From Myxococcales bacterium (GTDB lineage Bacteria; Myxococcota_A; Polyangia; Polyangiales; Houyiibacteriaceae): a stretch of 48,356 nucleotides of DNA. Every line of letters begins with the position of its first letter. The stretch's first letter is position 1. Location of the stretch: contig JAHEEE010000026.1 in assembly GCA_024640845.1 (NCBI GenBank), forward strand, positions 1-48,356, given 5' to 3'. This document shows, in pieces, positions 1 to 48,356 of this stretch. The translations under genes and the position numbers were made by a program. The notes under the pieces were generated by a model. It made no database searches and was not told the origin of the DNA. It worked only from the letters and a program-made list of their open reading frames with translations.

Positions 1-2
1 AA

Positions 3-39
3 GTGCCAATCGCAAGACCGCAGCCACCGCGATTGGCGC
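3..39. repeat. Perfect inverted repeat (hairpin) near window start
   Basis: GCCAATCGC (5-13) is the exact reverse complement of GCGATTGGC (29-37). A wobble and a G-C pair extend the stem outward to about 11 bp, with a 15-nt loop. No T-tract follows on either strand, so a classical intrinsic terminator is not shown. It lies downstream of the ftsK stop on the minus strand and could end ftsK transcription or belong to the gene left of the window. The rest of 40-217 shows no gene. Confidence 0.4.
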
Positions 40-217
40 GCCGTCCGAGGGCGGCGTGCGCGGCCTGACCCAAGCAGTCCTACGAGGCCGCATCTGCAGG
101 CCGCCCGTCCCGTGAAACCCCCTGTCGTGTTTTTCCGAGACCCGTGTGCACCTCGACGCACGGGCGTCCTGCATCGGCGCGTCGCGACCGATTCTCCGGG
201 CCGTCTATTCACCCCGG

Positions 218-2575
218 CTACATAGGCCCGACGAGAACTTCGCGACGCCCCCCGGCTTTCGAGCTCGGCGGTCCGACGACGCCTTCTTGTTCCATGCGTT
301 CGACCAGCTTTGCCGCCTTGTTGTAGCCCACGCTCAACTGGCGTTGGACGTGGCTGATCGAACAGTAGCCGGCGTTCGCGACCACCGCGACTGCCTTGTC
401 GTACAGCGGGTCGTCGCTATCACCACCGGGGCCGTCGTCCTCGCGTGGCTTGAGGATCTCTTGCCGATAGGTGGGCTCGCCTTGTTCGCGCAGGAAGTCG
501 CAGATGGTGCGAACCTCGTCCTCGCTGACGTACGCTGCGTGCACGCGCTGGAGGTCGCTTGCGCCCGGAGGGATCATCAGCATGTCCCCCATCCCGAGCA
601 GGTGTTCGGCTCCGGAACGTCCTAAGATCGTCATCGAGTCCTGGCGCTGCGATACCTTGAATGCGACGCGTGCCGGGAAGTTGGCCTTGATCATGCCGGT
701 GATGACGTCGACGCTCGGGCGCTGAGTGGCGAGGATCACGTGAATGCCTGCCGCGCGCGCCTTCTGCGCTAGGCGCGCGATGCACGACTCGACGTCCTTG
801 GCCGCGACCATCATCAGGTCGGCGAACTCGTCGACGACGACCACGATTGACGGAAGTTTCTCCGGATCGAAGTTTTCTGCGTCCGCGGATTCTCCGTCCG
901 TTGGATCGAGCAGGACCTCGTGGCCGTCCGCGTCCCGTGCGCTGACCTTGCCCTTGCGCTTAGGCATGAATTTGTCGATCGACAGCTCGCCCTTGATCAC
1001 GCGGTCGACCCGGCGATTGTAGGTGTCGATGTTGCGGGTGCCGGCGTCGGCGAACATCTGATAGCGGCGCTCCATCTCGTCCACCGCCCATCGAAGCGCC
1101 AACGCGGCCTTCTTCATGTCGGTCACCACCGGAAGGAGCATGTGCGGAATGCCGTCGAACACCTGTAGCTCGACCACCTTCGGGTCGACCATCAGCATCC
1201 GCACCTCGTCCGGCGTCTTCTTCGAGAGGATCGAGGTGAGCATCACGTTGAGCCCTACGCTCTTGCCGGAGCCGGTTGCACCCGCGACCAGCAGATGCGG
1301 CATCCGCGCGAGGTCGGCATAGACCGGCTGGCCGCCGATGTCTTTGCCCAGCGCCACGGGGAGCGCGCCCGTGTGCTTCTCCCAGCGACGATCCTCGAGG
1401 ATCTCGCGGAGCGGAACCATTTGTCTGGTCTCATTGGGGAGCTCGAAGCCGACGCGGGCCTTCCCGGCGATCGGCGCGACGATGCGCACCTTCTGGGCCG
1501 CCAGCGCCATCGCGAGGTCGTCCGCGAGCCCTGCGATCTTCGAGACCTTGGTCCCGCTCTGCGGCTCGAACTCATACATCGTGACGACCGGCCCCGGATG
1601 GATCTCGTCGACGCGCCCGCGGACGCCGTAGGCCGCAAGCTTTTCCGTGAGAAGCTCTGCGTTCTCGCGCAGCGCGTCTGCGTCGACATGGATCACCGTC
1701 GCATCGGGTTCGTCCAACAAGCTCGTGGGGGGTAGCTCGAAGTCGCGGTGATTGCGTCTCGGTCGCGTCGAGATCTCCAACGGGCTCTGCTTGGTCTCCT
1801 TTGGAGCGACGATTGTCGGTCCGGTGGACGGGGCGAGCTGGGGCTTCTTGGTGTTGATGGCGGGGGCGGGCGTGATGACGGCTGCTTCCGGCGCGGGCGC
1901 TTGTCGTTCGGCGTCCTCGTCGAAGCGGACCCCTACGATGCGAGGCTGACTCGCCCGGATCTCTTCCTCGTGGATGTACCGCGCTTCGGCCCAAGCTTCC
2001 CGGAGCGCCACGAACAGGCTTCCTATTTTGGCCCATGCTGCGTGCGCAGCCCGCGCCAACGCGCCGCTCACTTCCTCGAGCGTCCAGGGCGTACGCAAGA
2101 TGACGGAGATCCCTAGGACGGCGAAACCGATGATCACGGTGCCATAGAAACCGAGCAGCGAGCGGAGCACCTCTCCGAGCAGCTCCCCGACGGCGCCCCC
2201 AGGCGACGCCCCCCAGGCCGCCTGCGGCTCGATCAGCAGGTGCGCGAGCGCGGCCCCGATCACCACCAGCACGAGGGTCGACGCCATCGTCGCGACGCCC
2301 AGCATCGCGGACCGACGGCGGAACAGCCGATAGGTCAGCAGCGCCCCTTCGAGCGGCAGGAACCAGGCGACCGGGCCGAACGCCAGCATCAGCGCCCTCG
2401 CGAGCCGATGCCCGACCGGCCCAACCAGGTTCGCGCTGCCGTTTCGCGCGTCGTACGAGACCAGCGCGAGGGTCAACAGGACAGTTGCGGTCAAGGTCAG
2501 GATCGCGAAGACGTCCTGCCGCCTGCCCTCCGGCGCCACCAGGTCGCCAGAAGAGGTGGTTTCATGTGCGCTCAA
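218..2575 (-). CDS. ftsK: DNA translocase FtsK
   Basis: This is a 785-residue FtsK/SpoIIIE-type hexameric translocase, which pumps chromosome-terminus DNA through the division septum and activates XerCD recombination. The N-terminus (about 22-160) carries four hydrophobic segments. A charged, Pro-rich linker follows (about 200-280), then the motor: Walker A GATGSGKS at 432-439 and Walker B VVVVDEFADL around 578-587. The C-terminal 65 residues look like the gamma winged-helix domain that reads KOPS (QRQLSVGYNKAAKLVERME). A charged insert of about 50 residues (525-573) separates the IDTYNRRV stretch from Walker B, where many FtsK proteins have a short loop. It stands alone on its strand and is divergent from the next gene. 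The 785-residue length is normal for FtsK with a short linker. Family assignment is secure; a minor start shift is possible. Confidence 0.96.
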   Translation of the reverse strand: MSAHETTSSGDLVAPEGRRQDVFAILTLTATVLLTLALVSYDARNGSANLVGPVGHRLARALMLAFGPVAWFLPLEGALLTYRLFRRRSAMLGVATMASTLVLVVIGAALAHLLIEPQAAWGASPGGAVGELLGEVLRSLLGFYGTVIIGFAVLGISVILRTPWTLEEVSGALARAAHAAWAKIGSLFVALREAWAEARYIHEEEIRASQPRIVGVRFDEDAERQAPAPEAAVITPAPAINTKKPQLAPSTGPTIVAPKETKQSPLEISTRPRRNHRDFELPPTSLLDEPDATVIHVDADALRENAELLTEKLAAYGVRGRVDEIHPGPVVTMYEFEPQSGTKVSKIAGLADDLAMALAAQKVRIVAPIAGKARVGFELPNETRQMVPLREILEDRRWEKHTGALPVALGKDIGGQPVYADLARMPHLLVAGATGSGKSVGLNVMLTSILSKKTPDEVRMLMVDPKVVELQVFDGIPHMLLPVVTDMKKAALALRWAVDEMERRYQMFADAGTRNIDTYNRRVDRVIKGELSIDKFMPKRKGKVSARDADGHEVLLDPTDGESADAENFDPEKLPSIVVVVDEFADLMMVAAKDVESCIARLAQKARAAGIHVILATQRPSVDVITGMIKANFPARVAFKVSQRQDSMTILGRSGAEHLLGMGDMLMIPPGASDLQRVHAAYVSEDEVRTICDFLREQGEPTYRQEILKPREDDGPGGDSDDPLYDKAVAVVANAGYCSISHVQRQLSVGYNKAAKLVERMEQEGVVGPPSSKAGGRREVLVGPM

Positions 2576-2650
2576 GTACGCGGCCTCCTACACCGGCAGG
2601 CTATGCGGCGGCCCGGCGATTCGTCAAGAAATCACGCGTGTTAGAGCTTC

Positions 2651-2678
2651 TTGATCCCCTGGCCGAATCCTCTATTAT
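2651..2678 (+). promoter_or_regulatory. Candidate sigma-70 promoter of the 2724-6356 gene run
   Basis: A -35 like TTGATC (2651-2656, 4/6) and a -10 TATTAT (2673-2678, 5/6) are separated by 16 nt in the divergent gap between ftsK and the HEAT lipoprotein gene. Transcription would start near 2685, about 40 nt before the ATG at 2724. The gap is small and AT-richer than its surroundings, which supports the call; it is a by-eye match only. Confidence 0.5.
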
Positions 2679-2723
2679 CCTCGCGGGTTGCAAGCTTCGA
2701 GGGGGAATCGCGCCGCGAGTCGG

Positions 2724-4277
2724 ATGGGGTCTACAACGAAGATCATCGTGCTTTGGTCGGCGGCGGCACTGCTGCTCGCCGGCTGCAAGGTCAGTAGTGA
2801 CGACGTTCAGCAGTGGAAGGACACAGTCAAGGGACCCACGCGCCTTGCCGCCGTCATCGGCAGTGATCGTTATTCCCCCGAGCTACGCGTCGAGGCGGCG
2901 CTCGCGATGGTGGAGATGGATCGCACGGATGTCGACGCGCTCGGCCTGTTGAAGAAGTCGTTCGACGATCTTCAAACCGAGGACCCGGCGGCGGTTAAGA
3001 CGATCGTCGGGGGCATGGTGCCGAGGTTGGAAGCGCTGCTCGCGGACTCCCCCGAGGGTGGGGGCAACGGACCCGACCTGATTCAGGTCCGCGCGAAGGA
3101 TGCGGCATACATGATCATTCCGTATGCGTCTGAAGAAAAGCGCCAAGCGCTGATTCATTCGGTGTTGGCGTGGTACTCGGCCGACTTCGAAGGTCGAAGC
3201 CTCGCAGGTGACTATAGCGCGGAGCAGGTGACCCGCGCGCTCGGCGGTGAAGCGGCGAACCAGCTCGTCGAGGCGCTGAACGAGAAGATGATGCCCGCCG
3301 CGATGATCAAGATCGCAGACATCATCGGGGAAAGCGGCGACGACGACGCGAAGAAGCGCGCGGGCGATCGGTTGATAGCCATCGAGAAAGAGATGGAGAA
3401 ATCGACCTTCGTCAAATGGCTCTCCGAGCAGATCCGCGCGTCATTGGAAGAATCGGGCGAACCAGCCGACGACGCACGCGTCAACGCCTTGGCGGTGTTC
3501 AATCGCGAGAACTACATCAACGACGGAGTGCTTCCGGCGATGCGGCACCTCGGCGATCAAGAAGCCGTCGCGGCTCGTCTCTTGCGGATCGCCGATACCA
3601 AACCCGGCGCAGAGGACGCCCAATCGTGGGTCGACAGGCTCAACGCGCGTCGCGCGACCGCGCTCAAAGCCCTCGAAGGGCACGTGACCCGAGAACACCT
3701 CAATCGACTCTTGTCGATCGCGCTCGACTCGGCCAACCCAATCGAAGTGCGGGATTATGCCTTCGACCGGGTCGGGGACATCCACAGCCGAAGCGCAATT
3801 CCCCGCCTCTGGCCGCTGGTGTCACTCGTCGGATGCACCGATGCAGGCTGTAGCTCTGCGAATAAGCTCGACAAACGCCTGCGCTGGCGGGCGGGAGAAT
3901 TGGTGCTCTCGCTCGGCGGGCCGTCGATAATTGAGCAGTTTTCTCAACGATTACCGTCCGCTTCGGGTATTCAATACGAGCCGGAAGAGCTCGAAGGGTA
4001 CGCGACACGCATGAGTCAGATGACACCTCCCCCTACATCAACGGTCAGCGCGCTGCTCGATTCGCAACAGTGGTGGAATCGTGTGGTCGCATTGCGCTAT
4101 CTTGAACGCAGAGGTGGGGAGGCTGACGTTCCCGCCATGAAACGGCTGATGTCGGATGAGGCGCAGGTATCGGGACAAGGGTGGTCAGAGCTGAACCCGC
4201 AGGTGAAGAACGTGGGAGAGGTTGCTGACGCCGCGATCAACGCGCTTCGGACGCGCGAGCAAGGCGACGAGAGGTGA
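2724..4277 (+). CDS. HEAT-repeat-like lipoprotein
   Basis: The 517-residue product begins with a lipoprotein signal: a basic start, a hydrophobic core and lipobox LLAG-C with the modified Cys at residue 21. It should be anchored in the inner or outer membrane facing the periplasm. The rest is rich in paired helices. Stretches about evaluating neighbours (for example VVALRYLERRG followed by VPAMKRLMSD) look like HEAT or PBS-type repeats, which normally act as protein-binding scaffolds. An upstream TTG at 2688 would add 12 residues in front of a complete signal peptide, so the ATG at 2724 is preferred. It is first in a co-directional run of four genes; the next begins 12 nt downstream. I do not recognise a named family and assign no specific function. 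Confidence 0.8.
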   Translation: MGSTTKIIVLWSAAALLLAGCKVSSDDVQQWKDTVKGPTRLAAVIGSDRYSPELRVEAALAMVEMDRTDVDALGLLKKSFDDLQTEDPAAVKTIVGGMVPRLEALLADSPEGGGNGPDLIQVRAKDAAYMIIPYASEEKRQALIHSVLAWYSADFEGRSLAGDYSAEQVTRALGGEAANQLVEALNEKMMPAAMIKIADIIGESGDDDAKKRAGDRLIAIEKEMEKSTFVKWLSEQIRASLEESGEPADDARVNALAVFNRENYINDGVLPAMRHLGDQEAVAARLLRIADTKPGAEDAQSWVDRLNARRATALKALEGHVTREHLNRLLSIALDSANPIEVRDYAFDRVGDIHSRSAIPRLWPLVSLVGCTDAGCSSANKLDKRLRWRAGELVLSLGGPSIIEQFSQRLPSASGIQYEPEELEGYATRMSQMTPPPTSTVSALLDSQQWWNRVVALRYLERRGGEADVPAMKRLMSDEAQVSGQGWSELNPQVKNVGEVADAAINALRTREQGDER

Positions 4278-4289
4278 GTAGTCGAAGAG

Positions 4290-4913
4290 ATGGGTGATCA
4301 GGGCGACAGAAAAACCGTGCGTGCATTTCAGTGCCGCGACTATCTTTTCGAGATCTACGATCGCATGAGCGCCGAGCTAGGCTGCTCGGTCGACTACTTG
4401 ATCAACGAGGCGATGCGCGAGTACGCCCGAGCCCGCGAGCAGACCGTCGCTGCGATCGACTCGCGGGAGGCGTTGAGCTCCGCGGTCGGTGGCGTTGGAC
4501 GGATGTCTGCGCCCCATGTCGAGCCGCGACCGGCGCCGATGCTCACACCGGTGCCTCCGCGACCGCTCTCGCAACCCGCCATGACGATGCCTCCACCGCT
4601 CCCCGGTCACAGGCCTTCGCAAGCGGCGGCCCGTAAGACCCTGGTGCTCAAGTTCAACGGGCAGCAGTTCCCGATCGACAAAGACGAGTTCATCATCGGC
4701 CGCGGCGCGCGTTCGGCGGACCTCGCGATTCGCGACGGGAATATCTCTCGCCGGCACGCGGCGGTGGTATTCCACGACGGCGCGTACTTCATGAAAGACC
4801 TGGGCAGCACGAATGGAATCGAGTACGCCGGTCAACGTGTCGAATCCAAGCGGATCGAAGAGGGCGACATCTATCACATCTGTGACTACGAGCTCCGCTT
4901 CTCGTATCAGTGA
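4290..4913 (+). CDS. Ribbon-helix-helix-like plus FHA domain protein
   Basis: The 207-residue protein has three parts. Residues 9-48 resemble a small ribbon-helix-helix DNA-binding fold: a strand-like VRAFQCRDYLFEIYDRMS, then helices with LGCSVDYLINEAMREYAR. A Pro-rich linker follows (75-110). Residues 117-207 are a forkhead-associated domain with the hallmark GRG (137-139), SRRH (153-156) and LGSTNG (171-176) motifs that bind phosphothreonine. The product is probably cytoplasmic, as no signal peptide is seen. If the N-terminal reading is right, it is a DNA-binding or dimerising module controlled by Ser/Thr-kinase phosphorylation; that function is inference. The gene sits 12 nt after the HEAT lipoprotein and its 3' end overlaps the likely start of the next gene. 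The FHA call is secure; the RHH call is moderate. Confidence 0.88.
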   Translation: MGDQGDRKTVRAFQCRDYLFEIYDRMSAELGCSVDYLINEAMREYARAREQTVAAIDSREALSSAVGGVGRMSAPHVEPRPAPMLTPVPPRPLSQPAMTMPPPLPGHRPSQAAARKTLVLKFNGQQFPIDKDEFIIGRGARSADLAIRDGNISRRHAAVVFHDGAYFMKDLGSTNGIEYAGQRVESKRIEEGDIYHICDYELRFSYQ

Positions 4914-5343
4914 GCCTCGGACGGCGCGCTCGGCGCTTGCGTGCTTGGTCGTACTTGGCGCTGCCTTCGCGTTGGTCGCAGCGCCGAGCTCCGCGGAGGA
5001 AGCAGCGCAGGAGGCAGCTCAGCTACGGACCCGCCTCGAGCGGCTGACGGCGAGGGACGACGCGAGGTACGCGGAAGCGGCCATCGAGCAGGCGCGCAGC
5101 GCCCTCGAGGTCGCCGAGGCGGCCGGAAGTGACTCTGAAAAGGCAGCGCGCGTGCGGCAAACCGCGCAGGCCGCGATTGTTCTCGCTGAGCGACAGCTTC
5201 ATCGCCGGGAGATTCAAGCCGAGCTGATCGCGACGCAGCGTCGCGTGACGGCGACGCGGGAACGTGCGGCGGCTCAGCGACGGGTGCTCGAAGCGTTGAT
5301 GAGAGAACGCGCGTCCCTCGCGCAGGGAGGAGAGCAGCCGTGA
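4882..5343 (+). CDS. Small exported coiled-coil protein (DUF4398-like)
   Basis: Reading from GTG 4882 gives 153 residues with a signal peptide: basic N-region, hydrophobic ALACLVVLGAAFALV, and a likely cleavage site near APSSA. The frame is open from ATG 4813, but that start would bury the signal peptide under 23 extra residues and overlap the FHA gene by 101 nt, so 4882 (32-nt overlap) is preferred. The mature part is almost entirely helical and Ala/Glu/Arg-rich, with a repeated pattern of the kind seen in DUF4398 (YAEAAIEQARSALEVAEAAG). Such proteins are often found beside OmpA-like partners, as here. The stop overlaps the next gene's GTG start by 4 nt, which implies translational coupling. 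Role unknown; probably periplasmic. Confidence 0.7.
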   Translation: MTTSSASRISEPRTARSALACLVVLGAAFALVAAPSSAEEAAQEAAQLRTRLERLTARDDARYAEAAIEQARSALEVAEAAGSDSEKAARVRQTAQAAIVLAERQLHRREIQAELIATQRRVTATRERAAAQRRVLEALMRERASLAQGGEQP

Positions 5344-6356
5344 GGGCTCGTCGTACCGCGCCTCTTTGGTGCGCTCTTGCGCTCGGGTGCGCGGCTCAGC
5401 AGTCCACGTGGTCGTCCGATCAGGCTTTCGATCCGCCAAGCGTCGAGCGGGCTCGCGAGCTGGCGCCCGACTTGTACCTACGCGCCGAGGCCGCTTCCGA
5501 TCGAGCCGACCAAGCGCGAGGCCGCAAAGACGCGGAGATCGCCGACGAGTACCGCGAGCAAGCCAGACTCTGGTTGGCCGCTGCAGTCACCGAAGCGGAG
5601 CGAATCGAGCTCTCGCGCCGGCTGCAGACGCTTCGACGCGAGGAGGAACGCTGGGCCAAACAGTTGGCACGGGACCAGGATGCGTCTGCGTTGGTTGCGA
5701 CCGACATCTCCCGGTATCGGGCCCGGGCCGTGGCGCTTCGCGAGGCGGAGCGCGTCGCGTCCTTGAGCGAAGCGCGCACCACCGACGATGCCACCCTCGA
5801 TGCGGTGCTGACACGCGTTCGCTTCAACCTCGCACTCGCCGAGGCGCTCGGCGCGAGCGAGTCTCAGCTTCGGAGCCTTCGCGCGCGAACCGAGGCGATG
5901 GCACGCACGCGGCCCAAGTCCGCCAAACCCGCCGAAGCGCTCCTTCTCGACACCGAGGCACTGATCGGTGCGATGCGCGCTGAGTGGCCTTCCCCGAGGC
6001 CCGGCGCGTCCACGGAGCTCGTCCAGATGGCACAGATGACGGGGTTTTCGGCCGATCGAACTGGCACAGGCGTGGTGATTCGTTCCGAGCGCTTCTTCAC
6101 CTCCGGCGGCGAGGTATCTTCGGCGAGCGTGAAACGCTTCGCGGGTCTGCTCGCCGCATTCCCTCATGGTCCTGTAGCCTGTCAGGTGGCTGTCCCCGAG
6201 CTTCAGAGCCGTATCTGGTCACGTCGCGTCGCCGCGCTCATCGATCGACTCGACGTCGTCGATGATCCCGCCCGGGTGTCGACCAGCATGATTGCGACTA
6301 CTTCGCTCGGCGCGGGTGTCGTGCAGTGCACCTTTGCCGCGTACCGTGAGCCCTGA
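5340..6356 (+). CDS. Coiled-coil lipoprotein with degenerate OmpA-like C-terminus
   Basis: The 338-residue product starts with GTG overlapping the upstream stop (GTGA). The N-terminus is short and hydrophobic with a Cys at residue 17 (ALALG-C), consistent with a lipoprotein. Residues about 35-220 form long charged helices. The last 100 residues (RFFTSGG..., SASVKRFAGLL, SRRVAALIDRL) follow the strand-helix order of an OmpA-like peptidoglycan-binding domain, but the usual TD and Arg motif that holds diaminopimelate is not visible. It may be a diverged OmpA domain that no longer binds peptidoglycan. It ends the four-gene run and converges on the unknown lipoprotein at 6363. The domain call is an inference. 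Confidence 0.7.
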   Translation: MRARRTAPLWCALALGCAAQQSTWSSDQAFDPPSVERARELAPDLYLRAEAASDRADQARGRKDAEIADEYREQARLWLAAAVTEAERIELSRRLQTLRREEERWAKQLARDQDASALVATDISRYRARAVALREAERVASLSEARTTDDATLDAVLTRVRFNLALAEALGASESQLRSLRARTEAMARTRPKSAKPAEALLLDTEALIGAMRAEWPSPRPGASTELVQMAQMTGFSADRTGTGVVIRSERFFTSGGEVSSASVKRFAGLLAAFPHGPVACQVAVPELQSRIWSRRVAALIDRLDVVDDPARVSTSMIATTSLGAGVVQCTFAAYREP

Positions 6357-6362
6357 TCGCGC

Positions 6363-6887
6363 TCAGTCGAGCGTGCGCCAGGTGTCCGCGGCCGCAGCCT
6401 TGGTGTGGCTCGGTCCTGGGATGTGCGTGGGCGGCGGGGGCAGCTCTGTGACCGAGATCCGCACCAAGTTGCTTCCGACTTCGAGAATCGAAAGGTCGAC
6501 CTTCGTCGGATTGACCTCGGCGCCGCGTACGCTCGCGCGCTTGTAGACCGCGCCCTTGCCCCGCCTCTCCACGTTTCCGGTGATCATCATCGGTCCGAAA
6601 TATGCGAGCACCTTGTCGATGGGCGCGCGCATTCGGTAGACGTGGGTCACCTCGTCGGCCCTAAAGAGCTCGACCCCGCGAGGAAGTCGGACTCCCGCAA
6701 CGTACTCGTCGGACGGGATCAGCCTTCCGTTGACGTCGAAGACACGCATCGGCCTTGGCTTCTGCACCTCTGCAGCCGCCGCCTCTTCTTTCTTTTCGGC
6801 TGCGGTCGGCGGGTCCGAAACCTTCGGCTTCGAGCTACATCCGCCGATGGCAGCCAGGATGACGAGTGACAGGAGGCGTGTACGCAT
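6363..6887 (-). CDS. Unknown lipoprotein downstream of pilY1
   Basis: The open frame extends further upstream into pilY1, but the natural start is the ATG at 6887, which gives 174 residues beginning with a clean lipoprotein signal (MRTRLLSLVILAAIGG-C, Cys 17). After a Lys/Glu/Ala-rich linker, the remaining 120 residues look like a compact alpha/beta domain; residues near HVYRMRAPIDKVLAYFG suggest a START/SRPBCC-like or similar small fold, without certainty. It starts 5 nt after the pilY1 stop and is surely co-transcribed with the minor-pilin genes. In many pilus clusters this slot holds pilE or another minor pilin; here it does not. It may be a pilotin-like or PilY1-associated envelope protein, but this rests on position only. 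Confidence 0.75.
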   Translation of the reverse strand: MRTRLLSLVILAAIGGCSSKPKVSDPPTAAEKKEEAAAAEVQKPRPMRVFDVNGRLIPSDEYVAGVRLPRGVELFRADEVTHVYRMRAPIDKVLAYFGPMMITGNVERRGKGAVYKRASVRGAEVNPTKVDLSILEVGSNLVRISVTELPPPPTHIPGPSHTKAAAADTWRTLD

Positions 6888-6892
6888 CGATC

Positions 6893-9800
6893 CTATTCCA
6901 AGGTCTCGGCCATGCCGGATACCACCGTGAAGCCTTCGGGCGCTGAGATGCCTTCCTCGAGGATTGCAATCGAGAGGCCGCCCGAGAGCGCGGTCGAGCC
7001 GCTGAGGTGAGCCATGAGCTTGAATTCGCGCCCGCTCGTCGCCCACGGCATCGCAAGCGTCGAGGCCTGACCAGTGAAGGGATCGGTGACCGTGATGTCC
7101 CTCGTCTGGGTGCAGACCGGTTGCTGTGCGACCTGCAGACCCACCAACAACGCGTTCGAAAGCTCCGGGATTTCGCTCGAATCGAGGGACGCGGTCGCGT
7201 TGCCGAGGGAGTCTCGAAGCAGTGGGACGAGCGCGCCTGCGCTCGACGGATCATCGAGGAACGAAACGCCGAAAATGCGGCTCGCGCCAAGCGGGCAGGC
7301 GTCGATTGCCGAGCCGCCTCCGGCCTTGAAGCTTCCGAAGTACACTTGTCCTCCGAAGAGCTCGAGGGGCCCCGTCATCTGTTCGCCCGGATCGAGCTCG
7401 ATCTCCCAGTTGAGCCGACCTTCGAGCGTGTCGATGAAACCGCTGCTGTCGAATGTCAGCTTCTCGGTGATCGATACGACCTTGTTGATCGCGGTCGCGT
7501 CGTCGAGCACGTCGATGTTCCCCGTCCCGACGAGTATGACGATCTCGCTCCCGCTGTTGACGCTGAGAGCGGGCGGGTAGTACGTCGGCTCCGCGGAGTC
7601 GAATCCTTCGTCGTAGTACAGGTCGTGGAGCGCCTCTGCACCCCAATCATCCGGATCCGGCGAAGAGAAGTCGATACGCCAGAGCACACCGTCGGCGTCG
7701 ACTGTGTAGGCGACGCTTCCAACCGTCCCAGTATCGCCTCGGAACACCGACACCGCGCCGTTGAGTGGCGCTGGGAACACGTCTTCTCCGATCTCTCGAA
7801 TCAATGTGCCCGTGATCAGGTCGATGAAGTACATCGACCGTCCATGCCTGGCTGCGGGGGGAGACGAGGTCGTGCCTCGCCAACACCGGCGGTCGCTTCG
7901 GGGCGTGATCGCCGTCCCCGTTGCCGTGTCCATGCCTTCGGGGAGCTCCGGGCCGCTGCCGTAGGTGCACGTGCCGGCGTCCTGAATGCCCTGACCGCCC
8001 GGCAGCAGAATCACGCCGCGCGATTGCCGCGGGCTGAACACGACTGGACCGCCCGAGTTGCCGAGGGGCGTCGGGTCCGAGTCTTCGACGAAGATCTGCG
8101 CGGCCGTCGGTTGCCCGTAGGTGTCACCGAGGTTCGGGTCGGTGAACTGCCAGAGAAACTCGGGCTGGCAGGGGTTCGTCACGTCGAGCGCGACCATCCC
8201 CTGCCCGCCGTTTCGGAAGTGCAGGAACATGACCGTGCGCCACACGTTGGTCTGACCGGCGGGTGAATCCGCGGCGCCGCCGCTGCCGTCGTCCTCGGAG
8301 AACGAGCGGACGTCGTAGAGGTTTCGAATCTGGATGGTTCCGTCGGCGGACCACTGTTTGCTGCCTCCCGAGAGCAGGTCGTCGAGATCGTCGAGGAACA
8401 TCGGTGGAATGAAGCCCCAGAGCTCCGTGCCCGCGGCCTTGTCGTTCGCGCATGCGAACTCTTGGAGGTTGTTGCCCGAGGTGAACGCGTTGTTCGGGTA
8501 GTCGTCCGCGAGAAATGCGTGGATGATGCCGTCGTTCGTGGCCGCGTAGACCACCCGGGGGCGCACGTTGAGTTGCCAGCTATTGCCGGTCAGGAGGTTT
8601 TCCGTCGAGTCGGGGCTCTGCTGGTTCGCGAGTCCGAGGCGCCAGTCGTTGTACGAGCGGTCTTCGAGGTCGTCGATGAGCGGTCCGACGATCGCCGGGG
8701 TCGAGTGATAGATGTCCCCGAGACGTTCGTCCTCGCGGTCGGTCCCCGGGACGCCGTGAATCCAGTCGACGAGCTCGTCGCGCCCCGTGGTGTCGACGCT
8801 ACCGCTTCCAAAGAAGTACTCGGGCGAGAGCGCCTTGCTGAACTCCGCGGCCGGAACGTCGCGAACTTCGAGACCCGTGTCGCTCGGAACGTCGATGCCG
8901 GCGTTCGAGAGGCTCGTGAGCTTGCTCTTGCCATCTCCGACGAGATGGGCGTTGACATCGGCCGGGTCGCTCGGAAGCACAGTCCAGAGGTTGCGCGAGA
9001 ATCCGCCCGCGAAGCTCACCGGGGTATCCGCGCTCCATGGCTCGATATCTCCCGGCGCCGTATTCTGGGCGTTGAGCAAGAGATGGAAGCGGTCCGAGTC
9101 CTCGACGGTCTGGGCGACAGGAACACCGTTCTCGCACTCGATGCGGCGCCTCTCGAGGATGCCGTCCCATGGGTCGTCGGCATCGAGCGACACGTTGAAT
9201 CCGGAAAAGAACTCGGCTTGTACGAGCCCGGGGGTGAGCCCCGTTTGGACCGGGGCGGTGCGGCTCGTGGCGCCTGGGTTCTGCTCGTTGAAGATCAGGC
9301 TCAAGGCCGACACCAGCTCGGCGCGGTCCGCGACCAAGTAAGCCTCGTCGGTGTCGCCGACCGACGCGATGTCGTCGAGCAGGGCTTCGACGGCCGCCAC
9401 CTCGGCGGGATCGCCATCCAAGGCAAAGCCGATCACGTAGAAGTTGTCGAGCTCGCCGGCCGCGATCATGTCGGACACGGTGTCTTGAATCTCGCGGTAT
9501 GGGCAGCCCGCCGCCCCGACCGGCTGACCAAGCGCCTGGCAGTTTACAGGGCTTCCGCGCATGTCGCCGTTCGGAAAGCCGTCCGTGATCAGCACCGCGC
9601 TCCGCGGACGGCAGCCGTAGTAGGGGTCGCCCGGTCCTGGGTCGACCGTCTTCTGGGTGATGTCGGGATCGTTCTGGAGAAAGGTCTGCAGGTCATCGAC
9701 CAGGGCCGCCGTGGGCGTGGCGCCAAACGGTCGAAGCGGGTTCTTGCCGAGCCCAGTGTCGCCCAGCACCGTCGCCTGAATCGCCGCGTTGGTCGAGGTC

Positions 9801-10480
9801 ATCGCCGCGGTGCTATCGGCGCCGACGCTCACGAGACCGCCCTCGGGAGCGCTCGCCGAGCGCGCGCCGTTGTTCAGCATGTAGGTCGTGAGCGCGCCGG
9901 GGAACGAGAAGGGCTTGTCGCTCCCGTACGAGTACATGCCCTTCGTGCCCGCCGACTCGGTCGGGAAGGGCGCAGTCTGAAAGGTCGTCTGCGGAACGAG
10001 CGGCGGCTGATCGCTGAGCGTGCCGATCGCATCGAAGGTCATCAGACCGAACTTGATTCGCTCGAGGTATGTGTCGAGGACCCCGTTGCCGCTTTGAGAG
10101 CCCGTGTAGGTCGGGATTTCCTGTGGTAGCTGGATGTGCGGAAGGAAATACCCTTCGTCGTACTGGCCGCTGTAGATGCCACCGATGCGAGTGTCGGAGT
10201 TGCACTCGAAGGGCGAGAACTCGCCCGTCAACGCTTGTGCCACGACTGCCCAGCGGTTCTCTTCGTAGGTGCCCGCGCTGCAAAGAGGCAAGCACTCGAG
10301 GCAGGCCGGCGTCGTGCAGATGCAATTCGGCTTTCGCTCCATCGAGCCGGACGTGTCGACGAGCAGCATGACGTGCGGTCGGATATTGCGGATGTCCGGC
10401 CCCTGGGCACCGGCCGTTCCGCCGCTCGCAACCAAGGCGACAAGCAAGGAAGCAGCTAAGGTGGGAAGATAAAATCTCAT
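6893..10480 (-). CDS. pilY1: Type IV pilus tip adhesin/biogenesis factor PilY1
   Basis: The 1195-residue protein has a signal peptide (1-25) and then a von Willebrand A domain with MIDAS motif DTSGS at 42-46. The C-terminal half is a PilY1-type beta-propeller, marked by RPRVVYAATNDGIIHAF and ELWGFIPP. PilY1 acts at the pilus tip with minor pilins, promoting assembly and adhesion and influencing retraction. Five cysteines cluster directly after the MIDAS loop (53, 55, 60, 63, 67), suggesting a disulfide-bonded knot. Its ATG overlaps the pilX stop by 4 nt, and the cluster order fimT-pilV-pilW-pilX-pilY1 is classical. I could not identify the EF-hand-like calcium loop described for Pseudomonas PilY1. 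A long plus-strand frame (8462-10129) is its GC-driven shadow. Confidence 0.95.
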   Translation of the reverse strand: MRFYLPTLAASLLVALVASGGTAGAQGPDIRNIRPHVMLLVDTSGSMERKPNCICTTPACLECLPLCSAGTYEENRWAVVAQALTGEFSPFECNSDTRIGGIYSGQYDEGYFLPHIQLPQEIPTYTGSQSGNGVLDTYLERIKFGLMTFDAIGTLSDQPPLVPQTTFQTAPFPTESAGTKGMYSYGSDKPFSFPGALTTYMLNNGARSASAPEGGLVSVGADSTAAMTSTNAAIQATVLGDTGLGKNPLRPFGATPTAALVDDLQTFLQNDPDITQKTVDPGPGDPYYGCRPRSAVLITDGFPNGDMRGSPVNCQALGQPVGAAGCPYREIQDTVSDMIAAGELDNFYVIGFALDGDPAEVAAVEALLDDIASVGDTDEAYLVADRAELVSALSLIFNEQNPGATSRTAPVQTGLTPGLVQAEFFSGFNVSLDADDPWDGILERRRIECENGVPVAQTVEDSDRFHLLLNAQNTAPGDIEPWSADTPVSFAGGFSRNLWTVLPSDPADVNAHLVGDGKSKLTSLSNAGIDVPSDTGLEVRDVPAAEFSKALSPEYFFGSGSVDTTGRDELVDWIHGVPGTDREDERLGDIYHSTPAIVGPLIDDLEDRSYNDWRLGLANQQSPDSTENLLTGNSWQLNVRPRVVYAATNDGIIHAFLADDYPNNAFTSGNNLQEFACANDKAAGTELWGFIPPMFLDDLDDLLSGGSKQWSADGTIQIRNLYDVRSFSEDDGSGGAADSPAGQTNVWRTVMFLHFRNGGQGMVALDVTNPCQPEFLWQFTDPNLGDTYGQPTAAQIFVEDSDPTPLGNSGGPVVFSPRQSRGVILLPGGQGIQDAGTCTYGSGPELPEGMDTATGTAITPRSDRRCWRGTTSSPPAARHGRSMYFIDLITGTLIREIGEDVFPAPLNGAVSVFRGDTGTVGSVAYTVDADGVLWRIDFSSPDPDDWGAEALHDLYYDEGFDSAEPTYYPPALSVNSGSEIVILVGTGNIDVLDDATAINKVVSITEKLTFDSSGFIDTLEGRLNWEIELDPGEQMTGPLELFGGQVYFGSFKAGGGSAIDACPLGASRIFGVSFLDDPSSAGALVPLLRDSLGNATASLDSSEIPELSNALLVGLQVAQQPVCTQTRDITVTDPFTGQASTLAMPWATSGREFKLMAHLSGSTALSGGLSIAILEEGISAPEGFTVVSGMAETLE

Positions 10481-11172
10481 TGTGTCCCCGTGATGAAGGG
10501 CCCGCTGATGATGTATGCGCGCATGTCCGAGGCGGCTTCGTTACGCTCGCGGTTGTGGTCGGTAGTGGCGTCGTCGTTCACATCTCCACTGGCGAGTTGC
10601 GCCCGACCGCGGGCCGTCAGGGTCGTTTGCATGTACTTGAACTTCGTGCCGCCTTGCGCCGCTGCTCCGGGCGCCAGCTTGTTCACGATGTGCTCGTCGT
10701 AGATGTCGGTCACGACCAGCGGCTGGTACGCAGACGTAGACCCGAAGGAGTCCAGCTCGTACGGAAGGTTTTCGAGCAGCCCCGGGTCCGTGCCGCCCGC
10801 ACCGTCGTCTTGCTCCTGCAACTGGGCGAAATGTTCTGGGTACAGGCGGTAGGCCCTACGATTGTTGGCGAGCGCCGGCTCCGGGTAACAGCTTCCACCC
10901 GTGCACTGGAAGTTGACGGTGTCGGTGCTGGTGCGCGTGACCATGATGTCGCGCACGGTCGACGGCCCGAAGATGTCGAACCACTCGAGGGCGCCGATGA
11001 GCCCAGCGCGCGCAGCGTAACGGGTCTGCAATTGCTGCCGCGCAAAGCCCGAGCCGCGCACCTCGTGCGAGACGGTGGTTGCGGAAAAAACGGCGCTCGC
11101 GGTGCCGGCCATGATGATCATCAGCACGACGAACAGAGCGGCTCCTTCGCGGTCTCGGCGCATGCGTTTCAC
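10477..11172 (-). CDS. pilX: Minor pilin PilX-like (GspK-type)
   Basis: The 231-residue protein has a short basic leader, a Gly-Ala junction (REG|AALFVVLM) and one hydrophobic helix at about 11-30. As in the PilX/GspK branch, the Glu at mature position +5 is missing (Val occupies it), which suits a pilin placed at the very tip. The body is polar with a Cys pair in CTGGSC. GTG at 11172 overlaps the pilW stop by 4 nt, and an internal ATG at 11163 is an alternative start three codons in. The gene overlaps pilY1 by 4 nt. Position and leader together make the assignment firm; the sequence outside the leader is not well conserved. Confidence 0.85.
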   Translation of the reverse strand: MKRMRRDREGAALFVVLMIIMAGTASAVFSATTVSHEVRGSGFARQQLQTRYAARAGLIGALEWFDIFGPSTVRDIMVTRTSTDTVNFQCTGGSCYPEPALANNRRAYRLYPEHFAQLQEQDDGAGGTDPGLLENLPYELDSFGSTSAYQPLVVTDIYDEHIVNKLAPGAAAQGGTKFKYMQTTLTARGRAQLASGDVNDDATTDHNRERNEAASDMRAYIISGPFITGTQ

Positions 11173-12485
11173 AGGTCCCTCCTCGCGACATTCATGACAG
11201 GGACCTCGATCCGGAGGTTGCGCACCCTCGCAGCTCCCGTCTGGGCATTGCTGACGTTGAACCGGGTGCCCCCATCGGGATTCGGTTCGACGGTCGGGTC
11301 TTCGAGTGGGCTGCGGATGCCGAGATCGATGATCACGGAGCGCACCTGCTGCGGACTGCCGTTAATCGTGTTGGTGTCCCTGCTCGCCTGCAGGTTTGGC
11401 GCGAGGCCCGTTCCGGAGTTGGTGTCGATGAGGAAGCTCACTTCAAAATTGGTCACAAACTCGGCGATGATCTGCGTCGTCTGCGGCCGAACGTTGCCCG
11501 TGACGGAGTCCAGAATCCGCCTCACGAGCACCCTGTTTGGCGATTCGCGGAAGGTATCCTCGTCTGCATTTCTGAGCTGGGTCGCAATGTCGCTCGTGTC
11601 GCTGAGGTCGATATAAAACATCCCGTCGAAGGCGAAGAAGTCGCTGCCGACTTCGTTCGTATCGAACGGGTCGACGACCGCGTACTCGACCCACTGGAGC
11701 GGCGCGACGGTCGCGCCTTCGGCCGCACCGGGCAAGCAGGCCGTGCCAATCGGCAACGACGGCGTCACCGTGATCCGGATCTCGTTTTCTGTGTTGCCGG
11801 TCTTGTCGAACACCGAACGGAAGAAATGGCGGCCCTCGGGGGTTTCGATGTGGAGCATCGAGCCGGTTTGGAAGGCGCGCGCGCCTTTTTGCGCGATCCC
11901 CTTCCAACTGGCCGACTCCCCGCTCCAGGAGCTGTCCCAGTCGAGATCGCCCTCGAGATATGCAGGGCTGCTGCCACTGGTAAACGGCCCCGCGGTCTGG
12001 CCCCAGGCGAAAGTGCGTCGGTATGCCTGGTTGCCGCTCTGCAGCACGATCACGTCACCGGCAATGCTCGCCGAGCTAACCAAGAGCTGGTCGGTGAGAT
12101 AGAGGCTCGTCAGCACGCGCAGTCGGTCCGCGTGAACGCCTGGGTTGAGGCTGTTGGGGTCGATCACCGAGTTGTCCTGGTCGGCGTAGAATTGGAAGGC
12201 ACCCAAGGGGGCCGTCCCCCCTACGAGCTTCGGAAGCGTCGGTGGGCTTGCGTCGCATGTCGACTCGAGTTGCCCGTTTGGCGTGCCGAAGAGACCCGCG
12301 CGCGAGATGTCCCGGCGAAGCTCCATGATCGCGACGCGCGACGCACCTTGCGCGGTCGCCAATCGCTGCTCCTCGTAGAACTGCTTGCTCATCGCCGAGC
12401 CGAGCGAGTAGACGGACGTGATCGCGGTGAGGCCGATGACCATCGCCACCATCATCTCGATCAACGTGAAGCCGCTCTTTTTCAC
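11169..12485 (-). CDS. pilW: Minor pilin PilW
   Basis: The product is about 438 residues from GTG 12485, giving the classical prepilin leader VKKSG|FTLIEMMVAMVIGL with Glu at +5 and a single N-terminal transmembrane helix. GTG 12491 overlaps the pilV stop (GTGA) and adds two residues; the GAGGAGG just upstream is better spaced for 12485. The frame is open far upstream, but that reading simply runs through pilV. PilW is a large minor pilin that, with PilV, PilX, FimT and PilY1, primes pilus assembly. The length exceeds that of typical PilW (about 270-380 residues), with the extra in the C-terminal globular part. Confidence 0.9.
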   Translation of the reverse strand: MKKSGFTLIEMMVAMVIGLTAITSVYSLGSAMSKQFYEEQRLATAQGASRVAIMELRRDISRAGLFGTPNGQLESTCDASPPTLPKLVGGTAPLGAFQFYADQDNSVIDPNSLNPGVHADRLRVLTSLYLTDQLLVSSASIAGDVIVLQSGNQAYRRTFAWGQTAGPFTSGSSPAYLEGDLDWDSSWSGESASWKGIAQKGARAFQTGSMLHIETPEGRHFFRSVFDKTGNTENEIRITVTPSLPIGTACLPGAAEGATVAPLQWVEYAVVDPFDTNEVGSDFFAFDGMFYIDLSDTSDIATQLRNADEDTFRESPNRVLVRRILDSVTGNVRPQTTQIIAEFVTNFEVSFLIDTNSGTGLAPNLQASRDTNTINGSPQQVRSVIIDLGIRSPLEDPTVEPNPDGGTRFNVSNAQTGAARVRNLRIEVPVMNVARRDL

Positions 12486-12487
12486 TC

Positions 12488-13120
12488 TCACTCCCTCCTC
12501 AGCCATCGGACGACCGTCGACGCCAAGACCACGTCGACGTTCGGTGCCTTGTTGGCTCCCTCGAGGTTCCAGCCGTCGGCGGTTGCGGCGTCGCAGTCGG
12601 CGCCTCGGAAAGCGCTTCCTTGGACCCATCTCGAATGCGTTGCGCCCCCAGGCACGACGCCCTCCCGGAACCAGAACGTCCGAACGTCGACCCGCATGGA
12701 GCTCCCTTGGCGAAGCCAGCCCATGCGCAAGTTCACGCAGTATTTCGTGTTGTTACCCGCGACGTCGTCCCGACCTGCATAGTCGAAGCGGTAATACTCG
12801 TTCGTGTTGGTGTCGGGCGTCGGGGTAAACCAGTCCGTGTCGGCCACGGAGCCGGCGAGCGCCGACAGATAGTTGGTGCCGCTGAGAGCGCTGCTGTTGA
12901 TCCCCTCTTCCGTCCAGGAGAGGGCGTCGCGATCGATCCGCTCGATCCATCGCTCGGTGATCGCGATCGCGGTGTTCATTTCGTTTGCAGCGCGGTTCGC
13001 GCTACTCACCGCGTTGTGCATCGCGAGGATCCCGAGCGAGCCGACGGTCATGATCCCAATCGCGATCATGACCTCGATCAACGTGAATCCCGACTGCGAT
13101 CCTTGAGGTCCTCGGGTCAT
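12488..13120 (-). CDS. pilV: Minor pilin PilV
   Basis: The 210-residue prepilin has leader MTRGPQGSQSG|FTLIEVMIAIGIM with Glu at +5, followed by the conserved PilV-type stretch GSLGILAMHNAVSSANRAA in the N-terminal helix. The remainder is a small globular domain with Cys residues near the C-terminus. The ATG overlaps the fimT stop by 4 nt and its own stop nearly touches pilW, so the cluster is translationally coupled. It is processed by a PilD-type peptidase, which is not in the window. Confidence 0.9.
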   Translation of the reverse strand: MTRGPQGSQSGFTLIEVMIAIGIMTVGSLGILAMHNAVSSANRAANEMNTAIAITERWIERIDRDALSWTEEGINSSALSGTNYLSALAGSVADTDWFTPTPDTNTNEYYRFDYAGRDDVAGNNTKYCVNLRMGWLRQGSSMRVDVRTFWFREGVVPGGATHSRWVQGSAFRGADCDAATADGWNLEGANKAPNVDVVLASTVVRWLRRE

Positions 13121-13764
13121 TGCAAGATCCTCGGTGTTCCGGTGCCCATCGGGATCAGAACCTTTCGCGCGACCCCCGTCGCCGCGCCGTCGACCTCACG
13201 GTACACGATGAAACCAAACCCAGCGCGCGAGGTGCCGGTTTGCCAGTTGGAGTAGAGCGCCGTGTCGATGAACACCTGGTTGTTGGAGCCCGCCTCGTAG
13301 CAAAACGAGGTGTCGTCCCAGCCGTCGACGCGGACGATGTCGTTGTCGCTGGTGTCTGCATCGAAGGTGCTCGCGTAGAGGTAGTCGACGCAACGCCAGT
13401 TGTTGGCGTCGTCGCAGTCTAGATCCGCGAGCGAGAACCCGGCGTTCTCGAAGATGGTCAAAGAGCAGGCGCCGCCGGTGCCGCGCCGAGTCTCGAAGGC
13501 CCAGGCATCATTGGTCAGACCCGTGCCGGAGTCGTTCGCGTAGACGACTTGGTGCGCGCGTCCATAGGCCAGCGACATGTATCGCGCGCGTCGGAACAAC
13601 GAAACGACGTCCCGCGCGACCATCGCCACCCGTCGGTCCGCCAACCCCCTGCCCATGCTTGGCAGGGCGGCACTGACGAGCACCCCCATGACCGCCAACA
13701 CCACCATGAGCTCGACGAGCGTCAGACCCCGCAGCGACTTTCGATTCCGAGATTTCCTGGGCAC
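13117..13764 (-). CDS. fimT: Minor pilin FimT/GspH-like
   Basis: The 215-residue prepilin begins with GTG and has leader ...KSLRG|LTLVELMVVLAVMGVL with Glu at +5. The following ADRRVAMVARDVVSLFRRARYMSLAYGR matches the GspH/FimT pattern of a helix leading into a beta-sandwich. Six cysteines are scattered in the C-terminal part. It is the first gene of the minor-pilin operon. Upstream (13790-13840) is an unusually AT-rich patch that probably holds the operon promoter, though I could not pick clear -35/-10 boxes or a sigma-54 site with correct GG-N10-GC spacing. FimT in related bacteria also binds DNA during transformation; that role is not shown here. Confidence 0.88.
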   Translation of the reverse strand: MPRKSRNRKSLRGLTLVELMVVLAVMGVLVSAALPSMGRGLADRRVAMVARDVVSLFRRARYMSLAYGRAHQVVYANDSGTGLTNDAWAFETRRGTGGACSLTIFENAGFSLADLDCDDANNWRCVDYLYASTFDADTSDNDIVRVDGWDDTSFCYEAGSNNQVFIDTALYSNWQTGTSRAGFGFIVYREVDGAATGVARKVLIPMGTGTPRILQ

Positions 13765-13905
13765 GAACAGCTATGCTGCAATCTCTGTACCAGGCGAAGA
13801 GCGCAATAAAAGTGAGTAATTACAAATACATGAAGCCGACGTGAGCCAGATTACCTCTGACCTAGTTGCGGCAGCTATGAAATAGTTGCGGGCTGTTGGC
13901 TTTCG

Positions 13906-14010
13906 CGTGGGGCAGGGCGTGTGAGCTGGTTTGGTTCAGCAACAGCATCCGCCCGCCGACCCCCTCCGCGCCCTGCGCTTCGCTTGGGATCGCCGGCGCG
14001 TGCACGCTAC
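13906..14010. repeat. Dispersed palindromic intergenic element, copy A
   Basis: An 8-bp inverted repeat, GCAGGGCG (13912-13919) and CGCCCTGC (13969-13976), brackets a core containing GGTTTGGTT and CATCCGCCCGCC. The core and the downstream CGCTTCGCT...GCCGGCGC recur at 48171-48317 in the same order with substitutions and small gaps. A second perfect palindrome, GCGTGCACGC (13998-14007), follows. Two diverged copies of the same layout in two intergenic gaps argue for a REP/BIME-like or MITE-like dispersed element. No target-site duplication or ORF is seen. Confidence 0.55.
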
Positions 14011-14021
14011 CGCCTGCCGGA

Positions 14022-14178
14022 TTGCGAGCTAGTGCGTCAATTGCCGGTGGGACTCGGTTGTGACTGGAATACGGCATGGCCAAGTGGACGGGAGTCCACG
14101 GAGCTGTCGGATTCCTAGGCGCAGTACGCAGGGTCCCGAAAGGGGCCCGAGTACACCGTGGGTTCGATGTCCTCGCAG
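14022..14178 (+). ncRNA. Candidate structured non-coding RNA
   Basis: The plus strand folds into nested helices. P0 is TGCGAG 14023-14028 with CTCGCA 14172-14177. P1 is CGGTG 14045-14049 with CACCG 14154-14158, plus ACTC 14052-14055 with GAGT 14149-14152. P2 is a rod of GGAAT/ATTCC (14066-14070/14111-14115), CGGCA/TGTCG (14072-14076/14105-14109) and GTGGAC/GTCCAC (14084-14089/14094-14099) closed by a GGGA loop. P3 is GGGTCCC/GGGGCCC (14131-14137/14142-14148) with a GAAA loop. Both apical loops are GNRA on the plus strand. Two G-U pairs (in P2 and P3) become A-C mismatches on the minus strand, so the RNA should be read from the plus strand. I do not recognise it as tmRNA, RNase P, SRP RNA or a familiar riboswitch; a diverged 6S RNA cannot be excluded. 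No clear promoter or terminator is seen. Confidence 0.5.
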
Positions 14179-14210
14179 ATTAGCCCCTCGCGTAAACACA
14201 CTGCGCTCAG

Positions 14211-14294
14211 TGCGGAAGAGAGGACTCGAACCTCCACGTCCTTGCGGACACATGAACCTGAATCATGCGCGTCTGCCAATTCCGCCACTTCCGC
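14211..14294 (-). tRNA. tRNA-Leu (anticodon CAG)
   Basis: On the minus strand the acceptor stem GCGGAAG pairs with CTTCCGC, the T-arm contains GGTTCGAGTCC, and a long variable arm (TGTCCGCAAGGACG) marks a class II tRNA. The anticodon stem CATGA/TCATG closes the loop TTCAGGT, so the anticodon is CAG (plus-strand 14258-14260), reading CTG leucine codons. The discriminator base is A (14211) and CCA is not encoded (the next bases are CTG), so it must be added enzymatically. A near-consensus promoter lies 14 nt upstream. Confidence 0.96.
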
Positions 14295-14307
14295 TGAAGA
14301 GTGGGGC

Positions 14308-14336
14308 GAGATACCGGTTGGCTTTCACCCTGTCAA
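14308..14336 (-). promoter_or_regulatory. Sigma-70 promoter of tRNA-Leu(CAG)
   Basis: Reading the minus strand, a perfect -35 TTGACA (14336-14331) is followed after exactly 17 nt by TATCTC (14313-14308, 4/6). Transcription would start near 14301, about 7 nt before the mature tRNA 5' end. It lies between the stop of the upstream winged-helix gene and the tRNA. Confidence 0.75.
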
Positions 14337-14352
14337 GCCAGGTGCACCGAGC

Positions 14353-14613
14353 TCAGGCGGCAACGGACTGCCGCGAAAGCTTCTGCGCGCCGTGCATCGA
14401 CACCGCGAGCACCAAGCCGCGCATCGAAAGCCGGCAGCGGTCCGCATCCAGCAGGCCCTGGGCGTCTAGTCGCGCGAGCAGCTCCTGAACAAGCGGCTGC
14501 GGGACATCGAGCCACGTCGTGAGCACCTCCGGAGTCGCGGCGATGTCGGCTCGCCCGAGCTCGTACAGCGTCTCCAAAAGGCGCCAAGCGATTTTTTCTT
14601 GGTCTTTTTGCAT
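14353..14613 (-). CDS. Small winged-helix-like protein
   Basis: From ATG 14613 the product is 86 residues; a GTG at 14637 would add eight. The sequence alternates short helices in the pattern of a winged-helix domain: QEKIAWRLLETLYELG, then EVLTTWLDVPQPLVQELLARLDAQGLL, resembling the recognition helix and wing of MarR/DprA-like folds. It has no signal peptide or membrane segment. It lies alone between the glycosyltransferase gene and tRNA-Leu, with its own likely promoter at 14708-14737. It could be a small transcription factor or a stand-alone DNA-binding module; no target can be named. Codon pattern resembles that of its neighbours. Confidence 0.65.
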   Translation of the reverse strand: MQKDQEKIAWRLLETLYELGRADIAATPEVLTTWLDVPQPLVQELLARLDAQGLLDADRCRLSMRGLVLAVSMHGAQKLSRQSVAA

Positions 14614-14707
14614 TGGACGGTGAGCATCTCCCAGCACTGAAAATTAGTCCAGTTTTCGGTGTTCAGTAAGCCCGAAACCCGCGAGCGGACTTGTTCTAAG
14701 CATCGGG

Positions 14708-14737
14708 ATTCTAAAGGCTTTTCTGATCAAATCTCAA
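14708..14737 (-). promoter_or_regulatory. Candidate sigma-70 promoter of the winged-helix gene
   Basis: On the minus strand, TTGAGA (14737-14732, 5/6) and TAGAAT (14713-14708, 5/6) are separated by 18 nt. The -35 lies inside the last codons of the glycosyltransferase gene. The predicted start, near 14701, leaves a leader of about 65-90 nt before the coding start. Confidence 0.5.
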
Positions 14738-17348
14738 GGGTCACCAGCACGAACTTGTTGTTGTCGCGTGGTGTCGAGAGCTCGCGTACTTCGCGGCCGG
14801 GGACCAGCTTCTCGAAGCGGGCCAGTCGCTTGCGCTCGAGGACTACGTACACCCGCCGTCCCTCGTTGTCTGAGAACCACTTCTTGATGCGTTTGCTGTC
14901 GGTCTCCGCGAAGGCATAGACCCTGTTCCCCGTATAGAAGTTCTCGCCTTTCCAGTTCATTTGCCACGCCAGCAGTGGCTCGTCTGGGCCCTGCCGCTCC
15001 TCATAGTAGCGGGCCGCCAAATCGCGGAGACCCCAGTGCCCGGCAAGGTCCTCCATGTAGACGTTCAGCCCCCAAACGCAGAACGCGAGGGCGATTCCCC
15101 CCGTTGCTCGAACAGCCGTCGACCTCCAGCGTGGAAGGCTTGCGGCGGCGATCGTCAGTGCAGCCGCAATCGCGAAGCCGCCGAGTATCGCGCGGTAGTC
15201 CAGGTGCTCCGGCCAGGCGCGTCCGTAGTTGTAGACGAACAAGTGGATCAGTCGTTCGTTGCCTTGCGGCCGCGCGGAGGTCATCCAGCTCAAGTCTCGA
15301 CCGACGAACGCCACGATGCAGGCGCCGAGGGCGATCGCTACGCCCGCGGCGAAGCTCCATCTCGACGGCGTGAGGCGGGTTTCCGCATTGGCGAGATCCC
15401 AGCGCGCCAGCGCAGCGAGCACGACGCCGAAAGCGAGGAGGGCGTAGGCGCGCATTGGATAGGCCTGCTGCAGCACCCAGTCGTCGATCCGTCCCGCGTC
15501 CGCAGGGATGACACCCCGTGGATCACCGAGCAGCCACGCGAACCCGAGTGCGAAGCAGAGCCCGGCGCCGGTTGCTAGGACGGTCGCCCGTGGGCGTCTC
15601 GGACCCCAGATCTCCGAGAGCGCGACTCCGATCAGAATCCCGGCGGGCACGATCGATGGGAGAATGTAGTGGTGGAACTTCGTCATCATCGCGCTGAAGA
15701 GCACGAACGACGACAGCAACCACATTACGAGGAAGAGCATCGCCTGCGCTCGCTCGCCCCGGCACACTTTGGAGCGGTCACGAGCGAAGACCATGGCGGC
15801 GAGAGGAAGGAACGCGATCCAGGGGAACATCGCGTAGCCTGCCTGCGTGACGAAGTATGCGATCGTTCCCGTGTCGCCATGCACACCGGCAGCCAAGCGG
15901 TTGATGTGATCGTGAATCAACAGCCGGTTGGTGAACGCGTTGCCGTGGCGCACGTACATCGCGAGATACCAAGGCAGGCTCACGGCGCCGACCACGAGAA
16001 CGCCGAGAGAGACCCTCAGCTCTCCTTGTCCGAGGAGTGCCCAGCGCCGCCCCGCGACCAGGTAGAACAGCGCGGCCGCCCCCGGGATTGCGATGCCGGG
16101 AAGGCCCTTTGCCAGGAACCCCAATGCGCAGAACAGGTAGAAACCCACCATGTAGAGAGCGCGCGTACGTCGCTCTTTGCGCAGCACAGCGCCGAGTGCA
16201 CCCAAAGCGCCAAGCCATACGATGGCTTGGACAAACGGCTGCCCGAGAACGCCGGAGACCTGCGGCAGTTGGTCGCGTGGAGTCGGGTTTCCTGGCACCT
16301 CGACGTTCCCAGCCGAGCCGTAGAGGAAACGGTCGGGATGAGCCACGAGGCCATAGCCGTCGATCAGCGAGAGGTTTCGCGAGATCAGGTATGTCGCTTG
16401 CGGCAACACCAGCAAGATCAGCGAGAAGAGGACGAGGTGCTGAAGAGAGATCCTCCAGGGACCGATTCGAAATACCGGTGCTTCCCGATCCGGCTCTTCA
16501 GACATCGCCAAGAGCAAACAGCAGCTCGCCATCGTGATTGCTGCGACCAGGGGAAGATCGGTGGTCGCTTGATGCGCGATGAAAAAGAACTGAGGGAGCG
16601 TCGCCGTGACGAGAGTCGCCAACGCGCCGGCTCGGGATCCGAAGATGCGTCGCACGCTCAGGTAGACGGCGGCGAGCGCGGACAACGCCATGAGCATCGT
16701 AGGCAATCGAACTGCCCATTCCGGGTGTGCCGGATGGGCGTCGGGCATGAAGTCGACCCCGAGCGCTCCCATGCTCAGGGCTTCCATCCAGAACGTCAGC
16801 ACGGGCTTAGACCAGAACCATTTGTCCTGGGCCCACCAGAGACTGATCCAGTCGTTTCGTGCCAGGATCTCGCGAGCGACTTCGCCGTAGTGCGTCTCCC
16901 AGGGGTCCCAAAGGCTGGACGCGCCGAGGAGCGGAAGGTACATCGCTCCGACGACGATCATCACGGCGAGCCCTGGTCGACGAACAGCCGCTGGTGCCAG
17001 AAAAAGGAGCGCCGCCAGGATCGACACGGGCATCGCGTCGTAGCCGCCTACCGTTGCGCCCACGACGATCGTGACCAAAGCGAGGCAGGCGGCGGCGACC
17101 GGGGGCAGCCATTCGCCCGGCTGCTTTCCAAGCGCCGTCTCGCGCCACGAAGTCGCAACGCCAGGCGGCGGCGGCACCAGCCACGCGACCCAGGCCGTCG
17201 AAGTCGCGACGGCGATGATCGCTCCCCAGAGAGGTCCCAGCCACAACGGCTCGCGATTGACCATCCAAAGTGTCAGCGCGACGGTGCTGCCGATCGCGAC
17301 TGCCAACGTCCATGGCCTCCTCCGTCCTCTCTGCGCTTGCACCTCCAC
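14727..17348 (-). CDS. PMT/ArnT-family membrane glycosyltransferase
   Basis: The 873-residue protein has a dozen or more hydrophobic segments. The first periplasmic loop carries the GT-C signature DPWETHYGEVAREI (from 148) with acidic residues expected to be catalytic, followed by WSKPVLTFWMEAL, which matches the KP-x-W stretch of ArnT and PMT_2 proteins. Family members transfer a sugar from a polyprenyl-phosphate donor to lipid A, protein or another envelope acceptor; the substrate cannot be told here. It is longer than ArnT (about 550 residues) because of an N-terminal membrane region (1-120) and a long C-terminal domain. GTG 17348 (or GTG 17342) lies 4 nt after the upstream gene's stop, so the two form an operon. 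The long plus-strand frame over it is a shadow. Confidence 0.85.
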   Translation of the reverse strand: MEVQAQRGRRRPWTLAVAIGSTVALTLWMVNREPLWLGPLWGAIIAVATSTAWVAWLVPPPPGVATSWRETALGKQPGEWLPPVAAACLALVTIVVGATVGGYDAMPVSILAALLFLAPAAVRRPGLAVMIVVGAMYLPLLGASSLWDPWETHYGEVAREILARNDWISLWWAQDKWFWSKPVLTFWMEALSMGALGVDFMPDAHPAHPEWAVRLPTMLMALSALAAVYLSVRRIFGSRAGALATLVTATLPQFFFIAHQATTDLPLVAAITMASCCLLLAMSEEPDREAPVFRIGPWRISLQHLVLFSLILLVLPQATYLISRNLSLIDGYGLVAHPDRFLYGSAGNVEVPGNPTPRDQLPQVSGVLGQPFVQAIVWLGALGALGAVLRKERRTRALYMVGFYLFCALGFLAKGLPGIAIPGAAALFYLVAGRRWALLGQGELRVSLGVLVVGAVSLPWYLAMYVRHGNAFTNRLLIHDHINRLAAGVHGDTGTIAYFVTQAGYAMFPWIAFLPLAAMVFARDRSKVCRGERAQAMLFLVMWLLSSFVLFSAMMTKFHHYILPSIVPAGILIGVALSEIWGPRRPRATVLATGAGLCFALGFAWLLGDPRGVIPADAGRIDDWVLQQAYPMRAYALLAFGVVLAALARWDLANAETRLTPSRWSFAAGVAIALGACIVAFVGRDLSWMTSARPQGNERLIHLFVYNYGRAWPEHLDYRAILGGFAIAAALTIAAASLPRWRSTAVRATGGIALAFCVWGLNVYMEDLAGHWGLRDLAARYYEERQGPDEPLLAWQMNWKGENFYTGNRVYAFAETDSKRIKKWFSDNEGRRVYVVLERKRLARFEKLVPGREVRELSTPRDNNKFVLVTLEI

Positions 17349-17352
17349 CTTT

Positions 17353-17748
17353 TTACTCGGTCGACCCGGTTGCAGCTCTGAGATCGACCCGCGTCACCGA
17401 AGGAGCGGGCACCGCGATCCTCCGGGTCTGCTCCTCGGCCGATCCGTCCAGTCCGTACCGAGTGATGTGAATCTGATACTCCCCCGGCTGCAGTCGTACG
17501 ACATGTCGGAAAACATCGATTTTCGTCGTCGATCGCGTGAACCGTACGCTGGCCGCCGCCTCGCCGCCCTGCAGATAGTCGATGTCGAGGCCCCCAGTTC
17601 CGGGGTCCACCTCGTAGAGTACCTCCACGTCACGCGGCCATACGTTGGCAAGCCCGCTGCCCACGAATACGACCCCAATCACCGCTACGACGGCCGCCAA
17701 TCTGCGGCGGATCGAAAGCGGCCCTATAGTCAACGGAAAGTCCGTCAT
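17353..17748 (-). CDS. Small membrane-anchored protein upstream of the glycosyltransferase
   Basis: The 131-residue product has one N-terminal transmembrane helix (RRRLAAVVAVIGVVFVGSGLANVW, about 14-37) and a predicted extracytoplasmic beta-rich domain. Strand-like stretches such as HVVRLQPGEYQIHITRYGLDG resemble a PEGA or fibronectin-like sandwich. I do not recognise a named family. It begins a two-gene operon with the PMT/ArnT-like enzyme (4-nt gap) and is divergent from the rel gene, sharing a 92-nt regulatory gap. A role beside the glycosyltransferase is inferred only from position. Confidence 0.72.
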   Translation of the reverse strand: MTDFPLTIGPLSIRRRLAAVVAVIGVVFVGSGLANVWPRDVEVLYEVDPGTGGLDIDYLQGGEAAASVRFTRSTTKIDVFRHVVRLQPGEYQIHITRYGLDGSAEEQTRRIAVPAPSVTRVDLRAATGSTE

Positions 17749-17787
17749 GATGTGGGCTTTGAAAGGAGTCGCAACAGGGCCACTACC

Positions 17788-17816
17788 TTGGCACCAATTG
17801 GAGACGGTGTTAAATT
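17788..17816 (+). promoter_or_regulatory. Candidate sigma-70 promoter of rel
   Basis: TTGGCA (17788-17793, 5/6 to the -35 consensus) and TAAATT (17811-17816, 4/6) are separated by 17 nt. Transcription would start near 17823, giving an 18-nt leader to the ATG at 17841. It lies in the divergent gap with the small membrane protein gene. Confidence 0.5.
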
Positions 17817-17840
17817 GGAAAGAGCCCGTAGTGTACCGCC

Positions 17841-19985
17841 ATGGTCCGCCTCACCAATATTCTCGAAAAGGTGAAGGGATACCATCCCCGAGCGGATACC
17901 GATCTGATCAATAAGGCCTACGTGTATGCGTCTCGGATGCACGATGGGCAGCGGCGAAAGTCCGGTGACGCGTATTTCGTCCACCCCGTCTCGGTCGCTG
18001 ACATCATCGCCGACATGCGCCTCGATGCGTCGAGTGTTTGCGCCGCACTCTTGCACGACGTCGTCGAAGATTGCGAAGCCAGCGTCGCGGACATCGAGAC
18101 CGTATTTGGTGAGGAGGTCGCCTTTCTCGTCGACGGTGTCACCAAGCTCGGCAAGGTCAACTTTGCATCCCGGGAGGACCGTCAGGCGGAAAGCTTTCGC
18201 AAGATGCTGGTCGCCATGGCGCGTGACATCCGGGTCTTGCTCGTGAAGCTGGCCGACCGTCTCGACAACATGAGGACGCTCGACCACATGTCCGAGGCGG
18301 CCCAGGAGCGCATCGCCCGCGAGACGATCGAGATCTACGCGCCACTCGCAGGGAGGCTCGGCATTCAGTGGCTAAAAGCCGAGCTCGAAGACCTCAGCTT
18401 CCAGTTCCTCGAGCCCGAAGCCTATGGAGTCCTCGAAGAACAGGTGCGCGCGGTATCCAAGAGTACCGACAGTCACATGTCGGATGTCACGGCGAAGCTC
18501 AAGAAGATGCTCGTTACCCGCGGGTTCTCCGTGCAGGTCAGCGGGCGACGCAAACACCTCTATTCACTACACCGAAAGATGAAGGCGAGCGGCATCGGCT
18601 TCGAACAGGTGCACGACTTCGTTGCCTTTCGCGTGATCACCGAGAGCGTGGCGGACTGCTATGCGACGCTCGGCGTCGTCCACTCGGAATGGACGCCGGT
18701 ACCGGGGCGTTTCAAGGATTACATCGCACTTCCCAAGTCGAACATGTATCAGTCGCTGCACACCACGGTGATTGGTCCTGGCAACCGACGCGTCGAGATT
18801 CAAATCCGAACGCACGAGATGCACCGCACGGCCGAGTATGGGATCGCCGCTCACTGGCAGTACAAGGAGCACACAGGCGGCATCGACCCAAAGGACGCGG
18901 CGCGGTTCGTTTGGTTGCGCCAGTTGATGGAGTTCCAGCAGGAGGTTGCCGATCCGGAGGAATTCTACGAGAGCGTCAAGGTCGACCTCTTCCCGGACGA
19001 TGTCTACGTCTTCACGCCAAAGGGCGACGTCAAGACGTTTCCCCGCGGCTCGACCCCGGTCGACTTCGCCTACTCCATTCACTCCGAGATCGGTCACCGA
19101 TGCTCGGGCGCGCGCGTGAATGGCGCGATCGTTCCTCTTCGCCACAAGATGCAAAACGGCGATGTCGTCGAAATCATCACGAGCAAGAACCACCATCCGA
19201 GCAAGGACTGGCTGGAGTTCGTCGCCACCAGCCGCGCGCGCTCCCGTATCCGCACCTACCTTCGCACGGAAGAACGCAAGCACGCGGTCAAGCTCGGCAA
19301 AGACCTGCTGGAAAAAGAGCTTCGTAAGAACGGCATGTCTCTATCCAAGTTCCTCAAGAGCAATCGGGCCAAGGAGGTATTCAGTCGTTTTCGCGTCGGC
19401 AACGAAGACGAGCTCTATGCGCGCGTTGGCATCGGCAAGCTGGCGCTCCCGAACGTGGTCGAGGAGATCGTCCCGTCCGAGGAAACCGAACGAGAAAGCC
19501 TTAGACCGGGCTTCTTCGAGCGCACGGTGCAGAAGGTCGCCCGAGACACCGATGGCGCAGAGATTCGCATTCAGGGCATGGACAACATGCTCGTGCGGTT
19601 CGCCCAGTGCTGTAGCCCGGTGCCTGGCGATCCTGTTACGGGCTGGATCACGCGCGGCCGTGGGGTGTCGGTTCACCGGCGGGGTTGTCCGCGAGTGCTC
19701 GAGCTCGATCCGGAGCGCCGGGTCCAAGTCAGCTGGGGCAACGACGTACACGTCGACCTACCGGTCTCTCTACGTGTCATGACCGACGATCGCGCCGGTA
19801 TCCTAGCGTCGGTATCCTCCGTATTCAGCTCGAACGGCGTCAGTATTTCCGAGGCATCATGCTTGTCCAAGGACGGCCGCGCCGAGAACCTCTTCCACTT
19901 TCGAGTAGGCGACATCGATCGCTTGCGCGAGATCATGCGCGGCGTCGCGAAGCTCAAGGGTGTGCTCGACGTCGAGCGCGTCTGA
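17841..19985 (+). CDS. rsh: Bifunctional (p)ppGpp synthetase/hydrolase (Rel/SpoT)
   Basis: The 714-residue long RSH enzyme makes and degrades the stringent-response alarmone (p)ppGpp. The N-terminal HD hydrolase domain keeps its metal ligands: H34/H48 region, H72-D73 and E76-D77 in LLHDVVED. The synthetase domain carries RFKD at 290-293 (the RxKD form typical of bifunctional enzymes rather than the ExDD of synthetase-only RelA) followed by YIALPKSNMYQSLHTT. Regulatory domains follow in order: TGS (about 386-447), a zinc-finger-like region with CC (QCCSPVPGD), and a C-terminal ACT domain. Full length and no missing key residue, so both activities are expected. It is monocistronic, with a likely promoter just upstream. 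Confidence 0.96.
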   Translation: MVRLTNILEKVKGYHPRADTDLINKAYVYASRMHDGQRRKSGDAYFVHPVSVADIIADMRLDASSVCAALLHDVVEDCEASVADIETVFGEEVAFLVDGVTKLGKVNFASREDRQAESFRKMLVAMARDIRVLLVKLADRLDNMRTLDHMSEAAQERIARETIEIYAPLAGRLGIQWLKAELEDLSFQFLEPEAYGVLEEQVRAVSKSTDSHMSDVTAKLKKMLVTRGFSVQVSGRRKHLYSLHRKMKASGIGFEQVHDFVAFRVITESVADCYATLGVVHSEWTPVPGRFKDYIALPKSNMYQSLHTTVIGPGNRRVEIQIRTHEMHRTAEYGIAAHWQYKEHTGGIDPKDAARFVWLRQLMEFQQEVADPEEFYESVKVDLFPDDVYVFTPKGDVKTFPRGSTPVDFAYSIHSEIGHRCSGARVNGAIVPLRHKMQNGDVVEIITSKNHHPSKDWLEFVATSRARSRIRTYLRTEERKHAVKLGKDLLEKELRKNGMSLSKFLKSNRAKEVFSRFRVGNEDELYARVGIGKLALPNVVEEIVPSEETERESLRPGFFERTVQKVARDTDGAEIRIQGMDNMLVRFAQCCSPVPGDPVTGWITRGRGVSVHRRGCPRVLELDPERRVQVSWGNDVHVDLPVSLRVMTDDRAGILASVSSVFSSNGVSISEASCLSKDGRAENLFHFRVGDIDRLREIMRGVAKLKGVLDVERV

Positions 19986-20000
19986 GCCGGTCACCGAAGC

Positions 20001-20837
20001 TCACACACCTGGTTCTGGGCCTTCGCTCGAACGCCAGACGACCGCGAGCGCAGCGCCCGCCAGGGCAAGTGAAGCGACCAGAAGCCAAGGGCTTATATGC
20101 ACGACTTTCGGGTCCAGCGTGTTGAAGCCCTCGATCCGCACTAGTGCAGCTGGAAGAAGCAAAGGCATTGCGTTGACGCCCGCATGCATGGCGATACTCG
20201 CCAGCGTCGAGCGGGTGCGAAGCGCAACCGCTCCGAGCACGAATCCAGCGAGCGTTGCGTAGATCACGGCGGAAGGCTCGATGTGTACCAATCCAAAGAG
20301 CAACGAGCTCCAGACGAGTGCTGGAGCCTTTCCGTATTGTCGTTGCAGCTCCTTCAGCAGCCAGCCCCGAAAGAGAAGCTCTTCGGTGACGGGCGCCACC
20401 AAGACGAGTGCCAACAAGATCGAGAGGCCCCCCGCCCACGTGGTCGGGTTGACCATGCGATGACGCCGCGCCAACTCGTCGAAGCTGATCGGCCAAAGCT
20501 CCTGCCCCAAGTTTCCAATCTCGGCGAGTGGCAATTGGAGGAACGCGCCAGCGGCGAAACAAAGCGCTGCGATGCCGCCCAGAATGGGACGAACGTGAAC
20601 GGACTCGAGTAAGCTCTCCGTTCGCCCCTTGTGAGGAAACGCGATGATGAAAATCACGCCCAAGGTCGCCGCTTGGACCAACGCGTAGTTCAGCGGGGCC
20701 TGTGCTGCGGCCTGTATCGCTTCACCCCAGTCGGCCGATACGCTTCTGAGTTGAAGGAAGCCCGCGAAGCCCATGAACAGGCGGTTCAGCACGGGGACCG
20801 CCAACGCGATAAGCAGGGCTCGGAGGTAACCTTTCAC
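20001..20837 (-). CDS. CPBP-family intramembrane protease
   Basis: The product is 278 residues from GTG 20837; a TTG at 20864 would add nine residues and run into a palindrome, so it is disfavoured. Several hydrophobic helices surround the CPBP (Abi/CaaX-protease-like) motifs: EELLFRGWL with the paired Glu at 152-153 and Arg 157, FGLVH with His 185, and HAGVN with His 218 and Asn 222. These residues form the metal-dependent or glutamate-type active site of this family of membrane proteases. Prokaryotic members process peptides, act in immunity or have unknown substrates; nothing nearby suggests one. It converges on rel (15-nt gap) and is divergent from the TPR lipoprotein gene. Confidence 0.88.
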   Translation of the reverse strand: MKGYLRALLIALAVPVLNRLFMGFAGFLQLRSVSADWGEAIQAAAQAPLNYALVQAATLGVIFIIAFPHKGRTESLLESVHVRPILGGIAALCFAAGAFLQLPLAEIGNLGQELWPISFDELARRHRMVNPTTWAGGLSILLALVLVAPVTEELLFRGWLLKELQRQYGKAPALVWSSLLFGLVHIEPSAVIYATLAGFVLGAVALRTRSTLASIAMHAGVNAMPLLLPAALVRIEGFNTLDPKVVHISPWLLVASLALAGAALAVVWRSSEGPEPGV

Positions 20838-20848
20838 GACGACGGGTA

Positions 20849-20876
20849 GCCTGACACGTCCCAAGGGGTGTCAGGC
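20849..20876. promoter_or_regulatory. Palindromic operator-like site in a divergent promoter gap
   Basis: GCCTGACAC (20849-20857) and GTGTCAGGC (20868-20876) form a perfect 9-bp inverted repeat with a 10-nt centre. It sits in the 90-nt gap between the divergent CPBP protease and TPR lipoprotein genes, next to AT-rich stretches (TATATC on the minus strand at 20884-20879; TATAGC on the plus strand at 20911-20916) that could be -10 boxes. It may be a repressor operator serving both genes; a terminator is unlikely because it precedes both starts. Confidence 0.4.
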
Positions 20877-20927
20877 AAGATATAGGCCTGTCGAAACGGG
20901 CCGACCCTGCTATAGCGGCTTGACAGC

Positions 20928-23030
20928 ATGAGGATCCGTTTTCTGTTCATTCTTGGCCTGCTGAGCCTGCTCAGCGCGTGCGCACACACCAGGACAACAA
21001 CCAAGGGCGCAGAGTTCAAGAGTGCGGAGCCGATCGCGCCGGCTGAGTACCCCGATGCCGAGCGCCGGTTTCTACGGATGTCCAAGATCGACGCCGAACG
21101 CCTCGAGCTTCGCGATCGTTTGATCACCACGGTGCTCGACAAGGCGCAGGTTCTCGCGGACGTTGGTGACTACGAGGGGGTCGTGGGCGAGGTGGAGCGG
21201 TTGACGATCTTCCTCTCGCCGGAGGACTACGCCGAGGGTGTTCTGCCAAAGCAGGTCGAACCGATCGCCGCGTACATGGCCGACCGCGGCGGTCACCTCG
21301 GAGACGAAGGCAGCGTACTCGCGGCGAACTACATCTTGCTCCATCTCACGAAGGATGAGTTCTACCGAGGCCGGTACGACATGGTCGCTACGTGGGGCCG
21401 TGAATCGCGCGCCAATCTCGACACCGTCTCAGAGCAATATGCCGGCCTGATCGAGGTGTGGACCCGGCACGCCGAGCTGACACCTGCGCCCGAGGTTCTC
21501 GACACGCTCGCCGAGCTTCACATCGCGGGCCGTGACGCGGTCGCCGCGGAGTCCATGGAGACTCGCAACCGGCTAGGCCTTGGCGCCGAACGGCAGTTGC
21601 GTCTTGCACCACTCAACGTCGCTGCCGTCTACCTCATGCATGGCGATTTGCAGAACGCGGTGTCCAAGGTCGAGTCGATGGGCGGAGGCGAGCTTCAGCT
21701 GAGGCTCCTCGAGCTGATGCGAGCAGCCAATGGCAACGACCCCTCAGCCGCCGCTGCGACCTTCGAGCTGGTAGAGGGCTACCGTGTTGCTCGGCCCGAC
21801 GTCGCAGCCGGTTTGTGCCGAGCATCGCTCACACGCTTTCCTGACGACTATCGCTTCCCAACCTGCATGGCTCGGGTCGCGGCCGATGCAGACCGATTCG
21901 CGGACGCAACTGCGTGGTACGTGATCGCGATCGACCTTTCGCCCGACATGATCGAGCTCTACGACGAGGCCCTAGGCCAGCTCGACGAGTTCATCGAGGT
22001 GCGCTTGACCGACCCTCACCCGGAGCGTTCGAGCGCGCTCGCCCGAGGCGCCGAGACAATCCTCGAGGCGCGGCAGAAACGTTGGCCAACGTCCGAGCCG
22101 CCGATTGCGCCGAATCGCCTCGAGTTCCTCATCGGCATGCTCGAGATGAACGCCGGCCACGCCGACGAAGCGCAGCGACGCTTCGAAAAGAGCATCTCGG
22201 AAGACGAGGACCCTTCGGCTCTGCTCCAGCTTGGGCTGCTGCTCGAGCGAACCGGCCAACTCGATCTCGCAGAAGAGCGCTACCGGCGCGCGCTCGAGCT
22301 GACGCCCCGCGGCTCGCTTCCCGAGGAGCTCCGCCGTTCGGAGATCCTCGAGCACATGGGCGATGTTGCCCGGGCGAAGGGCGAGACCGCGAAGATGACG
22401 GCTCTCTACCAGGACGCCCTGAAGGCCTGGACGGAGGCGCGCGATCAAGTCGAGGGCCCGACGGGTGCGCTGGTGGAAATGCGCCGCGGCGTGTTGCTCG
22501 ATCAACTCGGTCGTCACGACGCAGCGGTCGATGCCTTTGAAAGCGCCATGGCTCACGCGCCACAGTGGCGCGACGTGTACGCAACAATCCTGTCGCACCT
22601 CGTATCCGGGCCGCCCGACTTCGAGCTTGCATCGTCGGTTTGGCGGCGCTCGCAGTTGCAACTCACGCTGCCGCCCGAATGGAAGGTTTACTTCACGCTG
22701 TGGATTCAACTCATCGCCGCGCGCGCCGACCAGCCCCCTGCGCCCGAGCACACCCAGCTTCTTCGGCGTTTGGGTCAGAGCTCCAGTTGGTGGGGTAAGC
22801 TGGCGAGCTTTGGCGCGGGCGACCTCGACTACGACGACTTGATGAGCGTCGCATCCAGCCTCGGCGAGGAGACCGAGGCGCTTTACTACGAGGCAACGCG
22901 ACTCTTCATCGCTGGCGATCGGGAAGCCGCCAACGAGCAATTCCGACGCGTGCTCGCGACGAAGATGGTGAGCTTCTACGAGTTCGAGATGGCTCGGCGG
23001 CTGCTGCTCGAACAGGAGAGAGAGCGTTGA
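20928..23030 (+). CDS. TPR-repeat lipoprotein
   Basis: The 700-residue protein begins with a lipoprotein signal (MRIRFLFILGLLSLLSA-C, Cys 18). The rest is helical with recognisable TPR-like pairs, clearest in the middle: LIGMLEMNAGHADEAQRRFE, LLQLGLLLERTGQLDLAEE and RYRRALELTP. It should be a periplasmic scaffold anchored to a membrane. Its stop overlaps the TTG start of the HerA-like ATPase gene by 4 nt (TTGA), so the two are translationally coupled and probably act in one process. Asp/Glu-rich composition is typical of exported TPR proteins. No named family recognised. Confidence 0.85.
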   Translation: MRIRFLFILGLLSLLSACAHTRTTTKGAEFKSAEPIAPAEYPDAERRFLRMSKIDAERLELRDRLITTVLDKAQVLADVGDYEGVVGEVERLTIFLSPEDYAEGVLPKQVEPIAAYMADRGGHLGDEGSVLAANYILLHLTKDEFYRGRYDMVATWGRESRANLDTVSEQYAGLIEVWTRHAELTPAPEVLDTLAELHIAGRDAVAAESMETRNRLGLGAERQLRLAPLNVAAVYLMHGDLQNAVSKVESMGGGELQLRLLELMRAANGNDPSAAAATFELVEGYRVARPDVAAGLCRASLTRFPDDYRFPTCMARVAADADRFADATAWYVIAIDLSPDMIELYDEALGQLDEFIEVRLTDPHPERSSALARGAETILEARQKRWPTSEPPIAPNRLEFLIGMLEMNAGHADEAQRRFEKSISEDEDPSALLQLGLLLERTGQLDLAEERYRRALELTPRGSLPEELRRSEILEHMGDVARAKGETAKMTALYQDALKAWTEARDQVEGPTGALVEMRRGVLLDQLGRHDAAVDAFESAMAHAPQWRDVYATILSHLVSGPPDFELASSVWRRSQLQLTLPPEWKVYFTLWIQLIAARADQPPAPEHTQLLRRLGQSSSWWGKLASFGAGDLDYDDLMSVASSLGEETEALYYEATRLFIAGDREAANEQFRRVLATKMVSFYEFEMARRLLLEQERER

Positions 23031-25357
23031 TCGACTTCGAGAAGCTCGGCAAGCTTTACCTCGGCCGGCTTTTCGACTCCGCGAGTGGCGAGCCCAGCGA
23101 AGTACCGGTCCTCTACGACAGCAAAGACCTGACGACTCACGCGGTGTGCGTCGGCATGACGGGTAGCGGCAAGACGGGACTCTGCCTCACCATCCTCGAG
23201 GAGGCGGCTATCGACGGCATCCCTGCGCTATGCATCGATCCCAAGGGCGATCTCGGCAACTTGATGCTCACCTTTCCCGAGTTAGCCGCGAGCGATTTCG
23301 AGCCGTGGATCGATCCGGCCGAGGCGGAGCGCAAGGGCCGCAGTGTCGCCGAGCACGCCGAGGCGGTGGCCTCGCTCTGGCGCGAGGGCTTGGCCAAGTG
23401 GGGTCAGGACGGGTCGCGCATCGGCCGGCTTCGAGACGCTGTCGACATCGGGATTTACACGCCGGGAAGCTCCGCCGGGCGCCAACTTCGGGTGCTCGAG
23501 TCGTTCGACCCGCCTGCGGACGACGCGGATGCCGACACCCACCGTGACCAAATCATGGGCGCGGTCTCCGGCCTGCTCGCCCTCATCGACGTCGATCCCG
23601 ATCCCGTGAACAGCAAAGAGCACATCCTTCTCTCGAACATCCTGTCCCACGCTTGGGCCAAGGGTGAGTCGGTGTCGCTCGGCGACCTGATCCGGTCGAT
23701 CTCCGCTCCGCCTTTCGATCGCATCGGCGTGATGGATCTCGATTCGTTCTACCCTGCTGCCGATCGCCAGAAGCTCGCGATGCGGATCAACGGCGTGCTT
23801 GCGTCTCCCGGATTCTCGACGTGGTTGGAAGGCGACCCGCTCGATATCCAGCGCCTGCTTTGGACCGAGGACGGAAAGCCCCGCATCACGATCCTATCGA
23901 TCGCGCACTTGAGCGAGCCCGAGCGGATGTTCTTCGTGAGCACGGTCCTGAATCGCGTCGTGTCGTGGGTCAGGAGCCAATCCGGTACATCCAGCCTTCG
24001 CGCGCTTCTCTACATGGATGAGGTATTCGGATTCCTTCCGCCGGTCTCGGAGCCGCCCTCGAAGAAGCCGTTGCTCACGCTCTTGAAGCAGGCGCGTGCT
24101 TACGGGGTGGGTGTCGTCTTGGCGACGCAGAACCCGGTCGACATCGACTACAAGGCGTTGTCGAACTGCGGGACTTGGTTCTTGGGGCGCTTGCAGACGG
24201 AGCGCGACGTCGCGCGCGTCTTGGATGGTCTCGAAGGCGCGTCCTCTGCCGCTGGAAACGCGCTCGACCGAGGCGAGATGGAGAGGCTCCTAGCCGGGCT
24301 TCGCAGCCGTGTCTTCCTGTTGCAGAACGCGCATGAAGACGGCCACATCCTGTTTCACACCCGCTGGGCAATGTCCTATTTGCGCGGCCCGCTCACGCGA
24401 AAACAGATCAAGTTGCTGAGCCCTGAGGCGCCCGAGGCGCGGGCCGACAGTCCACGCGCACCGACATCCTCGGTCACGGCTTCGAAGGGCAGCCGTCCGG
24501 TGGCCCCTGCCGGTATTGAAGAAGTATTCTTCGGGTCGGGCGCCGGCGCCTACCGCCCCTACGTCGTGGCGGACTTGACGCTTCACTACGTCCAGGCTTC
24601 TCATGGGCTCGATACTTGGGAAAAGCACGTGCTCCTCGCTCCTCTCGAGGAGGAATCACCCTGGGATTCGGCGGAGCTTCGCGACCCCGGCGAGGTCGAT
24701 CTCAGCGATGAAGCCCCCGAGGACGCCGAGTTCATCGCACCGCCCGCGGGCTCGGTGGGCAAGTCCGTTTTCCGGAGCTACGGAAAGCAGATTCGAACGT
24801 ACGTCTACCAAACCCGCCCGATGTCGCTTTGGCGCTGCAAGTCGCTCAAGCTTCAATCGAAGCCCGGCGAGACCAAGTCGGAGTTCGCGTCGAGAGTACA
24901 GATGGCAGCGCGTGAAGACAGGGATGCAGGGGTGGAGGCGCTCCGCGCCCGCTTTGCCAAGAAGATTCGGGGTATGCAGGAGCGCGCGCGACGTGCCGAG
25001 GCTCGCGTCGACCGCGAGAAGAGCCAGTACGATCAGCAGAAGCTTCAGACCGGCATCTCGATGGGTGCAACGGTGTTGGGAGCGATCCTCGGCCGAGGAG
25101 GCTTCGGTCGTGCCACGACCGCTGCTCGCGGCGCGGGACGGGTGGCCCGCGAGCTCGAGGATGTTCAGCGCGCCGAAGCCGAGCTTCGAGAGATCCAGGA
25201 AGCGATCCGAGCGCTTGAGATCGAGGTCGAGGAGGAAGCTCGGGCGTACTTGGCCGAACGGGAGGGCAATATCGCCGAGCTCGAAGAGTTGGTCATCCGT
25301 CCGCGCAAGTCGGACATCGCGGTGACCGGCCTCAAGCTCGGGTGGAAGCCCGACTGA
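23027..25357 (+). CDS. HerA-like ATPase with C-terminal coiled coil
   Basis: The 776-residue protein starts with TTG in the overlap with the TPR gene, preceded by a purine-rich ribosome-binding site (AGGAGAGAGAG). Walker A is GMTGSGKT at 43-50, followed by [13 protein letters not shown], a signature of DUF87/DUF853 HerA-type ATPases. Walker B is [14 protein letters not shown], with downstream [11 protein letters not shown] as in FtsK/HerA motors. Residues after about 480 form a second domain, and the last 160 include a long coiled coil interrupted by a Gly-rich stretch ([20 protein letters not shown]). HerA-family motors move or process DNA, often with a partner nuclease; no nuclease is next to it here. 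Its coupled partner is a lipoprotein, which is odd for a DNA motor. Function unknown. Confidence 0.85.
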
Positions 25358-25823
25358 TCTTCTCGAACGCCTCCCGAACCTCGGCGGGCGCCTCGACCAG
25401 CTCGATCAGTACCCCTTCTCCGCCGATCGGAGCGGCTTCACTACCCTTCGGGTGGATGAAGCACACCCGATGCCCGGCCGCACCGGGACGGACGCCACCT
25501 GGAGTGAAACGCACGCCTTGGTCGCCGAGCCACCGCACTGCGGCGTCGATGTCGTCGACCCAAAGCCCGACGTGGTTCAGAGGCGGTGAGTCGACGCGCG
25601 GTTTCTTTTCGGGGTCGATGGGCTGCATGAGGTCGACTTCGACCGTGAAGGCACCGGCGCCCATCGTCACGATGTCTTCATCGACGTTTTCCTTTTCGCT
25701 CTTGTAGTTGCCGTGCGGCGTCAGCCCGAGCGTGTCGACCCACAATCGGCGCAACGCGCGCTTGTCAGCCGCGCCGACGGCGATCTGTTGAATTCCTAAA
25801 ATCTTGAACGGACGAGTGGTCAT
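25332..25823 (-). CDS. VOC-superfamily protein (glyoxalase/methylmalonyl-CoA epimerase-like)
   Basis: The 163-residue protein has two beta-alpha-beta-beta-beta modules of the vicinal oxygen chelate fold: [21 protein letters not shown] and [18 protein letters not shown], ending in [10 protein letters not shown] with the usual metal-binding Glu. The His of the second module is present, but the first module has Gln where many glyoxalases and epimerases have His. It may therefore use a different metal site or another activity. A strong ribosome-binding site (GAGGAA) precedes ATG 25823. Its 3' end overlaps the convergent ATPase gene by 26 nt. Annotated only to superfamily. Confidence 0.85.
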
Positions 25824-25865
25824 GCTTCCTCTTCAGAGCTGCGGAGATTACCCCGGTTGCCGGCC

Positions 25866-26855
25866 ATGTCCACATGGGACAACCTCCGCCCGGTGAAGAC
25901 TTCGCTCACGGGCATCAAGCCGACGCACCTGCCGCATCTCGGCAACTATCTGGGCGCGATTCGGCCCGCGCTGTCGTTGGTCGAGGAGTATCGCACGCTC
26001 TACTTCATCGCCGACTATCACGCACTCACCTCGGTGCGCGAAGCCGCGGCGCTCCGAGGATACATTCGCGACGTCGCGGCCACGTGGCTTGCTTGCGGTC
26101 TCGACCCCGACCGCACCCTGCTTTACCGCCAGTCCGACGTCCCACAGGTGTTCGAGCTCACGTGGGTCTTGAGTTGCCTGCTTGCGACCGGCCAACTCGA
26201 GCGCGGCCACGCCTACAAGGACGCTGTCGCGCGCGGTGAGGCGCCGAGCGCCGGCCTCTTCAATTATCCGGTATTGATGGCCGCCGATATTCTGCTCTAC
26301 GACACCGACGTGGTGCCCGTCGGCAAAGATCAGAAGCAGCACCTCGAGCTCACGCGGGACGTCGCGCAGCGGCTCAACCACGTGTACGGCGAGGGCACGC
26401 TCGTCGTCCCCGAGGCGTTGATCAGCGAGGCGCCGCTGGTGCCGGGAACCGATGGCGAGAAGATGAGCAAGAGCCGGGGCAACGGCATCCCTCTTTTCGC
26501 GCCTCCGAAAAAGCTCCGCAAAGTGATCATGGGAATTAAGACTACGTCCGAGACCCTGGAGGACCCGAAAGCCGCTGAAGGCTCCACGGTCTACGAGCTC
26601 TACGCCTTGGTTGCTCCCGATCGCGCCCCCGAGATGAAGAAGCAACTCGAGGCGGGCGGCTACGGTTGGGGTCACGCCAAGCAAGACCTCTACGAAGCCA
26701 TCGAAGCGGAGCTTGGTCCCAAGCGCGAGGCGTACCTCGATATCCGCGCGGACGAGCCGAGGCTCGATGCGATCCTTCATGCCGGAGCCGACAGGGCTCG
26801 CGCGATCGCCGATCACACGATGGCTCGCGTGCGCCACGCCGTCGGTATCGAGTGA
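25866..26855 (+). CDS. trpS: Tryptophanyl-tRNA synthetase
   Basis: The product is 329 residues from ATG 25866 (a TTG at 25857 would add three). TrpRS is a class I enzyme that charges tRNA-Trp. The HIGH-type motif is PTHLPHLGNYLGA near the N-terminus and the KMSKS loop is EKMSKSRGN. The intervening VLMAADILLYDTDVVPVGKDQKQH stretch is diagnostic of TrpRS. Length is normal for the bacterial short form. It is a single gene starting 42 nt from the divergent VOC gene. Confidence 0.96.
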   Translation: MSTWDNLRPVKTSLTGIKPTHLPHLGNYLGAIRPALSLVEEYRTLYFIADYHALTSVREAAALRGYIRDVAATWLACGLDPDRTLLYRQSDVPQVFELTWVLSCLLATGQLERGHAYKDAVARGEAPSAGLFNYPVLMAADILLYDTDVVPVGKDQKQHLELTRDVAQRLNHVYGEGTLVVPEALISEAPLVPGTDGEKMSKSRGNGIPLFAPPKKLRKVIMGIKTTSETLEDPKAAEGSTVYELYALVAPDRAPEMKKQLEAGGYGWGHAKQDLYEAIEAELGPKREAYLDIRADEPRLDAILHAGADRARAIADHTMARVRHAVGIE

Positions 26856-26867
26856 GCTAAATATGCT

Positions 26868-27377
26868 CTAGTAGACGCTGCTCCACTCAGCGTCTTCGGC
26901 GGCGCCTTGCGACGGCTCGGAGTTTGCCTGCGCCCGAGTTGGCTGCGCTGCCTCTGGGACCATCAGCAAGCCGGGGTGACCGCTCTCGACCGACTCGGTC
27001 GTCAGCAGGAACGTTTGTTTGTGCTTCTGCCAGGTTTGCCGGATGACCGTGTTGGCTAGCACCATGGTGCTCTCGTCGTACCAACGCACCGCGATCCGCG
27101 AGAACGCGCCTTCGCCCTCATCGTCCGTGTGTGGGCTCATGCCGAGGATCTCGGTGTCCGCGATTTGGATGTCGCGGCCCCAGCGGATATGAGATGCCTG
27201 GAACTGCGGTCTAAAGCCTGGGGCGACGTGTCCGCTCGCGACATCCATACGGCCCCAGCGTGCGCCTTCGTTGAGCTCGATCACCGCGTCGCGCATTCGA
27301 GTCTCCGGGCTGAGGTTCTGCAACAAGCAGCCAGAAAGCCCGATCAGCACGAGAGCCCACCCGAATCGTTTCGCCAT
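26868..27377 (-). CDS. Unknown lipoprotein
   Basis: The frame stays open to 28055, but the upstream part only reads through the Ala-Asp repeat of the neighbouring gene. ATG 27377 gives 169 residues with a clean lipoprotein signal (MAKRFGWALVLIGLSG-C, Cys 17). The body is a mixed alpha/beta domain of about 110 residues (MRDAVIELNEGARWGRMDVA..., AVRWYDESTMVLANTVIRQTWQK) and a disordered, Gln/Ala/Glu-rich tail. No family recognised. It follows the large receiver/TPR gene by 37 nt on the same strand and probably belongs to its operon. It converges on trpS with a 12-nt gap. Confidence 0.75.
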   Translation of the reverse strand: MAKRFGWALVLIGLSGCLLQNLSPETRMRDAVIELNEGARWGRMDVASGHVAPGFRPQFQASHIRWGRDIQIADTEILGMSPHTDDEGEGAFSRIAVRWYDESTMVLANTVIRQTWQKHKQTFLLTTESVESGHPGLLMVPEAAQPTRAQANSEPSQGAAEDAEWSSVY

Positions 27378-27414
27378 GCCCCCGACGCTAGGCACGGAGG
27401 CAGTCAATGGGCAA

Positions 27415-30189
27415 CTATTTGGCGGCTTGGGCGCCGCTCTTGGCGAGGCGGCTCTTGGCAGCCCGATTGTCCGGCTCGAGCGACAGCGCCTTACGCCACG
27501 CCTTGCGCGCAGCTGCCGTGTCGCCCTGCAGGTTGAGCGCGTCCCCGTAGAGGACGTGGTACTGCGCGCGCTTCGACCTCTTGCGGACCGCTTTCTTCGC
27601 CCATTTCGCGGCTCGGTCGCCGTCTTGCATGGCGACGTAGAGCGTCGCGTAGCCGGCCATCGCCTGCGGGTTCCGGGGATCGAGCTCCCAGGCCCGGTCC
27701 AGCGTCGCTTCCGCACGGGCGAGCTCCCCACCCCGGACGAGCCGCAGGGCTCGATGCACGAGCACATCCGAGGCCTTCGCCGGGTCACGCGGAAGATTCT
27801 GCGTGGGAATCGCAGGGGTCTTCGGCTTCGGCGGCGCTTGCGCCTTGGGTTTCGCGTCAGCGGCAGTGTCCGCGACAGCGCCAGTGTCCAGTACCGCGTC
27901 AGCGTCAGCGTCAGCGCCAGTGTCCGCGACAGCGTCAGCTTCCGCGACAGCGTCAGTGCCAGCGCCAGTGTCCGCGACAGCGTCAGTGCCAGCGCCAGTG
28001 TCCGCGACAGCGACAGCGTCAGTGTCCGGGACAGCGTCGGTGTCCTCGCCCTCATCGCCCAGCCCGTTCACCGTTCCGGTGATCGGCCCTCTGTTTCGCT
28101 CTTGGTCTAGATCTCGAGTCGCTTCCATGGGGATGGGCTCGACAGAGCTGCTTCGGGACCACAGGAGCCATCCGGCGACTGCGACGCCCGTGACCAACGT
28201 CAGGAGGAGCAGAGACTGGAGCCATGCCGGCGTCCCTGCGGACCGCGCCGCGGGCGCCAAGACGGTCGCTCCCTCGAGCACACGTGCCAGCTCGGGTGCG
28301 TACTCGTCTTCTTCTTCGTGGAACAAGGGGGGCGGCAGCGGCTTTCGGCTCTGCGGTGGTGGTGGCGGCGGAGTTGGCTTCCTCGGCACCGGGATGGTCA
28401 TCTGTTGTTCGAGCTCTTCTTCCGGGAGCGCTTCGAACACCGGAGCCAGACCTATCTGAGTCGACTTCTTCGACCGCGCCACGGCGTGATCGGTGTGCCT
28501 TTTGTCCCCTTCGTGCTCCTCTGCACCGCGTGCCACGGGCACCGTCAGCTGGCGGGTCTCCACCCGTCCGAGCAAGCGCTGCACCTTGTTCGTCGGGATC
28601 TCCTCATCGGAGAACGTGGAGGGGGGCGGCTCGTCCCCCGCGGTGCGAAGGTGATTGAAGCGTGGCGGCGCCATCGTCCTCGCGTCGTCGAGCTGAGGGG
28701 GCGCTTTCGCCCCTGGGGGTACCGTTGCATGCTCGTCGACCTCCGGCTCCACCGGAGGCATCGTTTCTGCGGTGACCTCGATGCGGCTGTTGCTCCCATC
28801 GGCAAAGCCGAGTTGGTGCGACACGAGGCCGAGAGCTTCATCGATGGGCATCATGATGTTCGCCACCGAAGGCAGGTCCTGCTCACGGACGGAAACGCGG
28901 CCGGAGTTGAGGCCCCACACCGATAGAAGCGCGGGCATGCCTTGGAGGGTTTGCGTGGTGCCCTCGTGAAGCGTCGCGTATGCGCCGACGATCGAGTTGT
29001 CCGCGATGTCGATTTCGATGTTGCGCTTGTGCCCGACCACGCTCAGATGGCGAACGCCCGGTACCGACCCGAGCGCGCGAAGGAGACGTCCCGGGCCGAT
29101 AAGCTCGAGACGCGTGTCGAAGTCCACCTCGTCCTCGACTCGCCGGCCCATCTCGAGGTCCTGGTCGATCAACGGGCAGATCCGCGACGCCAGCTGCGCC
29201 AAGTCGGGTCCCGTCTCGGCCGCTGAGGAAGGCCAGAAATCTTCCCATCGAACGACGAGCATCGACGCCCATCGCAGTTGAGGGTCCTTGCGCATGGCGC
29301 GCACAAAATCGATACCTTGGCCACCCACGGCGCCCGAGTCGAGGACCACGACTTGCGGATCGATCTCGCGGATGCGAGGAATCACGGCCGTCGAAAAGTC
29401 CGCAGCCGCAATCTGAACACCGCGCGTCATCAGCACCTGCGCCAGCTTCTCGGCGCGGAGCTCGTCGGAGTCGAGAATGACGATGCGGGAGCCTTGGAGC
29501 TGACTGAGGTCGACGTCTCCGGCTTCGACCGCTCCGGGTAGCGTCGAGAGCCGGCCGCCGCTCGTTTCGTGGAACTCGTACTCGAGGAGCTCCGAAGTGG
29601 ATACCGCGTCACGCAGGCGATCGAGGATGAGCTCCATGTTGTGCGCACTCGGGCTCTCGGTTTCGACCACCATCGGCATGCCTTCGAGCACACCCTTGGG
29701 AGACCGTATGCTCAGAATCCCGGTCTTGGTGTCGTTGGACACGAGATCCACGACGTCCTGCAGGTTGTGTTCGTTGAGCGCTCCACTCATCAGCCCGGGC
29801 CGCTGCGGGACTTCTTCGGCAAGCTCGGTCAGCCTACGTGCGATCGCGTCTGCGCCTGATCCTCGGGGAACGATGGCGACGGCTCCGCTGCGGAACTCCT
29901 GTCCCGCGCGCTTGAGCGCCGCCTCGTTCGAGATTACAGCAACGGGAAGAACGTCCGTTGCACGGTTGCTCGCCATCCGGCGCACGACGCTGGCGCCGCC
30001 GCGAACTGCGGCGTCGCCAATCAGTACGACGAGGTCCGGTGCGTACACGCGAACCGCTTGCTCGAGCTCAGCCGTTGCACAACCAGCGACGGATATGCCA
30101 TGGCGCCGCAACGCCTCCCCCAACGCTGTCTGCATCGGTTCGCCCTGGCCCACCATCAGGATGGTGGGCCGGTGCTCCACTTCGGACAT
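27415..30189 (-). CDS. Receiver/DUF4388-like/TM/TPR regulatory membrane protein
   Basis: The 924-residue protein is a mosaic. Residues 9-122 are a receiver-like domain lacking a normal phosphoacceptor (the acceptor strand reads LVVLIGDA). Residues 131-212 and 360-445 resemble DUF4388/PATAN modules (for example GALNEHNLQDVVDLVSNDTK). Residues 235-345 form a second receiver-like domain with Asp at 284 (VVVLDSG). A Pro-rich linker follows, then one transmembrane helix at about 655-677. Beyond the membrane come an Ala-Asp repeat (about 717-779) and a TPR region (about 805-920). PATAN/receiver proteins are characteristic of Myxococcota and relatives and are linked to polarity or gliding signalling; that role here is inference. 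The gene is divergent from the SCP2-like gene. Confidence 0.82.
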   Translation of the reverse strand: MSEVEHRPTILMVGQGEPMQTALGEALRRHGISVAGCATAELEQAVRVYAPDLVVLIGDAAVRGGASVVRRMASNRATDVLPVAVISNEAALKRAGQEFRSGAVAIVPRGSGADAIARRLTELAEEVPQRPGLMSGALNEHNLQDVVDLVSNDTKTGILSIRSPKGVLEGMPMVVETESPSAHNMELILDRLRDAVSTSELLEYEFHETSGGRLSTLPGAVEAGDVDLSQLQGSRIVILDSDELRAEKLAQVLMTRGVQIAAADFSTAVIPRIREIDPQVVVLDSGAVGGQGIDFVRAMRKDPQLRWASMLVVRWEDFWPSSAAETGPDLAQLASRICPLIDQDLEMGRRVEDEVDFDTRLELIGPGRLLRALGSVPGVRHLSVVGHKRNIEIDIADNSIVGAYATLHEGTTQTLQGMPALLSVWGLNSGRVSVREQDLPSVANIMMPIDEALGLVSHQLGFADGSNSRIEVTAETMPPVEPEVDEHATVPPGAKAPPQLDDARTMAPPRFNHLRTAGDEPPPSTFSDEEIPTNKVQRLLGRVETRQLTVPVARGAEEHEGDKRHTDHAVARSKKSTQIGLAPVFEALPEEELEQQMTIPVPRKPTPPPPPPQSRKPLPPPLFHEEEDEYAPELARVLEGATVLAPAARSAGTPAWLQSLLLLTLVTGVAVAGWLLWSRSSSVEPIPMEATRDLDQERNRGPITGTVNGLGDEGEDTDAVPDTDAVAVADTGAGTDAVADTGAGTDAVAEADAVADTGADADADAVLDTGAVADTAADAKPKAQAPPKPKTPAIPTQNLPRDPAKASDVLVHRALRLVRGGELARAEATLDRAWELDPRNPQAMAGYATLYVAMQDGDRAAKWAKKAVRKRSKRAQYHVLYGDALNLQGDTAAARKAWRKALSLEPDNRAAKSRLAKSGAQAAK
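27853..28041. repeat. Degenerate short tandem repeat encoding an Ala-Asp linker
   Basis: Variants of a 6-nt unit (gcgtca, gcgaca, gcgcca) fill this stretch. A higher-order 30-bp unit is nearly perfect at 27961-27990 and 27991-28020, and part of it recurs at 27913-27939. On the coding (minus) strand it reads as repeats like DAVADTGAGT. Few stop codons occur in any frame, which is why several spurious ORFs cross it. Such arrays change copy number easily by slippage in multiples that keep the frame. Confidence 0.8.
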
Positions 30190-30227
30190 CGTGGAGATGG
30201 TGGCCGATTCTGCTCGATTTCGCCAGC

Positions 30228-30256
30228 TTGGTGCGCACCGAGTTGTTGGCTATGCT
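30228..30256 (+). promoter_or_regulatory. Weak candidate promoter of the SCP2-like gene
   Basis: TTGGTG (30228-30233) and TATGCT (30251-30256) are spaced 17 nt apart in the 76-nt divergent gap. The start would lie only a few nt before ATG 30266, implying an almost leaderless message. The match is modest. Confidence 0.25.
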
Positions 30257-30265
30257 CCGCCCCTC

Positions 30266-30901
30266 ATGAGTGTTGAACCAATCGAGTTCCTTAGGGATAC
30301 GTTTCCGCAGCTCTTCACCCGGGGGGTGGAGGTTTTGAAGGCCCGCGCCGCTCGGGGTGACGAGCAAGCCCAGCGCATCGTCGCCGACGTGACCGCGGTG
30401 ATCGGCGCTGCCAGTCTCCAAATCGACGAGAGCCCCCCAATGGTCTTGTCCGCCAGGGCGGGCGCGATGAGCGCCGGCGAAGCCCCGGCCGAGGGTGTTC
30501 CGATCAAGATCGCGGCCGCGCTTCCGGGCAATGCGGTGAGGCTCCTGCTCGGCGAGGCCGTCAAGGCAGGGGCGCTCGAAAACGAAGAGGTGGCCATCGG
30601 GGCCGCCCAAACCGCCTCGAAGCGCTTCGAGGACGCCCTCGCCGGCCGCCCGATGACCTGCCACGTGACGCTGTTAGGCGTCCCCGAGCTTGGCGACGTG
30701 CGGGTTCGGCTGGGTTTCAACGTCTCGGAGCCGCCCAACGAGCCCGGGTTCACCACCGAGCTGCAATACAGCGACCTCGAGAGCGTGCAGCGTGGAGAGC
30801 TCACGGTTCAAGAGCTCTTCCTCGGTGGGAAGCTGAAGATGGAGGGTGACTACTCGCTCGCGCTTCAGACCGCGATGCAGCTTCTCACCAACCCACTCTG
30901 A
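30266..30901 (+). CDS. SCP2 sterol-binding-domain-like protein
   Basis: The 211-residue protein (ATG 30266; an upstream-open frame only crosses the divergent neighbour) resembles the SCP2 lipid-binding fold in its C-terminal half: VRVRLGFNVSEPPNEPGFTTELQYSDLESVQRGELTVQELFLGGKL followed by MEGDYSLALQTAMQLL, the classical helix-and-strand end of SCP2 domains where the bound lipid contacts. The N-terminal 100 residues are helical and unassigned. No signal peptide is seen, so it is likely cytosolic. The ligand is unknown. It is divergent from the large receiver/TPR gene and upstream of the chemoreceptor gene. Confidence 0.78.
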   Translation: MSVEPIEFLRDTFPQLFTRGVEVLKARAARGDEQAQRIVADVTAVIGAASLQIDESPPMVLSARAGAMSAGEAPAEGVPIKIAAALPGNAVRLLLGEAVKAGALENEEVAIGAAQTASKRFEDALAGRPMTCHVTLLGVPELGDVRVRLGFNVSEPPNEPGFTTELQYSDLESVQRGELTVQELFLGGKLKMEGDYSLALQTAMQLLTNPL

Positions 30902-30992
30902 ACGGACGATCCCCCTTTCGCGGGCTGGGCCAGGGTGGAACTTGCCCCGGTCTGCGGCGGTTGGATACCCTGACGTTCGTTAACGGGGGGTC

Positions 30993-32522
30993 ATGTTTCG
31001 GGCAATTGCCAAGAGTCGCTATCTCGTCCCTGGCTTTTTGTGCTTCGCGCTCGCGTTCGTCGTCGGGCCGGTGGGCGTAGCGTCAGGTCTTCTGATCGGT
31101 GCCGAGGGAGCGGCGATCGCGGGCGTGGCCGCGGCAGTGCTCGGTGTGCTCGGTTTGCTGATCATCGCGTCAGGATTACCGCCTTCGATCGAGGTCGACG
31201 CCGTCGACGCACAGATCCGCCGAATTTACGGGGAAGTGGAAAGCGTCGAGACTGCAATCGGTGACAACGTCCGGGCGCTGTCGAGCGGGCTCGGCGAACA
31301 GATGGTGGCGGTCGAGGAGACCGCACGTGCGCTGAAGTCGATGGCAATTTCATTGCAGGCGATCAGCGATCGCGTCGAGGCGTTGTCCTCGAGCACCGAG
31401 GAGAGCTCTTCCAGCATCTTGCAGATGACTGCGACGAACCAAGAGGTCGCCGAAAACATGTCCAACCTCGGCTCGAGCGTCCGCGAGACCGCGTCGTCGA
31501 TCGAGGAGATGACGTACAGCATCAAAGAGGTGGCGCGGAACGTCGATGCATTGGCGCTGACGGCCGAAGAAACCTCCTCCTCGATGAACGAGATGGACGT
31601 GTCGATCGATCAAGTTCAATCGAACGCGAACGAGACCGCAAGGCTTTCCGAAGAGGTGGCGGCGGACGCAGAGACTGGTGCCGACTCGATCCTGAAGATC
31701 ATCGACGAGATCAATCGCATCAAGTCCTCCTCGCTCGAGGCCGTGAGCACGATTTCGAACCTCGGCGACCGAATCGAAGCGATCGGCGACATCCTGAACG
31801 TCATCGACGACGTGGCAGAGCAGACCAATCTTCTCGCCCTCAACGCGGCCATCATCGCGGCGCAAGCCGGCGAGCACGGCAAAGGCTTCGCCGTAGTCGC
31901 AGATGAGATCAAGGACCTCGCCGAGCGGGCCGGCGCTTCCACCAAGGAGATCGCCGAGCTGATCAAGACGATTCAGGAAGAAACCAAGAACGCTATCGTA
32001 GCGGTCGAGCGTGGTGCGAGCACCGTCGACCGTGGTGTCACGGTGAGTGCCGAGGCGGAGCACGCACTAAAGAAGATCCTCGAGTCGTCGCAGCAGTCGA
32101 CCGCAATGGTGCGTGGCATCGCGCGCGCGACCGTCGAGCAGGCGAAGGGATCGCGACAGGTCACGGAAGCCATCGGACGGATTGCGGAAACGGTGCAGCA
32201 GATCGCGGCCGCGACCGCCGAGCAGGCACGCGGCTCGGAGCTCATCATGAAGAGCGCAGACAACATGCGTCTCATCACGCAACAGATGGAGCGGAGCAGC
32301 CAGGAGCAGGCCGAAGGCGGGCGACAGATGACGAGCGCCATCGAAAGCATCTCGGAGATGGTGCATCAGCTTCACGGCTCGCACCGCAAGCACTCAGAGA
32401 GCTCGGAGCAGACCTTGGCCGCGGCTTACCGAATTCAGGAGCTGACCCGCGAGTACGAGCGCAGGGTGCGGGCGATGAACGAGGCCGTCGAGCGTCTGCG
32501 CGCACTTCGCTCCTCTTCGTAG
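30993..32522 (+). CDS. Methyl-accepting chemotaxis protein without a periplasmic sensor
   Basis: The 509-residue receptor has two adjacent hydrophobic segments (about 12-34 and 38-60) with almost no loop between them, and no recognised HAMP or ligand domain. A long coiled coil follows, with the signalling hairpin tip at 273-305 ([19 protein letters not shown], then [12 protein letters not shown]). In this tip the Glu and Arg that hold trimer-of-dimer contacts in Tsr/Tar (E385, R388) are replaced by Ile 288 and Gln 291; a similar AIIAAQAGE form may occur in some deltaproteobacterial receptors, but this was not checked. An unusual purine-rich GGGGGG precedes the ATG. It probably senses a membrane or intracellular cue. 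No che genes are nearby. Confidence 0.93.
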
Positions 32523-32533
32523 ACCCGGCACCC

Positions 32534-32554
32534 GCCCGAACCGAGAATTCGGGC
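32534..32554. terminator. Weak hairpin after the chemoreceptor gene
   Basis: GCCCGAA (32534-32540) and TTCGGGC (32548-32554) form a perfect 7-bp stem with a 7-nt loop, 12 nt after the chemoreceptor stop and 56 nt before tatB. It has no T-tract, so it is at best a weak or factor-dependent terminator. Confidence 0.35.
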
Positions 32555-32610
32555 TTCGCAGGTTGTTGCCGGTTGGCCTCCGTGGCAGGCAGGATTCATG
32601 GTAGGGGCAG

Positions 32611-33006
32611 ATGTTCGGAGTCGGACCCACTGAGCTAGCGTTCTTCCTGGTCATCGTTCTTCTCGCGGTGGGTCCGGAGCGGCTGCCGACGTTCATGAGG
32701 ACCGTCGGCAAGGGCATGCGTCAGGTTCGAAACGCGAGCCGGGAGTTCAAGGAAGCGATCGGCTTCGACGAGCTGATGCGTGAGGGCGATCCCTTCCGCT
32801 CCCCGCCCGTCCGCCCGCCCCGGGCGCGCCCGTTGCCGGTGCAAGAAGAGCAAGAAGAGGCGCCCGCGGCTCTTGACGACAAGACCGTCCCGCCTCCCAT
32901 GCCCGAAGCAGCCAAGGTCCCGAGCCCACCGCAATCCGAGACGGATGCCGATGGTGCCGAGCCGGTGGCTGATCCCGATGCCTCCGCCGAGGCCAAGGTT
33001 CCATGA
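32611..33006 (+). CDS. tatB: Sec-independent translocase protein TatB
   Basis: The 131-residue protein has the short N-terminal transmembrane helix of the TatA/B family, starting MFGVGPTELAFFLVIVLLAV, and the hinge GPERLP, which favours TatB over TatA (GxxKLP). An amphipathic helix (FMRTVGKGMRQVRNASREFKE) and a Pro/acidic-rich tail follow. TatB works with TatC as the receptor for folded twin-arginine substrates. A good ribosome-binding site (TAGGGGCAG) precedes the ATG. It overlaps tatC by 4 nt. No separate tatA is seen here; it must be elsewhere. Confidence 0.92.
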   Translation: MFGVGPTELAFFLVIVLLAVGPERLPTFMRTVGKGMRQVRNASREFKEAIGFDELMREGDPFRSPPVRPPRARPLPVQEEQEEAPAALDDKTVPPPMPEAAKVPSPPQSETDADGAEPVADPDASAEAKVP

Positions 33007-33803
33007 CCTCCGAGGAGATCGAAATTCCGGAGCCCGAGCCCTCACGCATTCCCGAGCAGGACCAGGAGATGACTTTCTTCGAGCATCTCAACGAGCTGCG
33101 GAGACGCCTCCTGCGCGCGATCCTCGGGCTGGTTCCGGCCGTCGCCGTAGGCTGGATCTTCAAGAAGGAGATCAAGGACTTCCTAGTCGCGCCGCTCCAG
33201 CCCGCATGGGAACGCTTGAACCTCCCGGGCGAAGCGGTGCTTCGATTCGCCGGCCCGGCAGACGCCTTCATGATGTACATGAAGAACTCGCTGATCGCCG
33301 GCGTGTTGCTCGCGTCCCCTTGGATCTTCTGGCAGCTCTGGATGTTCATCGCGCCTGGCCTCTACAAGAAGGAGAAGGCGCTCGCGATCCCGTTCATCTT
33401 CTTTTCGACCTTGTGCTTCGCGGGCGGCGCGATCTTCGGGTACAAGCTGGTCTTCCCCGAAGCGTTCACCGTTTTGCTAGGTTTCAGCGATGAAACGCTG
33501 GTCGCGACGCTCTTCGTGAAAGACTACATGCCGTTCTTTCGGAGGATGCTTCTCGCCTTTGGCATCGTGTTCGAGGTGCCGGTCGTCGTGGCATTTCTCG
33601 CGGGCGCCGGCATCGTCACTTGGCAACAGCTCCTCAAGTTCTCTCGCTGGTGGATCGTGTGCGCGGCGTTCATCTCGATGCTGCTGACGCCCCAGGACGT
33701 CTACACCATGATCATGATGTTGATTCCCCTGGTGGTGCTCTACTTCGTCGGCGTCTTCGTCGCGTATCTGATCAGCAAGTTCCAAAAGAAACCAAAGTCC
33801 TAA
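33003..33803 (+). CDS. tatC: Sec-independent translocase protein TatC
   Basis: The 266-residue, six-helix membrane protein carries the TatC N-terminal signature FFEHLNELRRRLLRAI at 24-39, which forms the twin-arginine signal-peptide binding site, and the conserved EAFTVLLGF region later on. An acidic Glu/Pro-rich extension of about 23 residues precedes the first helix. It forms the core of the receptor complex with TatB and is coupled to it by an ATGA overlap. Its stop overlaps that of the convergent SDR gene by 4 nt. Confidence 0.96.
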   Translation: MTSEEIEIPEPEPSRIPEQDQEMTFFEHLNELRRRLLRAILGLVPAVAVGWIFKKEIKDFLVAPLQPAWERLNLPGEAVLRFAGPADAFMMYMKNSLIAGVLLASPWIFWQLWMFIAPGLYKKEKALAIPFIFFSTLCFAGGAIFGYKLVFPEAFTVLLGFSDETLVATLFVKDYMPFFRRMLLAFGIVFEVPVVVAFLAGAGIVTWQQLLKFSRWWIVCAAFISMLLTPQDVYTMIMMLIPLVVLYFVGVFVAYLISKFQKKPKS

Positions 33804-34639
33804 CGCTCGGGCACTGGGTAGGGCGGGTACTTCGGCAGATCCTCGGGCAGAAACCACTGCTCGCCCCAAATGCTGGCGCCGCCGTCGATGTAGAACGTCT
33901 GGCCGGCGATGAAGTCGGCGTACCGCGACGAGAGATAGGTGATCAGGTGCGAAACTTCCTCGGCTGTGCCGAGCCGTTTGAGCGGGTTGCTCTTTTCGGC
34001 ATTGTTGAGCAGCTCCGGCGGGTACTGCTTCGTTCCACTGGTGACAATCACACCGGGCGCGACCGCGTTCACGCGAATGCCGTGCAGCGCCCACTCGACC
34101 GCTAGCGTTTTGGTCATGTTGTCGACGCCTGCGCGGGCTGCTCCCGTATGCACCATTCCAGGGAATCCACGGATGATCTGCGCAATCACGTTGACGATGC
34201 GGCCTCGCTTCTGCGGGATCATCGCCTTGGTAGCGACTGCGTGGGTCATACTCCAGGTGCCGACGAGATTGTTGCGGATCACGGCGGCGAAGCCCTTGGG
34301 TGACAGCGCTTCCGCAGTGGTTGGAAACTGGCCCCCTGCGTTGTTGATCAAGACGTCGATGCGCCCGAAGCGCTCCAGAACCGAGTCTACGAAGTCGGCG
34401 ATCACATCCGGTTCTCGAATGTCGCACGGCGCGCCGAAGGCCTCGATCCCCTTGGATTCGAGCTCGGCTACCGCATCTTTCAGAGGATCCGGGCGCCTGC
34501 CGCAGATTGCGACCTTGGCCCCGAGGAGCCCCATTTCCGTAGCGGAAACGAGGCCGATTCCCGTACCGCCGCCCGTGATCAGAACCACTTCGTCTTCGAA
34601 CAACCCATCGGCAAACAACTGATCCATGGTCGCGCTCAT
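33800..34639 (-). CDS. SDR-family enoyl-CoA reductase-like protein (PECR-like)
   Basis: The 279-residue protein has the Rossmann motif TGGGTGIG at 22-29 and the NNAG motif at 99-102. The active-site region reads HTGAARAGVDNMTKTLAVEW, close to peroxisomal trans-2-enoyl-CoA reductase (PECR) and related dienoyl-CoA reductases rather than ordinary SDRs. In the canonical YxxxK alignment the Tyr is Thr 165 and the Lys is Arg 169, a change also seen in PECR as I recall it. The tail ends in a typical SDR C-terminus (FIAGQTFYIDGGASIWG). It is likely NADPH-dependent in fatty-acid or polyketide metabolism. It faces tatC and lies upstream of the convergent Tat operon end. Confidence 0.85.
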   Translation of the reverse strand: MSATMDQLFADGLFEDEVVLITGGGTGIGLVSATEMGLLGAKVAICGRRPDPLKDAVAELESKGIEAFGAPCDIREPDVIADFVDSVLERFGRIDVLINNAGGQFPTTAEALSPKGFAAVIRNNLVGTWSMTHAVATKAMIPQKRGRIVNVIAQIIRGFPGMVHTGAARAGVDNMTKTLAVEWALHGIRVNAVAPGVIVTSGTKQYPPELLNNAEKSNPLKRLGTAEEVSHLITYLSSRYADFIAGQTFYIDGGASIWGEQWFLPEDLPKYPPYPVPER

Positions 34640-34670
34640 ACCACGAGATTCACGATCGGACGATGCTTGC

Positions 34671-35060
34671 TCAGCTCATGGCGACGCTCGCTCGCTCTGC
34701 GACGAGGCGCGAAACCAACTCGCGCAAATCCTCTGCGAAGAAGGGCTTTGGTAGTGACGCCTCGACGCCTAGACGCCGCGCGATATCGGTGCGTGCGCTG
34801 CTCGCGCTGAGCAGGATCACCGGCACGTCTTCCTGGCGCCACCGCCGACGAAACTCGCGAAGGAACATCTCGCCATCCTCGATAGGGAGCATCAGGTCGA
34901 CGACCATCAGGTCGGGGATTTGAACCTTGCATTGCGCGAGCGCGGATTGCACGTCTCCGGCTGCGACGACCGCGTGCCCATCCTGCTCGAGCAACACTTG
35001 GAGCATGTGACGAAGTGATGGATCGTCATCGAGGACGAGGATCGTGCTCTTCTCGGACAC
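34671..35060 (-). CDS. Single-domain response regulator
   Basis: The 129-residue protein is a stand-alone receiver domain: acidic pocket VLDDD near the N-terminus, phosphoacceptor Asp in LMVVDLMLP, switch Ser/Thr in ILLSASS and the conserved Lys in LPKPF. With no output domain it would act as a phosphate relay or through protein binding, like CheY or Spo0F. GTG 35060 is the start. It lies 31 nt upstream of the SDR gene on the same strand. No kinase is adjacent; the nearest, at 40.5 kb, is unlinked. Confidence 0.92.
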   Translation of the reverse strand: MSEKSTILVLDDDPSLRHMLQVLLEQDGHAVVAAGDVQSALAQCKVQIPDLMVVDLMLPIEDGEMFLREFRRRWRQEDVPVILLSASSARTDIARRLGVEASLPKPFFAEDLRELVSRLVAERASVAMS

Positions 35061-35138
35061 GTTCGCATCGTAACAGGACGGGCGAAGTTCGCGAATATAC
35101 GCCGACTGCCTACATCGGAGCTGCTACGCTCACCTCGT

Positions 35139-35735
35139 ATGGCTTTCCGTCGAAGCACTGTTGGTTGGGTAGCTGTGTTGTGGCTTCCCCTCATGACCGC
35201 GTGCGCGAGCGCGAGTGACCCCACGCCGGGGTCTGCGGCGCTCGCGCCGCTTGATTTCTACCCGCTTCGGGCTGGCAACGCGTGGTCCTACGATGTCGAT
35301 ACGGGCGAGCGCTCGACGACGCTGGCAGTGACCCACGTCGAGACCTTAAACGGAAGCATCGCGGAGGTGCACACCGCGGAGGCGGTCGTCCGGTACGAGG
35401 TGCTTCCCGATGGCATTCGCGTTTCCACGACCGATGCATGGTTGATCCGCGCACCCATTGTCCTCGGTGCCACCTGGCCCGGCCTCGGCGGTCGGACTGC
35501 GAAGCTGGTCTCGACCAACGTGGTCGCCGAGACGCTCGCCGGCCGCTTCGATCGCTGCATCGAGGTTAGCGAGGTTGGAGGGGAGCTCGAGCTCGAGGTG
35601 AGCACGGTCTACTGCCCAGGCGTCGGCCCGGTCTCGGTCACCTCGACGATGCGATCCAAGATGAGTGAGCGCGTCTTGACCGTGTCGGCGCGTCTCCGCG
35701 GCTACAGCGTCAGTCCTCGGGCTTCCGATCGGTAG
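35139..35735 (+). CDS. Unknown lipoprotein
   Basis: The 198-residue product has a lipoprotein signal (VAVLWLPLMTA-C, Cys 22). The mature part is a beta-rich domain that begins with a FYPLRAGNAWSYDV stretch, a pattern I associate with small secreted beta-structures, and includes a short Cys pair (RCIEVSE and VYCPGVG). No family recognised. It is divergent from the response regulator, in a 78-nt gap, and its 3' end overlaps the convergent PEGA-like gene by 26 nt. Confidence 0.72.
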   Translation: MAFRRSTVGWVAVLWLPLMTACASASDPTPGSAALAPLDFYPLRAGNAWSYDVDTGERSTTLAVTHVETLNGSIAEVHTAEAVVRYEVLPDGIRVSTTDAWLIRAPIVLGATWPGLGGRTAKLVSTNVVAETLAGRFDRCIEVSEVGGELELEVSTVYCPGVGPVSVTSTMRSKMSERVLTVSARLRGYSVSPRASDR

Positions 35736-36129
35736 GAGATACTTCGACTTCTACGAAGTAGGTCCGGAGCTCGACGACGAGAGAGAGCGACCCGTCCGCC
35801 AGGAACACCTGACGCCAACTGCGACCATCAGCGTCGGTGACCTCGAGCAAGTGACGTGTCCCCGGTGCGACTCCGAATCGCGTGTTTTCGATTCTGCGTC
35901 CGTCGAGCAGAACCTCCGCATCGTTCGGCACACCGAGCAGCTCGACTGTAGCGGCCTGCGCTTTGCCCGGCGCGTCCTGGCGCCGTTTCGAAAGGAGTCC
36001 TTGGTCGATGGCCCAGACGATCGCCACCAGGGCCGCGGCAACGGAAAGCGCCATCATCCAACGGCTGTCGAGCACGCGAGCCACCGCCTGAAGCGGTTTC
36101 GCGTCGTCGTCTTTGCGAGGATGAGACAT
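35710..36129 (-). CDS. Membrane-anchored PEGA-like protein
   Basis: The product is 139 residues from ATG 36129; the longer open frame starts 32 codons earlier and overlaps the divergent ABC gene. A hydrophobic helix at about 24-43 anchors it, after a cytoplasmic Lys/Asp-rich tail. The outer domain (VELLGVPNDAEVLLDGRRIENTRFG and EVTDADGRSWRQVFLADGS) matches the PEGA pattern of short beta-strands that often bind S-layer or peptidoglycan-associated partners. Role unknown. Confidence 0.72.
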   Translation of the reverse strand: MSHPRKDDDAKPLQAVARVLDSRWMMALSVAAALVAIVWAIDQGLLSKRRQDAPGKAQAATVELLGVPNDAEVLLDGRRIENTRFGVAPGTRHLLEVTDADGRSWRQVFLADGSLSLVVELRTYFVEVEVSPTDRKPED

Positions 36130-36190
36130 TCGGCATTGCCATTGTAGGATGCTCCTCCATGTTTCGTCACCTTCCCGGGTCGGTTCAGCG

Positions 36191-37114
36191 ATGACGGCAG
36201 CAATTCTCGAAGCACGAGGGCTCACGAAGCGTTACGGCGGGCGCGCCGTCGTCGATCAGCTCGACCTCAGGTGCAAGAAGGGAAGCGTCCTCGGGCTGTT
36301 AGGCGCCAACGGGGCCGGCAAGACCACGACTCTCCGAATGCTCTACGGTTTCGTGCCACCCGACGCCGGCGCGATCTATTACGCCGGCAAGCGGTTCGAC
36401 GAGCAGCGCACGGAGGCCAAGCGCGAGATCGGCGTGTGCACCCAGGACGACTCCCTCGAATACGACCTCACCGTCGAGCAGAATCTTTTGGTCTATGCGA
36501 GCTATTTCCGACCGAGGGTTCGGAATCTGCGCCGCCGAGCCGCCGAGCTTCTGGACCGCTTCGGGCTCTCGCCCTACGCAAGCCAGTCGCCGCAGGTGTT
36601 GTCCGGCGGCTTCGTGCGCCGCCTCCTCATCGCACGATCGATTGTGCACAGCCCGACCATCCTCTTCCTCGACGAACCGACCACGGGGCTCGATCCAAGC
36701 GCTCGTCTCGACGTGTGGGAGCTCATCGATGGCCTGCGCGCGGAGGGGTTGGCCGTGGTGCTGACCACACACTACATGGATGAAGCCGAGCGCCTCAGCG
36801 ACGAGCTCTTGGTCATTCACCAAGGGCGAGGTATCGCGCGTGGCGAGCCCCACCGCGTCATCGACGACGTTCTCGGCGATCACGTCGTCATCGTTCCGAG
36901 AAGCGAACCGGCTCGCGATGAGATCGGAAGATGGCTGAGGGCGCGCGGCGCGCAGGAGGTGGCGACCGTTCTTGGCGAGCTCCGTGTGCCAGTTGGCAAA
37001 GAAGAGCTGGCGGAGCTGACGACACGATTCGCCGACGCGACATGGCAGGTGCGCCCGCCCAACCTCGATGACTTGTTCATCGCGCTTGCTCGCCGGAATG
37101 GACGGTCGGAATGA
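36191..37114 (+). CDS. ABC transporter ATPase, NodI-like
   Basis: The product is 307 residues from ATG 36191; ATG 36149 would add 14 residues into the divergent gene's region. The ATPase core has Walker A GANGAGKT, signature LSGGFVRRLLIARSI and Walker B ILFLDEPTTGLDP. Length and layout match NodI/DrrA-type exporter ATPases, with a long C-terminal region. It overlaps the permease gene by 4 nt (ATGA). NodI-like proteins export lipo-oligosaccharides, polyketides or antibiotics; the substrate is unknown here. Confidence 0.92.
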   Translation: MTAAILEARGLTKRYGGRAVVDQLDLRCKKGSVLGLLGANGAGKTTTLRMLYGFVPPDAGAIYYAGKRFDEQRTEAKREIGVCTQDDSLEYDLTVEQNLLVYASYFRPRVRNLRRRAAELLDRFGLSPYASQSPQVLSGGFVRRLLIARSIVHSPTILFLDEPTTGLDPSARLDVWELIDGLRAEGLAVVLTTHYMDEAERLSDELLVIHQGRGIARGEPHRVIDDVLGDHVVIVPRSEPARDEIGRWLRARGAQEVATVLGELRVPVGKEELAELTTRFADATWQVRPPNLDDLFIALARRNGRSE

Positions 37115-37929
37115 GTACGCTCAGCTCCTTGTCGGCTGTCGCCGATTGGCGCTCTTGGGCGGTCTTTCGGAGGAATATGCTGGTCTTCGCGCGACACTGG
37201 CGAACAGCGGTGATCCCGCCGGCGATGGAGCCCGTCATCTTCTTCCTCGCCTTCGGGCTCGGCTTCAGCGGCTTCATCGAAGACTTCACTTACCGCGGCA
37301 TCGATCTCAACTACGCCACATACATCTCCGCCGGCCTGATCGCATATACGGGCTTTGGCACGCCGTACTACGAGGCGCTCTATTCGGCCTATTTCCGAAT
37401 GTTCTACCAAAAGACATGGGACGGCATTCTTGCGACGCAAGTCGAGCTTCCAAACGTGGTCTGGGGGGAGATCCTCTGGGCTGCTGCTCGCGGAACGGTC
37501 AATATCTCGATCGTCGCGCTGACGGTCGCGGTGTTCGGCGCGCTCGGGCTCGTCGACGTACGGCCTCAGTTTCTCGTCTTCATGCCGTTCCTCGGATTCA
37601 TCGCGGGATGCGCATTTGCTTCGTTCGCGTTGATCTTCACCGCCATCGTTCCGGCGATCGATCACATGAACTACCCCGTGTTCCTGATCGGTTGGCCGCT
37701 CGGCCTGGTGAGCAACACCTTCTTCCCTGTCGAGCCCGAAAATCCCACACTCGCTGCACTGATGGAGCTCAATCCGATCTACCATCTCGCGGAGTGCGCG
37801 CGTGGCTTGCTCGTTCTCGGCGATCCGGGCTCCCACCTGCTCGGGCTGCTCGGATCGAGCGTCTTGTGGCTCGTCCCAAGCACGCTCTTGGCGGTCCGAT
37901 TGACCCGCCGACGAGTCCTCGGTGATTGA
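37111..37929 (+). CDS. ABC-2 exporter permease, NodJ-like
   Basis: The 272-residue membrane protein has six hydrophobic segments and the ABC-2/NodJ patterns: TYRGIDLNYATYISAGL, then the GEILWAAARGTVNISIVALT stretch. It pairs with the preceding ATPase (4-nt overlap) to form a two-gene exporter. The nearby PEGA-like and lipoprotein genes are not evidently part of it. Convergence or nearness to gyrB is only positional. Confidence 0.92.
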   Translation: MSTLSSLSAVADWRSWAVFRRNMLVFARHWRTAVIPPAMEPVIFFLAFGLGFSGFIEDFTYRGIDLNYATYISAGLIAYTGFGTPYYEALYSAYFRMFYQKTWDGILATQVELPNVVWGEILWAAARGTVNISIVALTVAVFGALGLVDVRPQFLVFMPFLGFIAGCAFASFALIFTAIVPAIDHMNYPVFLIGWPLGLVSNTFFPVEPENPTLAALMELNPIYHLAECARGLLVLGDPGSHLLGLLGSSVLWLVPSTLLAVRLTRRRVLGD

Positions 37930-37972
37930 GGTTCTGCGACCCGGAAAATTAGCTTTTAGATCAATGGGTTAG

Positions 37973-40486
<2,514 letters not shown>

Positions 40487-40493
40487 CGCGGTG

Positions 40494-42641
40494 TCAGCTT
40501 GCGCGGAGCGAGCGCCGGAGGAGTGCTTTGATAGCGGATTCTACGCGGGGCACCTCCTCGTCGAGCGCTTCGATCAGTGCACCGACCTCCGACATGTCCC
40601 GGTGCCCCTCAATCGCACAGAGCAGCGTGCCGGTCCGCGTCGCGCCGATTTGCTTGCTCGCGCCCTTCATCGAGTGGGCGAGCGAGCGCACCTGTTCCGT
40701 GTCGTTTGCCGCGGCTGCGCTGCCGAGCTTGTGGGTGATGTCTTTGAGTTGCTCGACGTAGCTTCCCATCACGTCCCGGATGAAGTCGTCATCTTCTCCA
40801 TCGAGCGAAACAAGACGGCGGAGCATGTCGAGATCGAGGGCGGAGGGGGGTGGTAAGCTCGACACGGGTCGCGTCGGTCGTTTGTTGTTCACGGGGACCC
40901 ATCGTTCGATCGTTTTTGCGAGCGTCGAGGTTCGAACCGGCTTGCGAATGGTGTCGTTCATGCCCGCTTCGCGGCACTTTGCGCGGTCGCTTTCTGCGAC
41001 GCTTGCGGTGAGCGCGATGACAGGAAGATCCTTACCCGTCTCGCAAGATCGAATCCGCCGCGTTGCTTGGAAGCCGTCCATGAACGGCATGTAGCAATCC
41101 ATGAATACGATGTCGTAGTCGTTGGCGCGTGCCTTCTGGAGCGCGTCACGGCCGTCGATGGCGGTGTCCACCTCGCACGACAGCTTCTTCAACAAGGCCT
41201 CGGTTACCATTCGGCTCGTCGGGTTGTCTTCCGCAAGCAGAACGCGCGTCCCGTCGCGAATCAAAAGAGTCCTCATTCCGCCCGGATCCTCGACCCGCAA
41301 CGTATCGTCGGGCCCGGGCTCGAGCTCGATGTCCGCCCAGAACGTCGTGCCGACGCCGACTTGGCTCTCGACCCCAATATCGCCGCCCATGAGCTCGACT
41401 AGCTCCTTGCTAATCGAGAGACCCAGCCCGCTGCCCACCGTGCGTCGCCCCGCCTCCGCGGGGTGCTGCTGATAGCGTGCGAAGATTTGGCTGATCATCG
41501 ACTCGGGAATCCCAGTGCCGGTGTCACGGACGGAAAACCGCACCTTCGGGTTGCCGTCCGTTGGCATCATTTCCGCAGAAACACGCACGGCCCCCGAATC
41601 GGTGAACTTGATCGCGTTTCCGACGAAGTTGAGCAGGACCTGGCGCAAACGCCCGGCGTCGCCCACGAATCGGCGGCTCGTGATTCCCCTGATCTCGGTG
41701 TCGAGCACGAGACCTTTGGCGACCGCCCGTGGCTCCATCAAAGCGGCCACGCCGTCGAGCAACGTGCCCAGGTCGAAGGTCGCGCGTTCGAGCTCGACCT
41801 GGCCCTTGCGAAGCTGGGCGAAGTCGAGAACCTCGTCCACGACCCCGATCAACGCGTCAGCCGACTCGCGGATCGCGCTGACCATCTTCCTCTGCTTCTC
41901 GTTTAGATCTGTATCGAGCAGCAGTCCGCTCAACCCGAGAACTCCGTTCATCGGGGTACGAACCTCGTGGCTCATGTCAGCCATGAGCTCGGTCTTCGCC
42001 GCCGAGGCGCGCTCAGCAGCGAGCCGGAGCTCTTCCATATACACCCGGGTCCGGCCGCGGACGTCGTTGAGGCCGATCGCGACGGCCGAGAAGCCGGTTA
42101 GATATCCGAGGCAGCGCACCCAGCTCACCCCATCCACCCACAGAGAAGTGACGCCCCATGCGAGGTCTCCGAGCACCATGATCGCGATGAGCCACCTGCG
42201 GCTGTGAACCACCGCGCCGGCCGCGAACTGGATGAGCACGTAGAAGTAGAACACCGATGGATCTTTGCTCAGCGCATAGCCGGCGGTCACCGTTCCCGTG
42301 ATGATCAGGAACAACACGCCGCCGATGTGCACCGACCACATCATCGAAGGTGGCTCGGAGTGAGCGCGCCAAGCGAACGCGAGCATCGACACTCCTGTGA
42401 GCCCGTAGAGTGTCAGCAGGGCGAGCCTCTGCTTGTCGAGATCGCCACCCAATTGTCCAATGGAAAGACCAAGGTACGCGATCCCCGCGCACAAGAACAT
42501 CGTGACGATGTGCCGCGCCGTGACCGAGTTGACCAAAGTCCAGTGCTCTTCGCGCGTCAGTGGAACGTAAGCGGCGAGCGTCTCTTTGGAGGGTTCGGAG
42601 CCCGGCTTCCACAACGCATGCTCGCTCGACTCATCCCCCAT
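40494..42641 (-). CDS. Membrane hybrid histidine kinase with receiver and HPt
   Basis: The product is 715 residues from ATG 42641 (GTG 42677 would add 12). Six hydrophobic segments in the first 190 residues form a membrane sensor of unknown ligand. HisKA follows with [13 protein letters not shown] (His 225), then an HATPase with the G-boxes. The receiver has LLAEDNP and phosphoacceptor [11 protein letters not shown]. An HPt domain with [15 protein letters not shown] closes the protein. This is a full phosphorelay unit (H1-D1-H2), like BarA or ArcB; it would pass phosphate to a separate response regulator. It converges on gyrB (7-nt gap). Confidence 0.95.
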
Positions 42642-42679
42642 CCGATCCAGTGTATCGGCCCGAGGAGGGCATTTCACGA

Positions 42680-43501
42680 CTAGCCGAGCGGAACTCTGTG
42701 ACGTGCCTCACGAACCGTCCGGACGGCTTCGTCGTGAAGGAGTCCGTTGGTTGCGATCAGCTTGCCCGAGCGAGGGTCGGCCGGTTCGCCTTCGTACCCG
42801 GAAAGACGGCCTCCCGCTTCGCGCACGACGAGCGCGCCAGCGCACATGTCCCACGCGTTGAGCGCTTTCTCCCAGTAGACGTCGTAGGTTCCGTCTCCGA
42901 CCAGGCAGAGGTCGATCGCGGCAGACCCGCAGCGGCGCACCCCTTGCGCGCGCTCTAAGAACAAAGCGAGCTCGGCATGGTTGTTGTCCGGGTTCGTCCA
43001 GCGATCGTACGGAAAGCCGGTCGCGCACATCGCTTCTTCCAGCCGGTCGCGCCTCGACACGCTGCACGTTTCACCGTTGCGGAACGCGCCTCCGCTTCTC
43101 CACGCTTTCCACGTGACGCCGAGCGCCGGCGCGTGCACGACGCCTGCCAAACCTTCGTTTCCCCGATAGAGCGCGATCGACACTGCGAAGAAGAAGTGAC
43201 CGTGCGCGAAGTTGGTGGTTCCGTCGATCGGGTCCACGTACCAAACCAGCTCACCAGAGCCGGTCTCCGGGCCCTCCTCGCCGACGATCCGGTGCGACGG
43301 GAACTCTTCTTCAAGCCGTTGGCGGATCAGGCGCTCGCTCCGGAGGTCGTACTCTGTCAGAAGATCGAAGCGCCCCTTCTTTGCGACCTCTCCGCCCGCG
43401 CGCCAGCCCTGCATCGCGATCTCGCCGGCATCCAGCGCGGCCCGCTCCGCGACGTGCAGGGCGCGCTTCCACTCCTCTTCGATACGCATGAAGTCCTGCA
43501 T
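42680..43501 (-). CDS. Inositol monophosphatase family protein
   Basis: The product is 273 residues from ATG 43501 (ATG 43489 is equally possible and has an AGGA a few nt upstream). It carries the metal-binding motifs of this family: EEGPETGSG, then [15 protein letters not shown], and [17 protein letters not shown] near the C-terminus. Members hydrolyse inositol phosphates or related sugar phosphates, and some act as suppressors of RNA processing defects (SuhB). It probably forms an operon with the kinase gene, which starts within about 40 nt downstream. It is divergent from the carboxylase. Confidence 0.92.
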
Positions 43502-43642
43502 TTTCGCGGATTTCGACGATCGCGCCACTGAGCTGCGCCCGCCCGCACTGTGTTCACTGGCGTTTCGGCCCCAAAGCCCGTAAAAGGCGGTTCGCTGCGG
43601 AGCTTGAGGTTTCGGCACCGCCCAATGTAGGCAAGTGTGAGT

Positions 43643-45346
43643 ATGCCCGACAAGGACATTGTGACGCCAAGCCTTCGCAATCCATTCGAATTGGACGGCG
43701 ACGAGCGCCCTTCCGTTGGCCCAAAGACCGTCAGCGGACCCTACGACGAAGCTCTCCGCGAGGGTCAGCTCCTCCGTGCGCGCCCGATGACCGCGGCCGG
43801 ACCGGTCCCGATCGGAAGGCAGCATGCGAAGCGCCGCATGACTGTCTGGGAGCGCCTAGACGTTCTCCGCGACCCCGGCACCGAGCCGACGATCTTGTAC
43901 CAGAACTGGGGGCCCAACCTCGACGGTGCATCGATCGTAACGGCGATAGTGGAGATCGGCGGGCGCGAGGTCGCTGTGTACGGCCACGACTTCACGGTCC
44001 GCGCGGGCTCGATGGATGCTACGAACGGCACGAAGCTAGCGAACGTCATTCGTTTGGCGGGCAGGCAGGGGATGCCGCTCGTTGGCATGAACGACAGCGC
44101 CGGCGCGTTCGTGCCGGCCGGCATCGGCGGGCTCGACGGCTACGCCGAAGCCTTCACCGCCCTTCGGAAGATCAGCGGCGTCGTGCCGAGCATCATGTGC
44201 ATGTTTGGGTACAACGCTGGCGGCGGCTCCTACTTGCCGAGGCAAGGCAGCTTCATGATTCAACCGTCGCACACGTTCTTCGGTCTCACGGGCCCTGGCG
44301 TCGTGAAGTCGGTGCTTGGCGAGGACGTGACCGCCGACGAGCTCGGCGGGCCCGGCGTGCACGGCCAGAGCGGCGTCACCGACTTGACGGTTCGGGACGA
44401 AGTGGGCGCGCTTCGGACCGCGCGCCGTCTCCTGAGCTACTTGCCCGGAAATAATCACGAATTTGCGCCATATCAAGAGACGTCGGACGCGATCGACCGG
44501 CCCACCGGGGAGATCGATACTTTGCTCCGCAAGGCGTTCAATTCCCCAACCGGGTTCAACACGCCCATCGACGTCAGCATCCTCCTCCAGTTGATTTGCG
44601 ACCACGGCGACTACTTCGAGCTCCAGCCGCAGCGGGCTCGAAATACGATCACCGCGTTCGGTCGTTTGGGCGGGCACGTCGTCGGCTTCGTGTGTAACAA
44701 CAGCGCCGTCGCTTCAGGGCAGATCGACGTCGACGCCGCTTACAAGAACGCGCGCTTCATCCGCTTCTGCAACCTCTACAACATCCCGGTGATCTTCATG
44801 GAAGACACCACCGGGTTCTTGCCCGGCCGCGATCAGGAGAGCCGTGGCATCGTGCAAGCCGGCCGCGCGATGCTTGATTCGATCATCGATTTGCGCACAC
44901 CGCGCCTACTCCTAATCATTCGCAACGCCTTTGGTGGCGCGTACGCCGCGTTCAACTGCTATGCGGTTGGCGCAGACCACGTCATGGCGCTTCCGACGAC
45001 TCGCGTGGCGGTCATGGGACCCGCAGGCAGGGAGTTCGTCTACAAGAACGAGATTCGCGAAGTCCGAGTGCAAGCGAAGCTCCGCGTGCAGGAGGCGATC
45101 GAGGCGGGCGTATCGAAGGAAAAGGCGCATGAGGACGCCGCCGCGTGGCTCAAGGAGCAGGAAGCGGCCTTCAGCGCAAGATACGAAAAAGAGCTGATGA
45201 ACCCGAAGGAAGCGCTCAGCCTGGGCTCGATCTCCGAGATCGTCATGCCCACGAACGTCCGCGCGTCCCTGGCGAAGAGCCTCAACTTCTATCTTTCCCA
45301 CTACACCCCCGCGCCGTTCGGCGGGGTCCAGCGCGAGTTCCACTGA
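43643..45346 (+). CDS. Acyl-CoA carboxylase carboxyltransferase subunit
   Basis: The product is 567 residues from ATG 43643 (GTG 43637 adds two). It is a crotonase-fold carboxyltransferase of the PccB/AccD type with both halves. The N-terminal half ends in [23 protein letters not shown]. The C-terminal half has [16 protein letters not shown] and [11 protein letters not shown]. The oxyanion-loop segment reads [13 protein letters not shown] in place of the DSGGARIQEG of propionyl-CoA carboxylase, a form partly recalling glutaconyl-CoA decarboxylase. It transfers the carboxyl group from carboxybiotin to an acyl-CoA; the substrate is uncertain. It overlaps the biotin carboxylase gene by 1 nt. Confidence 0.9.
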
Positions 45347-48150
45347 TGGCTGCGGGTAGCTACCTCCATAATCCGATGATTCACCGGGACCGTCGCCTCG
45401 CTGAGGCCGATTCCGAGTGGGTCCGCTCGTTCGCCTGCGACGACATGACCGTGCTGATCGTATGTCGTGGCCCGATTCGTCAGGAAGCGCTCGATGTCTT
45501 CGCAGAGATGGGGATGACCCAGGTTGGTATCCTGCTCTCCGAGAAGGACTCGATCGTGTATCCGCGCGCGCTAGCGCCGGAGCTTCGTCGCCTGGATCCC
45601 TCCCGCGTTCACAACGTACAGGATTACACGGGGGCGAGCGGTGAAGAGCGCACCCAGCGGATCGCCGAGATCATCGCGATCGCGAAAGACAACGGCTACG
45701 ACTACATCTTCGCTGGCTACGGTTTCATGGCAGAGGACGAGGAGTTCGTCAGCGCCATCGAGGACGCCGGCCTTCGTTTCATCGGTCCTTGCTCGTATAC
45801 GGTGAAGGCGGCCGGCTTCAAGGACGAAGCCAAGCGCACGGCCGAGCGCGTCGACGTCAGCGTCACGCCGGGTGTGAACGACTCGACTGCGCGTCTCATC
45901 TTGAGGAAGCACAGCGACCGCAAGGCGCTTCAGAAGCTCGCGAAAAAGCACGGTCTCGACGTGCCGGCGCTCAGCGACCAGACCATTGATCTAGACGCCG
46001 CAGCGGATGCTCTACTTTCCGCCTCGTATGACGCGGGCATCGACCTCTACACGATCGACGAGCTCTGCGAGCAGATCGAGATGGAAGTCGGCGCGATCTT
46101 GAAAGAGCACCGAGGAACTCGCGTTCGACTCAAGGCGATCGGCGGCGGCGGGGGCAAGGGCCAACGCATCGTCAGCAAGGCAGGCCAAACGCCGGCCATG
46201 GTCCGCGAGATCCTCGGCGAGGTGAAAGCACTCGGGGTCGGCGACAACAAGAACATTCTGGTCGAGCTCAACATCGAGACAACCCGTCACAATGAAATCC
46301 AGCTCATCGGAAACGGCGAGTGGTGCATCTCACTCGGCGGACGCGATTGCTCGCTCCAAATGCACGAGCAGAAGCTTCTCGAAGTCTCGATCACCCAGGA
46401 AACGCTGGCGGCAGCGGTCGAACGCGAGCGCGCGGCAAATGACGAGGCCGCGGCGGCAGCGATCGAGCAGGATCTCAACATCCTCAGGCGGATGGAGGCC
46501 GAGGCCGAACGCTTCGGCGAGGCAGTCAAGCTCGATTCAGCATCCACGTTCGAGTGCATCGTGGACGGAGCCCGCCATTACTTCATGGAGGTCAACACGC
46601 GAATCCAAGTCGAGCACCGCGTCTCCGAGCTCTGCTATGCCCTTCGGTTCACGAATCCGGACGATGGCTCCGATTCGTTCGACGTGCACTCGGTCGTCGA
46701 GATGATGGCGTTGCTTGCCAAGCACAAGAACAGGCTCCCCCGGCCGATTCGCGTTCAGCGGTACGCCGCTGCGGTCGAGGCCAGACTCAACGCCACGGAC
46801 GACTCGCTCTCACCGCATGCAGGCGGCGAGATCATGTCGTGGTCAGACCCGATCGAAGGCGAGGTTCGCGACGACCAGGGCATCTGCTTCAAGAACCCCG
46901 ATACCGATCTCTTCATGCGCTACAAGCTCGCCGGCGCGTACGACAGCAATATTGCGCTTCTCGTGACCACCGGGGACGATCGCCGAAGCAGCTATGAGCA
47001 TCTACGCGAGGTCGTGCGGCGTACCGTGCTCCGCGGACCGGATCTTCAGACGAACCTACAGTTTCACTACGGCTTGGTGCATTGGTTCCTCGCAAACGGC
47101 GTCGACGCAAAGCCGACGACCCAGTTCGTCGTCCCTTACCTCACGTTGGTGGGTGAGCTTCTTCAGGAAACGAACCAGATCGACGCTGATTACGCGTATG
47201 ACCGGCTTTGCAGTCAGTACCTTCAGGCGATGGAAGGCGACCCCTCGGCCGCGAAGGCCACTACGGATCTGTCCGTGCTCAAGCGAACGCTTCTCGGCCG
47301 GCCGCTCGGCCGCCTGCTGCGGCAGCCCCACCTGCTTTCCGCCTGGCTGAGCTCCAACAAGGACAACTTCGAAGTCGAGGATGGCCGGGTGACCTGGTTG
47401 CGAAACCCGCTCCTCGTGCTGTCCGACACGTACCATCTCGTTCACATGGACGCGGATGTAGCCCTCCCAGCAGCGCACAAGATCTGGGATCAGGATGACA
47501 AGCTGCTGAAAGACGGCGCTGCGTTCTACGCGACGGTCCAAGAGCGCCTTGGCGAGACGAGCTGGCCGAAGGTCGACGAACGGCTCAAGGCGAAGAAGCC
47601 TCCGGCGGGCTTCGACGCCGACCAGTGGCAACGGGTCCGCGAAGCGCACCTCGGGTTCCAGCTCGGCCTGGAGCTATACAGCTTGCTACCCTTGGTCGGT
47701 CACAAGGTCGGCTTTTTCGATCTTCGTGTGAACGACGATCTGACGATCAGCATTCCGGAGCGCCTCTTCGATCGCGACCATCAGGCCAAGATGAAGAAGG
47801 TTCTCGTGCCGCCTCCAGTCAACAAGTCCGACGAAATCGTCGCGGTGAGCGGCGGCATGTACTATGCGCAGGAGGCTCCGGGCATGCCCCATTTCGTCGA
47901 GGAAGGTCAGCACTTCGAGATCGGCGACCCGCTCTACATCGTCGAAGTCATGAAAATGTTCAACAAGGTGTACGCGCCTTTCGCCGGTACCGTCGACAAG
48001 ATCCTCGTTGAAAGCAACGGCACGATCGTCTCCAAGGGGCAGCCCCTGTTCAAGGTCACCCCCGACGAAAAGTTCGTTGAGCACGACCCCACTGAGGTCA
48101 AAGCCCGCATCCAATCCAACACCGACCAGTACCTGACTGCCGTGGCCTAG
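45346..48150 (+). CDS. Acyl-CoA carboxylase alpha: biotin carboxylase fused to biotinyl domain
   Basis: The product is 934 residues from ATG 45346 (TGATG overlap with the beta gene); the longer open frame reads through that gene. The ATP-grasp carboxylase has GGGGGKGQRIV at 266-276 and the conserved EVNTRIQVEHRVSE. Between VTPG (173-176) and LKA (262-264) lie about 86 residues, where E. coli AccC has about 28, so a region near 178-245 is inserted. After about residue 560 comes a long middle domain, larger than the BT domain of PccA. The biotinyl domain has VEVMKMF with the biotinylated Lys at 870. With the beta subunit it makes a two-gene acyl-CoA carboxylase (acetyl-, propionyl- or another acyl-CoA). 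Confidence 0.9.
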   Translation: MAAGSYLHNPMIHRDRRLAEADSEWVRSFACDDMTVLIVCRGPIRQEALDVFAEMGMTQVGILLSEKDSIVYPRALAPELRRLDPSRVHNVQDYTGASGEERTQRIAEIIAIAKDNGYDYIFAGYGFMAEDEEFVSAIEDAGLRFIGPCSYTVKAAGFKDEAKRTAERVDVSVTPGVNDSTARLILRKHSDRKALQKLAKKHGLDVPALSDQTIDLDAAADALLSASYDAGIDLYTIDELCEQIEMEVGAILKEHRGTRVRLKAIGGGGGKGQRIVSKAGQTPAMVREILGEVKALGVGDNKNILVELNIETTRHNEIQLIGNGEWCISLGGRDCSLQMHEQKLLEVSITQETLAAAVERERAANDEAAAAAIEQDLNILRRMEAEAERFGEAVKLDSASTFECIVDGARHYFMEVNTRIQVEHRVSELCYALRFTNPDDGSDSFDVHSVVEMMALLAKHKNRLPRPIRVQRYAAAVEARLNATDDSLSPHAGGEIMSWSDPIEGEVRDDQGICFKNPDTDLFMRYKLAGAYDSNIALLVTTGDDRRSSYEHLREVVRRTVLRGPDLQTNLQFHYGLVHWFLANGVDAKPTTQFVVPYLTLVGELLQETNQIDADYAYDRLCSQYLQAMEGDPSAAKATTDLSVLKRTLLGRPLGRLLRQPHLLSAWLSSNKDNFEVEDGRVTWLRNPLLVLSDTYHLVHMDADVALPAAHKIWDQDDKLLKDGAAFYATVQERLGETSWPKVDERLKAKKPPAGFDADQWQRVREAHLGFQLGLELYSLLPLVGHKVGFFDLRVNDDLTISIPERLFDRDHQAKMKKVLVPPPVNKSDEIVAVSGGMYYAQEAPGMPHFVEEGQHFEIGDPLYIVEVMKMFNKVYAPFAGTVDKILVESNGTIVSKGQPLFKVTPDEKFVEHDPTEVKARIQSNTDQYLTAVA

Positions 48151-48170
48151 GCGTCGTTGCTGGCGTCGGC

Positions 48171-48317
48171 GGTGGGGAGGGCTGCTGGCGTGGCTTGGTT
48201 TAGTTACATCCACCCGCCCACCCCCGCCCGTAATCCTCCCTGCGCGCCCCGTCGCTTCGCTCGGGGCTTGCCGGCGCACTTGCGCCGGGCTTCGCCCTTC
48301 GGGCTTGCGCTGCCGCG
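48171..48317. repeat. Dispersed palindromic intergenic element, copy B
   Basis: This matches copy A (13906-14010) in layout. Arms GGGAGG (48175-48180) and CCTCCC (48235-48240) flank a core with TGGTTTAGTT and CATCCACCCGCC. CGCTTCGCTCGG and GCCGGCGC follow, then a perfect 8-bp palindrome CCGGCGCA-CT-TGCGCCGG (48271-48288) and small hairpins (GCCC-TTC-GGGC). The arms differ in sequence from copy A yet remain complementary to each other. It lies just after the biotin carboxylase stop; the last 40 nt to the window end show no gene. Confidence 0.55.
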
Positions 48318-48356
48318 CATGTCTTGGACCGGGGCATTGTGCGTACACACGCCGTC

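What the first reader, a model, noticed from the sequence alone, without database searches (positions are those of the whole stretch)
14022..14178. Unassigned structured RNA candidate with two GNRA loops
The plus strand supports four helices, two apical GNRA tetraloops (GGGA, GAAA) and two G-U pairs that fail on the opposite strand. That is strand-specific evidence of RNA selection in an otherwise gene-free interval. It is not a class I recognise. Six GGA triplets, one in an apical loop, make CsrA-like protein binding a speculative option; a diverged 6S RNA is another.
Basis: partly seen in the sequence, partly recalled or inferred. Interest (0 to 1): 0.75.

Follow-up and report, generated by a model that had tools for sequence, protein, structure and literature searches.

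The report
Gene-less folded cassette inserted into tRNA genes
The structured stretch next to a leucine tRNA gene is real: it is one copy of an undescribed family of tiny (about 165-185 bp) mobile cassettes without genes that insert at one exact spot in tRNA and tmRNA genes of Myxococcota, rebuild the gene end, and carry a conserved four-armed fold; what moves them is unknown.

Summary
The conserved fold runs from about 14050 to 14175 on the + strand. Relatives support a four-way junction with 22 of 47 pairs changed on both sides, 0/500 shuffles, and no Rfam match. 32 of 77 related Myxococcota genomes carry it. In the window's genus it lies against the 3' ends of tRNA-Leu(CAG/AAG/TAA), Asn, Lys and Asp genes, always convergent; in other genera against tmRNA. 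It is an insertion: six relatives lack it at tRNA-Lys, and the alignment places a 185-bp insert exactly in the T-loop (sense GGTT^CGAGTCC), bringing a 20-bp copy of the tRNA 3' end that restores the gene and displacing the old end. Units occur in tandem. Other lineages hold 30-45 dispersed copies, partly inside MITEs. Best reading: a gene-less, site-specific integrative cassette whose folded + strand is under selection, mobilised in trans by an unidentified recombinase. IS110 and reverse transcriptase are absent from most carriers tested. CsrA and 6S readings are not supported.

The parts
14057..14228 (+). The inserted unit (172 bp), from the left T-loop junction after GGACTCG to the restored T-loop junction GGACTCG^AACC
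   Evidence: Junctions mapped by homology with filled and empty sites in relatives; the window's own site has empty orthologs in G009 (L261), G001 (L268) and G006 (L270)
14050..14056 (+). Left core GGACTCG: remnant of the displaced tRNA-Leu 3' end and 5' strand of P1
   Evidence: Sharp start of homology in at least 15 loci; fuller displaced copies GGTGCGGAAGAGAGGACTCG in L023, L024, L026, L037
14059..14123 (+). P2 arm: UGUG/CGCA base, bulged stem, 3x3 internal loop and hairpin
   Evidence: Fold; 11 of 18 P2 stem pairs and 2 of 6 hairpin pairs change on both sides
14124..14154 (+). P3 arm, GUAC...GUAC base with apical stem
   Evidence: All 7 apical pairs change on both sides somewhere in the genus
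14155..14163 (+). P4 mini-hairpin ACC-GUG-GGU
   Evidence: Fold; ACC and GGU invariant in 21 copies, so position only, no covariation
14164..14174 (+). P1 3' strand (UCGAUGUCCUC), complement of the T-loop core
   Evidence: Follows the resident tRNA: CGAGTCC for Leu/Lys, CGAGTCCCG beside CGGGACTCG at Leu-TAA
14175..14209 (+). Spacer between fold and tRNA 3' end; holds terminator-like hairpins in Lys and Asp units
   Evidence: Sequence
14210..14294 (-). tRNA-Leu(CAG), intact, whose 3' part (14211-14228) was supplied by the unit
   Evidence: ARAGORN, Rfam tRNA 52 bits
13962..13999 (.). Unrelated dispersed repeat upstream, not part of the element
   Evidence: Over 15 copies at 78-87% in the own genome

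Best explanation
The feature is a gene-less, site-specific integrative cassette. SHOWN: units of about 165-185 bp insert in the T-loop between T55 and C56 (antisense GGACTCG^AACC), antisense to the tRNA; each ends in a copy of the resident gene's 3' end (C56 to about C75), which rebuilds the tRNA, while the old 3' end is displaced to the far side; units can stack in tandem; the + strand keeps a four-way junction fold by compensatory change. INFERRED: the cassette is non-autonomous and moved in trans by a site-specific recombinase, and P1 (the core plus its inverted complement, with the crossover at the P1/junction boundary) is part of the substrate read in folded, single-stranded form, as integron attC is. 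UNKNOWN: the enzyme; whether the + strand is also transcribed.
For: Covariation 22/47 pairs, 0/500 shuffles, slid controls far lower. Empty versus filled tRNA-Lys: 185-bp insert with 20-bp repeats in G018, absent from G002, G005, G007, G009, G015 and G000. Second pair at Leu-AAG, G006 empty and G016 filled; third at the window's own locus. Copies beside 6 tRNA types and intact tmRNA. Tandem arrays with weaker-scoring distal units. All eight exact tRNA-Leu T-loop junctions not continuing into tRNA, found in 19 genus genomes, abut this element. Displaced and new Lys copies carry different T-stem variants, which suggests an element-borne 3' end. Precedent: Dehalococcoides islands insert in the tmRNA T-loop with a 20-bp 3'-end repeat in tandem (PMC3146451); phage Ms6 uses the tRNA-Ala T-loop (PMC1762012).
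Against: No recombinase was identified and no excised circle seen. Moving between different tRNAs needs a matching 3' end each time, which a fixed attP does not explain; a long target-site duplication would. In other families the module sits in MITEs (G053, G021) or tRNA D-loops (G041, G063), so T-loop insertion is not universal. Sequence conservation inside the arms exceeds that reported for attC sites. No promoter-like site was found, though the consensus scan is crude for this organism.
Confidence: 0.66

Rival explanations
1. Regulatory or structural small RNA: the + strand is transcribed towards the tRNA, folds as a four-way junction and acts in trans, or base-pairs through its antisense 3' part with tRNA 3' ends; mobility is incidental.
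For: Covariation and G-U bias on +; strand always antisense to the T-loop target in the genus; a perfect complement of the tRNA 3' end lies downstream.
Against: No promoter or terminator match; the fold begins at the junction, so a promoter would have to lie in variable flank; several genus genomes hold only partial or weak copies.
Confidence: 0.25
2. RNA-templated or RNA-guided insertion: the folded RNA is reverse transcribed into the target like a bacterial SINE, or guides an IS110-type recombinase; the tRNA 3'-end repeat is a target-site duplication.
For: Structured RNA-like unit, no terminal inverted repeats, P1 3' strand complementary to the target, repeats of about 20-33 bp matching the local gene at each tRNA.
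Against: Reverse transcriptase (PF00078) absent from the window genome and 8 of 10 genus carriers tested; IS110 (PF01548) likewise 8 of 10. The GGTTCGA look of the 3' side is explained by P4 plus P1. Lys copies differ in the T-stem.
Confidence: 0.12
3. Attachment remnant of larger mobilizable islands: the element is the tRNA-proximal end of islands that lost their cargo by recombination between repeats.
For: G016 (L038): island with TraI/MobP relaxase, TraJ-like protein and reverse transcriptase bracketed by two copies at Leu-TAA; G004 has a copy followed by the same island terminus.
Against: No integrase among the annotated ORFs; a related relaxase island in tRNA-Lys of G001 lacks the element; no larger element uses the Leu T-loop junction in the genus.
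Confidence: 0.2
4. REP-like palindrome mobilised by a REP-associated tyrosine transposase.
For: High-copy hairpin repeats in G033, G053, G029; a weak REP-associated transposase hit (26 bits, cut-off 80) in the G016 island.
Against: Far larger than REP; carried 3'-end repeats; T-loop and D-loop sites share no insertion tetranucleotide by eye.
Confidence: 0.1

Closest known systems
Dehalococcoides ssrA genomic islands (PMC3146451)
   Same: Insertion in the tmRNA T-loop, 20-bp direct repeat of the gene's 3' end, tandem accretion, cargo without its own integrase possible
   Different: Those are kilobase islands with serine recombinase DsiB on many; ours is about 0.17 kb, gene-less, has a covarying fold and uses many tRNAs as well as tmRNA
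Integron gene cassettes with attC sites (PMC2727003, PMC3053210)
   Same: Tandem units at a fixed site; a folded single strand; core sequence and its inverted complement form the basal stem
   Different: attC arms lack sequence conservation; here arms are conserved and four-way; no integrase found; site is a tRNA, not attI
tRNA-targeted islands mapped by Islander (PMC4383910) and phage Ms6 (PMC1762012)
   Same: Split tRNA restored by the element's copy; displaced fragment marks the far end; Ms6 recombines in the T-loop
   Different: Those encode an integrase and are not built around a conserved fold
MITE, REP and ERIC-type repeats (own knowledge)
   Same: Short, gene-less, multi-copy, palindromic
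   Different: No terminal inverted repeats in the tRNA form; precise tRNA site; element-borne gene end

Membership tests
Any Rfam family (6S, CsrB/RsmZ, HEARO and others) | Score at or above gathering threshold | tested here: not met
   (E up to 5), 78, 96: only tRNA and tmRNA
tRNA-site integrative element | Displaced 3' fragment plus restored gene; empty site in relatives | tested here: met
tRNA-site integrative element | Encodes an integrase | tested here: not met
   Unit is 165-185 bp with no gene; larger G016 island shows none among its annotated ORFs
Integron cassette | Folded site with core and inverse core as basal stem, tandem units | tested here: met
   P1 stem and arrays
Integron cassette | Nearby intI and attI; attC core GTTRRRY/RYYYAAC | tested here: inconclusive
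   Core is GGACTCG/CGAGTCC; no integrase seen near copies held, but genomes were not searched for intI
IS110 bridge RNA | IS110 transposase in the element or genome | tested here: not met
   PF01548 absent in G000 and most carriers
Retroelement | Reverse transcriptase available | tested here: not met
   PF00078 absent in G000 and 8 of 10 genus carriers
CsrA-sequestering RNA | Conserved GGA in apical loops | tested here: not met
   Apical loops vary; GGA in stems or internal loop
Transcribed small RNA | Independent transcript | not testable with these tools
   No expression data

The most novel reading that the evidence does not exclude
A new class of mobile element in which a conserved four-way-junction fold, as single-stranded DNA or RNA, is itself the recognised substrate for integration into the universal T-loop of tRNA and tmRNA genes, so that one enzyme can load short cassettes behind many tRNAs without harming them.
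Probability: 0.35. Interest if true: 0.88.

Novelty: new variant of a known kind. Interest (0 to 1): 0.72.

Why it matters
Most described tRNA-targeting elements carry kilobases and an integrase. A 170-bp, gene-less unit under structural selection that rebuilds different tRNAs and tmRNA makes a sharp question testable: does a folded strand, rather than a double-stranded att site, direct integration at one of the most conserved sequences in the cell? It also explains tandem structured repeats next to tRNAs in Myxococcota that annotation leaves blank.

Tried and rejected
Rfam at gathering and permissive thresholds: nothing but tRNA, tmRNA and a chance lncRNA hit. Viral contigs by two patterns, phages and plasmids by blastn: no match. 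Clustering ORFs within 1.5 kb of 103 loci found only orthologous neighbours or ORFs overlapping the element; an apparent downstream gene in G013/G017 looked like a local gene. The idea that GGTTCGA in the 3' part is a guide copied from the T-arm was dropped once P4 plus P1 explained it. The 5-kb island in the window genome's tRNA-Lys (G000:C90) uses a different, longer identity block and shows no integrase by its ORFs. The G016 island as autonomous parent was kept only as a rival. My first hand-drawn structure was misregistered and was redone. Literature searches found no description of such an element, in open-access papers only.

Full report
WHAT THE WINDOW SHOWS. The interval 14022-14178 lies between a fimT-like gene (13117-13764, minus) and tRNA-Leu(CAG) (14210-14294, minus). 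Homology searches in 58 relatives show that conservation begins sharply at 14050, so the outermost helix P0 and the other outer pairings, which use 14022-14049, are not part of the family. For the trimmed core 14050-14175 z is -3.0 on + and -1.5 on -.

FOLD. Relatives in the same genus fold much better (L020 z -7.05, L172 z -5.5) as a four-way junction: P1 (GAGGACUCG/CGAGUCCUC), P2 (base UGUG/CGCA, long stem with a 3x3 GRA/GNA internal loop), P3 (GUAC...GUAC) and a three-pair P4 (ACC/GGU). On an alignment of 21 copies made without structure, 92.6% of cells pair, 22 of 47 pairs have changes on both sides, and none of 500 shuffles reaches any of the five measures; sliding the partner by 1-3 columns drops pairing to 31-41%. 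P4 never varies, so it has no covariation support. Over 57 copies, P2/P3 show 69 G-U and 15 A-C cells, which points to the + strand as the folded one; copies are related, so this is a tendency. Rfam has no matching family.

DISTRIBUTION. A covariance model finds 2 full copies and 1 partial copy in the window's genome, 1-9 matches in each genus member tested, some weak or partial, and 30-45 matches in G021, G029, G033 and G053. 32 of 77 relatives and 14 of 284 genomes drawn from the phylum are positive. A pattern scan of named contigs returned only Myxococcota/Deltaproteobacteria MAGs. Viral contigs, phages and plasmids gave nothing.

IT IS AN INSERTION IN tRNA GENES. In the genus the element lies convergent with tRNA-Leu(CAG), Leu(AAG), Leu(TAA), Asn(GTT), Lys(CTT) and Asp(GTC), plus 3' fragments of a Met-like tRNA. 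Where the copies are well preserved, each has the reverse complement of that tRNA's 3' part on its left and a fresh copy restoring the intact tRNA on its right; in the window the left copy has decayed to GGACTCG. G018 against relatives at tRNA-Lys gives a clean 185-bp insert exactly at GGACTCG^AACC; G000, the window's own genome, lacks the element there too but has another island in the gene. Leu-AAG (G006 empty, G016 filled) and the window's own Leu-CAG locus (G009, G001 and G006 empty) agree. In G026, G032, G035 and G067 the target is an intact tmRNA gene, with four units at E below 0.01 around one site in G026. In G041/G063 copies lie inside D-loops of tRNA genes in a large array, in sense orientation. 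In 19 genus genomes every exact tRNA-Leu T-loop junction that does not continue into the tRNA abuts this element (8 of 8).

HOW IT MAY WORK. The layout is that of an integrase-type element: core in the T-loop, identity block to the gene's 3' end, displaced fragment outside, tandem accretion with distal units scoring worse. Close precedents are tmRNA T-loop islands with 20-bp repeats in Dehalococcoides (PMC3146451, read), phage Ms6 (PMC1762012) and the Islander principle (PMC4383910). What differs is the absence of any gene, the size, and the conserved fold whose basal stem P1 joins the core to its inverted complement with the crossover at the end of the stem. That last feature is how a folded integron attC is arranged (single-strand attC recombination: PMC2727003; the detailed correspondence is my own reading), so I favour a folded single-stranded substrate acted on in trans. 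This step is inference. A T-stem variant in the restored but not the displaced Lys copy suggests that the 3' end came with the element, but identical 33-bp repeats at tRNA-Asp in G018 and the match to the local gene at every site also fit a target duplication; I cannot separate these.

RIVALS AND LIMITS. IS110 and reverse transcriptase are missing from most carriers tested, which weakens RNA-guided and RNA-templated models. A 5.7-kb island in G016 with a MobP relaxase, a TraJ-like protein and a reverse transcriptase is bracketed by two copies and may be a cargo-bearing relative, yet a related relaxase island in G001 lacks the element. All comparisons rest largely on MAGs, several copies lie at contig ends, the genus has no name here, and there is no expression evidence. 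Model E-values are rough.

Noticed in passing
G053 copies, e.g. L101:2930-3260, L103, L105: At least 43 matches of the same fold; the copies printed lie in roughly 330-bp MITEs with ends GTAAGCGTTCAGG...CTGAACGGTTAC, resembling IS66 termini, with 8-bp target duplications seen in two.
   Followed up: partly
L092:1501-1623, L070, L069 (G041, G063): Copies sit inside the D-loop of tRNA genes in a large tRNA array, one tRNA-Tyr-like gene apparently carrying two insertions; whether these tRNAs are dead or spliced is open.
   Followed up: partly
L038:1-6000 (G016:C6): Mobilizable island with MobP relaxase, TraJ-like protein, reverse transcriptase and a weak REP-associated transposase match, no integrase found, at tRNA-Leu(TAA).
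   Followed up: partly
G000:C90:6633-11637 (L221): Island of about 5 kb in tRNA-Lys of the window's genome, flanked by a 48-bp tRNA 3' repeat reaching the anticodon loop and carrying a 1303-aa repeat-rich surface-like protein.
   Followed up: partly
window 13962-13999: GC-rich dispersed repeat with over 15 copies in the genome at 78-87% identity.
   Followed up: no
window about 27800-28000: Low-complexity stretch whose translations are runs of ASVSAT/ALTLSR-type repeats, similar to the CACTGACACTGGC tracts beside some element copies in G016 and G018.
   Followed up: no
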